Source of the DNA: an uncultured Porphyromonadaceae bacterium
GTDB lineage: Bacteria > Bacteroidota > Bacteroidia > Bacteroidales > Muribaculaceae
Direction of reading: 5' to 3'
Assembly: GCA_947573485.1 (NCBI GenBank)
Contig: CANPGB010000001.1
Coordinates: forward strand, 124,001-188,000
DNA: 64,000 nucleotides
In this document: in pieces, positions 1 to 64,000 of the stretch
Numbering within the stretch: the first letter of the stretch is position 1
Layout: every line of letters starts with the position of its first letter
Position numbers and translations under genes: made by a program
The notes under the pieces: model-generated
The model's database searches: none
Seen by the model: the letters and a program-made list of their open reading frames with translations, nothing else
Told to the model about the DNA's origin: nothing

Positions 1-222
1 TCCGCGGCGGTAGTTGTTGATGAAGAGGTTGCGCATGATAGTGAAGACCCAGCCCTTGAAGTTGGTGCCTTCGGCATACTTGTCCTGGTTGTCGAGGGCC
101 TTGAGGGTGGTGTCCTGCAGCAGGTCGTATGCGTCATCGCGGTTTGAGGTGAGCATGTATGCGAAGTTGAGCATGTTGCTCTGGAGGTTCATCAGGTTGC
201 TTTGGAATGTCGAGGTTGCCAT
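1..222 (-). CDS. RNA polymerase ECF-type sigma factor, N-terminal part (truncated by window edge)
   Basis: The reverse strand reads MATSTFQSNLMNLQSNMLNF..., then a region-2 segment with DAYDLLQDTTLKAL and FKGWVFTIMRNLFINNYRR. This is the sigma-70 region 2 core-binding and -10 recognition signature of small ECF sigma factors. Only 74 codons lie in the window; region 4 should lie to the left. The ATG at 222 is preceded by a Bacteroidetes-type promoter (286-316). No anti-sigma factor is visible, though one could lie outside the window. The regulon cannot be told from this fragment. The family call is firm because the QDTTLKAL and FKGWVFTIMRN blocks are characteristic. Confidence 0.9.
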   Translation of the reverse strand, partial: MATSTFQSNLMNLQSNMLNFAYMLTSNRDDAYDLLQDTTLKALDNQDKYAEGTNFKGWVFTIMRNLFINNYRRG

Positions 223-285
223 ATCGTGAAGAATTTAGGAGTTGATTTTCGGTTTTTAAGGTGTCGCTTTTGTTGTTCGACATTG

Positions 286-316
286 CAAAGTTAGGGGCGT
301 TTTTTCCGGCTGCAAG
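286..316 (-). promoter_or_regulatory. Promoter of the ECF sigma gene
   Basis: On the minus strand there is a -7 element TAACTTTG (293 to 286) and a -33-like CTTG (316 to 313) with a 19-bp spacer. The Bacteroidetes consensus is TTTG, 19-21 bp, TAnnTTTG, so only one base of the -33 box deviates. The start codon lies about 60 bp downstream. Confidence 0.65.
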
Positions 317-490
317 TTTTTCAATGTGAATAAATGTTAATGCAATAAATTAAGCCGAAATAAGCTTATAATACACTAATATACAACACATTAAAATTGA
401 TACAAAATGTTACACAATTGTTACACATCGCCCAATGTAGCTATTTTGTAACATTTTTGTGCGGTGTTTTGCATTATATAAAAGTGCATA
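317..490. other. AT-rich intergenic stretch with TGTTACA motifs
   Basis: No gene is visible between the ECF promoter and the terminator of the epimerase operon. The sequence is AT-rich. It holds two direct copies of TGTTACACA at 408-416 and 419-427, 11 bp apart, and an inverted copy TGTAACA at 447-453. These could be protein-binding sites upstream of the sigma-factor promoter, but nothing proves this. Confidence 0.35.
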
Positions 491-518
491 AAAAACCCCG
501 GGGCGCGAACCTCGGGGT
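491..518 (-). terminator. Intrinsic terminator of the epimerase operon
   Basis: On the minus strand an ACCCCG/CGGGGT stem with a GC-rich loop is followed directly by a run of six T. It sits 27 bp after the stop codon of the epimerase gene, the last gene of the leftward operon. Confidence 0.8.
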
Positions 519-544
519 AGGTATTGTGCAGGCTTCCGCCTGTT

Positions 545-1735
545 TTATTTGGCTTCTTGTGCGGCTTTGATTTCTTTCAGAGTCGTCCACACCTGGTAGA
601 GGCCGCGCGGAACGTGGAAGCAGCCTTTCCATTTGCCGCCTTTGAGGGGGAGGAGCACCTCGCCGCGGCGGTTGAGGTAGCCGTACCACTCGGGATATTC
701 CTTGTCTTTGAAGTGCTGCCATGTGTAGTCGTGCACGCGCTTGAACCACTCGAGGCAACGCTCGTCGCCGGTGAGGGCATAGCCTTTTATCATCGAGATG
801 AGAGTCTCGATGTGCACCCACCAAAGCTTCTGGTCCCACTCGAGCTCCTGCGGGGGGCAGCCCTTGAGGTCCATGAAGTAGAATATGCCGCCGAACTCTT
901 TATCCCAGCCGTATTCGAGCATGCGCAGTGCGGTATCTTTGGCCATGGTGATGAGGTCGGGGCGGTTCATTTTCTTGCCGAGGTCCATAATGAACCACAT
1001 GGCCTCGATAGCGTGGCCGGGGTTCATGTGTCTGCCTTCGAAGCAGTCGCAGAGGGTGCCGTCTTCAAGCACGTTCTCCATAACGAGTCCACCGAGCTCG
1101 GGACGGATGAACACATCGCACACTTCGTGGAGGAAGTCGTCGGTAGTGCGGGCGAAGGCGTTTTCGTCGAGGAGGTGCTGAATCTCAAGCGAGAGGTTGC
1201 AGAGAATCATGGGCAGAGCGAAGTTCTTGAGGTTTCGCGTGCCCGGGTGAAGCTTGTTCCACTTTGCTTTGGGGTTGTCGCGACGCTCAAGTATGCGGTT
1301 CCAGGTTTTGAGGGCCACCTCCTCGTATTCTTTCTTGCCTGTGGCTTTGGCGAGCTGGCCGAAAGCCATTGTGGCGAAGGTAAAGGAGAAGATATTGTAA
1401 GGCTCGACGATAGGCTTGCCCTCGCGGGTAACGGAGAAATACCAGTTGTAGTCGCCGTCGTGGCCGTGCTCCATAAGGAATCGGGCACCCTGCTCCGCTG
1501 CCTCAAGCCATGCGGGATTCTTCTCCACGTTGTTGTAGAGCATTGAGAGGAGCCACACCTCGCGGCCCTGGAGCCATATGAATTTGTCGGTGTCGAACAC
1601 CTTGCCCTCGCGGTCGAGGCAGGTGAAGTATCCACCAAACTCTTTATCCTGGGAATTATCGAGCCAGAAAGGTACCACCGAATCGAAGAGCTCGCTTCGG
1701 TACTGCTCGATGAGCATGTCTAAGTTGTCTATCAT
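545..1735 (-). CDS. AGE/RnBP-family epimerase (probable N-acylglucosamine 2-epimerase)
   Basis: A 396-residue alpha6/alpha6-barrel sugar epimerase, the usual length for the family. Three histidine blocks are visible: NPGHAIEAMW (His241), LWWVHIETL (His308) and GCFHVPRGL (His374). The FHVPR block is typical of renin-binding-protein-type N-acylglucosamine 2-epimerases, which interconvert GlcNAc and ManNAc in the cytoplasm; cellobiose and mannobiose 2-epimerases differ here. The ATG at 1735 (MIDNLDML) is preferred over one 12 codons upstream because it matches the usual N-terminus. It is the last gene of a four-gene operon after a sugar porter. No sialate lyase, kinase or deaminase lies nearby, so the substrate remains inferred. 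Confidence 0.88.
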   Translation of the reverse strand: MIDNLDMLIEQYRSELFDSVVPFWLDNSQDKEFGGYFTCLDREGKVFDTDKFIWLQGREVWLLSMLYNNVEKNPAWLEAAEQGARFLMEHGHDGDYNWYFSVTREGKPIVEPYNIFSFTFATMAFGQLAKATGKKEYEEVALKTWNRILERRDNPKAKWNKLHPGTRNLKNFALPMILCNLSLEIQHLLDENAFARTTDDFLHEVCDVFIRPELGGLVMENVLEDGTLCDCFEGRHMNPGHAIEAMWFIMDLGKKMNRPDLITMAKDTALRMLEYGWDKEFGGIFYFMDLKGCPPQELEWDQKLWWVHIETLISMIKGYALTGDERCLEWFKRVHDYTWQHFKDKEYPEWYGYLNRRGEVLLPLKGGKWKGCFHVPRGLYQVWTTLKEIKAAQEAK

Positions 1736-1781
1736 TGTGTATGGTTTTAGTCGGTTTAGAGAATGATGCACTTATGTTTTT

Positions 1782-3230
1782 TCAAAGGGAGTCGGCCTGG
1801 GCCGCTGCTGTTGCGGCGGCAGTCTTGGGGTCTTCTTCCCAGTATTTTTCTATCTCTTCGAGGGTGCGGCCTGTGGTTTCAGGCACGCAACGCCACATGA
1901 TGAGCATATAAGGCACGCACATGGCGGCGAAGAGGAGGAATGTGCCCGCGCCACCCAGGCCTTCGAGGAGCCAGGGAGTGAGCTGCCCTACAAGGTAGGT
2001 GCCTATCCAGAGAGCAAGACCGGCGATAGACATGGCCACGGCGCGTATCTTGGTGGGATACATCTCGCTGAGGAGAACGAACACCACGGCGCATATAGAG
2101 CCTGCGCAGCACATTATATAGAAAAGGAAGAAGAACAGCAACCAAATGGATGAGAGGCCCATTGCACCGCCCCAGGTGAAGTAGGCGGCGATGAGCAGGA
2201 GCGAGACTATCATGCCGCTCACACCCCAGTATACAAGCTGCTTGCGTCCTACCTTATCAATAAGGAGCATTGCAGCCACTGTAGTAAGGGTGTTAACAGC
2301 GCCCACCATTACCTGATAGAAGAGTGAGTCGCTGCCCGAGAGACCGGCGTCCTCGAAAATTGTGGGACCGTAATATAGCACGGCGTTCACGCCCATAAAC
2401 TGGCCGAGGATAGCAATTGCGGTGCCGATAAGCACGGCGCGGAGCAAACGGGGTTTGAGTATGAGGCGCCAATCGGCACTCTCCCCTGCCCCGCGTGCGA
2501 GCGAAGCCTCTACGGCAGCGGCCTCGGTGCGGGCGGCGGTGTCGGTGGTGAACACGCGTTTGAGTATGGTGCGACCGCGGGTGCCGCGGTTGTGGGCGAA
2601 TAGCCAGCGGGGACTCTCGGGGATAAAGAATATTATTATGAAGAAGAGGAGCGCGGGCATTGTTTCCATGCCGAGCATGCCTCGCCAGGCCTCACTGACA
2701 AAGACGGTGCTCCACATGCTGCCGTCGGCAGTGGCGCCGAGCGAGTAGTTGAGGAGGCCGTAGTTCACGAGGTAGGCACCGAGAAAGCCCACAGTGATAG
2801 CGAGCTGATAGAGCGATACGAGGCGGCCGCGGTACTCGGCGGCCGCGAGCTCGGAGATGTAAAGTGGGCAGATGATAGACGCTACGCCGATACCGGCACC
2901 GCCCACTATACGCCAGAGCACAAGCTCATTGAATGAAGCCGAGAGGGCGCAGCCTATGGCCGAGGCGCTGAAGAGCACGGCCGAGATTACCATGGCGCGC
3001 TTGCGGCCGAGCATATCGCCGAGCATGCCGGCGACGGCCACGCCGCCAATAGAGCCCAGAAGGGCGCAGCCTACATACCAGCCCTGGCTCATTGCCGAGA
3101 GGCCGAACTGCTGCACCACCTGCGAGATAGTGCCCGAGATAACGGCGGTATCGTAGCCGTAGAGGAATCCTCCGAGAGCGGCCACGAAGGAGATGAAGAA
3201 GAGATAGCCTAAGTTGATGTCCTGTTTCAT
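1782..3230 (-). CDS. MFS sugar porter
   Basis: A 482-residue, 12-helix inner-membrane transporter of the major facilitator sugar porter (XylE/GLUT-like) family. Signatures are GFLYGYDTAVISG in helix 1, DMLGRKR in the loop after helix 2, PESPRWL at the end of helix 6 and VPETTGRTLEEIE after helix 12. Such proteins usually import monosaccharides by proton symport. The gene is 12 bp after the DUF4434 gene and 46 bp before the epimerase, so it probably brings in the sugar, or product, that the epimerase acts on. The sugar itself cannot be read from the sequence. Confidence 0.93.
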   Translation of the reverse strand: MKQDINLGYLFFISFVAALGGFLYGYDTAVISGTISQVVQQFGLSAMSQGWYVGCALLGSIGGVAVAGMLGDMLGRKRAMVISAVLFSASAIGCALSASFNELVLWRIVGGAGIGVASIICPLYISELAAAEYRGRLVSLYQLAITVGFLGAYLVNYGLLNYSLGATADGSMWSTVFVSEAWRGMLGMETMPALLFFIIIFFIPESPRWLFAHNRGTRGRTILKRVFTTDTAARTEAAAVEASLARGAGESADWRLILKPRLLRAVLIGTAIAILGQFMGVNAVLYYGPTIFEDAGLSGSDSLFYQVMVGAVNTLTTVAAMLLIDKVGRKQLVYWGVSGMIVSLLLIAAYFTWGGAMGLSSIWLLFFFLFYIMCCAGSICAVVFVLLSEMYPTKIRAVAMSIAGLALWIGTYLVGQLTPWLLEGLGGAGTFLLFAAMCVPYMLIMWRCVPETTGRTLEEIEKYWEEDPKTAAATAAAQADSL

Positions 3231-3242
3231 GGCATGGAGGGT

Positions 3243-4328
3243 TTAAGCGTCGGCGAGACCGAAGTATTCGCGGTAGCGGTTATAGAGATGACCGGCCTGG
3301 GCATAAGCCGACTGTGGGCTCATGAAGTGGCTGAACTCAAATGTTATGGCCTTGTCGTAACCGGCACGGCGGGCGGCTTCGAGTTTCAGGCGCAGTTTCT
3401 CGAATTTTATAGGGAAGAATTTAATGGGCATATCGCGGTCGAAGCTCTCGGCGTTAGTCCAGCACTGCATGCCGTAGCGGTCGGCCATGCGCTTGTTCAC
3501 CTCGAAGAAAGCGTCGAGCTCGTCGTAGTCGATATGGCCGTCCTGGAAAGCGCAGGCATCTACGACATCGTGTATACCGTCGAAAATCTCGCTCCACTCG
3601 CGTTCGTGTTCGGCTACACTCACGGCGTCTTCCTTGGTGAGAGCGGCGCCTGCAGCGGCCACGGCCTTCTTGCCGTCGATCCACGGCGAAATAAAGGTGG
3701 GCAGACCGCCGGAAACATCTTTGCACTGCTTACCCATGGCGTGGAACGACTCGATAGCTCCCTTGGTGGCACGGCTTATCTCGCCGCTTATATACCAGCC
3801 GCCGAAGCTGGGGTGGTGCTGTCCGTAGCGCTCCCATACTTCGTCGATAACATACTTGTTATCTTCCACTTCCCAGCTCATGTCGCCGGTATCCCAGTAG
3901 CGACCCGAGTCATAGAGGCCAAACCAGAATTTCATGCCGTGCTTGTCGGCAAGGCGGAGATACATGTCGAGGAGGTCGATATGCGGGGTGTAGCAGCCGC
4001 GTTTCGCCGTGAGATAGGCCGAGGGGTAAGTGATGAACTTGCGGTAGCCGGAGCGAATCATAATCACGGTGTCGATACCCATGGCTTTCATGTGCGCGAA
4101 ATCGGCGTCCCACTCTTTCTCGCCCCAGTTCTGGTGCGGGATGTCGTGCGAAATTTCGTCGAGGAAAGTGCCGGTGATAGGGAGCCCGGCACCACGCGGG
4201 GTCACGGTAGCGGCTGACGCCTCCGTAACGATTTGAGGAGCGGCGCTATCGCCGGCAAACACCTTTGGTATTGCGAGTGCCGACGCTCCGAGAGCCATTT
4301 TTTTCAGGAAACTGCGTCTGTTCTCCAT
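3243..4328 (-). CDS. Tat-exported DUF4434-type TIM-barrel-like protein (putative glycosidase)
   Basis: 361 residues. The N-terminus MENRRSFLKKMALGASALAI has the RRxFLKK twin-arginine motif and a hydrophobic segment, so export by the Tat pathway is likely. The mature part begins ITGTFLDEISHDIPHQNWG and continues with GIDTVIMIRSGY, KFWFGLYDSGRYW and GWYISGEIS, a pattern seen in DUF4434 proteins, which resemble glycoside hydrolase barrels. No catalytic residue can be assigned with confidence, although the Glu of YISGE is a fair candidate. It may release the sugar used by the operon. Enzymatic function is inference. Confidence 0.72.
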   Translation of the reverse strand: MENRRSFLKKMALGASALAIPKVFAGDSAAPQIVTEASAATVTPRGAGLPITGTFLDEISHDIPHQNWGEKEWDADFAHMKAMGIDTVIMIRSGYRKFITYPSAYLTAKRGCYTPHIDLLDMYLRLADKHGMKFWFGLYDSGRYWDTGDMSWEVEDNKYVIDEVWERYGQHHPSFGGWYISGEISRATKGAIESFHAMGKQCKDVSGGLPTFISPWIDGKKAVAAAGAALTKEDAVSVAEHEREWSEIFDGIHDVVDACAFQDGHIDYDELDAFFEVNKRMADRYGMQCWTNAESFDRDMPIKFFPIKFEKLRLKLEAARRAGYDKAITFEFSHFMSPQSAYAQAGHLYNRYREYFGLADA

Positions 4329-4384
4329 TGTTTCATGATATATTTATAGATAATGTGTGTATGAGGAACGAGGTGTGCCCTGCC

Positions 4385-5599
4385 CTACTCAAGCATGTCC
4401 TCGAAGGCACGGCTGCGCGCAATGACGCAGGCGCCGAGGACTCCGGCGTCGGCACCGAGCTGAGAGAGGCATATCTTGGTGTCTTTGTTGACGAGGTTGA
4501 GCGAATAGCGGCGCATGGCCACGCGTATGGGCTGCAGGAGGTAGTCGCCGGTGTTGGCAAGCACACCTCCTATAATAACTGTGTCGGGGTTGAAAATATT
4601 GATCATGCCTGCGAGCCAGCGACCGAGCTGCTGCCCGATCTCCTCTATTAACTCGAGGCAGAGAAGGTCTTCGCGGGCCACGGCGTCGAGAATATCGTCG
4701 AGCGTAATGTCGCCGTTGGCACGGTAGCGGTCGGCGATGAGCGAGTTGGCACCGGCATCGAGGCGCTGGCACAGCTTGCGGTGGAGCGCGCTGCCCGAGG
4801 CCTCGGTCTCAAGGCAGCCTTTCTTGCCGCAGTGGCATATGACCTCGTTGTCGTAGGTAACCATATGGCCGAACTCGCCTGAGAAGCCCGAGTTGCCGTA
4901 GAACACCTTGCCGTCGAGTATAAGGCCGAGACCTATGCCCCAGCTCACATTGACGAAAACCACATTTCGGTCGTTGCGGTATGAGCCGCACACATATTCG
5001 CCGTAGGCCATGGCGCGGGTGTCGTTGTCGATGCACACGTGCACGCCGATTTTGCCTGTGAGGATGTCGGCCAGAGGTTGGTCCTGCACGTTGAAGTAGC
5101 TGTAACTATAGCCCGTGCGGGGATTGACACGCCCCGAGATGTTCACGTTGAGGCTCATTATGGCGCTGCGTGACACGGGCACAGTGTCGAGGAACTCGCA
5201 TATGAGCCTGCAAAGCTCGTCGAGGCTCTCGGTGGTGTTCTCGCACACAAAGGGTATGTTGTCGGTTTTGGTAACGACACTTCCGCACAGGTCGAGCACC
5301 GCCATGCTCACGGTGCCGTTCTTGATGTCGACGCCTCCGAAATAGCACGCCTTGGGGTTGAGGCCGTAGAGAGCCGGGTGGCGGCCGCCGCTCATCTCAA
5401 GCTTGCCCTTGACCTTGATAATGTCGAGGGCAGCCATTTCTTCAAGGAACTTGTTAACAGTGGGAACACTGAGATTCAGCTTCTTGGCAAGATTGGCAAT
5501 GGTATCGTGACCGTAGTTGAGATAGTGGAAGATGATACGCTTTGCCATGAGAGCATTCTTGCTCCCTTTTTCAATGCGGGTCATCAATGGCGTTTCCAT
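4385..5599 (-). CDS. ROK-family transcriptional repressor
   Basis: 404 residues: an N-terminal winged helix-turn-helix (about 30-60, DTIANLAKKLNLSVPTVNKFLEEM) followed by a ROK sugar-binding domain. The ROK zinc motif CHCGKKGCLE (Cys255, 257, 262, with His245 in GEFGHM) is intact, and the Asp of the IDNDTRAMAYGEY block is kept. The phosphate-binding motif is degraded (GVDIKNGT instead of DxGGT), which is the NagC/Mlc repressor pattern rather than that of an active kinase. It heads the DUF4434-MFS-epimerase operon and is probably its sugar-responsive regulator. An alternative start, MTRIEKGSKN, lies five codons downstream at 5584. Confidence 0.9.
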   Translation of the reverse strand: METPLMTRIEKGSKNALMAKRIIFHYLNYGHDTIANLAKKLNLSVPTVNKFLEEMAALDIIKVKGKLEMSGGRHPALYGLNPKACYFGGVDIKNGTVSMAVLDLCGSVVTKTDNIPFVCENTTESLDELCRLICEFLDTVPVSRSAIMSLNVNISGRVNPRTGYSYSYFNVQDQPLADILTGKIGVHVCIDNDTRAMAYGEYVCGSYRNDRNVVFVNVSWGIGLGLILDGKVFYGNSGFSGEFGHMVTYDNEVICHCGKKGCLETEASGSALHRKLCQRLDAGANSLIADRYRANGDITLDDILDAVAREDLLCLELIEEIGQQLGRWLAGMINIFNPDTVIIGGVLANTGDYLLQPIRVAMRRYSLNLVNKDTKICLSQLGADAGVLGACVIARSRAFEDMLE

Positions 5600-5652
5600 G
5601 TGGCGGACGAGTTAGTTTTAGAGACGTTTGTGTGCTGGTTTATTAAGGCATG

Positions 5653-5684
5653 CAAAGATAAAAAGAATACGTTGAACCTCCAAA
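5653..5684 (-). promoter_or_regulatory. Promoter of the ROK/sugar operon
   Basis: Perfect Bacteroidetes consensus on the minus strand: TTTG (5684 to 5681), exactly 20 bp, then TATCTTTG (5660 to 5653). The ROK start codon is about 54 bp downstream of the -7 box. Confidence 0.85.
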
Positions 5685-5717
5685 CTTTTTTATAAAAATT
5701 TGGTAAGGAGGTTCAAC
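5671..5717. promoter_or_regulatory. Inverted repeat, candidate ROK operator
   Basis: GTTGAACCTCC (5671-5681) and its exact reverse complement GGAGGTTCAAC (5707-5717) are separated by 25 AT-rich bases. The promoter-proximal arm covers the -33 box and the start of the spacer, so bound protein would block RNA polymerase. A smaller perfect repeat, AACTTTT/AAAAGTT, follows at 5715-5731. Autorepression by the ROK protein is inferred from position and symmetry. Confidence 0.55.
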
Positions 5718-5752
5718 TTTTGCAAAAAGTTTATTTGAAACGGTACTCTGCT

Positions 5753-6289
5753 CTACTCCACTACGAAAATCGAGAAGTTAACAGAGCCGTAGGCGCGGTG
5801 CTCGCGGAAGCCGGGCAAGGTCGAGAAATCGTGTTTTTTGTTATGCTCCACCACAACCACCGTGCCGCTCTTCACGAGCTTGGAGCCGAGGATTTTCGCG
5901 GGGATTTCGGCAAAGCCGGGCATATCGTAGGGAGGGTCGGCAAAAATGATGTCAACGGGCGCGGGAGCGGCGTCGATATATCGGAGGGCGTCGCCGCGCA
6001 CGAGTGTGAAATTATCCACCCCCAGCTCACGGGCCACTTTCTCGATAAAGCGCTGCTGAGTGGCGGCTTTCTCCACAGCCGTCACCCTCTCGCACTCGCG
6101 GGAGAGAAACTCGAAGCTCACGGCGCCGGTGCCCGCGAAAAGGTCGAGCGCCACTGCGCCCTCGAAGTCGACGATATTCTCGAGCACGTTGAAGATGTTC
6201 TCGCGCGCGAAGTCGGTGGTAGGGCGCGCGGTGATATTGGTGGGCACATCGAAACGCCTGCGCCCGAATTTACCTCGTATTATTCGCAT
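5753..6289 (-). CDS. rsmD: 16S rRNA (guanine(966)-N2)-methyltransferase
   Basis: A 178-residue class I SAM-dependent methyltransferase. It has the RsmD N-terminus MRIIRGKFGRR, an RPTTDFARENIFNVL block, the SAM-binding motif DLFAGTG (49-55) and the catalytic DPPY (118-121). The family makes m2G966 in 16S rRNA late in 30S assembly. The start overlaps the end of the DUF3822 gene by 10 bp, so the two are translationally coupled and belong to the alaS transcript. Length and motifs are normal. Confidence 0.95.
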   Translation of the reverse strand: MRIIRGKFGRRRFDVPTNITARPTTDFARENIFNVLENIVDFEGAVALDLFAGTGAVSFEFLSRECERVTAVEKAATQQRFIEKVARELGVDNFTLVRGDALRYIDAAPAPVDIIFADPPYDMPGFAEIPAKILGSKLVKSGTVVVVEHNKKHDFSTLPGFREHRAYGSVNFSIFVVE

Positions 6290-7131
6290 AAGGGAAGGAT
6301 AACCAATGGGAAAGGAGCGTTGAAAGCCTCTCGGCCCGACCTAAGAGCCGCAGAGGGGAAGATAACGGGCATGACATAAGCTGCATAGCGCCTAAGCAAG
6401 GGCATTATGGCGTCGCGGGCGGCAGGATCGCCGCACACAAGAATCTCGTCGGTCACGGGGTCGAGCCCTGCGTACCTGAGGGTGGCCATAATGTAGTAGA
6501 GAGCGTCGTTATCGGCCGGGCAGGGATGGGTGACGGCTGCGGCGAGGCGGCCGTCAGCCCCGACGGCCACTATATCTACCTCACGGGCAGTGCCGTTGCC
6601 GTGAAAGTGGGCATATACCTTGCCGGTGTTGCCGAGCAGATTCTTGCGGCCGAAATAGCGCAGCAGGGGCGCCATGTGGCAGTGCATGCGGGGGTTGCGG
6701 AAGGTGCGCGCCAGAAAGTGCGCGAGGTCGGCGGGGAGGGTCCACACCAGCTTGGAGCCGAAATCGTCGGCGCTGTCGGTGCGCACCTCCGAGCGTGCCG
6801 GAGTACCGTCGGCATCAGATGTCAGGCGGCAATAATCGGCCACAGCGAGGGCAGTATCGGCGTCGGTGTCGGCGGGGACAAGGGTGTAGGCGCCCGTTCG
6901 CATCACGATATCGACTCCGGCGAAATCGCTCAGCAGCACGGGGGCGGCATATACAGCCTCTTCAAGCGCTTTGGCGGGGGCGAGGGTGGGGTCGAGGGGC
7001 AGCGAGAAGTTGCGGAGCGAGGAGTCTTCGACCGTCGACCATACGACAGCACGGAGCGCCCCCGCCTCGACCTGCAGTGCAAGTCGGCAGAGGCGCGGGC
7101 GCTCTATATTGGGTTGAGTGTTATCGGGCAC
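6280..7131 (-). CDS. DUF3822 family protein
   Basis: 283 residues, typical of DUF3822, a Bacteroidetes family with an ASKHA-like appearance usually found beside rsmD. The start codon is GTG at 7131, sharing one base with the alaS stop codon (TAGTG). There is no signal peptide or membrane segment, so it should be cytoplasmic. Blocks such as GKVYAHFHGNGTAREVDIVAV and NDALYYIMATLRYAGLDP match the family pattern. Its biochemical role is not established. The family call rests on synteny and these blocks. Confidence 0.8.
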   Translation of the reverse strand: MPDNTQPNIERPRLCRLALQVEAGALRAVVWSTVEDSSLRNFSLPLDPTLAPAKALEEAVYAAPVLLSDFAGVDIVMRTGAYTLVPADTDADTALAVADYCRLTSDADGTPARSEVRTDSADDFGSKLVWTLPADLAHFLARTFRNPRMHCHMAPLLRYFGRKNLLGNTGKVYAHFHGNGTAREVDIVAVGADGRLAAAVTHPCPADNDALYYIMATLRYAGLDPVTDEILVCGDPAARDAIMPLLRRYAAYVMPVIFPSAALRSGREAFNAPFPLVILPLCE

Positions 7132-9761
7132 TATTCGTCAGCAGCTTTAAGCATGGCTTCGAGAGCCACTTTTATGCCGTCGGCGTCTTTACCGCCGGCC
7201 TGTGCGAAACCGGGCTGGCCGCCGCCGCCGCCTTTGATGTTCTTGGCAGCCTCACGCACAATCTGCGAGGCATTGAGGCCGCGCTTGGTAACGTCGTCGG
7301 TGAGCATCACCGTGAGAAGGGGCTTGCGGGCCGTGTCGGTGGTAGCGGCAATGAACGCGGTGTTCTCGGGCGAGAGGGTGCGGATATTGAAGGCTATGGA
7401 TTTCACCATGTCGGGGATGTTGGGGCCTGCGAGAACCACAAGCTTGATGCCCGAAGCGGTGGTGCGTGCTTTATCGAGAAGCTCCCGGGCGCTGTTGGCA
7501 ACGCGCTCCTTGAGGTATTCCTCGGCCTGCTGGCGGAGTTCGGCGTTCTCTTCGATAGACTTGCGGATAGCGCCTATGAGGTCGGGGGCGTTGTTGAAGA
7601 AGCCTGCAATATCTTTCACCTTGCTCTCTATGCCATCGAGGAGCTCTTCGACAGCGGGGCCGGTGATAGCCTCGATACGGCGTATGCCTGCGGCGATGCT
7701 CGACTCCGAGAGGATGCGTATCATGCCTATATTGCCGGTGTTGGCTACGTGTGTACCGCCGCAGAGCTCAACAGAATCGCCATAGCGGATAACACGCACT
7801 TCGTCGCCGTATTTCTCGCCGAAGAGAGCCATGGCGCCCATTTCGCGGGCTTCGGCAATAGGCACACAGCGCTTTTCGTCGCGGGCCATAGCCTGACGCA
7901 CGCGCTTGTTGGCAAGGTGCTCTACGGCCTTGAGCTCTTCGGGAGTGACTTTCTGGAAGTGCGAGAAGTCGAAACGGAGGAAGTCGGGCGATACAAATGA
8001 GCCTTTCTGCTCAACATGTGTGCCGAGCACCTCGCGGAGAGCCTGGTGGAGGAGGTGAGTGGCCGAGTGGTTGCGTGAGATAGCCTCGCGGTTCTCGACG
8101 TCGATAGCAGCGGTGAAGGTAGCGTTAAGGTTGGCGGGGAGCTCTTTCACGAGGTGTACGCCCACACCGTTCTCGCGCTTGGTGTCGAATATCTCGGTAA
8201 CGGCACCGGTGGCATTGTCGGTGAGAGTGCCGCGGTCGCCCACCTGACCGCCCATTTCGGCGTAGAAAGGTGTGGCAGAGAGTATTATCTGATAGTACTC
8301 GCGGTTTTTCTGTTTTACATGGCGGTAGCGGAGTATGCGTGCTTCGGCAGTGGTGCTGTCGTAGCCCACAAATTCCTGCTCGCCGTCGTTTACAATCACC
8401 CAGTCGGCAGCTTCGACAGCGGCAGCCGAGCGGGCGCGCTCTTTCTGCGCTGCCATTTCGGCGTTGAAGCCCTCGATGTCGGCGGTCATGCTGTAGTCCT
8501 TGAGGATGAGCTCAGTAAGGTCGAGAGGGAAGCCGTAGGTGTCGTAGAGGGTAAATGCCTGCTTGCCCGAGATTTCGTTCTTGCCCTCGGCTTTGGCTGC
8601 TTTTACGGCGTCGTCGAGGAGGCGGATACCGTTCTCGAGTGTGCGGAGGAAGGCATCTTCCTCTTCTTTAATCACACGCATTATGAGGTCGCGGTTGGCG
8701 CCGAGCTCGGGGTATGCGTCGCCCATGTTCTCGATGAGGGTATCGACGAGGCGGTACATGAAGGCCTGCTTCTGCTCAAGGAATGTATAGGCGTAGCGCA
8801 CGGCGCGGCGCAGGATACGGCGGATAACGTAGCCGGCCTTGGCGTTGGAGGGCAGCTGGTTGTCGGCGATAGAGAAGGCTATTGTGCGCACGTGGTCGGC
8901 GATAACACGCATTGCCACATCGACGTTGTGGTCTTTGCCGTATTCCTTGCCCGAGAGCGACGCAATCTTGCCGATGAGAGGAGTGAATACGTCGGTGTCG
9001 TAGTTCGAGGTCTTGCCCTGGAGAGCCATGCAGAGGCGCTCGAAGCCCATGCCGGTGTCGATAACCTTGGCGGGGAGGGGCTCGAGCGAGCCGTCGGCCT
9101 TGCGGTTATACTGCATGAACACGAGGTTCCATATTTCGATTACCTGGGGATGATCGTGGTTTACGAGCGATGCACCGGGTACGGCAGCACGCTCTTCATC
9201 GGAGCGGAGGTCGATGTGAATCTCCGAGCAAGGGCCGCAGGGGCCGGTATCGCCCATCTCCCAGAAGTTATCGTGTTTGTTGCCGTTGAGGATATGGTCG
9301 GCAGGGAGGTGTTTGCCCCATATTTCGGCGGCTTCGTTGTCACGCTCGAGGTTCTCGTCGGGAGCACCTTCGAAGACGGTAGCGTAGAGGCGTTCGGGGT
9401 TGAGGCCGAGCACACCAACGAGGTATTCCCATGCCATGTCGATAGCCTCGGCCTTGAAGTAGTCGCCGAACGACCAGTTGCCGAGCATCTCGAACATGGT
9501 GTGGTGGTATGTGTCAAGGCCTACTTCCTCGAGGTCGTTGTGCTTGCCGCTTACGCGGAGGCACTTCTGCGAGTCGGCCACGCGACGATATTTCGGGGTG
9601 GCTGTGCCGAGAATAATATCCTTGAACTGGTTCATGCCGGCATTGGTAAACATGAGCGTGGGGTCATCTTTGATTACCATAGGAGCCGACGGCACTATGT
9701 GGTGGTTTTTCGATTCAAAAAAGTCTTTGAACGATTGGCGTATTTCCTTTGCGGTGAGCAT
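7131..9761 (-). CDS. alaS: Alanine--tRNA ligase
   Basis: 876 residues, full length. The class II catalytic domain is N-terminal ([35 protein letters not shown]). The editing domain has its zinc and deacylation ligands HSATH (His565, His569) and CGGTH (Cys667, His671). The C-terminal C-Ala/DHHA1 domain ends with the [14 protein letters not shown] block. It charges tRNA-Ala and clears Ser- and Gly-tRNA-Ala. It is the first gene of an alaS-DUF3822-rsmD operon, with a consensus promoter at 9831-9862. Confidence 0.98.
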
Positions 9762-9810
9762 TGTATATGAGTTTTCGATTTTTTAAGCCGGGAAATTGGC
9801 GCAAAATTGC

Positions 9811-9818
9811 TATCTTTG
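9811..9818 (+). promoter_or_regulatory. -7 box for the M23 peptidase/merR transcript
   Basis: TATCTTTG matches the Bacteroidetes -7 element exactly and lies 48 bp before the M23 start codon. No good -33 TTTG is seen 19-21 bp upstream. Confidence 0.5.
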
Positions 9819-9830
9819 CGCTTCAAGGTG

Positions 9831-9862
9831 CAAAATTACTCTTAATTCCGCACTTGTGCAAA
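9831..9862 (-). promoter_or_regulatory. alaS promoter
   Basis: On the minus strand TTTG (9862 to 9859), a 20-bp spacer and TAATTTTG (9838 to 9831) match the consensus fully. The promoter lies inside the 5' untranslated region of the divergent M23 gene, so the two promoters overlap back to back. Confidence 0.8.
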
Positions 9863-9866
9863 TAAG

Positions 9867-10838
9867 ATGAGTCAGAAAGTATTCTACCGGTATAATGCAG
9901 CCAGCGAGCAGTACGAGCGCGTTTTCCCAGACAGACGCCGCCGTATAGCCGCTGCCGTGCGCCCCTATCTCACGGCGGTGCTCGTGGTGGGAGCACTGGC
10001 CCTGGCGCTGTACTACATGGTGGAGTCGCCCCGCGAGCGCATGCTCAGGCGCTCAAACGAACGCCTGCAGCAACGCCTTGAGCTGCTCAACCGCCGTGCC
10101 GACGGCGCCCTGGCGGTAATGGAGGATATTGCCGAGCGTGATAATAATTTCTACCGCGTGATGATGCAGGCCGAGCCTCTCTCGCCCGCACGCCGCTATG
10201 CAGGCCTGGAGCGACAGCGCAATTTCGACCGCCTCGACTCGCTGGCCGACAACGAGTTGCTATTCAACGTGACCTCGAAGCTCGACCGCCTCGACCAGAT
10301 GCTCGTGACGCAGGTAAAGTCGTTTGATTTCCTTGCAGCCGAGGCCGCGGGGCAGAAAGAGCGCACGGCGCATATCCCTGCCATACAGCCCGTTCCCGAG
10401 AAATTCCTCCGCACCATGGCCTCGGGCTACGGCGCGCGTCGCGACCCCGTGTACGGCACAATGAAATTCCACGAGGGCATGGACTTCTCAGCCCCCATCG
10501 GCACCCCCGTCTACGCCACTGCCGACGGCACAGTTACACACTCGAAATGGCACTCGGGCTACGGTAACCTCATAGAGATAAACCACGGCTACAACTACAC
10601 CACACGCTACGCCCACCTCTCCAAGCTCATAGCGCGCGAGGGGCAGGCCGTACACCGCGGTGACCTCATAGGCCTTGTGGGCAACACGGGTAAGTCGACC
10701 GGCCCGCACCTGCACTACGAGGTGCGCTACCGCGGGGCGCCACAGAACCCCGTGAACTACTATTACTACGACCTCACGCCCGAGGAGTATGACCAGATAA
10801 TAAGCCTGGCCGAAAATGCCGGACACGTAATGGACTGA
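9867..10838 (+). CDS. M23 family (LytM-type) peptidoglycan endopeptidase
   Basis: 323 residues: a short cytoplasmic N-terminus, one membrane anchor (about 31-52), a coiled-coil stalk (about 55-90) and a C-terminal peptidase M23 domain. Zinc ligands are complete: His202 and Asp206 in FHEGMD, and the HLH pair (281-283). The domain should cleave peptide cross-links in the periplasm, or activate an amidase. The gene is followed one base later by a MerR regulator and the two probably share a transcript. This pairing is common in Bacteroidales (from memory, not checked). Confidence 0.93.
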   Translation: MSQKVFYRYNAASEQYERVFPDRRRRIAAAVRPYLTAVLVVGALALALYYMVESPRERMLRRSNERLQQRLELLNRRADGALAVMEDIAERDNNFYRVMMQAEPLSPARRYAGLERQRNFDRLDSLADNELLFNVTSKLDRLDQMLVTQVKSFDFLAAEAAGQKERTAHIPAIQPVPEKFLRTMASGYGARRDPVYGTMKFHEGMDFSAPIGTPVYATADGTVTHSKWHSGYGNLIEINHGYNYTTRYAHLSKLIAREGQAVHRGDLIGLVGNTGKSTGPHLHYEVRYRGAPQNPVNYYYYDLTPEEYDQIISLAENAGHVMD

Positions 10839-10839
10839 T

Positions 10840-11187
10840 ATGCAAGAGCAGGAACTTACCAAGAAATACTACCGCATTGGCGATGTGGCCGCTATCACGG
10901 GGCTGCCGCAGTCTACTATCCGCTTCTGGGAGAAGGAGTTCACAGAGCTGCGCCCTAAGCGAAATTCGGGAGGCACACGCTACTACACCCCCTCCGACAT
11001 CGAGCAGCTCAACATCATCAAGTTCCTTATCAAAGACAAGGGTCTGACCCTCGACGGCGCCCGTGAGCACCTGCGCCGCAACCGCCGCGACCTCGACCGC
11101 AAACACCTCGTGGTGCAACGCCTCCGCACCATAAGACGGGCGCTGACCGAGATGCTCGAAGCTCTCGACCAGCGCCAACGCAAGTGA
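10840..11187 (+). CDS. MerR family transcriptional regulator
   Basis: 115 residues. The N-terminal winged helix YYRIGDVAAITGLPQSTIRFWEKEF and the wing block GGTRYYTPSDIEQL are standard MerR features. A short dimerisation helix follows. There is no cysteine-rich effector domain, so it is not a metal sensor of the MerR/CueR type. It is cotranscribed with the M23 peptidase. Its targets are unknown. Confidence 0.88.
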   Translation: MQEQELTKKYYRIGDVAAITGLPQSTIRFWEKEFTELRPKRNSGGTRYYTPSDIEQLNIIKFLIKDKGLTLDGAREHLRRNRRDLDRKHLVVQRLRTIRRALTEMLEALDQRQRK

Positions 11188-11329
11188 GTTAGGAGTTAGG
11201 AGTTAGGGGTTAGGGGTTGCGCTGAGGTTTGGTGTGAAAGATGAGGAGTTGGAGGTGTAGAGTGAGGGGTTATTATTCACTCCTAACCCCTAACCCCTAA
11301 CCCCTAACAAAAAACTCCTAACCCCTAAC
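11188..11329. repeat. Inverted arrays of 7-bp GTTAGGG/GTTAGGA repeats
   Basis: Directly after the merR stop codon lie four tandem heptamers (GTTAGGA twice, GTTAGGG twice; 11188-11215). About 65 bp later the reverse complement appears as CTCCTAA then three CCCCTAA units (11280-11308) and, after AAAAAA, one CTCCTAA and one CCCCTAA (11315-11329). Between them is a degenerate G-rich stretch. The arms can form a long imperfect hairpin between two convergent genes, so a bidirectional terminator is plausible. The minus strand carries four GGGG runs separated by TTA-rich loops and could form a G-quadruplex. Confidence 0.85.
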
Positions 11330-11331
11330 TA

Positions 11332-12204
11332 TCATGCCTCAGGAACGAAGGTATATGAACCTTCGGCCTCTACCTCGAAGCTGCCCGACATGGTCACGGG
11401 GTTGCAGTTGAATTCAAGTTCAAAATCGTCGGCAAAATCGAGCTCGCCGCTGAGGTCGGTAATGGGGAAGGCCGCGAAGGGGTCGTTGCCGATTTTAGGA
11501 GTGATAGCGTCGATGCTCCAGCGTGCCTTGGTGCCTGCGAAAGTGAAGGGGATATTTTCGAGCACGATGTCGAAGGCAGGCATGCCCGAAGCAAAGTTAG
11601 AGTTGCGCATGGTGATTTTGAGGCGACCGGTCTCGACGTTGAAATCGAGCTCATACACGGTCTGAACGCTCTTATACTCAGAGTTATCGGCAGTTGACTT
11701 CGATACCGTTGTGGCAAACATTGTCTGCGACGCGTACGACGACATCACATTGAAGCGGTTGTTTATAGTATATGAAAATACTATACCGGGGATATACTTA
11801 TCGTTGGCAACGCGGTTTATAAGACGCATCTCGAAAGAACTGAACAGAGGCACATTGGCGAAGCCCGACATCTCGGGAGTGAGATTGCGGCCTTTGGCTA
11901 CAATTATGGCGCCTTTTTCAATGGTCCAGGGTATATCTTTAATGGATATTGTGGGGTAAGCTGTGCCGTCGGGGGTGCGGAGGCCCGAGATAACGACATC
12001 GGCGGTGAGGTCGGTGTAGTTGAGGCGCAGCTGGTAGCCCACGCCGGTGTAAGTGGCCGAGGCCATTTGACTGATGTCTACCACATTGGCAAAGAGTGCC
12101 GGGAAGGCCTGCTCGGTAATTGTCTTGCCCGAGTCACTTGTCGATGTGCAACCGGCGCTAATCAGGAATATGATGCCTGCAAGGAGTGCTAATACTTTTT
12201 TCAT
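11332..12204 (-). CDS. Unrecognised secreted lipoprotein
   Basis: 290 residues from the ATG at 12204 (MKKVLALLAGIIFLISAGCTS), chosen over a start 12 codons upstream because it gives a clean lipoprotein signal peptide with Cys in ISAGC. The mature part is rich in beta-strand-like segments and has two similar halves (LRLNYTDLTADVVISGL and FDIVLENIPFTF). It may be one of the many Bacteroides lipocalin- or calycin-like surface lipoproteins, but I do not recognise a specific family. It is a single gene with its own -7 box. Confidence 0.75.
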   Translation of the reverse strand: MKKVLALLAGIIFLISAGCTSTSDSGKTITEQAFPALFANVVDISQMASATYTGVGYQLRLNYTDLTADVVISGLRTPDGTAYPTISIKDIPWTIEKGAIIVAKGRNLTPEMSGFANVPLFSSFEMRLINRVANDKYIPGIVFSYTINNRFNVMSSYASQTMFATTVSKSTADNSEYKSVQTVYELDFNVETGRLKITMRNSNFASGMPAFDIVLENIPFTFAGTKARWSIDAITPKIGNDPFAAFPITDLSGELDFADDFELEFNCNPVTMSGSFEVEAEGSYTFVPEA

Positions 12205-12237
12205 TGTAGTGAGAGCTTGAATAGATATATTTCGGTA

Positions 12238-12245
12238 CAAAATTA
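12238..12245 (-). promoter_or_regulatory. -7 box for the lipoprotein gene
   Basis: TAATTTTG on the minus strand, 33 bp upstream of the ATG at 12204. A weak -33-like TTGC lies 19 bp further upstream. Confidence 0.5.
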
Positions 12246-12336
12246 CACATTTAATGCCAAACGTGCAATAGGGCCCGGAGCGGTGCGAACTTCAGGCCTG
12301 AAAATCAGCACTTATAGCGCATGTTTTAAACAATTA

Positions 12337-12368
12337 TTTGCACAGCTCAATATTTATTATTAATTTTG
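12337..12368 (+). promoter_or_regulatory. Orphan plus-strand promoter
   Basis: TTTG (12337-12340), exactly 20 bp, then TAATTTTG (12361-12368): a perfect match to the Bacteroidetes promoter consensus. No plus-strand protein gene follows; an intrinsic terminator lies about 66 bp downstream. Confidence 0.8.
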
Positions 12369-12374
12369 CCTGCG

Positions 12375-12464
12375 AAAGTGTGATATACATGCAGTTAAAT
12401 GCAACATGTTTTTTATAGATTGTAGATTATCAGAGGGCTCTGTCGCGAGATACAGCCCTTTTTT
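12375..12464 (+). ncRNA. Candidate small RNA of about 90 nt
   Basis: The consensus promoter at 12337-12368 predicts initiation near 12375. The transcript would contain a first hairpin (ACATG...CATGT, 12387-12411) followed by U-rich sequence, and would end in an intrinsic terminator. The terminator stem is AGGG + CTGT pairing with ACAG + CCCT (12434-12459), with a 2-nt bulge and an 8-nt loop, then six T (12459-12464). No open reading frame worth calling lies inside. Both flanking genes are on the other strand, so neither explains the promoter or terminator. I do not recognise it as 6S, tmRNA, SRP or a known riboswitch. Confidence 0.6.
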
Positions 12465-12467
12465 ATT

Positions 12468-13022
12468 TCACAGACTTTCCCAGAATTTATCTTCGACACC
12501 GTTACAGTGATTTATGGCGCGCGAAAGCACGAACAGATAGTCGCTCAGGCGATTCACGTAGCGGCATAACGCGGGGTCAACGGCCACACCCTGTGCCGCG
12601 AGGCTTGCTATGCGGCGCTCGGCACGGCGCACCACAGTGCGCGCGATATTGGCTCTGGCAGCATCGGGGTGACCGCCTGGGAGCACAAAGCGGTTGTGGC
12701 GGGGCAGGGTAGAGTCGAGCTCGTCGATGTCGGCTTCAAGGGCAGCCACGGCGCTGTCGGGGAAAGGCGCGGGCTGCCACTTCGACTCTGCCTCGGTGGC
12801 GAGGGCGCAGCCGATGTCGAACATGCGGTTCATGGCTGCGGTGAGGGTGGCGTGCGCCTGCGCAGGGATATGCTGCGAGGCTTCGAGCAGGCCGAGCCAC
12901 GAGTTGGCTTCGTCGATAGTACCATAGGCTTCGAGGCGCGCGCAATCTTTGGCTACGCGCGTGCCTCCCACGAGCGATGTTGTACCGGCGTCGCCGGTGC
13001 GGGTATATACGTTGCTTTTCAT
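12468..13022 (-). CDS. Cob(I)yrinic acid a,c-diamide adenosyltransferase (PduO type)
   Basis: A 184-residue cytoplasmic enzyme that transfers the adenosyl group of ATP to cob(I)alamin or a corrinoid. Family signatures are VYTRTGDAGTTSLVGG at the N-terminus (ATP binding), EAYGTIDEANSWLG, ARTVVRRAERR and the C-terminal YVNRLSDYLFVLSRAIN. Length is normal for PduO-type enzymes. No other cobamide gene is nearby, so it may serve corrinoid salvage. The short gap to the AT-rich nuclease gene upstream (31 bp) would allow read-through from that module. Confidence 0.93.
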   Translation of the reverse strand: MKSNVYTRTGDAGTTSLVGGTRVAKDCARLEAYGTIDEANSWLGLLEASQHIPAQAHATLTAAMNRMFDIGCALATEAESKWQPAPFPDSAVAALEADIDELDSTLPRHNRFVLPGGHPDAARANIARTVVRRAERRIASLAAQGVAVDPALCRYVNRLSDYLFVLSRAINHCNGVEDKFWESL

Positions 13023-13053
13023 TATATGTTATGGTCTTATGGCAAGAGACATC

Positions 13054-13530
13054 TCATGCCACCAAATCAGGGCTTCCCGACGAAACTTGTTTAAGAGAGC
13101 ATCTGTGCTTTTCTTTAAAAGTTCTTTTGGCGGCCTCAAATTTAGGGTTGGATTTGCTTGCAGGGAACGACTTGGCTACAATGCGGGCATGACGTTCGTT
13201 GATGCTATTATGCTTCAATTTTTTATTAGACATGCTGGCATCCAATTGCTTTAGCGCATGCTCGACATCGGTTCCTTTAAGCTCTATAAAAATAGCTTTC
13301 CAATTGTTGTTCTGTGGATTTTCTTCCTGTTTAGCAAGAACAAGATAATCGCACTTATTACCCTCCGATATAATATGGCCATCCACTTGATATGCCACGC
13401 ATGTGCGACGGGCTCCAAACTTGAGGCGATATTCAGTGCGCTGCTCCTTCAAAGAAAGATTTTCACGGAGGCCCAATGGGAGTCGGGGTGCAAAGTCGTT
13501 GATAAGAACAGAATGTAGAGATTCAGCCAT
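13054..13530 (-). CDS. Small PD-(D/E)XK nuclease-like protein
   Basis: 158 residues, not recognised as a named family. The middle has the layout of a restriction-endonuclease fold: an acidic residue in an N-terminal helix (RTEY, Glu33), Asp61 in KCDYLVL, then a hydrophobic strand ending AIFIELKG with Glu83-x-Lys85, and a following helix (EHALKQL). That D...ExK arrangement is the PD-(D/E)XK catalytic core. The C-terminus is Lys/Arg-rich. The gene starts 3 bp after the ATPase stop codon, so both are on one transcript. GC is about 40%, against about 60% in neighbours. Nuclease activity is inferred from the motif only. Confidence 0.65.
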   Translation of the reverse strand: MAESLHSVLINDFAPRLPLGLRENLSLKEQRTEYRLKFGARRTCVAYQVDGHIISEGNKCDYLVLAKQEENPQNNNWKAIFIELKGTDVEHALKQLDASMSNKKLKHNSINERHARIVAKSFPASKSNPKFEAAKRTFKEKHRCSLKQVSSGSPDLVA

Positions 13531-13533
13531 AAG

Positions 13534-14757
13534 TTACTGACAAATAATATCATTAAGTTTATCTATTCTATCTTCGACAAGTTCCGATACACCGTCAATA
13601 TAGGTGCCATTGACCATGTAGATATCAGAGTCAATAGCATTTTCAACGGTTCCGTTCTCTGTAATATAGTAAGCGCCTATACTTCCTTTAGGCAATATAT
13701 ATTTTTCAGAGATGACATCAATGGTTTCAGCTTCATTGATTTCATAAGCTTCAGAGGCAGCCATCAGCACATTCAATGCCGAAAGTATATATGGGCTGTG
13801 TGTGGCGATAGAAATCATACTATGCCCCTCTTCTGATTTTTCGTTTGCCTGTTTAATAGCGGCAACCATATGATATAAAAGCTGCGCCTGAGATTCCGGA
13901 AAAAGATTCTGCTCCGGCTCTTCTATAAAGAATACCGCACCCTTATAGGTCAATAAGTTCTTTGCGACTCTGCTTTCAATAGAATCTTTATTAAAAGCGG
14001 AGTCTTCCTGTAAGAGGTCTGCCACTATATTCATCAAGTCGGTTTTGCTCAGATTTGCTTTAGAACCAACCATTTGAACAAGAGAGTTCACCATAACCTC
14101 CAACGGCAGAGCCGATTGCACTCCGCTTGAAGCATAAAATGGCGAAAATTCCTTTTGTTTATCAATCATACGCAAGACCTCGCCTTTATTTTTGTCGTAA
14201 AAATATTCAAGTTGAGGTGTTACAACTAATTGTAAGGCGTTTTCGCGTGTATATGTTTCTCTTATTTCATCCCACTCGAAGATGAAATTAAACAGAACAT
14301 CGAAATCCTTTGGTCTATACCACGATTCGATATTCTTAATTGCTGAAATTAAGTTGCGCTCAGAAGGTATGAAACTGAGTTTTGCATTATATGGTGCAGC
14401 CCCGGGAATTGGCTCAATCTTAGCGTTAGACTTCAATCCGCCTTTGAACTCAATACAGTAAGCATCGCCAATATATTTAATCTCACTCTCTTGATTAAAA
14501 AACTTCGAATCGAACCTATAAAATTTAATCAGTTCCTGTATGAAACGGTAGTGATGTGTATAAGCATACTTTACCCCTCTCCCATTTCTTTGCTTGCCGA
14601 TACAGAGAAGTTTCTCAATCCACCTGCAATGGCTCAATATTTTCAGCAGGGTACTTTTTCCGGTACTCTGCTTGCCAATGAATAAGTTGACGGTCTTTAA
14701 GTTTACAACTCCTGTATCCTTAAGGGGACCAATATTTTTGACGTGTATTGAGGCCAT
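13534..14757 (-). CDS. AAA/ABC-type ATPase (AAA_15/OLD-like), candidate defence protein
   Basis: 407 residues from MASIHVKNIGPL (14757), preferred to a start 8 codons upstream because this is the usual N-terminus of the group. It has Walker A GKQSTGKST (28-36), a signature-like ASSGVQSALPL (209-219), Walker B VFFIEEPE with Glu279/Glu280, and the switch histidine THSPYIL (His320). This is the RecF/SMC-like ATPase head of OLD, PARIS AriA and Gabija-type proteins. The C-terminus is short and lacks a recognisable TOPRIM domain. The nuclease activity is presumably supplied by the downstream small protein. GC of about 40% points to horizontal acquisition. Confidence 0.85.
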   Translation of the reverse strand: MASIHVKNIGPLKDTGVVNLKTVNLFIGKQSTGKSTLLKILSHCRWIEKLLCIGKQRNGRGVKYAYTHHYRFIQELIKFYRFDSKFFNQESEIKYIGDAYCIEFKGGLKSNAKIEPIPGAAPYNAKLSFIPSERNLISAIKNIESWYRPKDFDVLFNFIFEWDEIRETYTRENALQLVVTPQLEYFYDKNKGEVLRMIDKQKEFSPFYASSGVQSALPLEVMVNSLVQMVGSKANLSKTDLMNIVADLLQEDSAFNKDSIESRVAKNLLTYKGAVFFIEEPEQNLFPESQAQLLYHMVAAIKQANEKSEEGHSMISIATHSPYILSALNVLMAASEAYEINEAETIDVISEKYILPKGSIGAYYITENGTVENAIDSDIYMVNGTYIDGVSELVEDRIDKLNDIICQ

Positions 14758-14778
14758 AAAATATAAAACTTGTTTCGG

Positions 14779-14786
14779 CAAAGTTA
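14779..14786 (-). promoter_or_regulatory. -7 box before the ATPase-nuclease module
   Basis: TAACTTTG on the minus strand, 22 bp before the ATPase start codon, with no clear -33 box. A second possible promoter lies at 14882-14913 (CTTG, 20 bp, TATTTTTG) and would give a leader of about 118 nt. The sequence does not decide between them. Confidence 0.4.
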
Positions 14787-14892
14787 CTCAAAAAATTCAA
14801 ATACTCACTCATCTTCCGATAGCAAAACCGAGATTCACAAGCGAGCCGTATATAATTGAGAAAAGCAATGGGCTTTTGGCGCAAAAATAAGC

Positions 14893-14926
14893 AAAAAAAG
14901 CGCGCCGACCAAGAGGTGGCGCGCTT
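14893..14926 (-). terminator. Intrinsic terminator after the receptor/lipoprotein operon
   Basis: On the minus strand AAGCGCGCC pairs with GGCGCGCTT across an 11-nt loop, followed by a run of seven T. It lies 18 bp after the lipoprotein stop codon. Confidence 0.88.
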
Positions 14927-14944
14927 GATTATAGCTTGTTAAGA

Positions 14945-16930
14945 TTACTTGCCGGTGCCGTTCTCCCACCATGTGCAGCTTACGGCGGTAAACTCTGCGG
15001 GTGCTGTCACCTCGTAGATTACGTCGTAGTAGTCGGTGGTAGTGCCGTTATAGGCGGCGAAAGTAATGGTGTAGAGCACTTCCACGCCGTCGAGGGGCTT
15101 GGCATCGGGGTTGAGGATAGCCAGGGCGGCGGGGAGGGTCTCGTAGACGAAACGGTTCTTTTCGAGCTCTACAATCTCGTCGTCGGTCATGGAGCCGTAC
15201 TCAGCGGGGTACTGTGCACGTGCGGGCGAGGGACGGAGGTCGACGTTGCCCTGGTATGCCGAGGCGCCGGAATAGTACTCGTTGTTGCCGTAGGAGGTTA
15301 CGTAGAAGAGACCACTCTTTATGTTGGTGTCGCCAAGAGGACGGCATATGTTCTCGAATACCCAGTCGACGATAGTCTGGTAGTAGAGCGAGCTCAGTGG
15401 CTGGCTCTTGCCTGCCTCAAGATAAATCTTGACGTTGGGGTTATAGAGCCACTTGCCGTTGTTGCGCACGAACTGCGAGGTTTCGGTCTCGACGTAGCTT
15501 GCGGGAGTCCACTTGCCGTCTTCACCGCAGATGTAGGCCGAGCAAACGTAGTTTGTTGCACCGCCCTTATACTGCTGCCAGTAGACGTATTTGGTATCGT
15601 CTACCACGCCGTAGGGGTACTTGAGGTCGAGCCAGCGGCTGAGGTATGGCTCTGCCACGCTGAGGTTGGCGTATTTCTGACCCATGTCGGTGTAGTCGGA
15701 GTTCTGCAAAACGGTGAAGCCTGTTGCGGGAGCCCACTCAGAGCCGTCGAAGTGGTAAACGGCGTTTACGGCGGTGTAGGGCACGTTAGCCTTGATGCGG
15801 GCGGGAGCCTTGGCAGCGCCGCTCACACCTGTAATCTTCAGGTTCTTCACTTCCCAAGTACCCGACTTGCCGTCTTCGCTCACATATTTGAAGCCGAGCT
15901 GAATTTTCTTGCCTGCGAAGGCGTCGAGCTTGATGTCGCCCGAGTTGCCGAAGGTCCAGCTGTCGTTGCCTGTGTATTCGGGGATAGTCACCTGCTTCCA
16001 TGCGGCACCGCTCTCGCGGGCCCAGAGGGTGCAGTTGGCCTTTGCAAACTCGGCGTCGGGGAATTTATTCACCACGTGCTCAAAAGCGAGGGTTACGTCG
16101 GTGTAACCGGCGAGGTCGATTTCGGGCGAGATGAGCCACGACTCGGTAGCATAGCTTACGTTGTCTTTGAAAGCCGAGGCCTTGGCGCCGTAGTTGGCAC
16201 CACCCCACGACCACACGAAGGTGAGGGCTTCGGGCATAATCACGTCGTCCATGGTGAAGGCTCCGAGGCTTTCGGTGAACGATTCAGCGAAAATCTCCAC
16301 GGGACCTGCGGGCTGCACGGGCTGGTCGCCACCGAACACGGGTTCGGTCTGAGCCTCGTTGTAGGAAACGATGCAGTAGGTGCCTTTCTCTGTGTCGATG
16401 AAGTCGCCGAGGGCAACGGGCACGTAGTCGGCAGCGGGCATGAGGGGAGTGAAGGCGGTGATGTAGTCTTCGCCACCCCATACGTCGTCGCGGTAGAAAT
16501 CTTCAGAGATAGTGTATTTCTGCACCTTGGCGGCCTCCACAAGTTCCTCGGGCTCAGCTACTGCCACCTGGTAGGTGACTTTCACCGACGAGCCGTCGGA
16601 TAGGGTGTAGTAGGGGAAGTCGGTGCTTGCAAGGAAGGCGGGCACATACTCCGAAGCGGGAGCGGCGGCCGAGAAGCGGTGCAGAGTACCTACCTGAGCG
16701 AGGGCTTCGGAGCCTTCGTCACCTGCGAGAGCCTTGTTGGTGGCGTTAGAGGCTATTTTGGAGTACTCGTCGTCGGAGAGGGTATATTCGATTGCCTGCT
16801 GATTGGAGAAAGGCTGGTCGACAAATTCCTCAAATCCGTTGAGGTGGTTGTTCCAGGAGTTTTCGCCGCAGGAAGCCGCAGCGGCGCAGAGACCGGCGAC
16901 AATGAATGTGCGGATATATATTGTTTTCAT
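14945..16930 (-). CDS. Surface lipoprotein with choice-of-anchor-J-like domain, partner of a TonB receptor
   Basis: 661 residues with a lipoprotein signal peptide (MKTIYIRTF...AAAASCGEN, Cys21). The middle, about 225-380, contains ESFTESLGAFT..., WLISPEIDLAGYTDVTLAFEH and FKYVSEDGKSGTWEVKNLKI, the pattern of the jelly-roll 'choice-of-anchor J'/cleaved-adhesin domain. The flanks look like additional beta-rich modules. It starts 16 bp after the TonB-dependent receptor gene, the position SusD normally takes, but has no SusD signature. It probably sits on the cell surface and passes a ligand to the receptor; the ligand is unknown. Confidence 0.8.
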   Translation of the reverse strand: MKTIYIRTFIVAGLCAAAASCGENSWNNHLNGFEEFVDQPFSNQQAIEYTLSDDEYSKIASNATNKALAGDEGSEALAQVGTLHRFSAAAPASEYVPAFLASTDFPYYTLSDGSSVKVTYQVAVAEPEELVEAAKVQKYTISEDFYRDDVWGGEDYITAFTPLMPAADYVPVALGDFIDTEKGTYCIVSYNEAQTEPVFGGDQPVQPAGPVEIFAESFTESLGAFTMDDVIMPEALTFVWSWGGANYGAKASAFKDNVSYATESWLISPEIDLAGYTDVTLAFEHVVNKFPDAEFAKANCTLWARESGAAWKQVTIPEYTGNDSWTFGNSGDIKLDAFAGKKIQLGFKYVSEDGKSGTWEVKNLKITGVSGAAKAPARIKANVPYTAVNAVYHFDGSEWAPATGFTVLQNSDYTDMGQKYANLSVAEPYLSRWLDLKYPYGVVDDTKYVYWQQYKGGATNYVCSAYICGEDGKWTPASYVETETSQFVRNNGKWLYNPNVKIYLEAGKSQPLSSLYYQTIVDWVFENICRPLGDTNIKSGLFYVTSYGNNEYYSGASAYQGNVDLRPSPARAQYPAEYGSMTDDEIVELEKNRFVYETLPAALAILNPDAKPLDGVEVLYTITFAAYNGTTTDYYDVIYEVTAPAEFTAVSCTWWENGTGK

Positions 16931-16946
16931 GTTGTATTACAGTCTC

Positions 16947-19676
16947 TTAGAATTTAACACGGAGTTTGAGCGAGTAAGTGCGGCCAAAGGAGTAGAACAC
17001 ACCGTAGAGGTTATCCCAGTTGGCGTCGACCGAAGCATTGCTGGTGGCGTCGACAACATAGTTGTAGTTGCAGAGGTTGTGCACGTTGCCGTAGAGGGTA
17101 GCCTCTACACCGCCAATGGGGAAGGTGTACGATGCGTTGAGGTCGAGGGTGTTGCCCCAGGGAATACGCCAGGGATTCGCGAGATTGATTTCTTTGTTGA
17201 AGTCGGGGGTGCTCAGCGAGTAGTCGGAGTAGTTGCGGGCAGCCACTTTCCAGTCGGCACCGATGCGGAAACCCTGGAAGGGTCGGAACGTGGCACCGAG
17301 GGCTGCTGTAGTCATTGCCGAGCCACCGACTTTCACGCCTTTCTGGTTGAGTATACCCCAGGCGTGGTCTTCGGCCATGATACCCGAGGCGATGTCGCCG
17401 GCGGAGTTCTTCAGCGGCTGGCCGAGCTGGTTGTAGTAATAACCCTTGGCGTTGCTGTCCCAGATATAGTCGCCGATAGAGAGCATACCGGTGATTTCGA
17501 GCCAGCGGTAGGGAGCGAACGTTGCATTGAGCTCGACACCCATATGGCGGGCGTTGACGCCGGTGAGATTGAGGGCGTAGCGGTCGCCCTGGTGGGGACC
17601 CGACTCGATAGAGCCGCCGCGTACGGCGGTCTTGTCGATCCACTTTGTGTAGTAGGCGTTTACAGTTGCCGAGAAGATGCGCGAGCGGAAGTTATAGCCT
17701 ACTTCGGCTGAGAACACCTTTTCGTTTACTGGGTCGGGGTTGGTGGCGTTCGATACGTTGGAGGAAAGGAACACGCCCTGCGAGAAGAAGGGAGCGCGGC
17801 TGATGAAGCCGACGTTGCCGAATACGTTGTTGTGGCGGTCGATGTTGTAGTTAATACCGAATTTAGCCGTACCGCCAAGGAAGCAGTATACGCCGGTCTT
17901 GCCGTGCTCGGCATCGTAATAGAATCTGTCGTCACGCTGGTAGCCGGTGTTGCTGAGCGAGCCGGAGAGCACGAGGTTGAGCTTCTTGTCGAGGAGGTTA
18001 AGCTCGCCTTGCACGTAAGCGCCTTCCTGCTGGGTGTAGCCCACATAGTTGCGGTAAACAACATCGCCCACGGTGAGTTTCTCGTAAATCCAGTCGGGGT
18101 TGGCGGCGGCAGCGTTGTTATACGCCTTCACGTTTTTACGCGAGGAGTCGTCCATGTAGTAGTCGCCGTTGTAGAGATCCACGATTTCGTTCTTGTGGTA
18201 GCCCACGTAGTAGCGGAGGTCGATACCGGCGAGGAAGTTGAGTTTCTTGTCGAAGAAGCTGTTGGTATAGGTCGATACGAGGCCATACCACTTGTGCGAG
18301 TTGTTCTGCTTGGCCATCACCATGTTCGAGCCGGTGGTGGAGGCTTCGTTCATGAGCTGGATTTCGTCGTAGGCGAAAGTACCGTCGGCCTTGCGGAAGA
18401 GCGTCTCGGGCACACCGTGGTATGCGCCATACCAGCTTGAGTATGAAATCTGAGTTCCCTTGTAGGTACCGCGACCCTGGCCGCTGAGACCGCTACCGTT
18501 TGCAAACGAAACGTAGAGGGTGGTTGAGAGCGACGATTTATTGTCGATTTTCCAGATGTGTGCGAGCGAAATCTGAGGCTTGTGGTAGGTGTTGGTGTTT
18601 GAAGAGCGCACCTGACCGTCGAGGTCGTAGCCGAAAGTAGCATTATAGCGGTAGGGGCTCTCGCCGTTCATTTTCTCTTTGGCGTAGGTCTGATATTGGA
18701 TAATGGAGAGACCGTCGCTGCTGCCGCGCTTGTTGTGGGTCTGCGGCGCTCCGAAAGCGGTGAGCGAGAGCTGGTGGCTGTCGTTGATGCGCTTCGATAT
18801 GTTCACAAAATAGTTATACGATGTGAAGTCGGTACCCTGGATGTAGCCGTCGCCCCACTTGTGGGCTCCGAGCACAGTCACAGCCCAGCCGTTCTTCATA
18901 AGACCGGTCGACACTTTTACGCCCATGTCGTTGAGGCCGTCGTTACCGAAGCCGTACCATACCTTGCCGCCTTTCTCGGCATCGAGGCTTTCGGTGGTGA
19001 TGTTGATAGTACCGCCGAGCGAGGGAGCCGAGAGGACGGCAGCTCCGAGGCCGCGCTGAGTCTGGATGTTTGAGGCAACGTCGCTGAGGCCGGCCCAGTT
19101 GCTCCAGTAGATGCCGCCCCACTCCATGTCGTTGACAGGAATACCGTTGACGAGGACAGCGACATTGGCGCTCTTGAAGCCGCGCATGTTGATTTTGGCA
19201 TCACCGAAGCCACCGCCGTCTTTGGTAGCCCATACGCCGGGAGTGGTGTTGAGAATTTCGGGGAGCTCCTGAGTACCGAGTTTGACGTCGATCTCGGCCT
19301 TGCTCACCTGCGAGAGAGCAACGGGAGTCTGGCGTGTGCGAGCCAGCGATTGGGTTACCACCACGTCGTTGAGCATCTCGTTAGAGGGCTCAAGCTCGAT
19401 TGTGCCCATGTTGGCACGGGCGGCAACCTCTTTGGTTTTATAGCCCACATAGCTAATTGTGAGAGACTTGGTGCCGTCGGGCACTTTTACGGTGAAGGCT
19501 CCGTCGATGTCGGTGGTTCCGAGGGCCTTACCGCCGGTTATCACGATGCCTGCGCCAATCACGGGCTCGCCTTCTTCATCGATGACCGTGCCGCGGCATG
19601 TAAAATCGGCTCCGTAGGCAAAGGTGAATACCTGGGCCAGACAGAGCAGCAGGGAAACAGTTAAGAGTCGTCTCAT
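16947..19676 (-). CDS. TonB-dependent outer-membrane receptor
   Basis: 909 residues from MRRLLTVSLLLCLAQVFTFA (19676), which gives a proper signal peptide; the reading frame continues 30 codons upstream without support. After the signal comes a carboxypeptidase-regulatory-like domain (FTCRGTVIDEEGEPVIGAGI...SYVGYKTKEV), then a plug (about 120-240, with INMRGFKSANVAVLVNGIPVNDMEWGG) and a 22-strand-type barrel ending in Phe (LRVKF). It is first in a two-gene operon with the anchor-J-like lipoprotein. A long barrel with many Tyr/Asn motifs is consistent with oligosaccharide, peptide or siderophore uptake. The substrate is not evident. Confidence 0.93.
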   Translation of the reverse strand: MRRLLTVSLLLCLAQVFTFAYGADFTCRGTVIDEEGEPVIGAGIVITGGKALGTTDIDGAFTVKVPDGTKSLTISYVGYKTKEVAARANMGTIELEPSNEMLNDVVVTQSLARTRQTPVALSQVSKAEIDVKLGTQELPEILNTTPGVWATKDGGGFGDAKINMRGFKSANVAVLVNGIPVNDMEWGGIYWSNWAGLSDVASNIQTQRGLGAAVLSAPSLGGTINITTESLDAEKGGKVWYGFGNDGLNDMGVKVSTGLMKNGWAVTVLGAHKWGDGYIQGTDFTSYNYFVNISKRINDSHQLSLTAFGAPQTHNKRGSSDGLSIIQYQTYAKEKMNGESPYRYNATFGYDLDGQVRSSNTNTYHKPQISLAHIWKIDNKSSLSTTLYVSFANGSGLSGQGRGTYKGTQISYSSWYGAYHGVPETLFRKADGTFAYDEIQLMNEASTTGSNMVMAKQNNSHKWYGLVSTYTNSFFDKKLNFLAGIDLRYYVGYHKNEIVDLYNGDYYMDDSSRKNVKAYNNAAAANPDWIYEKLTVGDVVYRNYVGYTQQEGAYVQGELNLLDKKLNLVLSGSLSNTGYQRDDRFYYDAEHGKTGVYCFLGGTAKFGINYNIDRHNNVFGNVGFISRAPFFSQGVFLSSNVSNATNPDPVNEKVFSAEVGYNFRSRIFSATVNAYYTKWIDKTAVRGGSIESGPHQGDRYALNLTGVNARHMGVELNATFAPYRWLEITGMLSIGDYIWDSNAKGYYYNQLGQPLKNSAGDIASGIMAEDHAWGILNQKGVKVGGSAMTTAALGATFRPFQGFRIGADWKVAARNYSDYSLSTPDFNKEINLANPWRIPWGNTLDLNASYTFPIGGVEATLYGNVHNLCNYNYVVDATSNASVDANWDNLYGVFYSFGRTYSLKLRVKF

Positions 19677-19764
19677 TGCAGTCAGTGTAATGATTGATAG
19701 AATTTTATGGGAAGGTAATTGCGTTCTTGAGAGAATAGCAAATACATGATTTGCACTGCTCTGC

Positions 19765-19772
19765 AAAGTTAC
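19765..19772 (-). promoter_or_regulatory. -7 box of the TonB receptor operon
   Basis: TAACTTTG on the minus strand, 89 bp before the start codon at 19676. The -33 region has only a weak TTG-like match. The rest of 19677-19893 shows no gene. Confidence 0.45.
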
Positions 19773-19893
19773 GGTTTTATTTTCAATTATTCACAATTTT
19801 TATCCTAATTTTTTATTCTTTATCAGAAAGAGGCGGCATATAGGGCTTCCCGATGCCTCCGGGGCACATCTCGGGCGGGGAGCATACAGCAAA

Positions 19894-19928
19894 GGCGGCG
19901 CCGGCATTTTGAATTTGCCGACGCCGCC
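19894..19928 (-). terminator. Strong GC hairpin after the slyD-lolD-NigD-DUF3467 operon
   Basis: GGCGGCG-C-CGGCA (19894-19906) pairs with TGCCG-A-CGCCGCC (19916-19928): twelve pairs around one mismatch and a 9-nt loop. On the minus strand the tract after it is only CCTTTG, so it is a weak classical terminator. It lies outside the duplicated unit, so it is present once. Confidence 0.55.
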
Positions 19929-19953
19929 CTGCGGGTCTATGGGTATTTAAGGA

Positions 19954-20277
19954 TTAGGCTTTGAACCCTTCTTCAAAGGGGTTGGGGATGCCACCGCCGT
20001 TCTTGGGGGCGTTTTTGGGCATCTTGCGCTGGATTTCGCCGAAAGTCTGCTCGTACTTTGCCACGTTGTCGCGGAGAGCGAAGAGGAGGTTCTTGGCGTT
20101 TTCGGGAGTCATTATAATGCGGCTCTGTACCTTAGCCTGGGGCATGTTGGGGGCTACAGAGATGAAGTCGAGGTAGAACTCATTGCCGCTGTGCGAGATA
20201 ACGGCAAGGTTAGAGTAGTGGCCTGCAGCCACTTCGGGAGTAAGCTCAATTTTGAGCTCCTGCTGTTTGTTTTCCAT
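19954..20277 (-). CDS. DUF3467 family protein (left copy)
   Basis: 107 residues, matching the DUF3467 family of short cytoplasmic proteins common in Bacteroidetes (QELKIELTPEVAAGHYSNLAVISHSGNEF... then SRIIMTPENAKNLLFALRDNV). The function is unknown. The C-terminal tail is Pro/Gly/Asn-rich. It starts 2 bp after the NigD-like gene and is the last gene of the operon before the hairpin at 19894. An identical copy lies at 21153-21476. Confidence 0.88.
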   Translation of the reverse strand: MENKQQELKIELTPEVAAGHYSNLAVISHSGNEFYLDFISVAPNMPQAKVQSRIIMTPENAKNLLFALRDNVAKYEQTFGEIQRKMPKNAPKNGGGIPNPFEEGFKA

Positions 20278-20279
20278 TT

Positions 20280-20984
20280 TTATGCGTTAGGTTTGATTGT
20301 TGAACTTATTTTATCTATTGTTATCTGCTTCTTGCCTGAGTCGAGCGAGTAGTTGAGCTGCACGCCCTGGCAGGTAGAGCGGTTGAAGAGGTCGCTGAGC
20401 GAGTACGACATATAATATATGAGCTCGCGCGTCATGCCCATTGAAACCTCCGGCTCGAAGATGAAGTAGAGCTGGGGGTAAGCGTCGGTGAGTGTGGCCT
20501 CATCGACAACAATGCGACATACCTTGGGTGCGCGGTCGGTGCTGAACGAGAAGCCGAAGTTGAGGTATTGGCCTGAGCGCCAGGCTTCGGCACGCTGCAC
20601 GTTGCGGCTGAAGAAGTTAGAGGTAGTGTCGGCGGCGGCAACGGGGAAAGCCCCGCCTTTACCGTAGGTCATGGCGGCGGCCACAATGCTGATTTCGGCG
20701 TTCTGGAACTGAGCCTCACCCTCGGTCTGGTAGCTGATGAGCACACGGTCGCCCACCTTTACGGCGTCTTTGTTCATGGCGGTTCCGGCACGGAGGGTGA
20801 TGAGGGGCGAGTCGTTTTCTTTCTGGAAAGTGAAAACGGTGCTGTTGTCGCCCATTTGGCTTACTGTGACAATGTCGGTGTACACGGGCGACACGGGAGT
20901 ATCGCTGTTGCTTGAGTTACACGCCGGAAGCACAAGTACAGCAGCGGCAATGAGGGCGGCTGCCGCGTTGCGGAAAAGTTTCAT
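20280..20984 (-). CDS. NigD-like lipoprotein (left copy)
   Basis: 234 residues with a lipoprotein signal peptide (MKLFRNAAAALIAAAVLVLPACNSS, Cys22). The mature part resembles NigD-like proteins of Bacteroides: an OB-like N-terminal segment (FTFQKENDSPLITLRAG...VKVGDRVLISYQT) and a C-terminal beta domain (YLNFGFSFSTDRAPKVCRIVVDEATL). NigD was named from a bacteriocin-type locus, but these lipoproteins occur widely and their role is unsettled. It is identical to the copy at 21479-22183. In this copy the upstream gene is only a lolD remnant. Confidence 0.8.
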   Translation of the reverse strand: MKLFRNAAAALIAAAVLVLPACNSSNSDTPVSPVYTDIVTVSQMGDNSTVFTFQKENDSPLITLRAGTAMNKDAVKVGDRVLISYQTEGEAQFQNAEISIVAAAMTYGKGGAFPVAAADTTSNFFSRNVQRAEAWRSGQYLNFGFSFSTDRAPKVCRIVVDEATLTDAYPQLYFIFEPEVSMGMTRELIYYMSYSLSDLFNRSTCQGVQLNYSLDSGKKQITIDKISSTIKPNA

Positions 20985-21026
20985 GAAGCTTAAATAATTG
21001 AGAGATTGTGATTGTTTTATGATTCC

Positions 21027-21146
21027 TTATAATTTGATTTCTTTTTCTTTAACGTCGACTATGCGGCCGTCGGCCATACGCACAACAACGTCGGAGTCGG
21101 CCGCAAGTCCCTCGTCGTGAGTCACGATAACGAAGGTTACGCCGTC
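21027..21146 (-). pseudogene. 3' fragment of lolD created by the tandem duplication
   Basis: 120 bp identical to 22226-22345. It encodes the last 39 residues of LolD (the H-loop [12 protein letters not shown] onwards) plus the stop codon, but has no start, Walker A or signature motif. It is cut at exactly the duplication breakpoint. It cannot give a functional ATPase and simply lies between the two gene pairs. Confidence 0.92.
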
Positions 21147-21152
21147 TAAGGA

Positions 21153-21476
21153 TTAGGCTTTGAACCCTTCTTCAAAGGGGTTGGGGATGCCACCGCCGTT
21201 CTTGGGGGCGTTTTTGGGCATCTTGCGCTGGATTTCGCCGAAAGTCTGCTCGTACTTTGCCACGTTGTCGCGGAGAGCGAAGAGGAGGTTCTTGGCGTTT
21301 TCGGGAGTCATTATAATGCGGCTCTGTACCTTAGCCTGGGGCATGTTGGGGGCTACAGAGATGAAGTCGAGGTAGAACTCATTGCCGCTGTGCGAGATAA
21401 CGGCAAGGTTAGAGTAGTGGCCTGCAGCCACTTCGGGAGTAAGCTCAATTTTGAGCTCCTGCTGTTTGTTTTCCAT
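21153..21476 (-). CDS. DUF3467 family protein (right copy)
   Basis: 107 residues, the same protein as at 19954-20277. It starts 2 bp after the right NigD-like gene. Downstream it is followed not by a terminator but by the lolD remnant and the left NigD-like gene, so a single transcript could cover both copies. Gene dosage of both proteins would be doubled. Confidence 0.88.
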   Translation of the reverse strand: MENKQQELKIELTPEVAAGHYSNLAVISHSGNEFYLDFISVAPNMPQAKVQSRIIMTPENAKNLLFALRDNVAKYEQTFGEIQRKMPKNAPKNGGGIPNPFEEGFKA

Positions 21477-21478
21477 TT

Positions 21479-22183
21479 TTATGCGTTAGGTTTGATTGTT
21501 GAACTTATTTTATCTATTGTTATCTGCTTCTTGCCTGAGTCGAGCGAGTAGTTGAGCTGCACGCCCTGGCAGGTAGAGCGGTTGAAGAGGTCGCTGAGCG
21601 AGTACGACATATAATATATGAGCTCGCGCGTCATGCCCATTGAAACCTCCGGCTCGAAGATGAAGTAGAGCTGGGGGTAAGCGTCGGTGAGTGTGGCCTC
21701 ATCGACAACAATGCGACATACCTTGGGTGCGCGGTCGGTGCTGAACGAGAAGCCGAAGTTGAGGTATTGGCCTGAGCGCCAGGCTTCGGCACGCTGCACG
21801 TTGCGGCTGAAGAAGTTAGAGGTAGTGTCGGCGGCGGCAACGGGGAAAGCCCCGCCTTTACCGTAGGTCATGGCGGCGGCCACAATGCTGATTTCGGCGT
21901 TCTGGAACTGAGCCTCACCCTCGGTCTGGTAGCTGATGAGCACACGGTCGCCCACCTTTACGGCGTCTTTGTTCATGGCGGTTCCGGCACGGAGGGTGAT
22001 GAGGGGCGAGTCGTTTTCTTTCTGGAAAGTGAAAACGGTGCTGTTGTCGCCCATTTGGCTTACTGTGACAATGTCGGTGTACACGGGCGACACGGGAGTA
22101 TCGCTGTTGCTTGAGTTACACGCCGGAAGCACAAGTACAGCAGCGGCAATGAGGGCGGCTGCCGCGTTGCGGAAAAGTTTCAT
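21479..22183 (-). CDS. NigD-like lipoprotein (right copy)
   Basis: 234 residues, identical to the copy at 20280-20984, with the same lipoprotein signal and Cys22. It lies 42 bp after the intact lolD gene. Perfect identity, including silent positions, means that the duplication is very recent, is kept homogeneous by gene conversion, or is an assembly artefact. Confidence 0.8.
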   Translation of the reverse strand: MKLFRNAAAALIAAAVLVLPACNSSNSDTPVSPVYTDIVTVSQMGDNSTVFTFQKENDSPLITLRAGTAMNKDAVKVGDRVLISYQTEGEAQFQNAEISIVAAAMTYGKGGAFPVAAADTTSNFFSRNVQRAEAWRSGQYLNFGFSFSTDRAPKVCRIVVDEATLTDAYPQLYFIFEPEVSMGMTRELIYYMSYSLSDLFNRSTCQGVQLNYSLDSGKKQITIDKISSTIKPNA

Positions 22184-22225
22184 GAAGCTTAAATAATTGA
22201 GAGATTGTGATTGTTTTATGATTCC

Positions 22226-22903
22226 TTATAATTTGATTTCTTTTTCTTTAACGTCGACTATGCGGCCGTCGGCCATACGCACAACAACGTCGGAGTCGGC
22301 CGCAAGTCCCTCGTCGTGAGTCACGATAACGAAGGTTACGCCGTCGCTGTCGCGGAGGTCGAAGAAGAGGCGGTGGAGCTCGGCACGGTTATGCGAGTCG
22401 AGGCTCCCCGAGGGCTCGTCGGCAAACACCACCTTGGGCTTGTTGATTAGCGCACGCGCAACGGCGGCACGCTGGCACTCGCCGCCCGAAAGCTCGGAGG
22501 GGTGGTGGCTGTCGCGGCCTTCGAGGCCAAGCCGCTTCAGCAATTCAGAGGCCGCGGCATAGGCCTTGGCAGGCCGCTCACCCGCTATAAGAGCAGGCAT
22601 GGCCACGTTCTCAACGAGGGTAAACTCGGGCAGAAGGCGGTGGAACTGGAACACAAAGCCGATGTTGGTGTTGCGGAACTGCGACAGCCGTCGGTCGGGC
22701 AGGGTAGTGACGTCGGCACCGTCGTAGAGCACAGAACCGCTGTCGGGGCTCATGAGTGTGCCTAATACCTGCAGCAAAGTGCTCTTTCCGGCGCCCGATG
22801 GGCCCACTATGGTGGTTACGAGGCCGGGGCGCACACAGAGGTCGATGCCCTTGAGGACTTCAAGAGCACCGAACGACTTGTGTATATTCTTTGCTTCGAG
22901 CAT
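22226..22903 (-). CDS. lolD: LolD-type ABC transporter ATP-binding protein
   Basis: 225 residues from [12 protein letters not shown] (22903), preferred over a start 4 codons upstream because it aligns with the family N-terminus. Walker A is GPSGAGKST (34-42), the signature [15 protein letters not shown], Walker [13 protein letters not shown] and the H-loop VTHDE. This is the MacB/LolD subfamily that powers lipoprotein release or efflux together with FtsX-type permeases. No permease is adjacent. It follows the SlyD-like gene by 15 bp. Its last 120 bp are repeated at 21027-21146. Confidence 0.88.
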
Positions 22904-22918
22904 GTTGAGGCACAATTA

Positions 22919-23491
22919 TCAGCAACCACCGCAGCAACCGCCGCCACCCGAGCAGCCGCCTTCGTGGCTCTCGCCGCCGCAGCATCCGCCGCCACAGCCG
23001 CAACCCGATGCGGGTTCGAGCTCCTCTGGGGTAGGCTGGCGCACGGTGAGCACCTCGCCCACGTAGTGCACGCGGTCTTTGGCAAGGGGGTGGTTAAGGT
23101 CGAGGACAACGGCATCGGGGGTCAGACGCACTACGGTGCCGTCGATGCGGTATCCGTCGGGAGTCATGAGGGGTATGAGAGCACCGGGGGTGAACATCTC
23201 CTCCTTGAACTGGCCGTCGACTGTCATACGGTCGCGGGGAATTGTGTAGATTTCTTCTTCGGTATAGGGGCCGAAAGCCTTCTCGGGCTCAGCGTAGAAG
23301 TCGAATTTCTCGCCGGCCTTCTTGCCGAGGAGGTTTTCGTCGAGAGCCTCCACGAAGCCGAGGGTCATGCCGCAGATAGCGCGGTCGGGCTCGTCGGCGC
23401 CAACCTCATGCACGAGGTCCTCGGTGCCGTCGGCATTGACGCGGAAGAGCTTATATGCTATTTCAAAATATTGTCCCGGTTTGATTTCCAT
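22919..23491 (-). CDS. SlyD-like FKBP-type peptidyl-prolyl isomerase with Cys/Gly-rich tail
   Basis: 190 residues. The N-terminal FKBP part and the inserted flap follow the SlyD plan (ICGMTLGFVEALDENLLGKKAGEKFDF, DLNHPLAKDRVHYVGEVLTV). The last 28 residues (163-190) are almost only Gly and Cys, with eight cysteines and one His. E. coli SlyD has a comparable His/Cys-rich tail that binds nickel. The protein is therefore likely a cytoplasmic chaperone-isomerase with a metal-binding tail. It is first in the slyD-lolD-NigD-DUF3467 operon. Confidence 0.88.
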   Translation of the reverse strand: MEIKPGQYFEIAYKLFRVNADGTEDLVHEVGADEPDRAICGMTLGFVEALDENLLGKKAGEKFDFYAEPEKAFGPYTEEEIYTIPRDRMTVDGQFKEEMFTPGALIPLMTPDGYRIDGTVVRLTPDAVVLDLNHPLAKDRVHYVGEVLTVRQPTPEELEPASGCGCGGGCCGGESHEGGCSGGGGCCGGC

Positions 23492-23553
23492 AATATTGTA
23501 AGTGTGTGATTATTCTTTATACTTTAAACTTTTGACTCTTGCCGTTTGACTTA

Positions 23554-25182
23554 TCAATTGATTTGGAGTCTTTCGCCGGCATCGTCGACAATCGAGCGGA
23601 AGTAGCGCTCGTTATAACCGCCGAACACAGGCTGCACGGGCATGCCCTCGGGGCTGCGCTCAAAGGCGCCGTTGCTTTCCTTCTTGATATTACCGTCGAG
23701 ATATTTAACAAGGAGGTAGTCGCCGAGGCGGTGGTAGTCGGCAGTCGTTTTCTCGGCCCAATGGTTGGTCATGGTGTTGAGTATTTGGCGTGCGCCTTCG
23801 TAGTCGACACCTTCGAGAGTCTTTCCGAGGGCGGCGACATCGGTCTCCATTTCGTTCTCGAGCCCGCTCTGCACGCGGCGGATATCGGGAATCATCTGAG
23901 AATAGCGGTTATATGCCTGGTTGGCAACATAGTTGTTCACCCAGAACATCGAGTCCCACGAAAGGGTGAGGAGGTCGGCGGTCTTCTCATCGAGCGAGCG
24001 GGGGATAGCGGTATTCGAGTTGAATACAGGCACATACACGCAGGTATTGGCATCGTCGACGCCGAACCAAAGGATACCCTTAGCGGCATCGTGGCGCTTA
24101 GCGTTCATATCGGAAACGAAAGAGAAGCCGGTCTGCTGGGTGGCAATGGCGCGCTCGTGGGTATACTCGTTGCCGTCGACCTTGTAGGTCATCGGGCGCC
24201 AGCGGTAGGGCGAGTCGAAGGGGCCGGCGCCTATATCCTGCGTCATGTCGAGAGGTGTGCCCTCGAAGTGGTCGCGCATCATCCATTTGAGGTCGTTGGC
24301 GGTGAGCTTGCGGTCGGGCTTGACCCACAGGGGGAAAGCCTCGCCCTCGGCTTTCATAATCCAAGGGAGCCAGGCGTCCATGGTGCCTTTGGGGGTGAAG
24401 CGGTTGAAGTAGCTCCACACGCGGGCGTCGCATCCGCGCACGGCACCTATATCGGTTACCGCATATGCACGCGAGAAGTCGAAATCCTCGTCCTTGCCGT
24501 CGAAGTAGCCCTTGCTGCGGGCAAACGAGATTACATCGGGCGAATAGAGGGTCTCGGGGTCGTTGAGGGGGAATTTGTGTATGCGGGCGTGGTTGGCATG
24601 GCCGGCGATGTAGCCGTCGGGCACACGTCGGGCAACCCACACGGCGCCTTTGTCGTCCTTGCCCTTGCCTATGAGCTCCATAATCCACACTTCATTGGGG
24701 TCGGCGATGGAGAACGATTCGCCTGACGAAGCATAACCATGGTCGCGCACGAGGCCGGTCATCACGTCGATAGCCTCACGGGCGGTGCGGGCGCGCTGCA
24801 GAGTGATATAAATAAGGGAGCCGTAGTCCACGAGACCCGAGCCTTCGAGCTCCTCGCGGCCACCCCATGTGCTCTCGGCAATGGTGAGGCCGTGCTCGTT
24901 CATATTGCCTACGGTGGCGTAGGTGTGCGGCAGTTCGGGAATCTCGCCCAGGTGCTTGCCGGTATCCCACTCCACAACGGGGCGCATGGCACCTGCGGCA
25001 TGGTCGGCGGCAGGTTGCTGGTAAAGAGCGCCGTAGAGAGTATGGCTGTCGGCAGCGTAGGTAACCATGGAGCTCCCCTCGGCGGTGGCGCCGGGAGTGG
25101 CTACGAGGCTGGTGCAAGCCAGGGCGTCGGTGCCGCCCACGAGCGCGGCGGCTGCCGCAAACATCGCAAGTATTCTGTTCAT
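23554..25182 (-). CDS. C69 family dipeptidase
   Basis: 542 residues with a signal peptide. Cleavage before Cys23 (ALA-CTSLVATPGATAEGS) would expose the N-terminal nucleophile that C69/PepD peptidases need. Downstream blocks such as GNMNEHGLTIAESTWGGREEL, IADPNEVWIMELIGKG and the C-terminal SWDSMFWVNNYVANQAYNRYSQMIPD are standard for the family. It should act in the periplasm or outside the cell on dipeptides. It is a single gene with its own promoter at 25209-25239. Confidence 0.93.
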   Translation of the reverse strand: MNRILAMFAAAAALVGGTDALACTSLVATPGATAEGSSMVTYAADSHTLYGALYQQPAADHAAGAMRPVVEWDTGKHLGEIPELPHTYATVGNMNEHGLTIAESTWGGREELEGSGLVDYGSLIYITLQRARTAREAIDVMTGLVRDHGYASSGESFSIADPNEVWIMELIGKGKDDKGAVWVARRVPDGYIAGHANHARIHKFPLNDPETLYSPDVISFARSKGYFDGKDEDFDFSRAYAVTDIGAVRGCDARVWSYFNRFTPKGTMDAWLPWIMKAEGEAFPLWVKPDRKLTANDLKWMMRDHFEGTPLDMTQDIGAGPFDSPYRWRPMTYKVDGNEYTHERAIATQQTGFSFVSDMNAKRHDAAKGILWFGVDDANTCVYVPVFNSNTAIPRSLDEKTADLLTLSWDSMFWVNNYVANQAYNRYSQMIPDIRRVQSGLENEMETDVAALGKTLEGVDYEGARQILNTMTNHWAEKTTADYHRLGDYLLVKYLDGNIKKESNGAFERSPEGMPVQPVFGGYNERYFRSIVDDAGERLQIN

Positions 25183-25208
25183 ATCGGTATATTGGCGTTA
25201 TTATCTTG

Positions 25209-25239
25209 CAAAGATAGCTAAATTTTAATTCACCGCAAG
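25209..25239 (-). promoter_or_regulatory. Promoter of the C69 dipeptidase gene
   Basis: On the minus strand CTTG (25239 to 25236), 19 bp, then TATCTTTG (25216 to 25209). One base of the -33 box differs from TTTG. The start codon is 27 bp further on. Confidence 0.65.
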
Positions 25240-25340
25240 TGCGCAGGCAGAGCCCTGCTCCACATTTATATTTAAAAAGTGAGCAAAGATGTTAAAACCT
25301 GCATGTGCCATATGTAAAGGAGAGTGCCGCCGCAGGGCAT

Positions 25341-25372
25341 ATTGCGAGAAATGAAATATTTTTTTAACTTTG
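25341..25372 (+). promoter_or_regulatory. Promoter of the Na/Pi cotransporter gene
   Basis: ATTG (25341-25344), 20 bp, TAACTTTG (25365-25372). The start codon is 50 bp after the -7 box. Between this promoter and the divergent dipeptidase promoter, about 100 bp show no other feature. Confidence 0.65.
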
Positions 25373-25421
25373 CAGCGCGTTCAAGGCGAAAGCCACCGCG
25401 TATCAATCACACCAAGCCCAA

Positions 25422-27242
25422 ATGGACTATAGTTTATTAGACTTCTTATGCTTGCTCGGTGCCGTAGGATTGTTCCTTTACGGCATGAAAGTTATGAGCG
25501 AGGGCCTTCAGAAGGCCGCGGGTGACCGACTCCGCAACATTCTGTCGGCGATGACCCGCAACCGTTTTGCCGGACTTCTCACCGGCTGTATCATAACCGC
25601 CCTGATTCAAAGTTCCTCGGCCTCGACCGTAATGGTTGTGAGCTTTGTGAACGCCGGCCTGATGTCGCTGGCACAATCCATGGCAGTAATCATGGGTGCC
25701 AATGTGGGTACTACCTTCACCGCCTGGATCATAGCCCTCTTCGGTTTCAAAGTCAACATCTCAACTTTCGTGCTGCCTCTCGTGGGCGTCGCCGTGGTGC
25801 TGCTGCTCATGAACAAGAGCAAGAGCAAGAGTATAGGCGAGTTCCTCATAGGCTTCTCGTTCCTCTTCATGGGTCTCGACATGATCAGCGCATATGTGCC
25901 TGACCTGCAGAGCAATCCCGAGATGTTTGCCGTACTCCGCGGCTATGCTTCAATGGGCATAAAGTCGATACTGATTTTCGCGCTCGTAGGCGTGATACTC
26001 ACAATGGTAATACAGTCGTCGGCCGCGACTTTCGCCATAACATTGATTATGTGCTCGAAAGGCTGGATAACCTTCGACCTTGCCTGCGCCCTGGTGTTAG
26101 GCAGCAATATCGGTACGACAATCACCCCTATCCTTGCCTCGCTCAGCGGTAACGTGGCCGCCAAGCGTGCTTCCATGGGTCACCTGCTGTTCAACCTTTT
26201 AGGTACGATTTGGTGCCTGTGCGTGTTTGTGCCCTTCGCCGAGTTCAACGCATGGCTCACGGAGGCCATCGGCCAGGGCGACCCCAACGCCCTCTACAAC
26301 TACGTGGCCAACATAGAGCAGACGCAGCCCGAAATCTACAACCACCTCTTCGACAACTCATTACCCGCCGGGCATGAGGTGCTCCGCAACATTGCCATGA
26401 TGCAGATGAGCGTGTCGTTCGGCCTCTCGATATTCCACACCACCTTCAACCTCGTGAACGTGACCATAATGATTTGGCTCACCAACGTTTATGTGAAGAT
26501 TGTAGAGTGGCTCGTGCCCTCGAAGAACCGCGACGACGAGGAGTTCACCCTCAAGTTCATCTCCGGCGGTCTTATGAACGCTGCCGAGCTCAACATTGCC
26601 CAGGCCGAAAAAGAAATCGCAGTATACGCCGAGCGCGTTGGACGCATGATAGATATGGCGCAGACCCTCATCCACACCAAGGAGAAGAGCGAGGAGTACA
26701 ACACCTTGCTCTCACGCGTGGAGAAATACGAGGATATTTCCGACCGCATGGAGCTCGAGATAGCCCACTACCTCAACCGATGCGCCGAGGGCCGACTCTC
26801 AAACGAAGGCAAGCTGCGCATTGCCGCAATGCTCAACATTATCAGCGAGATAGAGAGCATTGCCGACAGCTGCCTCGGCATAGGCAAGATTCTCAACCGC
26901 AAGATTCAGAGCGGTGCCGAGTTCAACGAGGAAATCTACAAGAACATCGACGCAATGTATGTCTACGTAAAAGACGCAATGGCTATGATGATAGCGCAGC
27001 TTGAGGATATCGAGAACGTGAGCGGCAAGTCGCTCGTCGACTCCTACAACAAGGAACGCGAAATCAACAACTACCGCAACCAGCTCCGCAGCGGCAACGT
27101 TGAGAACATCAACGCCAAGCACTACGAGTACCAGGCAGGCATCTACTACATGGATATTATCGGCGACCTTGAGAAGACAGGCGACTATATTATCAATGTC
27201 GTAGACACACTCCGCGACAATTTCCGCAAGCATACAGCTTAA
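25422..27242 (+). CDS. Na/Pi cotransporter family protein
   Basis: 606 residues. The N-terminal half (about 1-375) is a multi-helix membrane domain with the two inverted Na/Pi repeats, each carrying the QSSS/QSSA motif (TALIQSSSAST and LTMVIQSSAAT), followed by GANVGTT and GSNIGTT. The C-terminal 220 residues are soluble and helical, resembling a PhoU-like domain. The family imports phosphate with sodium at the inner membrane. There is no adjacent pst or pho gene. An orphan response regulator follows 121 bp later on the same strand. Confidence 0.93.
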   Translation: MDYSLLDFLCLLGAVGLFLYGMKVMSEGLQKAAGDRLRNILSAMTRNRFAGLLTGCIITALIQSSSASTVMVVSFVNAGLMSLAQSMAVIMGANVGTTFTAWIIALFGFKVNISTFVLPLVGVAVVLLLMNKSKSKSIGEFLIGFSFLFMGLDMISAYVPDLQSNPEMFAVLRGYASMGIKSILIFALVGVILTMVIQSSAATFAITLIMCSKGWITFDLACALVLGSNIGTTITPILASLSGNVAAKRASMGHLLFNLLGTIWCLCVFVPFAEFNAWLTEAIGQGDPNALYNYVANIEQTQPEIYNHLFDNSLPAGHEVLRNIAMMQMSVSFGLSIFHTTFNLVNVTIMIWLTNVYVKIVEWLVPSKNRDDEEFTLKFISGGLMNAAELNIAQAEKEIAVYAERVGRMIDMAQTLIHTKEKSEEYNTLLSRVEKYEDISDRMELEIAHYLNRCAEGRLSNEGKLRIAAMLNIISEIESIADSCLGIGKILNRKIQSGAEFNEEIYKNIDAMYVYVKDAMAMMIAQLEDIENVSGKSLVDSYNKEREINNYRNQLRSGNVENINAKHYEYQAGIYYMDIIGDLEKTGDYIINVVDTLRDNFRKHTA

Positions 27243-27306
27243 AAATACGCCCTGCAAAGCCTGCTTCTTTAAATTTTAAAAACAATAAAGACACAATTCG
27301 GTTACT

Positions 27307-27346
27307 GAGTGCAAATTTCTAATTCAAATTTTGTTATTTTGCACTC
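27307..27346. promoter_or_regulatory. Inverted repeat in the response-regulator promoter region
   Basis: GAGTGCAAA (27307-27315) and TTTGCACTC (27338-27346) are exact inverted 9-bp arms separated by 22 bp. The right arm overlaps a near-consensus -7 box, TTATTTTG (27334-27341), upstream of the response-regulator start at 27364. It could be an autoregulatory operator. Confidence 0.4.
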
Positions 27347-27363
27347 GTAAACCAATCAAACAT

Positions 27364-28056
27364 ATGTCTTCTACACCCTCTCTGGGTCACATACTCGTGG
27401 TCGACGACGACCCGAACATAACCGAGCTCCTGAGCGTGAATCTCAGGAGCGAAGGCTATTCTGTATTTGTGGAAGACACCGCGGAGACTGTAGACCGCGG
27501 CGAGCAGGACACCACACGCCTCGTGATTGTCGACGCCATGAAGCAGCCTTACAGCGGCATGGACCTCATCTTCGATTTCAAAGATGACCCCCGCACCGAG
27601 CACATAGGCATTATTCTTTACTCCAGTATCAAGAGCGAGCGCATGGTAATCGACGCCCTCGACGCCGGCGCGGATGACTATATCGTCAAGCCTTTCTCGC
27701 TCCGCGAGATGATAGCCCGCGTGAAATCGGTGCTCAGGCGCCACGCAGGGCGCCCGGCAGCCCGCAACCTCATCACCCTGCGTGAACTCACACTCGACCC
27801 CGCAAGCCAGCTGGTGAAAATCGACGGAACTCCGCTCACTCTCACAAACAAAGAATACGCAATACTGCTCCTGCTGCTCAAGAACGTAGACAACTACGTG
27901 CCGCGCGTCGAGATTTTCCGCAAAGTGTGGAACGAAGACCCCGCAGGAGCCAACGAACGCATCGTGGATACAAACATCTCGCGCCTGCGTAAGAAACTCG
28001 GAGATATGGGTAATAACATAGTGAACCGCTCAGGCCACGGATACATGATAAGCTGA
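27364..28056 (+). CDS. OmpR/PhoB-type response regulator (orphan)
   Basis: 230 residues from MSSTPSLGHILVVDDDPN (27364), chosen because the receiver domain begins there. The receiver has its acidic pocket (Asp14-16), phospho-acceptor Asp57, a Ser at 87-88 and Lys109. The C-terminal winged helix has KEYAILLLLLKN, VDTNISRLRKKLGD and GHGYMIS. Like other regulators of this class it should bind DNA as a dimer when phosphorylated. No histidine kinase gene is next to it. The genes on either side are a Na/Pi transporter and gldE, so a role in phosphate response is possible but unproved. Confidence 0.93.
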   Translation: MSSTPSLGHILVVDDDPNITELLSVNLRSEGYSVFVEDTAETVDRGEQDTTRLVIVDAMKQPYSGMDLIFDFKDDPRTEHIGIILYSSIKSERMVIDALDAGADDYIVKPFSLREMIARVKSVLRRHAGRPAARNLITLRELTLDPASQLVKIDGTPLTLTNKEYAILLLLLKNVDNYVPRVEIFRKVWNEDPAGANERIVDTNISRLRKKLGDMGNNIVNRSGHGYMIS

Positions 28057-28103
28057 GAGCCGCACGCCTTTTCTCCATTTTTACTCACCTAAATATAACA
28101 GCC

Positions 28104-29465
28104 TTGGATATAGACCCCTTGCCGGCAAACGAGCCCGTAAATTTCATACTTGCCAACATCCTGCCCGCCGCTGCGCAACTTAACATACCCGACTTCGGCA
28201 CACCTCAGATTGCCGCTTTGGCCGCAGCACTCGTATGCCTGCTCATCTCCGGATTTGTGAGCGGCAGCGAAATGGCATTCTTCTCCCTTACCCCCGCTCA
28301 ATGCGAGGAGCTCGACGACACCCCCAAAGGCCCCGGAATACGCCGGATGCTCGCCGACCCTCAGCGCCTGTTGGCTACGATTCTCATTGCCAACAACCTG
28401 GTGAACGTAACCATTGTAGTGTTGTGTAACTTCGCCTTAGGCCCCGTTTTCGCGGGCATGAGCGCGGTGTGGAGCTTCGTGCTGCAGACGGTTCTTCTCA
28501 CCTTCCTTATCCTGCTCTTCGGCGAAATCATACCCAAACTTTACGCCAACAACAACAACGCCGCGTGGGCGCGCTTCGCGCTCTCGCCACTCACGGCTAT
28601 CTACCGCGTGCTCAGCCCAATATCGGCGCTGCTGGTGAAGTCGGGCGGACTAGTGCGCAAAGTTGTCACCAAAGAGGCTGTCGACATCACCCCCTCCGAC
28701 CTCAGCCGCGCCCTTGAGATTACCGAAGGCACCACGGGCGACGACAAGGAAATGCTCGAGGGAATCCTCAAATTCGGCGATACCACAGCCTCCGAAATCA
28801 TGACTCCGCGCGTTGAGCTCACCGACCTCAACATGAATTTCTCTTTCGAGCGAGTTATGGAGATTGTGCTCGAAAGCGGATACTCGCGCATGCCTGCTTA
28901 CGAAGATAACCAGGATAATATCAAGGGAATACTCTACTCGCGCGACCTGCTGCCATATATTGGCAAGACTCCAGGCGACGACTTCGCCTGGCAGAAACTG
29001 CTGCGCCCGGCCTACTTCGTGCCCGAATCGAGGCAGATCGACGACCTCCTCGAAGACTTCCGCAAGCTCAAGATCCACATGGCGGTGGTTGTCGACGAGT
29101 TCGGTGGCACCCAAGGCGTGGTTACGCTCGAAGACGTGCTCGAGGAGATTGTAGGCGACATCGACGACGAATACGATGAGCCCGACACAACTTTCAAACG
29201 TCTGCGCGACGACACCTACGTGTTTGAAGGCCGCACGCCGCTCACCGACTTTTTCCGCATCACCGACCTCGACCCCGATGATTACGAAGAGGTTACGCAG
29301 GACGTCGAAACCCTCGCAGGTATGCTACTGGCTATCAAAGGCGACTTCCCCAAAGACAAGGAGCCGCTCGTATATGGCCGTTGCCGCTTCCTGATTCTCG
29401 ATATCAGCGACCACCGCATTACCGAGGTCAGGGTTAAGGTCATGCCCGAAATCCAGGACGAATGA
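28104..29465 (+). CDS. gldE: GldE-type CNNM/CBS-domain membrane protein
   Basis: 453 residues. A DUF21/CNNM membrane domain (about 35-190, with LISGFVSGSEMAFFSL and LLFGEIIPKLYA) is followed by two CBS domains (IMTPRVELTDL..., LLEDFRKLKIHMAVVVDEFGGTQGVVTLEDVLEEIVGDI) and a C-terminal CorC_HlyC domain. No upstream ATG exists after the previous stop codon, so a TTG at 28104 is taken as the start. The gene overlaps the GldD gene by 4 bp and PPTase follows. That order is the usual gldE-gldD-PPTase cluster of Bacteroidetes, which supports the name. Its function in a non-gliding gut bacterium is unclear. Confidence 0.88.
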   Translation: MDIDPLPANEPVNFILANILPAAAQLNIPDFGTPQIAALAAALVCLLISGFVSGSEMAFFSLTPAQCEELDDTPKGPGIRRMLADPQRLLATILIANNLVNVTIVVLCNFALGPVFAGMSAVWSFVLQTVLLTFLILLFGEIIPKLYANNNNAAWARFALSPLTAIYRVLSPISALLVKSGGLVRKVVTKEAVDITPSDLSRALEITEGTTGDDKEMLEGILKFGDTTASEIMTPRVELTDLNMNFSFERVMEIVLESGYSRMPAYEDNQDNIKGILYSRDLLPYIGKTPGDDFAWQKLLRPAYFVPESRQIDDLLEDFRKLKIHMAVVVDEFGGTQGVVTLEDVLEEIVGDIDDEYDEPDTTFKRLRDDTYVFEGRTPLTDFFRITDLDPDDYEEVTQDVETLAGMLLAIKGDFPKDKEPLVYGRCRFLILDISDHRITEVRVKVMPEIQDE

Positions 29466-30022
29466 AGGCTCTCGCGCTTGCCTCTGCCGCTCTGATGCTA
29501 TTGGCCGCCTGCGGGCAACCCTCGCGACACGATGCTCCTGTGGCGCGCCGCTACGCATATCCGCGCGTGGAGCTCCCCGACAGCGCACGACAAGTGATTG
29601 CTGTCGACGGCCTCGGTATTGCTCTCAGCACCTCGGCAAAGGCCTCACAGCCGCGCCACGACTGGCTCACGGCACGTTACCCCTCGTTAGGCGCCACGCT
29701 GCACCTCTCGGTAAGCCGCTTCGGCAGCGACGACGCACTTGCCTCAGCCATAGCCAACCGTCGCCAGCGCATAGCCCTCAACACCGGAGGCGCACGCCCG
29801 CGCACCGATAATTTCAACACTCCCTGCGGGTGGCTCTGTGAGCGCGTCACAGCCCCCGAGGGTTCGGCCACGCCCGTGCAGCTTCTCGCCATCGGCCCCG
29901 GCCGCACACTTGTGAGCGCAGCCTTCGCCCTCGACGGAGCCACGGCACCCGCCGACTCTCTCCGCCCCATTGTAGAGGCGCTCGACACCGAAGCCATGCA
30001 CATTGCCGACAGTCTCAGATGA
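29462..30022 (+). CDS. gldD: GldD-type lipoprotein
   Basis: 186 residues with a lipoprotein signal peptide (MKALALASAALMLLAACGQ, Cys17). The mature start carries the GldD block RRYAYPRVELP, followed by HDWLTARYPSLGATLHLSVS. It overlaps gldE by 4 bp (ATGA) and the PPTase gene by 4 bp, so the three are translationally coupled. GldD is needed for gliding in Flavobacterium; in non-motile Bacteroidales it presumably has an envelope role. The call leans on synteny together with the YPR block. Confidence 0.85.
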   Translation: MKALALASAALMLLAACGQPSRHDAPVARRYAYPRVELPDSARQVIAVDGLGIALSTSAKASQPRHDWLTARYPSLGATLHLSVSRFGSDDALASAIANRRQRIALNTGGARPRTDNFNTPCGWLCERVTAPEGSATPVQLLAIGPGRTLVSAAFALDGATAPADSLRPIVEALDTEAMHIADSLR

Positions 30023-30597
30023 TGCCGCCCTTCAAAATATATTACCGCGCTATTGAGCCGGAAGGCGGCAGCCGCGCAGCGCGCGAGGAGGCCGCCGTGG
30101 CCGCTATGGTGGCCAAGGCTTTCGGCCCCGGTGCGCGGCGCGTGCACGACGCCTTGGGCGCGCCCTATATTCTCAAAGCCGACGGCAGTAGGTTAGGGGA
30201 GTGCATATCCATCTCACATTCACGCCGCACCGCCGCCCTGGCGGTGTGCGCCGCCACCATAGGCATCGACATAGAAGAAGAGCGCTCACAGCTGAGCCGC
30301 GTGGCTCCGAGAGTGCTCTCCGACGATGAGTTTAAAGTATATTCACAGCAGCCTCACGGACTGCTGCGTGCGTGGACGCTGAAAGAAGCGCTGTTTAAGG
30401 CCTCCCGCGCGCGCTGTGGCGGCGAAATCGACTTCACCCGACAACTACACTTACCCCTCGGCAAAGAGGCTGAGGCTCGCGTTTTCGGGGCTGACGGACG
30501 GTTGGTGGGCAAATATTCGATTCTCACAGAGCTTCGGCCCGACGGGCAGATGCTCGCTGTGGCTATTTGTCGAGACGACGACGCACGTAGTCGATAA
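30019..30597 (+). CDS. 4'-phosphopantetheinyl transferase superfamily protein
   Basis: 192 residues. The two metal- and CoA-binding motifs are present: GIDIEEE (Asp84, Glu86) and WTLKEALFKA (Trp119, Lys122, Glu123, Lys127). SISHSRRTAALAV is the third conserved block. The Sfp/AcpT-type enzyme loads phosphopantetheine onto carrier proteins. It is the last gene of the gldE-gldD cluster. Its 3' end overlaps the convergent cytidylate-kinase-like gene by 35 bp. Confidence 0.9.
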   Translation: MMPPFKIYYRAIEPEGGSRAAREEAAVAAMVAKAFGPGARRVHDALGAPYILKADGSRLGECISISHSRRTAALAVCAATIGIDIEEERSQLSRVAPRVLSDDEFKVYSQQPHGLLRAWTLKEALFKASRARCGGEIDFTRQLHLPLGKEAEARVFGADGRLVGKYSILTELRPDGQMLAVAICRDDDARSR

Positions 30598-31195
30598 CGA
30601 AATCGGCGAGCTCGTCGAGCGGCAACAGCGACGAATCAAGGCAGAGGTCGTAGCTGTCGGCGCGGCCCCAGCGCTTATCGGTATAGAAGTTGTAGAAATT
30701 GGCACGCAGTTTATTGGTGCGCTCGGCAAGAGCCATGGCCTGAGCCTCGGTGGTGCTCTCCATGCGCTCTACAATGCGGCGTGCGCAGTCGGCCTTGGGG
30801 GCATGCACAAAGATATTCACAACATTTGGCACGTCGCGCAGAATATAGTCGGCGCTGCGGCCAACAATCACGCAAGGCTCGGTTCCGGCAAGCTCATGGA
30901 TAAAATCGCATTGGGCCTTGTATATGCCGTCGGAGGCACAACCGTTATCGCCTAACCACGACATGGGGTAGAAACCCATTGAGAAGGGTATCACGCCCCC
31001 CATAATCTGCGGTGCGCGCTCGTCGTTTTTCTCCAGGTACTCGAGGTTGTATCCGGCTTTTTCGGCAGCTTTCACAAGGAGTTTCTTATCGTAGAAACCG
31101 ATGCCTAATTTATCGGCGATGAGCTTGCCTAAGGCGCGGCCGCCGCTGCCGAAGCTGCGGCCTATGGTAATAACGTAGTTTTCAGGTAACATCAA
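30563..31195 (-). CDS. Cytidylate kinase-like family protein
   Basis: 210 residues. The N-terminus NYVITIGRSFGSGGRALGKLIADKLGIGFYDKKLL is a P-loop (GRSFGSGGR) of the cytidylate-kinase-like (CMPK2-type) family common in gut Firmicutes and Bacteroidetes. VIVGRSADYILRD and the C-terminal YDLCLDSSLLPLDELADFV also fit. It probably phosphorylates a nucleotide or similar small molecule, but the substrate of this subfamily is not established. It follows the glycogen gene set, separated by a hairpin at 31208-31237. Confidence 0.85.
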   Translation of the reverse strand: MMLPENYVITIGRSFGSGGRALGKLIADKLGIGFYDKKLLVKAAEKAGYNLEYLEKNDERAPQIMGGVIPFSMGFYPMSWLGDNGCASDGIYKAQCDFIHELAGTEPCVIVGRSADYILRDVPNVVNIFVHAPKADCARRIVERMESTTEAQAMALAERTNKLRANFYNFYTDKRWGRADSYDLCLDSSLLPLDELADFVIDYVRRRLDK

Positions 31196-31207
31196 GAGAG
31201 GGGTTAA

Positions 31208-31237
31208 ATATGGCCGCCACGGTCGTGACGGCCATAT
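31208..31237 (-). terminator. Hairpin after the GH57 gene
   Basis: ATATGGCCG (31208-31216) pairs with CGGCCATAT (31229-31237), with further CACG/CGTG pairing inside. It lies directly after the GH57 stop codon. The minus-strand tract that follows is only ATATTTAA, so termination may be partial. Confidence 0.5.
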
Positions 31238-31244
31238 GGATTAA

Positions 31245-32690
31245 TTACGCTTCGGTTTTCTTGGCCTTACGGGGCTTTGCAGCCTTCTTTGGGGCTGCTT
31301 CGCCTTCGGCTTTGGGCGCAGCCTTGCGGGGCGCTCTCTTGGCCTTGGGCTTTGCCTCGGGGGCAGCTTCGGGCTCGGGCTGCTCGCGCTTCTTGTGCTC
31401 GATATTATACTGCTCGACGCTCTTGCGCATAGAAGCAAGCTCCTTGTTGAGCTCCTCGATTTCGGCACCCTGGTTGCGGATAGTGGTGAGGAGGGCGTTG
31501 AGCTCCTCGTTGCCTACCTGCGAGGGGAATTCCTCTTCTACACGCATCAGGAAGTCGGCGAGCACGTTCATGTAGTTTGTGAAAGCCTGGTAAGGGGTTT
31601 CGTAGGGGCTGAACGCTGCCGGATTTTTGGTGTTCATGTAGTAGAAGTGGTCGCAGGCCTGGAGGTACTGCCAGTCGCGCTTGAGGCTGCGGTTGTCGCA
31701 CTCAAGGATGCGCTCGGCCTGCGAGAAGAGCTTGTCGAAAGCCTCGTTCTGCATGCGGTTGCCGAGCCACACCGATGTATCGCGCTCCTCGCCGGCGCTC
31801 GATATGGGGTGGAGCACCGAGAGCTCGTCAACGGCCTTGATTTTGGCCGCGGCCTCGCTCGGAGTGATAAACTCTATGCCGCGTTCGGCAGCGAAGCGGG
31901 GGAGTGCCTCAAGGAACTGGAAGATGCCGGTGGTAGCGGGGTGCCGGTCGCCGAAAGTCTCCATATTGAGGAAGATGTTGATGAGCTGCTCCTCGGGGGG
32001 AGTCGATGCAATCCAGTCGATATATTTATCGGCAGTGAGGGGGAATTCGGCCCACGAGGTATCGTCGAAACGGAGAGCGATGTCGTCGCTGAGCTTGGCG
32101 TTGCGGAGCAGGAGTTTGAGCTTCGGAGCCGAGGCTGCGGAGTAGATGTAGTTGGGCGATTTCCAACCGAGGATGTGCTTGGCACCCTCGGTTATCACAG
32201 CCTTGAAGCCCATGTCGACGAGCTGCGGGGCGAGGTCGTCGAAGTAGATGAGCTCGGTGTTGCGTATAACTTTGGGCTTGATGCCAAAGCGGCTGTGGAG
32301 TATGCTCGAGGTCTCGGCCACCTGCTGGGCGAATACTTCGGGGTCGCGCAACGACGAGAGTCCGTAGGAGAAGGGCTGTGCCACAAACTCCACGCAGCCC
32401 GTGTCGACGAGCTTCTTGAAGAGGTCCAGGAGCTCGGGTACATAGTGCTCGAACTGCTCGAAGGCAGAGCCCGAAACGGCTATGGAGCATTTGAACTTGC
32501 CCTGACCGGCCTCGATCATGCGCAGGAGGGTCTGGCATGCGGGGATATAGGAGTTATGTGCCACACGGGTCACGATGTCGTCGTTGAGGAAATCATCGAA
32601 GTACCAGTGATCCTTGCCGATGTCGAAGAAGCGGTAGCGTTTGAGGCGGAACGGCTGATGTATCTCGAAATTGAAACAGATTGCTTTCAT
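31245..32690 (-). CDS. Glycoside hydrolase family 57 alpha-amylase-like enzyme with basic tail
   Basis: 481 residues. GH57 conserved regions are visible: IHQP (His11), the nucleophile region VIRNTELIYFDD (Glu146) and NMETFGDRH (about 242-250, Asp248 the likely acid/base). The barrel ends near residue 300 and a helical domain follows. Residues about 395-430 look like a coiled coil. The last 47 residues (435-481) are Lys/Ala/Pro-rich with PKAKRAPRKAAPK and KKAAKPRKAKK blocks, like a histone H1 tail. It is third in the debranching enzyme-glycosyltransferase-GH57 set and should act on alpha-glucan in the cytoplasm. Confidence 0.9.
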   Translation of the reverse strand: MKAICFNFEIHQPFRLKRYRFFDIGKDHWYFDDFLNDDIVTRVAHNSYIPACQTLLRMIEAGQGKFKCSIAVSGSAFEQFEHYVPELLDLFKKLVDTGCVEFVAQPFSYGLSSLRDPEVFAQQVAETSSILHSRFGIKPKVIRNTELIYFDDLAPQLVDMGFKAVITEGAKHILGWKSPNYIYSAASAPKLKLLLRNAKLSDDIALRFDDTSWAEFPLTADKYIDWIASTPPEEQLINIFLNMETFGDRHPATTGIFQFLEALPRFAAERGIEFITPSEAAAKIKAVDELSVLHPISSAGEERDTSVWLGNRMQNEAFDKLFSQAERILECDNRSLKRDWQYLQACDHFYYMNTKNPAAFSPYETPYQAFTNYMNVLADFLMRVEEEFPSQVGNEELNALLTTIRNQGAEIEELNKELASMRKSVEQYNIEHKKREQPEPEAAPEAKPKAKRAPRKAAPKAEGEAAPKKAAKPRKAKKTEA

Positions 32691-32706
32691 TGTTTTTGAT
32701 TTAAAA

Positions 32707-33969
32707 TTATCGGCCCAGGACCTTGTTATAGATGTCGATTACTTTCTGCCCGGCTTTGTCCCAGGTAATCTGTGCAACCTCGGCGAGGCCGTCCTCGCGG
32801 AGCTGTTTGTAAAGGGCAGGGTAGGAGATTATAGCATGGATTGCGTCGGCCATGGCGTCGATATCCCAGTAGTCGGTCTTGATTACGTTTGTGAGGATTT
32901 CGGCGCAGCCGCTCTGCTTCGATATTATCGACGGAACGCCCATCTGCATGGCCTCGAGAGGCGAGATGCCGAAAGGCTCGGAGACGGAAGGCATGATGTA
33001 GACGTCGCTCGCCTTGAGCATCTCATACACCTGGCGCCCTTTCTGGAAACCGGGGAAATGGAAGCGGTCGGCGATGCCGCGCTCGGCGGCAAGGCGTATC
33101 ATCTTGTCCATCATATCGCCCGAACCGGCCATTACGAAGCGAACGTTCGAGCAGTTGCGGAGCACTTTTGCAGCGGCTTCCACGAAGTATTCGGGGCCTT
33201 TCTGCATGGTGATTCGGCCGAGGAACGTCACAACTTTTTCTTTGGTGTTGCGGGGCATCTCTATGTCGAGCAGGTCCTGACTCAGGGGCACCACGGCATT
33301 GTGTACGGTGGTAACCTTGGCGGGGTCAATGCCATAGTGGTCGATAACGGTCTGGCGCGTGAGGTTGCTCACGGTTATGATATGGTCGGCGTGGGTCATG
33401 CCGTCGCGCTCTATGCCGTAGACGGTGGGGTTGGGTTTGCCGCGCGAGCGGTCGTACTCCGTGGCATGCACATGCACCACTAAGGGCTTGCCCGTTACCT
33501 GCTTGGCGTGAATACCTGCAGGGTAGGTTAGCCAGTCGTGGCTGTGGATTATGTCGAAGTCAATAGTGCGCGCTATCACACCTGCGGTGATAGAGTAATT
33601 GTTGATTTCCTCAAGGAGGTTATCGGGGTATTTGCCGGAGAACTCAATGCAACCGAGGTCGTTGGTGCGGAGGTAGTTGAAATCGGCGTAGATGTGGTCG
33701 CGGAGCCTGAAATAAAGGTCGGGGTCCATAACCTTACCGATGCGGGCGTCAACATAGTCGCGGTTGACATCGCGCCATGCCACGGGCACCTGCGAGGTGC
33801 CTATGATACGTGCAAAGCTTCGGTCTTCATCGCCGAAAGGCTTGGGAATGACAAAGGTAATATCCATGTCGCCGCACTCCCACATGCCGCGCGTCAGGCC
33901 GTAGCTTGCCGTGCCGAGACCGCCGAGGATGTGAGGGGGAAATTCCCAACCGAACATTAATGCTTTCAT
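32707..33969 (-). CDS. GT4-family glycosyltransferase (glycogen synthase-like)
   Basis: 420 residues with the two Rossmann domains of GT-B enzymes. The N-terminal GWEFPPHILGGLGTASYGL is the glycine-rich acceptor/nucleotide loop of starch and glycogen synthase-like proteins. IIHSHDWLTYPAGI, FLGRITMQKGPEYFVEA and the C-terminal EPFGISPLEAMQMG (catalytic glutamates) complete the pattern. It lies between the debranching enzyme and GH57 genes, so it probably elongates intracellular alpha-glucan. It has no signal peptide. Confidence 0.9.
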   Translation of the reverse strand: MKALMFGWEFPPHILGGLGTASYGLTRGMWECGDMDITFVIPKPFGDEDRSFARIIGTSQVPVAWRDVNRDYVDARIGKVMDPDLYFRLRDHIYADFNYLRTNDLGCIEFSGKYPDNLLEEINNYSITAGVIARTIDFDIIHSHDWLTYPAGIHAKQVTGKPLVVHVHATEYDRSRGKPNPTVYGIERDGMTHADHIITVSNLTRQTVIDHYGIDPAKVTTVHNAVVPLSQDLLDIEMPRNTKEKVVTFLGRITMQKGPEYFVEAAAKVLRNCSNVRFVMAGSGDMMDKMIRLAAERGIADRFHFPGFQKGRQVYEMLKASDVYIMPSVSEPFGISPLEAMQMGVPSIISKQSGCAEILTNVIKTDYWDIDAMADAIHAIISYPALYKQLREDGLAEVAQITWDKAGQKVIDIYNKVLGR

Positions 33970-34002
33970 AAGGTGTTGATTAAGATATTGAGTATTGGGA
34001 AC

Positions 34003-35955
34003 TTACATTTGTGCATCGAGGCGTTTGAGAGCGCGGTAGGTGCGGAGTACCTCGGCCACGTTGGTGGCGTGCGACACGGCGCCGCGGCCGATGTAGGGCG
34101 GATTGCCGTCGTAGAGTTGCGAGAGCGAGCCTATGCAGCCCTGCGTCATCTCGTCTTCAAAGCCGATAAGCATGCGGTCGATATAGCCTACGCCGCTCAT
34201 GCCGAACACGCGGAGGTAGGCATCAGCGTAAAAACCTATGAGCCAGGGGCGTGCGGGGCCGTTATGCATTGCAAACTCGCGTTCGTCGGGGCTGCCGAGA
34301 TAGTTGGGACGGTAGCCGTAGCTCTTGGGCGAAAGCGTACGTAAGCCCTTGGGTGTCAACAACTCGCGTGTAACAACATCGAGCACGCTCTTGCGCTGGC
34401 GACGGTCGAGGGGTGAGTAGTCGAGACCGATTGCGATAGCCATATTGGGGCGCACAGAAGGCTCGGCGAAGGTGCCGTCGACAAAGTCGTAGAGGTATCC
34501 GCTCTCGTTGAGGAAGGTGTCGATAAAGGGCTGCTTCATCTTCTCGGCCTCGGCGAGCCATGCCTGGCGGCGTTCCTCGAGATCGCCGTATCCCTCGGCG
34601 AGCGAGGCGGCAAACATGAGGGCGTTATACCAAAGGGCGTTGAACTCCACAAGGCGTCCGGTGCGACGCACCACGGGAGCGCCACCGAGCATCGAGTTCA
34701 TCCACGACACGGCCTTATCGTGACCGTCGGTAGAGAGGAGGCCTGTCTCGGCGTCGACGTAGAGGTTGGGGTGACCGCCGCGCAGCACATAGTCCACGAG
34801 CTGTGTCACCGGTTGCAGATATTTCTCGCGGGCTTCAGCGGTGCCGCGGGTCTTGGCATATTGCTGTATGGCCCATATTGCCCAGAGAGGGATGTCGGGG
34901 AGGTCGATTCCGGCTATTGTCTTCGAGGTCTCACCGCTGTCGGCATAGCGCAGGAGAGCTTTGAGGGCGGTGTGCATTATGGCCTCGTAGTCGGCGAAAT
35001 GGTCGATAGCCAAGGTAAGGCCTGGCAGCGCCATAAACGTATTGCGGGCAAGAATCACACCCCAGGGGAAGCCGGAGATTAGGTACATGCCCTCGCCGCG
35101 TTTTACGTAGAACTGCTTGGCCGAATTTTTAAGACAGTTGAAGAACGATGTGCGGGGAGTGCGGCTGGCGATTTCAGCCTCGTACATTTTAGAGAGGCTG
35201 CGGGTGTTCACCTGGCTTACGCCTGCCGAGAAAATCACCGACTCGCCTTTCTTGATAGGCACCTCGAAATAGCCGGGCACCCAGAGGTCCTCGCAGTATG
35301 GCACGCCACGCTCGAGGTCTTTCACGTATTCGATGCCGTTGTACCAGTTGGGCTCGTCGACCCATGTGGCTTTTTTGTTGAACTGCATGAATAGGGTAGG
35401 GTAGCCCTCGTAAAGACAGGTGGCGATTCCGTTGGGCACATTCTCGATAGCGCGGTTGATATTGTCGTTTGCAACGCAGAGGCTGTTGCTCTCGCGGAAG
35501 GCGAGGAAGGGGCGGAAACGGAGTGTCGTCGCCGAGTGAGCATCGACGAGCGTGTAGCGTATGAGGATACGGTTTTCCTCGCTGATGAATATTTTTTCTT
35601 TGGTGAGGATTACACCACCCACACGGTAGGTCATGCGGGGCACATCCTCGCAGTCGAACTCACGGATATACTTGTGGCCTGCCGGCGAATAGACACCGCC
35701 CTGATAGCGGTGTATGCCTAAATTGAAAGGTGCCCCGTGCTGGATAACGGTTTCATCGAGGCTCGACAGCAGCACGTGAGGCTTGTTTTCCATTCCCTCT
35801 ATAGGGATGACCAGCAGGCCATGCTGCTTGCGGGTGTTGCAACCAACCAGCGAGGTGCAGTGATAGGCACCGGCGCGGTTTGTGCGCAGCATCTCCTTGG
35901 GCAACGATTGATCCAGATTGATGAGCAGATTCTTATCAAATTTAAGATAACTCAT
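34003..35955 (-). CDS. Glycogen debranching enzyme (amylo-alpha-1,6-glucosidase type)
   Basis: 650 residues from MSYLKFDKNLLINLDQ (35955). The frame stays open 12 codons upstream, but this ATG gives the family N-terminus. The N-terminal beta-sandwich (about 1-250, EMLRTNRAGAYHCTSLVGCNTRKQHGLLV) is the GDE_N domain. The C-terminal alpha/alpha barrel (about 285-640, GFPWGVILARNTFMALPGL, WNALWYNAL-like VEFNALWYNALMFA) is the amylo-alpha-1,6-glucosidase domain. It should remove alpha-1,6 branches of glycogen in the cytoplasm. It is first of the three glycogen genes. Confidence 0.93.
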   Translation of the reverse strand: MSYLKFDKNLLINLDQSLPKEMLRTNRAGAYHCTSLVGCNTRKQHGLLVIPIEGMENKPHVLLSSLDETVIQHGAPFNLGIHRYQGGVYSPAGHKYIREFDCEDVPRMTYRVGGVILTKEKIFISEENRILIRYTLVDAHSATTLRFRPFLAFRESNSLCVANDNINRAIENVPNGIATCLYEGYPTLFMQFNKKATWVDEPNWYNGIEYVKDLERGVPYCEDLWVPGYFEVPIKKGESVIFSAGVSQVNTRSLSKMYEAEIASRTPRTSFFNCLKNSAKQFYVKRGEGMYLISGFPWGVILARNTFMALPGLTLAIDHFADYEAIMHTALKALLRYADSGETSKTIAGIDLPDIPLWAIWAIQQYAKTRGTAEAREKYLQPVTQLVDYVLRGGHPNLYVDAETGLLSTDGHDKAVSWMNSMLGGAPVVRRTGRLVEFNALWYNALMFAASLAEGYGDLEERRQAWLAEAEKMKQPFIDTFLNESGYLYDFVDGTFAEPSVRPNMAIAIGLDYSPLDRRQRKSVLDVVTRELLTPKGLRTLSPKSYGYRPNYLGSPDEREFAMHNGPARPWLIGFYADAYLRVFGMSGVGYIDRMLIGFEDEMTQGCIGSLSQLYDGNPPYIGRGAVSHATNVAEVLRTYRALKRLDAQM

Positions 35956-36110
35956 TATGGTTTTAGGATTATATAGTTTTATGTCTTGCAAATACGGTAG
36001 AAGGAGAGCTCAGAATCATTTGGCGAATTTACACCTTTATTTTTTATTGTCAAAACAAATATGCCGTAAAACATAAAATTTGAAAGACAATGAAACAAAA
36101 CTTATAACAA

Positions 36111-36148
36111 AACGCCCGCAGGCCACTTTTGTTTGGCCTGCGGGCGTT
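36111..36148 (-). terminator. Strong intrinsic terminator of apt
   Basis: A perfect 15-bp stem, AACGCCCGCAGGCCA (36111-36125) with its complement at 36134-36148, and an 8-nt loop. On the minus strand it is followed by TTTTGTT. It lies 23 bp after the apt stop codon. Confidence 0.88.
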
Positions 36149-36171
36149 GTTGTATATGTATTTCGGAACTA

Positions 36172-36690
36172 TCAGTAGGTGATGAGCGAGGTAACCTCGG
36201 CGTCTTCGGGCAGTGCTGCGCGACCGTTGAGGGCCGAGAGCTCGATGATGAAGTTGATGTAGATTTTCTTCGGGTTGAGGCTCTTCACAAGTTTGTAGGC
36301 TGCGGCCATTGTGCCACCGGTAGCGAGTACGTCGTCGTGGAGCACAACGATGTCGTCAGGACCGATTGCATCGCGGTGAATCTCTATAACGTCGGTGCCG
36401 TATTCCTTGGCGTACTCCTGGCGGATGGTGTCGGCAGGAAGTTTGCCGGGCTTGCGGGCAGGCACAAAACCGGCGCCAAGCTCGAAGGCGAGGATAGAGC
36501 CGCCGATAAAGCCGCGCGACTCAATGCCCACTACTTTGGTTACGCCCTTGTCGCGGTAGAGCTGCGAGAGGTCCCACCCTATGATGTGCAGGGCACGGGG
36601 GTCTTTGAACGCCGTGGTAAGGTCCTTGAAGAGAATACCCTTCGAGGGGAAGTCGGCCACGTCGCGGATGCGTGATTTGATGTATTCCAT
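36172..36690 (-). CDS. apt: Adenine phosphoribosyltransferase
   Basis: 172 residues, the normal length. The PRPP-binding motif is IVVLHDDVLATGGTMAAA (about 122-139), and VVGIESRGFIGGSILAFELGAGFVPARKPGKLP is the Apt-specific block. It converts adenine and PRPP to AMP for purine salvage in the cytoplasm. It lies downstream of mnmG with a parS-like palindrome in between, and ends in a strong terminator. Confidence 0.97.
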   Translation of the reverse strand: MEYIKSRIRDVADFPSKGILFKDLTTAFKDPRALHIIGWDLSQLYRDKGVTKVVGIESRGFIGGSILAFELGAGFVPARKPGKLPADTIRQEYAKEYGTDVIEIHRDAIGPDDIVVLHDDVLATGGTMAAAYKLVKSLNPKKIYINFIIELSALNGRAALPEDAEVTSLITY

Positions 36691-36735
36691 TATTTCGGTT
36701 TTAAGTTATTGATTATTCAGTAATTTATGGCGAAT

Positions 36736-36753
36736 TTGTTCCACGTGGAACAA
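36736..36753. promoter_or_regulatory. parS-like centromere site (ParB-binding palindrome)
   Basis: TTGTTCCACGTGGAACAA is a perfect 18-bp palindrome. Its 16-bp core TGTTCCACGTGGAACA differs from the broad bacterial parS consensus TGTTTCACGTGAAACA by one symmetric pair. It lies 2 bp beyond the mnmG stop codon. parS sites are typically clustered near the replication origin and often near mnmG (gidA). No parA/parB or dnaA gene is in the window. Confidence 0.8.
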
Positions 36754-36754
36754 G

Positions 36755-38635
36755 CTATCGGTTCATCATAAGGAGCAGAATATTCACATCAGAGGGCGAT
36801 ATACCGGGGATGCGCGAGGCTGCTCCTACCGTTGGCGGGCGGTGAAGCAGGAGCTTCTGCCGTCCCTCGGTGGATATTGATTTCATGGCGGCGTAATCAC
36901 AGTCGGCGGGCAGGCGTATTTCCTCAAGGCGGCGGAGCTTGTCGGCAACTGCACGCTCGCGGCTGATGTATCCGTCGTATTTTATGAGTATCTCGGCAGC
37001 CTCCACAATCTCGCTGCGACGGTCGTCGGGGAGCGCGTCGATGTACTCGCGCAGCGGCTGCACGCAAGCGGCAAGGAGCTGTATGGTGAGCTGCGGGCGC
37101 TCTATAAGGTCGCGCAGTTTCACGCCCTGGCGCAGGGGGGCTGTGCCGCACTCTTCGAGGAGAGCCTCAACCTGCGCGGGTTTCACGCTGAGGTTGTCGG
37201 CAAGGGCTATGAGGCCATCGCGCAGACGCCGTTTCTCAAGCATGAGTTCGTAGCGGCTGTCGTCGGCAAGGCCTATGGCATGGCCGAGGGGTGTGAGGCG
37301 CATGTCGGCATCGTCCTGGCGCAGGAGTATGCGGTACTCGGCGCGCGAGGTAAACATGCGGTAGGGTTCGTCGACGCCTTTGGTCACGAGGTCGTCGATG
37401 AGCACGCCTATATATGCCTGGTCACGCCCGAGGGTAAACTGCGGGCGCCCGAGCACGGCAAGGGCTGCATTGGCACCGGCAACAAGACCCTGGCCGGCGG
37501 CCTCTTCATAACCTGTGGTACCGTTGATCTGGCCTGCGAAATAGAGGCCGGGCACGAGCTTTGTCTCAAGTGTATGATTGAGCTGTGTGGGGTCGAAGAA
37601 GTCGTATTCTATGGCGTAACCGGCACGGTAGAGCTGCGCGTCTTTGAGCGAGGGAATAGTGCCTATGGCCTCGATCTGAATCTCCATGGGCATCGACGAC
37701 GAGAAGCCGTTGACATAAAATTCAGTGGTATCCTCACCCTCGGGCTCAAGGAAGAGCTGGTGCTCGGTCTTGTCGGCGAAGGTAACGATTTTTGTCTCTA
37801 TCGAGGGGCAATATCTCGGGCCTATACTCTTTATTTGGCCGTTATAGAGAGGCGAATCGGGCAGCCCGCGGCGCAGCACTTCGTGAGTGCTTGCGTTGGT
37901 ATAAGTTATATAGCAATCGCGCTGGCGCAGGTCTGAAGCAACGCCGGGGAGGTACGAGAAAAGGTGTCGTACAGGGTCGCCGGGCTGGGGTGTGGTGAGC
38001 TCAAAGTGAATGGTGCGCGAATCGAGGCGCATAGGGGTGCCGGTCTTCATGCGGTCGGTGCGGAAACCGCGCTCACGAAGCTGCTCTGTCACGCCGTGCG
38101 ATGCAGGTTCGCTTATGCGGCCGCCCTCGAAGCTCACGCGCCCTATGTGCATGAGGCCGTTGAGAAAGGTTCCGTTGGTGAGCACCACCTTGCGAGCCTT
38201 GAAAGTGGCGCCCTCGGCGGTGTGCACGCCTGCCACGGCACCGTCGGCGTCGAAGATGAGCGAGTCAACGCTTCCCTGCCACATCGAGAGGCCGGGAGTA
38301 TTCTCGAGCATCGAGCGCCAGAGCGCGCTGAACTTATTGCGGTCGGCCTGGGCGCGAGGGCTCCACATGGCGGGGCCTTTGCTGCGGTTGAGCATGCGGA
38401 ACTGGATTGCCGTGCGGTCGGTGACAATTCCCATGAGTCCGCCGAGCGCGTCGATCTCGCGCACAATCTGCCCTTTGGCAATACCGCCCACGGCAGGGTT
38501 GCAGCTCATCTGCGCAATCTTGTTCATATCCATTGTCACCAGGAGTGTGCGTGCGCCCACTGTGGCCGCGGCATGCGCAGCCTCACATCCGGCATGGCCG
38601 GCTCCGACAACAATTACATCGAAATCAAAACGCAT
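36755..38635 (-). CDS. mnmG: tRNA uridine-5-carboxymethylaminomethyl(34) synthesis enzyme MnmG
   Basis: 626 residues, full length. The FAD-binding motif is VIVVGAGHAGCEAAHAAA (about 8-25), followed by MSCNPAVGGIAKGQIVREIDALGG and the PGLYFAGQINGTTGYEEAAGQGLVAGANAA block. The C-terminal tRNA-binding domain (about 560-626) is intact. With MnmE it modifies the wobble uridine of several tRNAs. ybeY lies 22 bp upstream and apt downstream on the same strand. Confidence 0.98.
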   Translation of the reverse strand: MRFDFDVIVVGAGHAGCEAAHAAATVGARTLLVTMDMNKIAQMSCNPAVGGIAKGQIVREIDALGGLMGIVTDRTAIQFRMLNRSKGPAMWSPRAQADRNKFSALWRSMLENTPGLSMWQGSVDSLIFDADGAVAGVHTAEGATFKARKVVLTNGTFLNGLMHIGRVSFEGGRISEPASHGVTEQLRERGFRTDRMKTGTPMRLDSRTIHFELTTPQPGDPVRHLFSYLPGVASDLRQRDCYITYTNASTHEVLRRGLPDSPLYNGQIKSIGPRYCPSIETKIVTFADKTEHQLFLEPEGEDTTEFYVNGFSSSMPMEIQIEAIGTIPSLKDAQLYRAGYAIEYDFFDPTQLNHTLETKLVPGLYFAGQINGTTGYEEAAGQGLVAGANAALAVLGRPQFTLGRDQAYIGVLIDDLVTKGVDEPYRMFTSRAEYRILLRQDDADMRLTPLGHAIGLADDSRYELMLEKRRLRDGLIALADNLSVKPAQVEALLEECGTAPLRQGVKLRDLIERPQLTIQLLAACVQPLREYIDALPDDRRSEIVEAAEILIKYDGYISRERAVADKLRRLEEIRLPADCDYAAMKSISTEGRQKLLLHRPPTVGAASRIPGISPSDVNILLLMMNR

Positions 38636-38657
38636 CGTCTTTAAAAAATTAGGGGAT

Positions 38658-39086
38658 TCAGAAAGCGGCGAGCATGGCGAGGGCCTCGTTCTCGGCCGCT
38701 TCCATAATCTCGCGCTCGCCCGGCCCTTTGTCGTTGATACCGCACAGGTGAAGCACGCCGTGCACTATCACCCTCTTGAGCTCGGTGAGATAGTCGGCGC
38801 CGAGCCCCTCGGCATTGGAGCGCACCGTGTCGAGCGAAATAAACATGTCGCCGCGCAGGAGCGTGCCGAGGCAATCATCGAAGGTGATGATGTCGGTATA
38901 ATAATCGTGGTTGAGGTACTGTCGGTTTACGCGCAAAATCTCCTCATCGTCACAGAAAATATAGGTAAGGGTGTGTGCGGTGCGGTTGTGCGTTTCGGCA
39001 ACTTGAGCAATCCACTGTTCAAGTTGTTGATAATCAAGGCTTGGGCGTTCAACACCCGAGGCTATCCATTGAAAAACGGGCGTCAT
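38658..39086 (-). CDS. ybeY: Endoribonuclease YbeY (rRNA maturation)
   Basis: 142 residues. The catalytic metal motif is HGVLHLCGINDKGPGE, following the UPF0054 blocks FCDDEEILRVNRQYLNHDYYTDIITF. The first two histidines are present; where E. coli YbeY has the third ligand His (HGTLHLLGYDH) this sequence has Asp. The enzyme matures 16S rRNA. It is first of the ybeY-mnmG-apt set, with a TATCTTTG -7 box at 39104-39111. Confidence 0.93.
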   Translation of the reverse strand: MTPVFQWIASGVERPSLDYQQLEQWIAQVAETHNRTAHTLTYIFCDDEEILRVNRQYLNHDYYTDIITFDDCLGTLLRGDMFISLDTVRSNAEGLGADYLTELKRVIVHGVLHLCGINDKGPGEREIMEAAENEALAMLAAF

Positions 39087-39103
39087 CTTCTTAAATTGAG
39101 TCG

Positions 39104-39111
39104 CAAAGATA
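39104..39111 (-). promoter_or_regulatory. -7 box of the ybeY-mnmG-apt transcript
   Basis: TATCTTTG on the minus strand, 17 bp before the ybeY start. The -33 region has only TTGG at 20-bp spacing. Confidence 0.5.
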
Positions 39112-39299
39112 CGAAATTTTTTTCATATACGCCAATGCCTTTTATCTCACAGATTGAAAATTTTACTTAATCGGCAAAATCAAGCATAAAACTCTATCAA
39201 CATGCGTATTACACAAAATCAGACCCTCTGAGATTTAAAAATTCGGCAACGGCACGCCCACCTGCCCGTAAAAATTCCTTTCTCGCGGGGTGCGCACAC

Positions 39300-39330
39300 T
39301 TTCGCAAGTCAAACTTTTTAACTAACTTAG
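39300..39330 (+). promoter_or_regulatory. Probable promoter of the POT transporter gene
   Basis: TTTC (39300-39303), 19 bp, TAACTTAG (39323-39330): one mismatch in each box. The start codon is 30 bp downstream. The rest of the 274-bp gap from 39087 shows no gene or clear hairpin. Confidence 0.45.
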
Positions 39331-39360
39331 CACCGAAAAAAACTTTAATACTACCCCGCT

Positions 39361-40935
39361 ATGTTCAAGAACCAACCAAAAGGTCTGATTCCTGCCGCAC
39401 TGAGCAACATGGGCGAGCGATTCGGCTATTACATCATGAACGCCGTGCTCGTTCTCTTCCTCTGCTCCAAGTTCGGCCTCTCAGGCGACGAAAGCTCCCT
39501 GATCTATTCTTTCTTTTACGCCGGCATCTACATACTGAGCCTTGTCGGCGGTATCATTGCCGACAAGACGCAGAACTACAAAGGCACAATCATCAACGGC
39601 CTCATCATAATGACCGCCGGATATGTGGTGCTCTCCATACCTATCCTCGCCTCTCCCGAAAACAAGAGCTGGCTGCTTGCCCTCACCTGCGCCGCGCTTT
39701 TCCTTATCGCCTTCGGCAACGGCCTTTTCAAAGGTAACCTCCAGGCTATCGTAGGTCAGCTCTACGACAATCCCCGCTACAGTGCACAGCGCGACTCGGG
39801 CTTCCAGATTTTCTACGTTTTCATCAACATCGGCGGCCTCATCGCTCCCTTTGTGGCTCCCATGCTCCGCAGCTGGTGGCTCGATGTGCACAACATGGCA
39901 TATAACGCCGACTTCCCCGCACTCTGCCACCAGTACCTCTCGGTAACCGACAACATGGGCATGGAAAACATGGATAACCTCTACGCCGTGGCTACCGCCG
40001 CCGGTCACACCGCCGGTGCCGACCTCCAGGCTTTCTGCTCGCAGTACCTCGACGTGTTCAACACCGGCATCCACTACTCCTTCATTGCCTCGGTGGCCGC
40101 CATGCTCATCTCCCTCACAATATTTATCTGCACCAAGAAGCAGCTCCCCACCCCCGCAGCCCGCGCAAAAGTGGAAAGCGTGAAGTACACCGAAGCCGAG
40201 AAAAAAGCCATGGCAAAAGAAATCAAGCAGCGCATGGTGGCACTCTTCGCCGTGCTCGGCATCGTGATTTTCTTCTGGCTCTCCTTCCACCAGAACGGCA
40301 CCTCGCTCTCGCTCTTCGCCCGCGACTTCGTGGCCACCGACACCATTGCCCCCGAGATATGGCAGGCCGTGAATCCCTTCTTCGTTATCGTGCTCACACC
40401 GCTTGTAATGCTCCTCTTCACCTCACTGTCGCGCCGCGGCCGTGAGATTTCCACCCCCAAGAAAATTGCCATAGGCATGGGTCTGGCAGGCCTTGCCTAC
40501 CTCTTCCTCTGCATCTACTGCTGGAGCCAGGGCTACCCCTCGGGCGACGCTTTCCGCGCCCTTCCCGCAGCGGCAAAAGAAGGCGTCAAGGCCGGCCCCT
40601 GGGTGCTCATCGCCCTCTACTTCTTCCTCACTGTGGCCGAGCTCTTCATCTCGCCTCTGGGCCTCTCCTTCGTGTCGAAGGTCGCTCCCAAGCATCTCCA
40701 GGGTCTCTGCCAGGGTCTGTGGCTCGGCGCTACCGCCGTTGGCAACCTCTTCCTCTGGGTAGGCCCGCTCATGTATGAGAACTGGCCTATAAGCTACGCC
40801 TGGGGCGTGTTCTTCGGCGCCTGCCTCCTTTCTATGGGTGTGATGTTCGGCATGGTAAAATGGCTCGAACGCGTAACCTCCGACGCTCCCGCAGCCGCTC
40901 CCGCCGAAAAGGCCGAAGAAGAAAATGTGATTTAA
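39361..40935 (+). CDS. POT (PTR2) family peptide transporter
   Basis: 524 residues, a multi-helix inner-membrane protein. The N-terminal NMGERFGYY is the ExxERFxYY proton-coupling motif of the family, with an FGNGLFKGNLQAIVGQLY block downstream. The region of about 180-220 between helices is longer than usual and soluble. The family takes up di- and tripeptides with protons. It has its own promoter and terminator and therefore stands alone. Confidence 0.92.
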   Translation: MFKNQPKGLIPAALSNMGERFGYYIMNAVLVLFLCSKFGLSGDESSLIYSFFYAGIYILSLVGGIIADKTQNYKGTIINGLIIMTAGYVVLSIPILASPENKSWLLALTCAALFLIAFGNGLFKGNLQAIVGQLYDNPRYSAQRDSGFQIFYVFINIGGLIAPFVAPMLRSWWLDVHNMAYNADFPALCHQYLSVTDNMGMENMDNLYAVATAAGHTAGADLQAFCSQYLDVFNTGIHYSFIASVAAMLISLTIFICTKKQLPTPAARAKVESVKYTEAEKKAMAKEIKQRMVALFAVLGIVIFFWLSFHQNGTSLSLFARDFVATDTIAPEIWQAVNPFFVIVLTPLVMLLFTSLSRRGREISTPKKIAIGMGLAGLAYLFLCIYCWSQGYPSGDAFRALPAAAKEGVKAGPWVLIALYFFLTVAELFISPLGLSFVSKVAPKHLQGLCQGLWLGATAVGNLFLWVGPLMYENWPISYAWGVFFGACLLSMGVMFGMVKWLERVTSDAPAAAPAEKAEEENVI

Positions 40936-40955
40936 CATTACCTATTAATAGTCAT

Positions 40956-40989
40956 AAAGACCCGGAAGTTGATACTTTCGGGTCTTTTA
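40956..40989 (+). terminator. Intrinsic terminator of the POT transporter gene
   Basis: AAAGACCCGGAAGT pairs with ACTTTCGGGTCTTT around a TGAT loop with one mismatch, and is followed by TTTTATT. It lies 20 bp after the stop codon. Confidence 0.88.
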
Positions 40990-41015
40990 TTATGCCGTTA
41001 CTCGCGATTTTTCAT

Positions 41016-41023
41016 TACTTTTG
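41016..41023 (+). promoter_or_regulatory. -7 box of the pldA transcript
   Basis: TACTTTTG matches TAnnTTTG, 22 bp before the pldA start codon. No good -33 box is seen. Confidence 0.45.
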
Positions 41024-41045
41024 CACACCTTACCCAACGCATGCA

Positions 41046-41885
41046 ATGAAACGTATAATACGCGCACTACTTCTTGCTCTCCCGCTCTTTTTCGCTATGC
41101 CCGCTGCGGCACAGATTCTCGTGACCGGAGGCGCCGACCCGCTCGACGCCGACAGCGTGAAACGCGACTTCTCGAACCAGCCCTACTTCGGCCTCTACAA
41201 AGACAACTACTTTATATTCGGCCCCTCGGTAGGCCCCAAGGCCGACCGCACCAACACCAACATCAAATTCCAGATTTCAATAGCACAGCGCCTCACCCGC
41301 TCCACCTTGCCGTGGGGCACATATCTCTACCTCTTCTATTCGCAGAAATGCTTCTGGAACATTCTTGAGAACTCCATGCCCATGACCGACCTCAACTTCA
41401 ATCCCGGTATAGGCATCACCAAACCGCTCTTCGTCAAGAACCGATACATTGGCAAACTCACCCTGCTGGTAGAGCACGAAAGCAACGGCCGCGACTCTAT
41501 ACAATCGCGCTCATGGAACCGCGTGGCACTCGCCGCAAACGTTATGATAACCAAAAACCTCATGGTGCACGCCAAGGCGTGGATTCCTATCGTCGACGGC
41601 ATGCACAACAAAGACATCGTCGACTACTGCGGCTGGTGCCAGACAGGCTTTCAGGTGCTCAGCGACAACAGGCGTTTCAGCGGCGGCGTAACCATCGTGC
41701 CCCGCAAAGGCTTCAGCTTCAACACTATTGTCGACGTCTCATACCGCATCTTCAAGAAAGACAATCAGTTTCTCTTCCTCCAGTTCTACAACGGCTACGG
41801 CGAGGGGCTGCTCGAATACAATAAATTCCACTCTCAACTCCGCATAGGCCTGCTCATAAAGCCTAAACTCTTCAGCGACTTCTGA
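41046..41885 (+). CDS. pldA: Outer-membrane phospholipase A
   Basis: 279 residues from the ATG at 41046, which gives a clean signal peptide (MKRIIRALLLALPLFFAMPAAAQ). The mature part is a 12-strand-type barrel with the OMPLA catalytic motif EHESNGRDS (His144, Ser146) and Asn158 in SRSWNR. The enzyme hydrolyses phospholipids misplaced in the outer leaflet of the outer membrane. The stop codon overlaps the next start (TGATG), so it is coupled to a lipoprotein gene. Confidence 0.9.
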   Translation: MKRIIRALLLALPLFFAMPAAAQILVTGGADPLDADSVKRDFSNQPYFGLYKDNYFIFGPSVGPKADRTNTNIKFQISIAQRLTRSTLPWGTYLYLFYSQKCFWNILENSMPMTDLNFNPGIGITKPLFVKNRYIGKLTLLVEHESNGRDSIQSRSWNRVALAANVMITKNLMVHAKAWIPIVDGMHNKDIVDYCGWCQTGFQVLSDNRRFSGGVTIVPRKGFSFNTIVDVSYRIFKKDNQFLFLQFYNGYGEGLLEYNKFHSQLRIGLLIKPKLFSDF

Positions 41886-42883
41886 TGAAAAAAATCCTCG
41901 GCATATTCCTCATTATCGTTGCTGCCACCCTCGGCGCCTGCTCCGACACCGAGCAGTTCCGCGTCAACGGCACCCTCGAAGGCAAACCCAACATCAACCT
42001 CCGCGCCAACTACTACTCCGGCGGCGCGCTCCGCACCCTTGTCACCGCATGCCGCGACGGCGAGTTCGAGTTCTTCGGCTCGGCTCCCAACCCTGCCCTG
42101 CTCGAAATCACCGACTACGACCACAGGCCCCTCGCACGCCTGATAGTGCGCAACGGCGAGACCTACTCAGTGGCAATCACGCCCGGCGACCTCTATGCCA
42201 CCAAAGTCGACGGCGGCGATATAAATCCTCGCTGGAGCTCTCTCCTGAGCTCATCGGCCGACAGTCTGCGACGAAACCCCAACGGCTTTGTGGCACGCTA
42301 TGTGGCCGCCAACCCCGCCGATATTCTCTCTACACTCCTTCTCGTTACAGAATACGACGCCGGAGCCGACGCCGTGGCTGCTGACTCGCTCATGTCGCTC
42401 ATAGCCCCCGAAGCGCGCCCGTCGTACCTCACAGAGAGCTTCAACTTCATGCTCAGAACGCTGATTGCCGAGACCGCCGACGCTCCCCTCGACACCCTCC
42501 GCTACCTCGACCGCCGCGACTCGCTCGCCACATTCACTCCCGCAGCCAAACACTCGCTGATTGCATTCAGCACAAAGAGCGACTACCGCTCCGACTCGCT
42601 CGTGCCCGCGCTGCGGAGGCTCTACAAAGCCAAGCGTCAGGGCGGAATCACCATAACCGACATCTCGCTCGACCCCGATACCATCGACTTCAAACGCGGC
42701 CTTAAAGCCGACTCGGTGGCATGGCCTGCAGGCTGGCTTCCCGGAGGCCAAGGCAACCCCGCCGTGACCCGCCTGGGCGTGCCCGGGCTGCCCTACTTCA
42801 TAGTGTGCGACTCACTCGGCACACAGCTGCTCCGCACAGGCTCGGCAGGCGAGGCCGAGAAATTTATCAACAGCCTAAAATAA
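41885..42883 (+). CDS. DUF4369-type lipoprotein with degenerate thioredoxin-like C-terminus
   Basis: 332 residues. A lipoprotein signal (MKKILGIFLIIVAATLGACSD, Cys19) is followed by a DUF4369-like beta domain (about 25-110, FRVNGTLEGKPNINLRANYY). The helical middle leads to a C-terminal piece with GVPGLPYFIVCDSLGTQLL, which looks like the cis-Pro half of a thioredoxin fold. No CXXC motif is present, so redox activity is unlikely. It is translationally coupled to pldA and followed 8 bp later by comM. Confidence 0.72.
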   Translation: MKKILGIFLIIVAATLGACSDTEQFRVNGTLEGKPNINLRANYYSGGALRTLVTACRDGEFEFFGSAPNPALLEITDYDHRPLARLIVRNGETYSVAITPGDLYATKVDGGDINPRWSSLLSSSADSLRRNPNGFVARYVAANPADILSTLLLVTEYDAGADAVAADSLMSLIAPEARPSYLTESFNFMLRTLIAETADAPLDTLRYLDRRDSLATFTPAAKHSLIAFSTKSDYRSDSLVPALRRLYKAKRQGGITITDISLDPDTIDFKRGLKADSVAWPAGWLPGGQGNPAVTRLGVPGLPYFIVCDSLGTQLLRTGSAGEAEKFINSLK

Positions 42884-42891
42884 CACCCGCG

Positions 42892-44445
42892 ATGCTCGTT
42901 AAAACCTACGCCGCCGCAGTGCGCGGTATCGACGCCATTATAGTTACCGTGGAGACTGTGGTCTCCCGCGGCCTACAGTTCTGCATCGTCGGGCTCCCCG
43001 ACACCGCCGTCAAAGAAAGCCACGAGCGCGTGCGCGCGGCTATCGAGCAGTCGGGCTTCAAAATGCCGCGCGTGGCTGCCGTTATAAACATGGCGCCCGC
43101 CGACGTACGCAAAGAAGGCGCCGCCTACGACCTGCCCATAGCCATAAGCCTTCTCCAAGGAGCCGAGATTATAAAAGCCGAGAACCTGGAACAATACCTC
43201 ATCATGGGCGAACTCTCGCTCGACGGCTCCGTGATGCCCGTCAAGGGCATACTCCCAATGGCCATAGAGGCACGTGCACGCGGCTTCAAAGGCATGATAG
43301 TGCCCTCGGCAAATGCCACCGAAGCCGCCGTCGTCAACCGCCTCGAAGTTTACGGGGTAGATAACCTCGCACAGGTCGTGGGCTTCCTCCAGGGTCACAC
43401 CAAAATCGAACCCACGGTAGTAGACACCCGTGCCGAATTTGCTGCAGCCTCGCACTCCTGCGACTACGATTTCAGCGAGGTCAAGGGGCAGGAGAACGTA
43501 AAACGCGCCTTCGAGGTAGCATGCGCGGGCGGCCATAACATACTGCTCGTAGGCCCTCCCGGCTCGGGAAAATCAATGATGGCCAAGCGCCTGCCCTCGA
43601 TAATGCCGCCACTCACGCTCGGCGAGGCTCTTGAGACCACAAAAATACACTCCGTGGCCGGAAAACTGCGCCGAGGCTCACGCCTGATGACCACCCGCCC
43701 CTTCCGCTCGCCTCACCACACAGTGTCGCCCGTGGCAATGGTCGGCGGAGGCTCCAACCCCATGCCCGGCGAGATTTCGCTCGCTCACAACGGCATCCTC
43801 TTCCTCGACGAGTTCCCCGAATTTCCGCGTACCGTGCTCGAAGTGCTCCGCCAGCCCCTCGAAGACCGTCGCATAAGCGTCTCGCGCGCCCGCTACCAGG
43901 TCGATTACCCCGCCGGATTCATGCTTGTGGCCTCGATGAACCCCTGCCCCTGCGGCTACTACACCCACCCCACAAAGCCCTGCACCTGCCAGCCCGGCGC
44001 CGTCTCGCGCTACCTCAACCGCATATCAGGGCCGCTCCTCGACCGCATCGACATACACGTGGAGATAATGCCCGTGCCCTTCGACGAGCTCGCCTCACGC
44101 TCGGCGGGCGAGCCCTCGGCAGCCATACGCGAACGCGTGGTAAAAGCACGTCAGGTGCAGGCCGAACGCTTCGGCTCTGAGCCCGACGTGCACTGCAACG
44201 CCCAGATGAACTCACGCCTCCTAACCGCGCACTGCGCCCTCGCACCGCAAGCCATGGCAATTCTCAAGGCCGCAATGGAAAAATACGACATGAGCGCCCG
44301 TGCCTACGACCGCATCCTCAAGGTGGCCCGCACCATAGCCGACCTCGACGCCTCACCCGAAATACAGCCCTGGCACGTGAGCGAAGCCGTCAACTACCGC
44401 TCGCTCGACCGCTCAGGCTGGGGCACAACCACGAAAGCCTTCTAA
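42892..44445 (+). CDS. comM: YifB/ComM family Mg chelatase-like AAA+ ATPase
   Basis: 517 residues from ATG 42892. The N-terminal Lon-protease-like domain (about 20-170, IVGLPDTAVKESHERVRAAI, GELSLDGSVMPVKG) is followed by an AAA+ module with Walker A GPPGSGKS (221-228), Walker B ILFLDEFPEF and the Mg_chelatase C-terminal domain (RISGPLLDRIDIHVE). ComM is a helicase for branch migration during natural transformation in other bacteria. A longer upstream extension of the frame overlaps the lipoprotein gene and is rejected. Confidence 0.95.
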   Translation: MLVKTYAAAVRGIDAIIVTVETVVSRGLQFCIVGLPDTAVKESHERVRAAIEQSGFKMPRVAAVINMAPADVRKEGAAYDLPIAISLLQGAEIIKAENLEQYLIMGELSLDGSVMPVKGILPMAIEARARGFKGMIVPSANATEAAVVNRLEVYGVDNLAQVVGFLQGHTKIEPTVVDTRAEFAAASHSCDYDFSEVKGQENVKRAFEVACAGGHNILLVGPPGSGKSMMAKRLPSIMPPLTLGEALETTKIHSVAGKLRRGSRLMTTRPFRSPHHTVSPVAMVGGGSNPMPGEISLAHNGILFLDEFPEFPRTVLEVLRQPLEDRRISVSRARYQVDYPAGFMLVASMNPCPCGYYTHPTKPCTCQPGAVSRYLNRISGPLLDRIDIHVEIMPVPFDELASRSAGEPSAAIRERVVKARQVQAERFGSEPDVHCNAQMNSRLLTAHCALAPQAMAILKAAMEKYDMSARAYDRILKVARTIADLDASPEIQPWHVSEAVNYRSLDRSGWGTTTKAF

Positions 44446-44495
44446 CCTTTCGCTCATACGCAGCCCCGACTCTTCAAAGAAAAAGACTCTTACAC

Positions 44496-45824
44496 ATGAA
44501 TAATTACAAAGAAAGCAATGCTGCGCTGCGGGGACTGCTGGCGCTCTCGCCCGTAGCGGTATTCTTGATAAGCTACGTAGTGGTGTCGCTGCTCTTGGGC
44601 GACTTCTACAAGATGCCGGTGTCGGTGGCGCTGCTGGCGGGCTCGGTGTGGGCAGTGCTCATCTACCGCGACGCCGAGTTGCCCGGGCGGATCGAGACTT
44701 TCTCGCGTGCCGCCGGTCACGTCAATATCCTCTACATGGTGTGGATTTTTATCCTCGCGGGAGCCTTCGCCTCGCTTGCCAAGTCGATAGGCTCGGTGGA
44801 GGCTACCGTCAACCTCGCCCTCGGCATTTTTCCGCCCTCTCTGGTGCTGCCCACGCTCTTCTTCGCGGCCTGCTTCATATCGCTCTCCATAGGCACATCG
44901 GTGGGCACGGTGGTGGCTCTCACACCCCTTGCGGTGGAAATTTCGGAAGCCGTGGGTGCAGAGGCGCCGTTCTACGTTGCCGTCGTTTTAGGCGGCGCTT
45001 TTTTCGGAGACAACCTCTCGTTCATCTCCGACACTACAATCGCAGCCACGCGCTCGCAAGGCTGCTCTATGGCCGATAAATTCAAAGCCAACTCATGGAT
45101 AGTGATTCCGGCAGCCATTGTGACCCTGGCGATATACGCTTTCATAGGTGCCGGGCACCCCGCCACTACCGACATGCCCGAGGCCGACGCATGGCTCATC
45201 CTGCCCTACATTTTAGTGATTATAACGGCTATTTTAGGGTGGAACGTGACCGTAGTTCTGTGTCTCGGCATAGCGTCAGCTCTCATCGAGGGCATGATTT
45301 ACGGCTATCCGCTCATCGACATGGCCGGCTCCATGGGCAGCGGCATCGACTCCATGGGCGAGCTCATCATAGTCACCCTCCTTGCCGCAGGCATGCTTGG
45401 CATTATAAAAGCTGCGGGAGGCATCGATTTTCTGCTCAGGCTGCTCACAAAGCGTATCCACGGGCGCCGAGGAGCGCAGGCCGTGATAGCGGTATTGGTG
45501 GGATTGGTGAACCTCTGCACGGCCAACAACACCGTGGCGATCATCACCGTAGGCTCTATCTCGCGCTCCATAGCGGGGCGCTTCGGTATCGACGCACGCA
45601 AGAGCGCCTCTATACTCGACACAGCCTCGTGTATCGTGCAAGCCCTTATACCCTACGGCGCGCAGACCCTCCTTGCCACCTCGCTGGCGGCAATCTCCCC
45701 GGGCTCGCTGCTGCCCTACCAGTACTATCCGGCTATTCTCACCGTGTCGCTCGTACTCTCAATAATCTTCCTCTACCCGAGGCGCCTGAATCAGCCAAAG
45801 AGCTCTGAGGCGACATCGAGATAG
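44496..45824 (+). CDS. NhaC-family Na+/H+ antiporter
   Basis: 442 residues, about 11-12 membrane helices. GTSVGTVVALTPLAVEIS and GGAFFGDNLSFISDTTIAATRSQGC are signature blocks of the NhaC family. There is a second half with NLCTANNTVAIITVG. It should exchange Na+ (or an organic substrate) for protons at the inner membrane. Its last 34 bp overlap the 3' end of the convergent glycosyltransferase gene. Confidence 0.92.
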   Translation: MNNYKESNAALRGLLALSPVAVFLISYVVVSLLLGDFYKMPVSVALLAGSVWAVLIYRDAELPGRIETFSRAAGHVNILYMVWIFILAGAFASLAKSIGSVEATVNLALGIFPPSLVLPTLFFAACFISLSIGTSVGTVVALTPLAVEISEAVGAEAPFYVAVVLGGAFFGDNLSFISDTTIAATRSQGCSMADKFKANSWIVIPAAIVTLAIYAFIGAGHPATTDMPEADAWLILPYILVIITAILGWNVTVVLCLGIASALIEGMIYGYPLIDMAGSMGSGIDSMGELIIVTLLAAGMLGIIKAAGGIDFLLRLLTKRIHGRRGAQAVIAVLVGLVNLCTANNTVAIITVGSISRSIAGRFGIDARKSASILDTASCIVQALIPYGAQTLLATSLAAISPGSLLPYQYYPAILTVSLVLSIIFLYPRRLNQPKSSEATSR

Positions 45825-47014
45825 CGCTGAGCCACACTCTTGGCACTGAACTTAGACTCTACCGCCTTGTGCAGCTCCTGCCTGGGAAGAGGCGAGCTCA
45901 AGGCCTTGTCGAGCGCATGCGCGAAGGCGGCAGTATCGTAAGGGGGAATCAGAAATCCCTCATCAGGCGAGGAAATAATATCACGCTGACCGCCGCTGTC
46001 AAATGCCACGGGGGTGCAACCCGCCGCCTGGCCCTCGATAAGGGTGCCCGGGAGGGTTTCATAGAGCGAGGTGGAGATTACGGCCGTGGCATGCGCATAG
46101 AGCTCGCGCGGGTCGGCCACAGGGCCGAGATGAAGGTGGGGGAAGTGCAGGCCGTCGAGAGCCGAGCTCTCGCGCAGAGCTCCGAAAAATACAGCCACGG
46201 CATCATCGCGCTTCAGGCGGTTGAGCACATCTACGGCATAGCCAAGCCCCTTCACGGGGTCGTCGAGGCGTGCGGCGCCCATGAGTATTATCTTTTTATC
46301 GTCGGGTAAGCCCGATTCAGCCCTTGAGCGCCCGGGGGCAGTAGCGAAGCTCTCTACCGGGAACGCGTTGGGAATAGTAACAACACTCTGATTCCTCATC
46401 AGAGAGCTCTCACGGCAGCGCTCTGCGAGCCATGAGCTGACGGCCACGAAGCCTATGCGGCAGCCCTCGTAGCAGCTTTTTTTGCGCTCCCACGTGCGCC
46501 GCGAGAGGTCGGTATCGGAGGGGTGGCGGTGTACAAACGGGCACCGTCCGCATCCGGGGTCGAGGCGGTAATTGCCGCAGGCACCTGCGTGGTGGCATAT
46601 GCCCGTGAGGTTCCACATATCGTGCATAGTCCACAGCACCGGTTTTGTGGTGGCTATGCGGCGTATCTCATTGAGCGAGAGCATGCCTTGGTTCACCCAG
46701 TTCAGCATCACGAGGTCGGCCTCCCGCACAAGTCTGTGGTGCGAGAGAGGCAGTCCGTCGGTAGCTATCGACACCTTGAAGAGGTCGGCACGGTCGAAGC
46801 CGTTGGCCGCGAATATTCGCGCATGCTCCTCATAAAAAGGAATACGCGCACGCCACTCGGGAGCAGCCACCTCAACATAAGGGCTGCCGGAGGCCTTGTG
46901 CACCACCAGCATGCGGGCGTCATGGCCGAGCGCACGCAGCGCCTCCATGAGGCGGAAGGAGACCACAGAGGCACCCCCGCGCACATCGCTGTGGTTTATC
47001 AGGCATATTTTCAT
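45791..47014 (-). CDS. GT4-family glycosyltransferase (polysaccharide biosynthesis)
   Basis: 407 residues, GT-B fold. The N-terminal ICLINHSDVRGGASVVSFRL has the GGAS acceptor-loop; the middle has TMHDMWNLTGICHHAGACGNYRLDPGCGRCP, seen in WcaC/WcaL-like colanic acid and capsule transferases. The C-terminal SLYETLPGTLIEGQAAGCTPVAFDSGG contains the catalytic EGQ. It overlaps the Wzx-type flippase gene by 4 bp and is the last gene of the leftward operon. Confidence 0.9.
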   Translation of the reverse strand: MKICLINHSDVRGGASVVSFRLMEALRALGHDARMLVVHKASGSPYVEVAAPEWRARIPFYEEHARIFAANGFDRADLFKVSIATDGLPLSHHRLVREADLVMLNWVNQGMLSLNEIRRIATTKPVLWTMHDMWNLTGICHHAGACGNYRLDPGCGRCPFVHRHPSDTDLSRRTWERKKSCYEGCRIGFVAVSSWLAERCRESSLMRNQSVVTIPNAFPVESFATAPGRSRAESGLPDDKKIILMGAARLDDPVKGLGYAVDVLNRLKRDDAVAVFFGALRESSALDGLHFPHLHLGPVADPRELYAHATAVISTSLYETLPGTLIEGQAAGCTPVAFDSGGQRDIISSPDEGFLIPPYDTAAFAHALDKALSSPLPRQELHKAVESKFSAKSVAQRYLDVASELFG

Positions 47015-48522
47015 CGGTGCAGGCGTGCGGCAAGAGGTCCTAAGAGAGCCTTGAAATTTATGCGCTCAATCTTTACAAACACCAGCACGAAAACTCCGAG
47101 CAGGCACAGACGCACGGCAGCGTTCACAATGCTGTGAAGCCCGAGTGCCGGAAGCGCCCAGACGCCTGCGGCGTAGAGCAGGGCGGCGATACCGAAGTAG
47201 CCGCAGATGCGCCCCACAGAGTAGTCTATCGGGTACTTGCGCTGCCCCACAAAGTAGCTTGCGAGCATCATAGCGCCGTAGCTGCACAGCGCCGCCGTGG
47301 CGCAGCCCATGTAGCCGAAGCGGGGCACAAGGGCAAAGTTGAGCAAGAGCGTCACCCCGAGGCCGAAGAGCGAGAACCACATGCCCCACACAGTGCGGTC
47401 GGTAAGCTTGTACCACACCGAGAGGTTGTAGAAAATGCCGAAAAAGAGCTCTCCGAGCATTATGAGCGGTACCACTTTAAGACCGCTGAAATAGCGGGGC
47501 GAGATAAAATACTTGATGATGTCAAGGTAGTACATCACCCCGAGGAAGATAAAGAGCGCGAAAACCACGAAGTACTTCATGGCATCGCGGTAGGCCTGCA
47601 TCTTGCCCTCGCCCGCCTCCTTGCTGCGTGAGAATATAAAAGGCTCATAAGCAAAGCGGAAAGCCTGGAGGAACACGAGCAGCAGTATGCCTATCTTGTA
47701 GTTGGCGCCGTAGATACCGAGGCCGTACATGGCCTCGTCGGGGTCGGACACGAGGTGAGGGTAGAGTATCTTGTCGATAGTCTGGTTCATGATACCGGCC
47801 ACTCCGAGCACGAGCAGCGGTGCCGAGTAGCGGAGCATCTCGCGCCAGAGCGTGCCGTTGAAGCGCCAGCGGAAGCCGCCCAGGTCGGGAATGAGCATGA
47901 GCAGATTCACCGCCGAGGCTATCAGGTTGGCAAGGAACACGTAGCCTATGCCGAAGGTGGGGTCGTAGAACCAGCCGACAGTTGCCGGGGCGTGCTCCAT
48001 GAGCCAGGGGCACAAGAGTATGAAGAAGAGGTTGAGACCGATGTTAAGCCCTATGTTCACAAGCTTGAGGAGGGCGAAGCGCATGGGGCGCTTGCGGAAG
48101 CGCAGATAGCTGTAGGGGATAGCCATAAAGGCGTCCATAGCCACGCACAGGGCCATTATCACCACATACGAGGGGTGCCCGTCGCACTCCATGGCCACCG
48201 TCACCGGGCCTAAGAAAGCGAGCACCAGCGCCACAAAGGCCGTGGAGCTCACCGCCAAGGAGATGAGCGATGTGGAGTACACCTCCATGGGGTCGGTCCA
48301 CCGCTCGTGGTTTGCGAAGCGGAAGAAGCCCGTCTCCATGCCGTAGGTTAGTATAACCATAGCAAGGGCCACCACCGAGTAAACGAAGGTGACCACGCCA
48401 TATTCCGCAACCGGGAACATTATGGTATACAGGGGCACGAGCATCCAGTTGAGGAAGCGCCCCACAATGGAGCTCAGCCCGTAGATTGCCGTATCTTTGG
48501 CAAGACTCTTTATCCCTGCCAT
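47011..48522 (-). CDS. Wzx/MATE-like polysaccharide flippase
   Basis: 503 residues with about 14 membrane helices, the typical size of lipopolysaccharide/oligosaccharide flippases. The N-terminus SLAKDTAIYGLSSIVGRFLNWMLVPLYT is characteristic of the polysaccharide biosynthesis (RfbX/Wzx) family. It moves lipid-linked glycan units to the periplasmic face. It starts at the stop codon of an ABC-2 permease gene (TAATG), so it is coupled to the efflux genes upstream. The matching polymerase or ligase is not in the window. Confidence 0.92.
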   Translation of the reverse strand: MAGIKSLAKDTAIYGLSSIVGRFLNWMLVPLYTIMFPVAEYGVVTFVYSVVALAMVILTYGMETGFFRFANHERWTDPMEVYSTSLISLAVSSTAFVALVLAFLGPVTVAMECDGHPSYVVIMALCVAMDAFMAIPYSYLRFRKRPMRFALLKLVNIGLNIGLNLFFILLCPWLMEHAPATVGWFYDPTFGIGYVFLANLIASAVNLLMLIPDLGGFRWRFNGTLWREMLRYSAPLLVLGVAGIMNQTIDKILYPHLVSDPDEAMYGLGIYGANYKIGILLLVFLQAFRFAYEPFIFSRSKEAGEGKMQAYRDAMKYFVVFALFIFLGVMYYLDIIKYFISPRYFSGLKVVPLIMLGELFFGIFYNLSVWYKLTDRTVWGMWFSLFGLGVTLLLNFALVPRFGYMGCATAALCSYGAMMLASYFVGQRKYPIDYSVGRICGYFGIAALLYAAGVWALPALGLHSIVNAAVRLCLLGVFVLVFVKIERINFKALLGPLAARLHR

Positions 48523-49730
48523 TATCCTCTGCCGTAGCGCAAGCGCGATTTCACATCAATATATTTCGTTGCCCAGCAGGCGGCGAGCATATACACGGCC
48601 GTCAGAATCCACATAGCAAGGAAGGCCGTGCCCACCTCCGGGAGAGTGGCGGCATTGCTGTTGATGCGGATAAAGCCTTCCACGCCCCACACGGCAGGCA
48701 CACAGTTGCCAACCCATATCCACAGCGGGCTCATGGCGTAGCGCGGCCAGGTGAGACCCGAGAGGAAGAGGAACACAACCGAGGTGAAAACTATCACTAT
48801 AAAGGCACTCTCGCGCTCTTTCATAAAGACGTTGAGAGCCTGCCCGAGGAAGGCCGTGGCAAGAAGCATGGGGAAGATGAAGAGCAGATAATCAACAGCG
48901 GCACCGTAGTGCGGCAGGTTGAACATCTCGGGTATGAAGCGCATGATATACACGGTGAGCGGAATATAGAACACCGTGCAGGCAAGGGCGCGCCCCCATA
49001 CGGTGGCAAGAACGCTCACCCCGGCAGGGTCCTGCGGGTCGATGCCTCCGTTACGCCTGCGGCGCTCGCGCGAGGTGCCCCCGAGCAGCGTGATACCGAG
49101 AATCATACTCTGCTGCAATATGAGAATAACAATGCCGGGAATTACAAAAGAGGCAAAGCCCTGCTCGGTGTCGCCAAGGAAGTTGCTCTCGCTCTTCACT
49201 GGCATGGCACCGGCCCCTGCGAGCGACTCAAGGCCTGTAGAAGCTATGCGCTCGCCCGTAATCTCGCTTATCACCTCAAGCTGCAGGTCGGTGAGAGCCG
49301 ACACAAAGGCGCGGTAGCGCAGCAGCAGGCTCATCTCGGCGTAGAACTCAACATGCGAGGGTTCGCCCGTGCCGAGGTTCTTGGAGTAGTCGGCCGGAAT
49401 CTGCATGATGCCGAACACCTTGCTCTCGGCCATGAGCTCGCGGGCCTCGGCCATATCGGCGCAGTAGGCGTACACCTCCATTGAGGGCGAGGCGTCGGCC
49501 TTGCGCACGAAGTCGCGCGAGGCTGCCGTGCGCGAGTTATCTACCACAGCAACGGGTATATCGCGCACAACCTCGGGGTTATAGATGAGCGTATACACCA
49601 CAGGGTAGGCCAGCGGCAGAGCCACAAAGAAAAGCAGCACCCCGGGGTCGTGGATTATCTGCCGGAGCTCGTTGCGGAAAACGCGCCCCATGGCCACCCA
49701 CCACGATTTTATTTTATGGAAAGCACTCAT
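48522..49730 (-). CDS. ABC-2 type permease (YhhJ-like), second of a pair
   Basis: 402 residues from MSAFHKIKSWWVAMG (49730), preferred to a start 4 codons upstream. One N-terminal helix (about 20-50), a large periplasmic domain (about 60-200, DIPVAVVDNSRTAASRDFVRKADASPSMEV) and five C-terminal helices match the ABC-2 membrane transporter fold. It starts 1 bp after the stop codon of the other permease. No ATP-binding subunit is encoded anywhere in the operon. Probably part of an HlyD-TolC export complex. Confidence 0.88.
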   Translation of the reverse strand: MSAFHKIKSWWVAMGRVFRNELRQIIHDPGVLLFFVALPLAYPVVYTLIYNPEVVRDIPVAVVDNSRTAASRDFVRKADASPSMEVYAYCADMAEARELMAESKVFGIMQIPADYSKNLGTGEPSHVEFYAEMSLLLRYRAFVSALTDLQLEVISEITGERIASTGLESLAGAGAMPVKSESNFLGDTEQGFASFVIPGIVILILQQSMILGITLLGGTSRERRRRNGGIDPQDPAGVSVLATVWGRALACTVFYIPLTVYIMRFIPEMFNLPHYGAAVDYLLFIFPMLLATAFLGQALNVFMKERESAFIVIVFTSVVFLFLSGLTWPRYAMSPLWIWVGNCVPAVWGVEGFIRINSNAATLPEVGTAFLAMWILTAVYMLAACWATKYIDVKSRLRYGRG

Positions 49731-49731
49731 G

Positions 49732-50898
49732 TCAAGGCACATATACGGGTTTCAGGCATGCTTTCTTCAGATGCCAGAGCATCGTGCATGCCACAATCGG
49801 GAAAACTATCAGCGCCGCGAAATAGAGGCGCGAGTAGTAGAGAGGCACCCCGTCGAGGGCTATGTTGATATATATCAGGAACCAGTAGCGGATAGGTGCA
49901 AGCCAGCTGAATATGGCCAGGGCGCCATACATGCTCTGAACCGGGAAAGAGAAGCCGGTGAACGAGAAGGAAAGTATGCCGAAGAGCGCCGTAAGGCTGA
50001 ACGCCAGGCGCGGGTTGGGCACCACCGAGCATATGAAGGTGGCGAAGCTCTGCGAGGCAATCACGGTGAGCACCGTGGCTGTTATCATCCACCCCAAGGA
50101 GCCGTTGAGCGGGAAGTGCGAGTAGCCGAAGAGGAGCCACAGCAGGAAAAGCCCCACGGCAGTGAAGATAAGGGTCTGCGGCAGGAGTTTCGACACTAAT
50201 GCCACGCCCATGCGGCCATTGGCGGCGGCGAGCCACTGCGGCGATGTTCCCTCTTTAATCTCTATGGTAATAGAGAACACCGTCATGAGCATTATCATGA
50301 GCACGAAGGTGCAGATTGTGAACGAGGGGCAGAGGTAAATGGCATAGTTCATCCACGGGTTGTTGAGCGGGAACTGGTCGATTACCACCGGCTGCACGAG
50401 GTCGGAAATCGACTCCGACGAGAGCCCGAGGCTCTGCAGAGTCTGCTTCACCACGCCTCCGGCAGTGGCCACCGCCACGGTCTTGAAACCTTTGAAAGCG
50501 AGGGTGCCGGGCACGAAGTAAGTCATGTTTGAGTAGTACTCCAGGGTGGGCGCGTTGCCGGCCAGGGCGTCCTGCTCAAAGTTTGCCGGAATCACGAAGA
50601 AGCCGAAGATAGAGCCGTCGCGCACTGCGGCGAGGGCATCGTCGTAGGTCTCGCAGTCGCGGGTTATATCAATAACCTGAATGGCTTTGAGCGAGCGAGT
50701 CACCGTGCGCGACATCGTGGAGTGGTCGAGGTCGACCACCGCCGTCGGCACCTGCTCGGGAAGCCCCTTGTCGAGGATGCTCAGGAAGAACACCCCGATG
50801 AACAGGGGCACGAGCACCATGCCGAAGAAGTACATCCTCCTCGAGCACATGCGGCGTATCTCGCGCCTCATCCCGGCTATGAAACCTAAGTCGGCCAT
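49732..50898 (-). CDS. ABC-2 type permease (YhhJ-like), first of a pair
   Basis: 388 residues from MADLGFIAGMRREIRRMC (50898); the 52-codon upstream extension overlaps the HlyD gene and is rejected. The layout is the same as its neighbour: an N-terminal helix, a periplasmic domain (VPTAVVDLDHSTMSRTVTRSLKAIQVI) and C-terminal helices. It lies 4 bp after the HlyD gene. The two permeases probably form a heterodimer in the inner membrane. Confidence 0.88.
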   Translation of the reverse strand: MADLGFIAGMRREIRRMCSRRMYFFGMVLVPLFIGVFFLSILDKGLPEQVPTAVVDLDHSTMSRTVTRSLKAIQVIDITRDCETYDDALAAVRDGSIFGFFVIPANFEQDALAGNAPTLEYYSNMTYFVPGTLAFKGFKTVAVATAGGVVKQTLQSLGLSSESISDLVQPVVIDQFPLNNPWMNYAIYLCPSFTICTFVLMIMLMTVFSITIEIKEGTSPQWLAAANGRMGVALVSKLLPQTLIFTAVGLFLLWLLFGYSHFPLNGSLGWMITATVLTVIASQSFATFICSVVPNPRLAFSLTALFGILSFSFTGFSFPVQSMYGALAIFSWLAPIRYWFLIYINIALDGVPLYYSRLYFAALIVFPIVACTMLWHLKKACLKPVYVP

Positions 50899-50902
50899 TG
50901 CG

Positions 50903-51922
50903 TCAGTCGGCGTTAGGGTGTGAGTAAACTGCCGACATACCGGGTCGGAGTCCGGGAACATCCTCGGTAGGACGTGCCTTGATCTGGAAGGTGCGGCTGT
51001 CGTAGCTGCCCGTCGACTTGGTAGAGCGCCATGTAGCGTAGCTGCCCATATCACGTATGTAATAAATCTTCACGTCGATATCCTTCTTGCCGAGCGCGGG
51101 AATCATAACCTTGAGCGTGGAGCCCATGGTAAGGTCGTTGAGGAGCTCCTCACGCACGTTGAAGGTAACCCAGCGGTCGTCGGTGCGCAGCAGGCTCATG
51201 ATAGGAGCGCCCATCGCCACGAGCTCGCCAGCCTCAGGATACACCTGGTCGATAGTACCGTCGAAGGGTGCGGTAAGATAGCTGTCTTCAAGGAGAGCCT
51301 GCACCTGGTCGACGCTGCTGCCTGCGGCGTCTACCATGGCGGCGGCACTGGCCTTATCCTCGCTCTGGGCACCCTGGCGGGCGAGCGAGAGCTGGCTCTC
51401 GGCGGCGCCGGTAGCGGCCACGGCGGCGTCATAGGCGGCCTTTGCCTCGTCGCGTTTCTGCTCCGAAATCACACCTTCGGTATAGAGGCGTTCCATGCGC
51501 TCGTAGGTCTTGCGGGTAATGGTCTCGGCGGCCTGGGCCTGACGAAGGAGATCGGCGGCGGCGTTGATAATCTGTATGCGGGTGCCGGCATCAACTTTCT
51601 TGTTCTGCTCCTCGGCCACGCGGCGCATGGCCTCAGCCTGGCCGAGCTGGGCGTCGACCACCGACGAGTGGATGTGCACGAGGGTGTCGCCTGCATGCAC
51701 GGTATCGCCCTCATGCACGTAGAAGTCGGCCACACGCCCCGGGAGCTTGCCCGAGATGCGTATGGTAGTACCCTCCACCTGGCCTTCGATATAGCCGTCG
51801 GGGCGGTTCATGAAAATAAAGCCTATAATGGCAATGATTGCAACGGCGAGCACCACAATGCCCATGGTGGCGAGCAGCACACGGTTGGCCCGTTTTTCCT
51901 GTGTCGTATCCTGTGTAGTCAT
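50903..51922 (-). CDS. HlyD-family periplasmic adaptor (membrane fusion) protein
   Basis: 339 residues: one membrane helix (about 17-38), a biotinyl-lipoyl-like domain (GYIEGQVEGTTIRISGKLPGRVADFYVHEGDTVHAGDTLVHI), a helical hairpin (about 90-200) and beta-barrel C-terminal parts (LTAPFDGTIDQVYPEAGELVAMGAPI). It should link the inner-membrane permeases to the TolC-like channel encoded 33 bp upstream. Confidence 0.93.
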   Translation of the reverse strand: MTTQDTTQEKRANRVLLATMGIVVLAVAIIAIIGFIFMNRPDGYIEGQVEGTTIRISGKLPGRVADFYVHEGDTVHAGDTLVHIHSSVVDAQLGQAEAMRRVAEEQNKKVDAGTRIQIINAAADLLRQAQAAETITRKTYERMERLYTEGVISEQKRDEAKAAYDAAVAATGAAESQLSLARQGAQSEDKASAAAMVDAAGSSVDQVQALLEDSYLTAPFDGTIDQVYPEAGELVAMGAPIMSLLRTDDRWVTFNVREELLNDLTMGSTLKVMIPALGKKDIDVKIYYIRDMGSYATWRSTKSTGSYDSRTFQIKARPTEDVPGLRPGMSAVYSHPNAD

Positions 51923-51955
51923 CTTTATGATATAATGCGGATTTACTGAATTAAA

Positions 51956-53458
51956 TTACTGGAGAGTGCCGAGCGCCTTGCTCAGGTACACCTGGCAGAG
52001 CTGCACGTCGATAAGGGCGTCGATTTGCTCGGAGTGGGCTTTGAGCCAAGCCGTCTGCGCGGCCATTACATTGTCGGCGGTGGCTACGCCTTCGCGGAAG
52101 GCGAGGGTAGCGGTGCGCAGGTTCTCGTCGGCCTTGGCGAGGTTGGTGTCGGTCATGCGGTAGGTTTTATAGGCCTCCTGGGTTTTGTAGGCGGCCTGGC
52201 TCACCTGCAGGGCCACGAGCTCGCGGGCGTCCTCGAGTTCGAGTTTGCGTACAATCTCGTCGCTCTTGGCGGCGCGATACTTGTTATAGTTGCCACCCCA
52301 GTGCCAGAGAGGTATGCTTACCACGGCGCCTACACTGAAAGCACCCTTGAAATTCTTCTTGAAGCCGTTATAGAGGTTGGGGTTCGAGAACTCGTATGCA
52401 CCGGCAATGGCAACGGTAGGAAGCATCGACGACATTGCTACTTTGGCCTGCTGGTGGGCAGCCTCGACGGCCTCACCGAGAGCACGGAGGTCGGGGCGGC
52501 GATCATATACGGCCTGCATATCGTAGCCACCGGCAGGCTCGAGACCTTCGGCGGGAAGCACAACCTCGTTATCCTCATCGGCCAGGGTAAACTGAGTATC
52601 GACGGGCAGGCCGCAAACCTGTGCGAGGGCCATGCGGCTGAGCACGAGTCCGTTGTTTACTTTCACGAGGTCGACCTGCGCGGCGTTGAGTTTGACATCT
52701 ACCGAGAGAACGTCGCTGCGCGTGGCCACGCCTTCGTCGAACATCAGGTGTACGTTGCGGTTGAGAGAGTCGAGCAGGTTCACATAGCTCTCGGCAAGCT
52801 TCTGCTTGGCCTTGAGCGATACCACCTGCCAGTAAGCGGCGTCGACGGCATATATCACGTTCTCGGCCTCCGATTCGTGGAGTGCCTCGGCGGCACGCTT
52901 GGCGGCCTTGGTGAGGCGGTTCATGGCCACAATCTTGCCGCCCATAAACACGGGCTGCGTAAGGGTAATGGCGCCGAAGAACACGTTATGCACATCAAAC
53001 TCCATGGCCTCTTTCGGTATAAGAGCCACTGTAGAAGGTATATACTGCCCGTCGGGGCCCTTGATAGGCATGCCCGTTGCAGGGTCTGTGACCAGATTGA
53101 ACTGGTACGACTGCGTCTTTAGGTCGAACGACTTCGTGGGCAGCATCTGGTCGGAGTCGAAAATCGAGATATTGCGCTGGTTGTAGAGGTAGCCTCCGTT
53201 GAAGTCGATACCCGGGAGATAGGCCGCGAAAGCCTCTTTGTTCTGGTAGTCGGCCTTGCGGATACGCTCGCGGCTCATCATCAGCTGCTTGTTGTTGGCG
53301 AGAGCAAGCTCGCGGAAAGTCTCCAGCGAAGTCTCGCCGGGGAGCACCCTGGGGGCGTCATCACCCTCGGCGCCGAGTGCGGGCAGAGCGGCCATGAGTC
53401 CAAGGCCGAAAGCAAGGGCGCCGCTGCGCAGTGATGAAAGAACTGAATTGAGATTCAT
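51956..53458 (-). CDS. TolC-family outer-membrane efflux protein
   Basis: 500 residues with a signal peptide (cleavage after about residue 29, ALPALGA). Two repeats of the outer-membrane efflux domain with long helices are visible (SLETFRELALANNKQLMMSRERIRKADYQNKEAFAAYLPGIDF and RPDLRALGEAVEAAHQQAKVAMSSMLPTVAIAGAY). It forms the outer-membrane channel of the export complex. It is first of the operon TolC-HlyD-permease-permease-flippase-GT4. Confidence 0.93.
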   Translation of the reverse strand: MNLNSVLSSLRSGALAFGLGLMAALPALGAEGDDAPRVLPGETSLETFRELALANNKQLMMSRERIRKADYQNKEAFAAYLPGIDFNGGYLYNQRNISIFDSDQMLPTKSFDLKTQSYQFNLVTDPATGMPIKGPDGQYIPSTVALIPKEAMEFDVHNVFFGAITLTQPVFMGGKIVAMNRLTKAAKRAAEALHESEAENVIYAVDAAYWQVVSLKAKQKLAESYVNLLDSLNRNVHLMFDEGVATRSDVLSVDVKLNAAQVDLVKVNNGLVLSRMALAQVCGLPVDTQFTLADEDNEVVLPAEGLEPAGGYDMQAVYDRRPDLRALGEAVEAAHQQAKVAMSSMLPTVAIAGAYEFSNPNLYNGFKKNFKGAFSVGAVVSIPLWHWGGNYNKYRAAKSDEIVRKLELEDARELVALQVSQAAYKTQEAYKTYRMTDTNLAKADENLRTATLAFREGVATADNVMAAQTAWLKAHSEQIDALIDVQLCQVYLSKALGTLQ

Positions 53459-53487
53459 ATAGGATTGTGGTTGAAACGTGTTTTATG

Positions 53488-53512
53488 AAAGGAGCTGATC
53501 AGCCCTTTTTTT
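53488..53512 (+). other. Hairpin plus T-run in the TolC leader
   Basis: Read on the plus strand, GGAGCTGATCAGCCC forms a short hairpin followed by eight T (53505-53512), like an intrinsic terminator. No plus-strand gene precedes it. On the minus strand it falls in the tolC 5' leader, where the same bases form AAAGG-GCTGATCAGC-T-CCTTT. Confidence 0.35.
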
Positions 53513-53558
53513 AATAACGGAGGGAGTCGCCGAAAGTTCATCTCTCGGCATCGGTCTG

Positions 53559-53588
53559 CAAAAATAGGAATTTTTATTGAGTCGCAAA
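53559..53588 (-). promoter_or_regulatory. Probable promoter of the TolC operon
   Basis: On the minus strand TTTG (53588 to 53585), 18 bp, TATTTTTG (53566 to 53559). The spacer is one base shorter than usual. It predicts a leader of about 95 nt. Confidence 0.5.
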
Positions 53589-53610
53589 CTCAAATTATAC
53601 CGAAAATCAG

Positions 53611-53618
53611 TAATTTTG
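53611..53618 (+). promoter_or_regulatory. -7 box of the dgt gene
   Basis: TAATTTTG, 18 bp before the ATG at 53637. The -33 region has no TTTG at the usual distance. Confidence 0.5.
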
Positions 53619-53636
53619 CACATTAAACATCAACTT

Positions 53637-54983
53637 ATGACCCGCATGAACTGGGAGAGGCTCATCAACGACAAGCGTTTCGGCCTCGAAGACTATCACG
53701 ACCCGAAGAAGAATCTGACCCGCACCGACTTCCGGCGCGACTACGACCGTCTTGTGTTCTCATCGCCTTTCAGGCGCCTTCAGAACAAGACGCAGGTGTT
53801 CCCCTTGCCCGGAAGCATCTTCGTGCACAACCGCCTCACCCACTCCATGGAGGTGTCGTGCGTGGGCAAGTCTATGGCCGATAACATTGCCGTGGCCCTC
53901 AAGGCTCGCTACGCGGCACAAGGGGCACCGGTAGAGCACTTCGACCACCTGGGCGACATCGTTGCTGCGGCCTGCCTGGCTCACGACCTGGGCAACCCGC
54001 CCTTCGGCCACTCGGGCGAGAAAGCCATAGGCACTTTCTTCAGCGAGGGCGACGGCCTCAGGCTGAAACCCATGTTCACGCACGACCAGTGGTCCGACCT
54101 AATAAACTTCGAGGGCAACGCCAACGCCTTCCGCCTGCTCACCCACCAGTTCAACGGTCGCCGCCGCGGCGGCTTCGCTATGACCTACTCGATGTTGGCC
54201 TCGATAGTGAAATACCCCTTTGAGTCATCGCTCTCCACCAAGGGCAAATTCGGATTCTTCACCACCGAGAAAGAAGATTTTCAGAAGGTGGCCGAAGAGC
54301 TCGGCATGCTGCGCCTCTCGGCCGACGGCGAGCCTCTGCGCTATGCTCGCCACCCGCTGGTGTACATTGTTGAGGCTGCCGACGATATCTGCTACGAGGT
54401 AATGGACCTCGAAGACGCCCACAAGCTCAAAATTCTTTCGACGGGCGAGGTCACAGACCTGCTGCTCAACTTCTTCGACGACACCCGGCGCAGCCGCATG
54501 CTCGCCGTTATGGATAGCGTCGACGACCCCAACGAGAAAATAGCCTACCTGCGCTCATGCGTGGTAGGGGCTCTCGTAGAACAATGCGCCGCAACCTTTA
54601 TTGAAAACGAGGAGGCCATACTCACGGGCACCTTCGAGGGCTCGCTGCTCAGCCATATACGCGAGCTCGAGGGCAAAGCCTATGCGGCATGCACAAAGGT
54701 ATCATTCGACAAGATATACCGCTCGGGCGATGTTGTTGACATCGAACTTGCCGGTAACCGCATCATCACTTTCCTGCTCGAGCGCCTCGTGGGCGCCGTT
54801 CTTGAGCCCGAGCTCCACTACTCGCGCCTGCTCCTGGCAAAGTTCCCGCAGCAGTACGATACCGGCGCCGCAACACAATTCGGCAAGATACAGGCCGTGC
54901 TCGACCATGTGTCGGCCATGACCGACGTCTACGCCCTCGACCTTTACCGCAAACTCAACGGAATGTCGCTTCCGGCTGTTTAG
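53637..54983 (+). CDS. dgt: Deoxyguanosinetriphosphate triphosphohydrolase (dGTPase)
   Basis: 448 residues from MTRMNWERL (53637); the frame is open 20 codons upstream, but that stretch would lie before the promoter -7 box. HD-domain metal ligands are seen as NRLTHSMEV (His69), AHDLGNPPFGHSGE (His116, Asp117) and a later Asp in VEAADDICYE. FRRLQNKTQVFPLP is the conserved N-terminal block. The family hydrolyses dGTP to deoxyguanosine and triphosphate. It is followed 5 bp later by a TPM-domain gene. Confidence 0.94.
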   Translation: MTRMNWERLINDKRFGLEDYHDPKKNLTRTDFRRDYDRLVFSSPFRRLQNKTQVFPLPGSIFVHNRLTHSMEVSCVGKSMADNIAVALKARYAAQGAPVEHFDHLGDIVAAACLAHDLGNPPFGHSGEKAIGTFFSEGDGLRLKPMFTHDQWSDLINFEGNANAFRLLTHQFNGRRRGGFAMTYSMLASIVKYPFESSLSTKGKFGFFTTEKEDFQKVAEELGMLRLSADGEPLRYARHPLVYIVEAADDICYEVMDLEDAHKLKILSTGEVTDLLLNFFDDTRRSRMLAVMDSVDDPNEKIAYLRSCVVGALVEQCAATFIENEEAILTGTFEGSLLSHIRELEGKAYAACTKVSFDKIYRSGDVVDIELAGNRIITFLLERLVGAVLEPELHYSRLLLAKFPQQYDTGAATQFGKIQAVLDHVSAMTDVYALDLYRKLNGMSLPAV

Positions 54984-54988
54984 AAATT

Positions 54989-56248
54989 ATGAAAAGATTA
55001 TCAAGCATACTCATCGCCCTTGTTGCCACCCTGGCAGCCACGGCCGCCACTTGGTCGGTGGGCGATATACCCAACGTTCACCTCACCGACAGCGCACAGT
55101 ATGTGTCCGACCCCGACGGCATACTCACACCAGAAGCCAAAAGCAGTATAAACGCCGCCATGCGCAACATACGCCGCTCGACATCGGCTGAGGCCGTGGT
55201 GGTGATTGTCGACAATATCGACAGCGACGACATCGACACTTTCGCCACCGAGCTCTTCACCGAGTGGGGGCTCGGCAAGAAAGATGTTGACAACGGCCTG
55301 CTGATACTCGTGGCAAAGGATATGAGGCGCGCTGCAATACGCCCGGGCTACGGCCTCGAAGGCGTGCTGCCCGACATCATCTGCGCATCAATCCTGCGCG
55401 ACCGCATGTTCCCCGAGTTCCGCAAAGGCGACTACAGCGCCGGCCTCGTGGCCGCCTCCGAAACGGTTGAGACCCTCCTCACCGACCCCGATGCGGCTGC
55501 CGAGATACGCTCAAAGCTCGACGACGCCGACTTTGCCTCGCACGACAGCGGCGAAGATAATTTCTTTGCCATATTCTTCACAATATCGGGCATTGTGACC
55601 TTTGCCATGCTCATACTCCTGCTGGCCATGCTTTGGAAATTGCGCGGCAAGAACCACCGCGACCGCTACCTTGCCCTGGTAAAACTGAAACCGGCATACC
55701 TCGCCCTCTCGTTCCTCGGCCTCGGTGTGCCTGTGGCGGCATCACTCCCGCTGCTCATTGTGCTCTGGCACCTGCGCAACAGCCGCCACAAATGCCCGCG
55801 CTGTGGCACCGCAATGAAGAAAATCGACGAGGTTCACGACAACGAATATCTTACTAACGCCCAGGACCTTGAAGAGCGCATAGGCTCGGTAGACTACGAT
55901 GTATGGCTCTGCCCCTCATGCGGCGAGACCGACATTGAGCAGTATATCACCCCCTCGTCGGGCTACAAGGAGTGCCCCCACTGCCACGCTCATGCCTCGC
56001 GACTCACACGCAGCCGCATCCTGCGGCAGCCCACGACAGCCACGCAGGGCCAGGGCGTGAAAGATTACACCTGCCTCAACTGCGGCTTTGTCAACTCGCT
56101 GCCCTTCACCCTCCCCGTAATAGTGGCAGCCCCGATTATCACCGGCGGCGGTGGTCATAGAGGTGGCGGCGGCTTCGGCGGCGGAAGCTTCGGCGGCGGT
56201 TTCGGAGGTGGCATGACAGGCGGAGGCGGCGCCTCGGGAGGCTGGTAA
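54989..56248 (+). CDS. TPM-domain (YgcG-like) membrane protein with zinc ribbons and Gly-rich tail
   Basis: 419 residues: signal peptide (MKRLSSILIALVATLAATAA), TPM domain (about 30-165, VSDPDGILTPEAKSSINAAM, WGLGKKDVDNGLLILVAKDMRRAAIRPGYGLEG), two membrane segments (about 190-265), then paired zinc-ribbon-like cysteines (CPRCG, CPSCG, CPHC, CLNCG; about 270-370) and a C-terminal Gly-rich tail typical of YgcG. TPM proteins are often linked to membrane stress or PSII repair elsewhere; the role here is unknown. Confidence 0.85.
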   Translation: MKRLSSILIALVATLAATAATWSVGDIPNVHLTDSAQYVSDPDGILTPEAKSSINAAMRNIRRSTSAEAVVVIVDNIDSDDIDTFATELFTEWGLGKKDVDNGLLILVAKDMRRAAIRPGYGLEGVLPDIICASILRDRMFPEFRKGDYSAGLVAASETVETLLTDPDAAAEIRSKLDDADFASHDSGEDNFFAIFFTISGIVTFAMLILLLAMLWKLRGKNHRDRYLALVKLKPAYLALSFLGLGVPVAASLPLLIVLWHLRNSRHKCPRCGTAMKKIDEVHDNEYLTNAQDLEERIGSVDYDVWLCPSCGETDIEQYITPSSGYKECPHCHAHASRLTRSRILRQPTTATQGQGVKDYTCLNCGFVNSLPFTLPVIVAAPIITGGGGHRGGGGFGGGSFGGGFGGGMTGGGGASGGW

Positions 56249-56252
56249 GCGC

Positions 56253-56504
56253 ATGAGGCACTTATTGTTACGCCTCCGCTCTTGGTTAGGCTCGCTTTCT
56301 TTCCGCACGGGAGTTATGGTGGCAGCCTTCTGTGTGGCTTGCTATGTGGCGGCTTTCGCGCAAATGGCACTCCCTATAGGCGCCACGGCTAAAGTGGCGC
56401 TGTGGGCCGCGTTCTACGGCCTTGCCAAAGCCTCGCAGTACACCGCAATTTTCATCCTCGGAAAAGAGGGTGTGAGGCGCCTCAGAGCCTTTTTCGGCAG
56501 ATAA
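56253..56504 (+). CDS. Small two-helix membrane protein of unknown function
   Basis: 83 residues. A basic N-terminus (MRHLLLRLRSWLG) is followed by two hydrophobic segments (about 18-40 and 45-70) and a basic end (GVRRLRAFFGR). It starts 4 bp after the TPM gene and shares its strand and codon use, so it is probably a real gene of the same transcript. I do not recognise a family. Confidence 0.6.
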   Translation: MRHLLLRLRSWLGSLSFRTGVMVAAFCVACYVAAFAQMALPIGATAKVALWAAFYGLAKASQYTAIFILGKEGVRRLRAFFGR

Positions 56505-56529
56505 AGGCGATTACGCAAAAAAATTTTGC

Positions 56530-56537
56530 TACTTTTG
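56530..56537 (+). promoter_or_regulatory. -7 box of the ksgA-mgtE transcript
   Basis: TACTTTTG, 27 bp before the ksgA start; no clear -33 box. Confidence 0.45.
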
Positions 56538-56564
56538 CATGTTAAACCTAAAAAATCGGGAATT

Positions 56565-57362
56565 ATGGCAGGAGTTAAGCCCAAAAAAGCCCTCGGGCAA
56601 CATTTCTTGACAGACCTTGGCGTGGCGCAGCGCATTGCCGCCACTCTCGACGCCTACCCCGACTATCCGCTGCTTGAGGTAGGCCCCGGCATGGGCGTGC
56701 TCACGCAGTTCCTGCTCGAGCGTCACCCCGCCGACATGGTCTCGGTGGCCGAAATCGACACCGAAAGCATCGATTGGCTCAAGACACACCTGCCCGAGCC
56801 GCAGCCCCGCATTATCGAAGGCGACTTCCTGCAGATGAACCTCAACGAGCTCTACCCCGGCGACGGCAAATTCTGCGTAATAGGCAATTACCCCTACAAT
56901 ATCTCTTCACAGATATTCTTCAAGGTGCTCGACTACAAAGACCGCGTAGTGTGCTGCTCAGGCATGCTCCAGCGCGAGGTGGCCGAGCGTCTGGCCGCAG
57001 GCCCCGGCACTAAAGCACGCGGTATACTCAGCGTGCTGCTGCAGGCATGGTACGACGTGGAATATCTCTTCACGGTGTCGGAGCACGTGTTCAACCCGCC
57101 GCCCAAGGTGAAGTCGGGCGTGATACGCATGGTGCGTAACAGCGTAACCGACCTCGGGTGCGACGAGGCTCTCTTCAAGACCGTGGTAAAAACCACCTTC
57201 GGCCAGCGCCGCAAGACCATACGCAACAGCGTGCGGGCTCTACTGCCTCCGGGAACAAATCTCCCCGATGACTGCCCACTGGGCCAGAAGCGCCCCGAGC
57301 AACTCTCTGTTGCACAATTCATTGAACTCACCAACAGCGTTGAAACCTTGCGCAAGGCATGA
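56565..57362 (+). CDS. rsmA: 16S rRNA (adenine(1518)-N6/adenine(1519)-N6)-dimethyltransferase
   Basis: 265 residues from MAGVKPKKALGQHFLTD (56565), the usual KsgA N-terminus; the frame is open 13 codons upstream. SAM-binding motif LEVGPGMGVLT (37-47) and the catalytic NYPY (108-111) in VIGNYPYNISSQI are present. The enzyme dimethylates two adenines in helix 45 of 16S rRNA as a late 30S quality step. It overlaps mgtE by 4 bp. Confidence 0.96.
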   Translation: MAGVKPKKALGQHFLTDLGVAQRIAATLDAYPDYPLLEVGPGMGVLTQFLLERHPADMVSVAEIDTESIDWLKTHLPEPQPRIIEGDFLQMNLNELYPGDGKFCVIGNYPYNISSQIFFKVLDYKDRVVCCSGMLQREVAERLAAGPGTKARGILSVLLQAWYDVEYLFTVSEHVFNPPPKVKSGVIRMVRNSVTDLGCDEALFKTVVKTTFGQRRKTIRNSVRALLPPGTNLPDDCPLGQKRPEQLSVAQFIELTNSVETLRKA

Positions 57363-58717
57363 AAGAGTACACCGACGAATATCTCGAACAGATAAAGCAC
57401 ATTATCTCGGCCGATGACAAGGAGCAGGCTCGCGCAGAGCTTGCCGGACTGCACCCCGCCGACATCGCCGAGCTATACCAGAACCTCGACCTCGATGAGG
57501 CCGAGTACCTCTACAAGCTCCTCGACGAGGAGACCGCCGCCGACGTGCTCATGGAGCTCGACGAAGACGACCGTCTCAAGCTCCTCAGCCACATGCCAGC
57601 CGAGGAAATCGCCAAGCAGATCGACCACCTCGACACCGACGACGCCGTAGACCTCATACAGCAACTCGATGAGGAAGAGCGCGACGAGATTCTCTCGCAC
57701 ATCGACGACGTGGAGCAGGCAGGCGACATCATAGACCTCCTCAAATACGACGAAGACACCGCCGGCGGCCTCATGGGCACCGAGATGATTGTGGTGAACG
57801 AGAACTGGTCGATGCCCGAGTGCATCAAGCAGATGCGCGTCCAGGCCGAGGATATGGACGAAATCTACTACGTCTACGTCGTCGACAACGACTACCGCCT
57901 GCGCGGAACTCTCCCGCTCAAGATGATGCTCACCCACCCCTCGGTGTCGAAAATAAAACATGTAATGGAAACCGACCCGGTGAGCGTAAAGGCAGACACA
58001 CCTATCGACGACGTTGCCCTCGACTTCGAGAAATACGACCTTGTGGCAATGCCCGTTGTCGACTCCATCGGGCGCCTCCTTGGCCTTATCACCGTCGACG
58101 ACGTCATGGACCAGGTGCGCGAGTCAAGCGAACGCGACTACCAGTTAGCCTCGGGTATCTCCTCCGACGTCGATGCCGACGACTCCATATTCGCCCAGAC
58201 AAAAGCACGCATACCCTGGCTCCTGATAGGCATAGCCTCGGGTCTTTTGGCTTCGGTGATTCTCAGCACCTTCGAGGCGCAGCTGCAGGCTGTGACAACC
58301 CTCGCCCTCTTCATCCCCATTATCGGCGGCACGGGCGGTAACGTGGGTGTGCAGGCCTCGGCTATCGTGGTGCAGGGCCTCGCCAACGGCTCGCTCGACA
58401 TACGCCACTTTGCCACCCAGTTAGGCAAAGAAATTCTCATAGGCCTACTCAACGCCTCGATAATAACCTCGGTAGTACTGGTTTACAACCTTATAATGCT
58501 GCCGTCGGAGCTGGCCGTGACAATGTCGGTGGCCGCCTCCCTGTTCATTGTGGTGATATTCGCATCAATCTTGGGCACCGTCGTGCCCCTGACCCTTGAG
58601 AAACTGCACATAAACCCGGCCTTGGCAACGGGTCCCTTCATTCAGATTTCAAACGATATTCTCGGCTTGATTATCTACGTGCAGATCTCGACCCTCTTCC
58701 TGCGCCTCTTCAGCTGA
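57359..58717 (+). CDS. mgtE: Magnesium transporter MgtE
   Basis: 452 residues with the full MgtE plan: an acidic N domain (about 1-130, superhelical ADIAELYQNLDLDEAEYLYKLL), two CBS domains (about 135-260) and five membrane helices (about 280-452, with PIIGGTGGNVGVQASAIVVQGLANG lining the pore). It imports Mg2+ at the inner membrane. The start overlaps ksgA (ATGA). The 3' end overlaps the convergent small gene by 8 bp. Confidence 0.95.
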   Translation: MKEYTDEYLEQIKHIISADDKEQARAELAGLHPADIAELYQNLDLDEAEYLYKLLDEETAADVLMELDEDDRLKLLSHMPAEEIAKQIDHLDTDDAVDLIQQLDEEERDEILSHIDDVEQAGDIIDLLKYDEDTAGGLMGTEMIVVNENWSMPECIKQMRVQAEDMDEIYYVYVVDNDYRLRGTLPLKMMLTHPSVSKIKHVMETDPVSVKADTPIDDVALDFEKYDLVAMPVVDSIGRLLGLITVDDVMDQVRESSERDYQLASGISSDVDADDSIFAQTKARIPWLLIGIASGLLASVILSTFEAQLQAVTTLALFIPIIGGTGGNVGVQASAIVVQGLANGSLDIRHFATQLGKEILIGLLNASIITSVVLVYNLIMLPSELAVTMSVAASLFIVVIFASILGTVVPLTLEKLHINPALATGPFIQISNDILGLIIYVQISTLFLRLFS

Positions 58718-59168
58718 GCAGGCGCTCTATGCGGTTGCCGGGGCGTATGTTAAGACTGAAAGCCGCGCTACGGCCCGTGGCATCGCTGCGGTAGTTGAAG
58801 TGGTAGCGCTCGGCGCCGAGGCAGTCGAGCCCGGCAAAAGCCGCTGTCGCCTGCTCGTTGTGCACCCGGCCCGGCACAAGTCGCTCTTCTATAGTGACAT
58901 CGAAGCCTATGATTGTCACCGCAAGGCTATAGGCACCGTCGTCGGCCCACACGCCTTCGAGCCCGAAACGGTTGATTTCAAGTTCGCCGCGCTCGTTTAC
59001 TATGGCAACAATTCCGGCATCGGAAAGCGCCGCATCGGTGCGCAGGGTGCCCGCGTAGAGAAAGGTGCGGGCAGCGCCGCGGCGCGAGGGCATGGCCGCG
59101 GCAGCTATCACCGCCGCCGCTATAAATGCCGTGATAATATAAAATTCCACGGTGTTGAATATGCTCAT
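58710..59168 (-). CDS. Unrecognised small membrane-anchored protein
   Basis: 152 residues from MSIFNTVEFYIITAF (59168). One hydrophobic N-terminal segment (about 5-28) anchors it; the rest is soluble and beta-rich (RTDAALSDAGIVAIVNERGELEINRFGLEGVW...). The start at 59168 is preferred to one three codons upstream because the strong promoter at 59185-59216 predicts initiation close to 59178. I do not recognise the family. Confidence 0.65.
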   Translation of the reverse strand: MSIFNTVEFYIITAFIAAAVIAAAAMPSRRGAARTFLYAGTLRTDAALSDAGIVAIVNERGELEINRFGLEGVWADDGAYSLAVTIIGFDVTIEERLVPGRVHNEQATAAFAGLDCLGAERYHFNYRSDATGRSAAFSLNIRPGNRIERLLS

Positions 59169-59184
59169 CAGTATCATATAGCGC

Positions 59185-59216
59185 CAAAATTACATATAAA
59201 AAACCATACCGCCAAA
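59185..59216 (-). promoter_or_regulatory. Promoter of the small membrane-anchored protein gene
   Basis: On the minus strand TTTG (59216 to 59213), exactly 20 bp, TAATTTTG (59192 to 59185): full consensus. The -33 box touches the first base of the divergent comF start codon. Confidence 0.78.
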
Positions 59217-59974
59217 TGAGCGACACGCTCGACACAATGCTCCGCGCTGCCTTAAAAGAGGCTAAGATGTGGCTCGACAACTTCGTGGTGCCGCGCCTGT
59301 GCCCCGTGTGCGGCGAGCCCCTGCAAGGCCACTTGGGTGAGCTGTGCTTCAAGTGTCTGGCAGCGCTCCCTGTGTGCCATGCGCGCGGTCCTGAACTCAT
59401 CGAAAACCGCGCGGCGCTCTCAAATATGCCTTTCGGAACGGGCATCGTGGCGGCCTGGTTCAACTACGACCCCGCCGACCCTTATGCCGGGCTCATCCGC
59501 TCGGCCAAGTACCACGACCGCCCCATACTCGCACGCCACTGCGGCGCCCTATTCGCACGCGAGCTGCTGCAACGCGGAGCCGCCGGAAGTTTAATCAGCC
59601 CCTCCGACATCGACGTGCTCCTGCCCATGCCCATGTTCTTTGCCAAACAGCTCAAACGCGGCTACAACCAGAGCCGCGAGATTGCACTCGGCATGGCCGG
59701 GGTGTTAGGCATACCCGTGGGCGATAACCTCGTGGCCGTGCGCCCGCATGGCTCGCAGACACGCCTGAGTTACAACGAGCGCGCAGCCAACATCCACGGC
59801 TGCTACCGCTGCCGTCACCCCGAAGAGCTCGAAAGGCTCAACGTGGCTATTGTCGACGACGTCATTACCACCGGAGCCTCTATGGGCGAGGCAATCTCGG
59901 CCCTGGCCTGGGGTAGGGCAAAGCCCTCAACGGTATCGGTACTCGCCCTCGGAGCCACCGTCAAAGGCTCATGA
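59216..59974 (+). CDS. comF: ComF family phosphoribosyltransferase-like protein
   Basis: 252 residues. The N-terminal zinc finger has Cys29, Cys32, Cys44 and Cys47 (CPVCGEPLQGHLGELCFKC). The C-terminal phosphoribosyltransferase domain has LLPMPMFFAKQLKRGYNQSREIA and the PRPP motif VAIVDDVITTGASM. ComF is linked to DNA uptake during transformation in other bacteria. A comM homologue also lies in this window, at 42892. Confidence 0.9.
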   Translation: MSDTLDTMLRAALKEAKMWLDNFVVPRLCPVCGEPLQGHLGELCFKCLAALPVCHARGPELIENRAALSNMPFGTGIVAAWFNYDPADPYAGLIRSAKYHDRPILARHCGALFARELLQRGAAGSLISPSDIDVLLPMPMFFAKQLKRGYNQSREIALGMAGVLGIPVGDNLVAVRPHGSQTRLSYNERAANIHGCYRCRHPEELERLNVAIVDDVITTGASMGEAISALAWGRAKPSTVSVLALGATVKGS

Positions 59975-60040
59975 CACTCTCCTTTACGTATATCCCCCGC
60001 CGGGCGCGTAATCATAATATACCTAACCTAATCCAATATT

Positions 60041-63000
60041 ATGAAAACACGCTTAACCGGACTCTTACTGTTGTTGGCTACTGTCTTCGCAGCCATGGCG
60101 CCGCAAGCCATGGCCGAAACGCGACGGATACTTGTCGTAGGCAACAGTTTCTCTTTCGACGCAACTCTCCAGGAATTTTTGCCCGTGGTTGAATCGGCGG
60201 GCGACGACATCGTGCTCGGCTTCCCCTACAAAGGCGGAACAACCCTGGCTCAGCACTGGGGCTACATCTCGGGCAACCAGCAGATTTACAACTACTACAA
60301 AATATCGGGAGGCAAAATGACCTCGACAGGCGGCAGCAGCCGTTGCTTCGACGAAAGTATAATCGGCTCGGAGCCTTGGGATGCCGTCGTTATCCAGACC
60401 GACCACAACTACTCCGGCACTTACGACCATTATTTCCCCTATCTCGACAATATCATTGAGTATATACGCGAGCGCCTGACCAACAAAGACGCACAATTCT
60501 ACCTCTATATGACATGGGCTTACCAGGAAGGCTCCTCAAAGCTCATCGAACTGATAAACAAAGGCTTGTACAAAGACCAGGCCGACATGTACGCTAAAAT
60601 CACCGAGTGCGCTCCTTGGGCTGCCGATAAAGCCGGCATCGGACGCGAGAACGTTATCCCCGGCGGCACGGCCGTGCAGAACGGACGCTCAAGCTATCTC
60701 GGCGATACTTACAACCGCGACGGCTACCATATGGACCTCAGCCACGGACGATACACCCTCGCCCTCACATGGTACGAGAAACTCTTCGGCAAGAGTGCCG
60801 CCAATATCACATACCACCCCTCGAGCATGACCGACTTCTGTGCCGCCACCTGCCGCGCAGCCGCTTCGGCCGCTATTGCCAACCCCTGGCAAGTGACCTC
60901 GCTCGAAGAAGAATTCGGTATCAACCCCGACGCCGTTTTCCGCCCTCTCGACCGCCCCGTGCTTATAAACTTCGGTATTGCAACGGGAGCTTCGGCAAAA
61001 TCGGAATTTGCCTGGAACAACTTCACCTCGCACGTTTATGGCGCAACTGAAAGCGACATATGCAACTCCAAGGGCTACGCCACCGATCTCCGCTTCGCCA
61101 TAAAAGGTGCCTTCGAAGGTGTTTCGGTAACAGGTTCAACCAAGAGCGAGACAGCCCTCGACATGCCCGTCAATGCCTCGCGCTCGGCATTCTATGGCAC
61201 CGGCTCGGCAATGGTTCAGATCAGCGGCCTATATCCCGGTCAAAGCTACGACCTCACTATATTCGCCTCTGCCGACGACAACAGCACATCTCTTTACACT
61301 GCCGCAGGCGTCAACGAAGGCTCGGCAAGCCTCAACGCCGATGCCAACACCGACCGTACCGCTGAAATAAAAGGTATCGTCGCCGACGAAAACGGCCGCA
61401 TGAACCTCACCATTGCTGCCGAGGACCAAAACGACCGCTTCTACCTCGGCGCCCTGATGATTACCCCTCGCCTCTCTATCCCCTCGAAGCAGGCCGTCAA
61501 GATAAACTTCACAACCGATGATGCTGCCGTCGAAGGCTGGAACTCGGTAAGCTCATATGCCGCAGGCACAGCCATTGACGCGCTCACCGATGCGGCAGGC
61601 ACAGCCACCGGCATCTCTATGACCGTCACCGCACCCTTCGCAGGCGCTACCGACGCAGGCGTAACAGCCACCACCACAGACCTCGACATGCCGGCGGCAG
61701 TATCATCAACAGGCTTTTGGGTAAACGGCGTGGGGAAAGACGGCATACTCGTGCGCGAGGCCGAAATCGTGTTCAGCGGCCTCGACCCCGACAAGGAATA
61801 CGACTTCTGCATGTACGGCTCGATAACAGGTGCTACCGAAACCCACGAAGCCGAATACTCAACCTTCGGAGCCTCCGACAACTTCATCGGTCTCGATGCC
61901 AACGACAACACCTCGGCAACAGCCACTCTGCCCGCAGTGCGCCCCGACGCCGACGGCCGCATACGCTTCACCGTAACTCCGGGTGCCACAAGCGTAGACA
62001 CCTACAAAATCGGTTATATCAACGCCATGAGCATTATGGTTCCGGGAGAGACAGAGGTAGTACCCTTTGAACCTACCTCGGAAGGCCCCTGGGACGGTAT
62101 GTCTATGATAGCCCCGGCCCGCGACGCCTCAGGCGCCTACACAATTTACACCGGCGCCGAACTCGCATGGGTGGCTAACCAGACCAACGCAGGCAAGGAG
62201 CTCGGCACTATAAAGATCTGCGCCGACATCGACCTGGGCAACAAGTCGTGGACTCCCATAGGCTATGGCGTATACTTCAACGGCAGCATCGTCGGTGGCG
62301 GACACCGCATCTACAACCTGCTCATCGACAAATCAGACCTCGACAGCAGCAAGAAATTCGCAGCCCTCGTAGGCATGACAAACAACTCCGAGAGCAAAAT
62401 CAGCGACCTCTATATCTCGGGCCGTATAGTAGTTCCGGCGAAGGTTACAGTTAAGTCGATAGCCGGTTCTTTCATAGGTAAGGCCAACGCCCTCAACTCT
62501 ATTAGTAACTGCCACAGCGATGTTACCATAGACATCGAAGGCACTCCCGGATATGTGGGCGGCGTGCTGGGCTTCATGAAGACTGCTATCGTTAAAAGCT
62601 GCTCCTACTCAGGCACCATAAACATCAACAACGCCATTACCAACGGCGTAGGCGGTGTATTAGGTTGCACCAACTCTGCTCTCGAAGGCGTAGAGGCCGA
62701 GTTCCACGGGTGCTACTTCACAGGCACTATACGCAACCACAACAGCAAGGCAAAACCTGCATACGTAGGCGGCATTAACGGCTACTCAAGCGTTACCAAA
62801 GGCTCGGAGACAATTACCGACAACTATGTAGCCGGTACTATAGACTCCGACGGTAAATACAAAGACATCATTGTAGGCCGCGTGAACACCCCCTCATTCT
62901 TCAGCGACAACAACTTCTACTTCGGCGACTATGGCTCCCTCACGGCCAACGGGGGCGAGCAGGCCGACGCCGCCCGCTTCCACTCAGGCGAGATAGCCTA

Positions 63001-63502
63001 CCTGCTCAACGGCGACCAAATGGAATTCCTCTTCGGCCAGGATCTTTCTAACCCCGAGAGCATGCCCGTGGTATATAACGGACAGAACCGCGTGAACCGA
63101 ATCACCTACAAGGTTGGAGAGGAACATCACGCAACCGTTTACTGCAACGCCCAGCTCATCCTCCCCGAGGTAACACCCGAAAACTGCCACTGGGAAGACG
63201 CCGACGGCAATGTATACGACGGTAATTCGGTACTCAACAACGACCTCGAGCTCTTTGCCAAAGTGCCAACCTCGGCCTCGCTAAGTTCTGCTGCCGAGGG
63301 CATAAGCATCACCGCCCGCCAAGGCACGATAACCGTTATCTCCGACACTGCGGTAGGCGAGCTCCGCATCCTCGCCGTAGACGGCCGCACAGTGCTCGCC
63401 CGCAGCTCCGAAGCAAACACCCTCACCCTGAGCACCGACGGCCTCCCCTCAGGCGTCTATATCGCTCTCTGCGGCGGTAAAACCCTCAAATTCGTGCGCT
63501 GA
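60041..63502 (+). CDS. Large secreted DUF4886/SGNH-like protein with GLUG-type repeats and C-terminal sorting-like domain
   Basis: 1,153 residues. Signal peptide to about 25 (AMAE), then a DUF4886 SGNH-hydrolase-like domain (about 28-265): nucleophile block VVGNSFSFDATLQ and the C-terminal DGYHMDLSHGRYTLALTWY with the Asp/His pair. Two similar beta-sandwich modules follow (about 305-475 and 480-665; both start INF and contain a YDLTIFAS or YDFCMYGS strand). About 700-960 has GLUG-like repeats (GGVLGFMKTAIVKSCSYSGTI, GGVLGCTNSALEG). The last 80 residues (ELRILAVDGRTVL...LPSGVYIAL...LKFVR) look like a T9SS type A sorting domain. Substrate unknown. Confidence 0.85.
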   Translation: MKTRLTGLLLLLATVFAAMAPQAMAETRRILVVGNSFSFDATLQEFLPVVESAGDDIVLGFPYKGGTTLAQHWGYISGNQQIYNYYKISGGKMTSTGGSSRCFDESIIGSEPWDAVVIQTDHNYSGTYDHYFPYLDNIIEYIRERLTNKDAQFYLYMTWAYQEGSSKLIELINKGLYKDQADMYAKITECAPWAADKAGIGRENVIPGGTAVQNGRSSYLGDTYNRDGYHMDLSHGRYTLALTWYEKLFGKSAANITYHPSSMTDFCAATCRAAASAAIANPWQVTSLEEEFGINPDAVFRPLDRPVLINFGIATGASAKSEFAWNNFTSHVYGATESDICNSKGYATDLRFAIKGAFEGVSVTGSTKSETALDMPVNASRSAFYGTGSAMVQISGLYPGQSYDLTIFASADDNSTSLYTAAGVNEGSASLNADANTDRTAEIKGIVADENGRMNLTIAAEDQNDRFYLGALMITPRLSIPSKQAVKINFTTDDAAVEGWNSVSSYAAGTAIDALTDAAGTATGISMTVTAPFAGATDAGVTATTTDLDMPAAVSSTGFWVNGVGKDGILVREAEIVFSGLDPDKEYDFCMYGSITGATETHEAEYSTFGASDNFIGLDANDNTSATATLPAVRPDADGRIRFTVTPGATSVDTYKIGYINAMSIMVPGETEVVPFEPTSEGPWDGMSMIAPARDASGAYTIYTGAELAWVANQTNAGKELGTIKICADIDLGNKSWTPIGYGVYFNGSIVGGGHRIYNLLIDKSDLDSSKKFAALVGMTNNSESKISDLYISGRIVVPAKVTVKSIAGSFIGKANALNSISNCHSDVTIDIEGTPGYVGGVLGFMKTAIVKSCSYSGTININNAITNGVGGVLGCTNSALEGVEAEFHGCYFTGTIRNHNSKAKPAYVGGINGYSSVTKGSETITDNYVAGTIDSDGKYKDIIVGRVNTPSFFSDNNFYFGDYGSLTANGGEQADAARFHSGEIAYLLNGDQMEFLFGQDLSNPESMPVVYNGQNRVNRITYKVGEEHHATVYCNAQLILPEVTPENCHWEDADGNVYDGNSVLNNDLELFAKVPTSASLSSAAEGISITARQGTITVISDTAVGELRILAVDGRTVLARSSEANTLTLSTDGLPSGVYIALCGGKTLKFVR

Positions 63503-63530
63503 CACTTACCGTTCACCATAATAAATTCAG

Positions 63531-63577
63531 CCCCCGCGCCCACTGCCCAAAAGGCAGCACGCGCGGGGGTGCTCTTT
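63531..63577 (+). terminator. Hairpin after the large secreted protein gene
   Basis: CCCCCGCGC (63531-63539) pairs with GCGCGGGGG (63561-63569), with inner CTGCC/GGCAG pairing. A short TGCTCTTTATT tract follows. It lies between two convergent genes and may serve both. Confidence 0.75.
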
Positions 63578-63609
63578 ATTAAATAAAGGTCTAAAGCCCT
63601 ATATTTTCT

Positions 63610-64000
63610 TTACTTCGGCAGCACATCGCCGACGAGTATCAGAGAGATGTTCTCGGCCTTGTTGGCGCCGTTCTTCAACCGCAGGCGCACTTCTTTCTTT
63701 TGTTCGCCATGCTGCCCTGCAGGGTTGAACACCACCTTGATTTCGGCTGTTTCGCCGGGCTTGGTGGGGCGGCGCGGATAGTCGGGAGTCGTGCAGCCGC
63801 ACGAAGGCACCGCCTGTATTATCGACACCGACTCGTTGCCCGTGACTTTCATGCGGAACACATGGTTCACAGCGGGGTCGTTGGCACGGATTGTGCCGAA
63901 ATCATAAATCAGAGTATCTATCTGCACGCCCACTTTATCGCCGGGCACGCGACGGGCGTCGGCCGATATGACGCCGACGAGGGTTACCAATATAAGGAGA
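63610..64000 (-). CDS. DUF1573 domain protein (5' end beyond the window)
   Basis: The frame is open from the right edge (64000) down to the stop at 63610. The visible part begins LVTLVGVISADARRVPGDKVG, the end of a signal peptide, then VQIDTLIYDFGTIRANDPAVNHVFRMKVTGNESVSI, the DUF1573 core, with the conserved CGCTTPDYPRRPTKPGETAEIKVVFNP. DUF1573 is an Ig-like periplasmic or extracytoplasmic domain of unknown function. The true start should be an upstream ATG outside the window. Confidence 0.85.
   Translation of the reverse strand, partial: LLILVTLVGVISADARRVPGDKVGVQIDTLIYDFGTIRANDPAVNHVFRMKVTGNESVSIIQAVPSCGCTTPDYPRRPTKPGETAEIKVVFNPAGQHGEQKKEVRLRLKNGANKAENISLILVGDVLPK

Follow-up and report, generated by a model that had tools for sequence, protein, structure and literature searches.

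A divergent gene pair of an OLD-type ATPase and a small PD-(D/E)XK-like protein, inserted into a Muribaculaceae genome and related to a predicted defence kind

Gene pair and its conserved residues

The window analysed here is a stretch of 64,000 nucleotides from contig CANPGB010000001.1 of an uncultured gut member of the Muribaculaceae (assembly GCA_947573485.1, positions 124,001 to 188,000). It contains two adjacent genes on the minus strand, the gene coding for an ATPase (P0001) being first and the gene coding for a small protein (P0002) lying 3 bp downstream. The protein lengths of 407 and 158 aa, the coordinates and the 3-bp gap had all been given exactly in a preliminary description of the locus, which named no strand. 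Its value of about 40% for the GC content of the pair also holds (0.401 for positions 13054-14757), whereas the figure of about 60% for both sides was slightly high, the 1-kb flanks of the pair having values of 0.548 and 0.567 and the window without the insert a value of 0.57. The features of the locus are as follows.

12468-13022: left flanking gene, which looks like PduO (name given by eye)
13023..14944, no strand assigned: inserted stretch between the PduO-like gene and the conserved 661-aa gene, the spacing of which was compared in relatives
13054..13530, minus strand: small PD-(D/E)XK-like protein (P0002), 158 aa, linked to the PDC-M29B family via relatives
13246..13248, minus strand: Q95, 67 of 68 small proteins; predicted helix glutamine following E-x-K
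13276..13284, minus strand: E83-L-K85, 68 of 68, partly forced by the search pattern; predicted catalytic E-x-K
13348..13353, minus strand: C60-D61, 68 of 68; predicted metal-binding Asp after an invariant Cys
13534..14757, minus strand: OLD/AAA_15-type ABC ATPase (P0001), 407 aa, without TOPRIM; matches PADLOC PDC-M29A
13789..13803, minus strand: T319-H-S-P-Y323, presumably the H-loop region; S321, P322 and Y323 in 46 of 46 aligned ATPases, H320 in 45
13912..13926, minus strand: I278-E-E-P-E282, which we take to be Walker B; E279, E280 and E282 in 46 of 46
14122..14130, minus strand: S210-S211-G212, putatively ABC signature-like; G212 in 46 of 46, S210 and S211 in 44 of 46 each
14650..14676, minus strand: G28-KQSTGKST36, presumably Walker A; G28, G33, K34 and S35 in 46 of 46
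14945-16930: right flanking gene, 661 aa, conserved

Between loci L060 and L062, the dN value is 0.021 against a dS of 0.513 for the ATPase gene and 0.05 against 0.657 for the small gene, and in pairs among L060, L061 and L062 dN is about one tenth of dS or less for both genes, so that both look real and under purifying selection. Loci L056 and L057 are too alike to judge, with dN against dS being 0.004 against 0.03 and 0.011 against 0.03.

The ATPase matches AAA_15 (1.7e-12) and AAA_21 (4.9e-10) in Pfam, with no TOPRIM domain found by the same search, which agrees with the earlier view of a two-gene module with an OLD-type ATPase lacking TOPRIM. Its best PADLOC family is PDC-M29A (1e-49, 167.9 bits), aligned over residues 1-352 of the protein and 1-353 of the 410 positions of the profile, and the family next to it reaches 49.8 bits. 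A profile of the ATPase matches 26 distinct solved sequences, the best being the OLD protein 6p74 (3.6e-15) followed by PtuA of retron and Septu systems, AriA, a retron Eco8 OLD nuclease and GajA; Uup and a small number of transporters rank below these.

The small protein was compared in an alignment of 68 rows consisting of the window protein, all three loci from viral contigs and 64 of the 66 loci from a genome scan (L044 and L052 were left out). D61, E83, L84 and K85 are identical in all 68. Part of this invariance is built in, because the other 67 rows were gathered by DNA patterns and most of these required ELKG (or DG). Among 21 pattern-free rows including the window, E83-L-K85 is present in 21 and D61 in 20, while the first-set alignment of 24 proteins has C60 in 24 and D61 in 23; the previously proposed D61...E83-x-K85 motif is therefore present and not due to chance. 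The position of E29 is occupied by E or D in 67 of the 68 rows, and that of D50 by D in 66 and by E in two. The PD-(D/E)XK layout has the order E ... D ... E-x-K ... Q, which the predicted residues of the small protein appear to fit.

There are some differences in the small protein between loci. In L015, D61 is replaced by E (C60-E). Cys-rich N-terminal additions resembling metal-binding fingers, with the patterns CKCF...CKC or CxC...C, occur in L071, L101, L014, L015, L017 and L019, and the small protein of L066 (7974-8906) is extended at the C-terminus to a total of 310 aa.

Pairing, insertion and distribution

Homologues of the small protein were collected from relatives within the genus, plasmids, phage-labelled scaffolds, the phylum, viral contigs and a genome scan, the last of which led from 179 candidate stretches to 66 relatives. 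Earlier searches, namely a genome scan with a single protein and a scan of viral contigs, had resulted in 33 pattern matches and two matches, respectively, with zero relatives in either. An ATPase ORF is located directly upstream on the same strand for all 24 distinct small proteins of the first set, window included, and directly before the small gene in 65 of 65 testable loci of the genome scan. Of the 66 scan loci, 64 were scored by script, L071 was scored from its listing and L043 was excluded (contig end); in L049, L051 and L052 the ATPase ORF itself is cut by the contig end, and near-identical loci are common to both sets (L043/L044 with L005, L058 with L006 and L067 with L002). The conserved adjacency that the preliminary description proposed to look for is thus borne out at 24 of 24 and 65 of 65 loci. 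Homologues routinely lying apart and at core-genome locations were named there as evidence against a module; for the small protein, none was seen away from an ATPase gene among the loci examined.

Of 89 pairs, 72 have overlapping ORFs, and in 39 the overlap is exactly 4 or 8 bases long. The distances of the two proteins were compared over 86 pairs in which both genes are nearly complete, near-identical pairs included; they are correlated with a Mantel r of 0.84 compared to at most 0.11 in 2000 shuffles, and r is 0.53 for comparisons with an ATPase identity below 40%. Shared descent explains part of this correlation, and across the 86 pairs nothing suggests that ATPases and small proteins have exchanged partners. 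In L026 (1801-2969), a viral contig, the ATPase is found in two ORFs beside an intact small protein, which is either a broken gene or a sequencing error.

The PduO-like gene was searched for in 41 genomes of the genus, 35 of which matched, and 30 loci including the window's own were taken. The ATPase-nuclease pair is absent from all 29 stretches of other genomes. Eight of these (L110-L115, L118, L119) contain the PduO-like gene and, after it, the second flanking gene. In five relatives (L110-L114) the aligned parts of the two are separated by 88-172 bp with no pair between them, and in the remaining three the distance is 639-725 bp, compared to 1,922 bp in the window. The empty site in the five relatives indicates that the pair is an insertion in this chromosome, as the preliminary description had supposed in proposing transfer into the genome, and the pair is probably a recent acquisition by the genome of this gut bacterium. 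No convincing terminal repeats were found at the borders of the insertion.

Within the genus, two of 37 genomes have the small gene, and at the level of the phylum it was found in 15 of 395 sampled ones; both counts include the window's own genome. Since such patchy presence is what an accessory gene would show, it was counted in favour of a mobile defence module. The nearest plasmid relative is 71.5% identical and is located on a mobilizable Muribaculaceae plasmid. In a quick tree of ATPases the window groups with this plasmid and with a copy of its genes from a MAG; the rows of the tree carry titles of eight phyla, these being the submitters' titles, many of them of MAGs and one Bacillota title looking wrong. 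The closest plasmid copy, L005 (CP061010.1, 5407-7679), is on a MOBV mobilizable plasmid and has a resolvase-like gene (name given by eye) directly after the pair, making the plasmid a plausible transfer vehicle. The contigs of L067 (JAMPBQ010000039.1) and L027 (G036:C32) are both 14012 bp long with identical ATPases; the former is titled Clostridium sp. though the matching genome falls in the window's genus, so it is probably a misnamed MAG.

Concerning the neighbourhood, 53 ORFs were called in the window; removal of the pair and of eight ORFs judged to be duplicate or spurious left 43 for a PADLOC scan with a threshold of 1e-10. Only dGTPase (one gene), mad2 (two genes) and mad3 (one gene) matched, which are read as housekeeping or generic. 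Among 132 first neighbours of homologues, a set that excludes seven near-duplicate loci, 14 proteins longer than 900 aa and any protein containing unknown residues, no PADLOC or Pfam family matches more than three; these neighbours are very mixed, with many metabolic genes included. Support for a defence island, as envisaged in the preliminary description, is therefore weak, and the defence-island argument was dropped, being unsupported by either the window scan or the 132 neighbours.

Several individual loci have neighbours of other kinds. The B. finegoldii copy, L006 (NZ_OY725969.1, 10761-12465), is inside a polysaccharide cluster, and the pair is located among polysaccharide or capsule genes in L055, L073 and L075 too, such loci coming from Bacteroidota and one Lachnospiraceae record. 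A general link to capsule loci was rejected, as at least two such genes within 8.5 kb were present in only four of 81 loci and no control set was available. The flanks of L066 look defence-rich, with a SIR2-like protein and another AAA ATPase upstream and a Dam-like methylase downstream (names given by eye).

Fold of the small protein and relation to described systems

P0002 has no match better than E 0.03 in Pfam, PADLOC, NCBIfam or PHROGs, its single Pfam match being at E 0.2, which is chance level. The 68 aligned small proteins match HSDR_N best (5.8e-5, two of 68), as well as HSDR_N_2 (0.0028, three of 68) and NucS_C (0.0074, two of 68), all three of which we take to be PD-(D/E)XK nuclease families. 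Seven further Pfam families match one small protein each, the best of them being the unrelated-looking DUF7133 (5.8e-4).

In hhalign comparisons, five NucS_C rows gave an E value of 7.6e-5 with a probability of 62 and 23 HSDR_N rows gave 0.0023 with a probability of 12.5, D, E-x-K and Q being in register in both alignments. The controls gave 0.023 (glycosyltransferase-like), 0.087 (PduO-like) and 0.23 and 0.52 (ATPase); they comprise only three unrelated families, 261 proteins tried having resulted in two families, one of which is the module's own ATPase (L065, 6776-7960). The NucS_C rows represent five of 18 loci, those with the longest matches, including L163 which lacks E-L-K, while the HSDR_N rows represent 23 of 24 loci (L189, cut by the contig, was left out). 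HSDR_N_2, with 19 of 20 loci used (L146 was dropped for stops in the extracted frame), was rejected as a parent family because its E value of 0.017 is no better than that of the glycosyltransferase-like control, and VRR_NUC was found in none of 99 genomes, so no alignment was possible. As evidence for the predicted fold, the NucS_C comparison is moderate and the HSDR_N comparison weak, and HSDR_N_2 contributes nothing; the small number of controls weakens the HSDR_N argument and leaves the NucS_C argument standing. No sequence match for the small protein was found among solved structures, and its putative nuclease fold is suggested by the motifs together with weak profile matches. The PD-(D/E)XK-like core proposed earlier is supported in this sense by the conserved motif and its register with the NucS_C and HSDR_N profiles.

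The preliminary description could name no described system with this pair, which turned out to be wrong: PADLOC-DB contains the candidate PDC-M29, and dyads of OLD-ABC ATPases with PD-(D/E)XK proteins are reported in the accessible part of PMC12839542. P0002 does not match PDC-M29B at E 1, but with a threshold of E 0.001 the model matches 33 of the 68 aligned small proteins, and with one of E 1 it matches eight of ten relatives scanned singly. L045, which is 61% identical to P0002, scores 7e-4 against PDC-M29B, while L044 and L050, also near P0002, have no match. The match of the ATPase to PDC-M29A together with the matches to PDC-M29B via intermediates suggests that the pair belongs to the PDC-M29 family, on a branch hardly reached by the PDC-M29B model. 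Like the window pair, PDC-M29 consists of two genes, which the PADLOC rule, as we understand it, requires to be adjacent, and the pair, with adjacent genes and the ATPase first, agrees with this layout. The A models of PDC-M47 and PDC-M56 also match seven of seven aligned ATPases, with each B model matching only one or two of the 68 small proteins. PDC-M29, M47 and M56 were not found named in the main texts of the literature searched, nor was a defence assay of any PDC-M29 member. Most PDCs were derived by guilt-by-embedding and await experiments, according to the accessible part of PMC12988326, and the PADLOC candidates PDC-M63AB and PDC-S04 are described in that of PMC12409345 as having shown no activity in the native host.

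In the portion of PMC12839542 available, which cites an earlier survey of ABC ATPases as reference 52, OLD-ABC ATPases with an HNH, PD-(D/E)XK or PIN nuclease as partner are reported for 594 taxa at BREX and related loci. The dyads with PD-(D/E)XK REases described there include the same two protein classes as the window pair; they are backup effectors beside BREX or related loci, whereas the window pair stands alone, the REase families being compared by class only. The available part of PMC13092281 contains nothing on the ATPase-nuclease pair.

In OLD and Gabija proteins the TOPRIM domain is located C-terminally to the ATPase, whereas the window ATPase has the T319-H-S-P-Y323 motif and ends at residue 407 without TOPRIM. 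Septu (PtuA and PtuB) and the PtuAB proteins of Ec78-type retrons have an ATPase and a nuclease split as here, with PtuA among the best solved matches of the ATPase, and PtuB is an HNH nuclease; no HNH family in Pfam matches P0002 or the 68 aligned proteins, and PtuB is absent from their PADLOC matches. A retron of the Ec78 or Eco8 type, which would have a reverse transcriptase gene and a retron RNA next to the ATPase, was rejected on the basis of the flanking genes, which are conserved in relatives lacking the pair and were read by eye as having other functions, and of Rfam, which gave no match in 12000-16000. PARIS (AriA and AriB) likewise consists of an OLD-type ATPase and a separate effector, and AriA is the second-best PADLOC match of the window ATPase (1.1e-13). 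The AriB TOPRIM/DUF4435 was not matched by P0002 (Pfam, PADLOC, NCBIfam) or by the 68 aligned proteins (Pfam), so the earlier statement that the small effector is neither DUF4435 nor HNH holds as far as Pfam is concerned. The PARIS effector is a TOPRIM nuclease according to the accessible text of PMC12839542, in contrast to the PD-(D/E)XK-like candidate effector of the window. The kind is already in print as a prediction, and the window pair is a divergent member of this known predicted defence kind.

Candidate function and alternatives

With a probability of roughly 0.6, the pair would be a self-contained, horizontally moved anti-phage module of the PDC-M29 or OLD-ABC plus REase kind, with an ATPase-gated PD-(D/E)XK effector. 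Constant pairing, apparent purifying selection, insertion, kinship of the ATPase with the OLD type and a PD-(D/E)XK active-site pattern can be read from the DNA; the complex, its gating, the trigger, the target and cell death are modelled on PARIS and Septu. In PARIS, tRNA is cut by AriB once AriA has sensed a phage product and activated it (PMC12839542, accessible part), and Septu cuts tRNA-Tyr (PMC13096335, accessible part); by analogy, the ATPase may restrain the small nuclease and release or activate it upon infection. The ATPase would function as a scaffold and sensor keeping the small nuclease inactive until a phage product, such as a DNA mimic, an altered DNA end or a nucleotide change, changes its ATP-bound state. 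The altered state would free or activate the small nuclease, which would cut tRNA or DNA using D61/E83/K85 and a metal ion, and this cutting would halt the production of phage and probably be costly for the cell too. Against a defence role stand the location of the pair outside a defence island here and the lack of an assay in the literature searched.

It is unlikely, though worth considering, that the pair is a direct restriction-like DNA nuclease, the ATPase of which would place the nuclease on foreign DNA, be it at ends, at replication forks or on unmodified DNA, so that the invader is cut without cell death. The profile matches that fit the motif belong to DNA-cutting families (HSDR_N, NucS_C), and DNA is also what OLD-type ATPases such as GajA act on. 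Yet there is no conserved third gene for modification or specificity, no Pfam family matching more than three of the 132 neighbours, and PARIS and Septu, two relatives with a split ATPase and effector, have tRNA as their target as far as described in the accessible parts of PMC12839542 and PMC13096335.

A toxin-antitoxin or element-stability module, with a nuclease toxin, an ATPase brake, a benefit for the carrier and phage defence being secondary or absent, would be in line with the copy on a mobilizable plasmid and with the isolated position of the pair in the window, where the surrounding genes look like housekeeping genes. We consider it improbable, as a large ATPase akin to phage-sensing ATPases seems to exceed the needs of an antitoxin. 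Repair proteins can also contain NucS- and HsdR-like cores, and they include ABC ATPases of the RecF/SMC kind, so a role in DNA repair or other cell maintenance with no defence function is conceivable; with a presence in two of 37 genomes, a low GC content, an empty site in relatives and titles of eight phyla, it is very improbable.

If the ATPase-gated anti-phage module is indeed what the pair represents, one kind of ATPase sensor would control three unrelated nuclease folds (TOPRIM, HNH and PD-(D/E)XK), which would bear on how sensors hold and release their effectors, and gut Bacteroidales would gain a mobile two-gene defence seen only partly by PADLOC models. The PADLOC scan recognises the window ATPase and not its partner, and the PDC-M29B partner model covers the Bacteroidales branch poorly at best. 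It may also be, as we suggest tentatively, that the pair belongs to a large, deep-branching class of split OLD-type defence systems, in which a small protein with a Cys-Asp/Glu-Leu-Lys/Gln PD-(D/E)XK pattern replaces TOPRIM or HNH nucleases next to a common ATPase sensor. Different nucleases would then have been fitted onto one infection-sensing ATPase, providing a third active-site chemistry for PARIS-like immunity. As the family is compact and widespread, it is directly testable; the pair is worth an assay, though it is no surprise.

Elsewhere in the window, positions 19948-22345 contain a perfect 1199-bp tandem duplication with two identical pairs of genes coding for 107-aa and 234-aa proteins, which is either a recent duplication or an assembly artefact.
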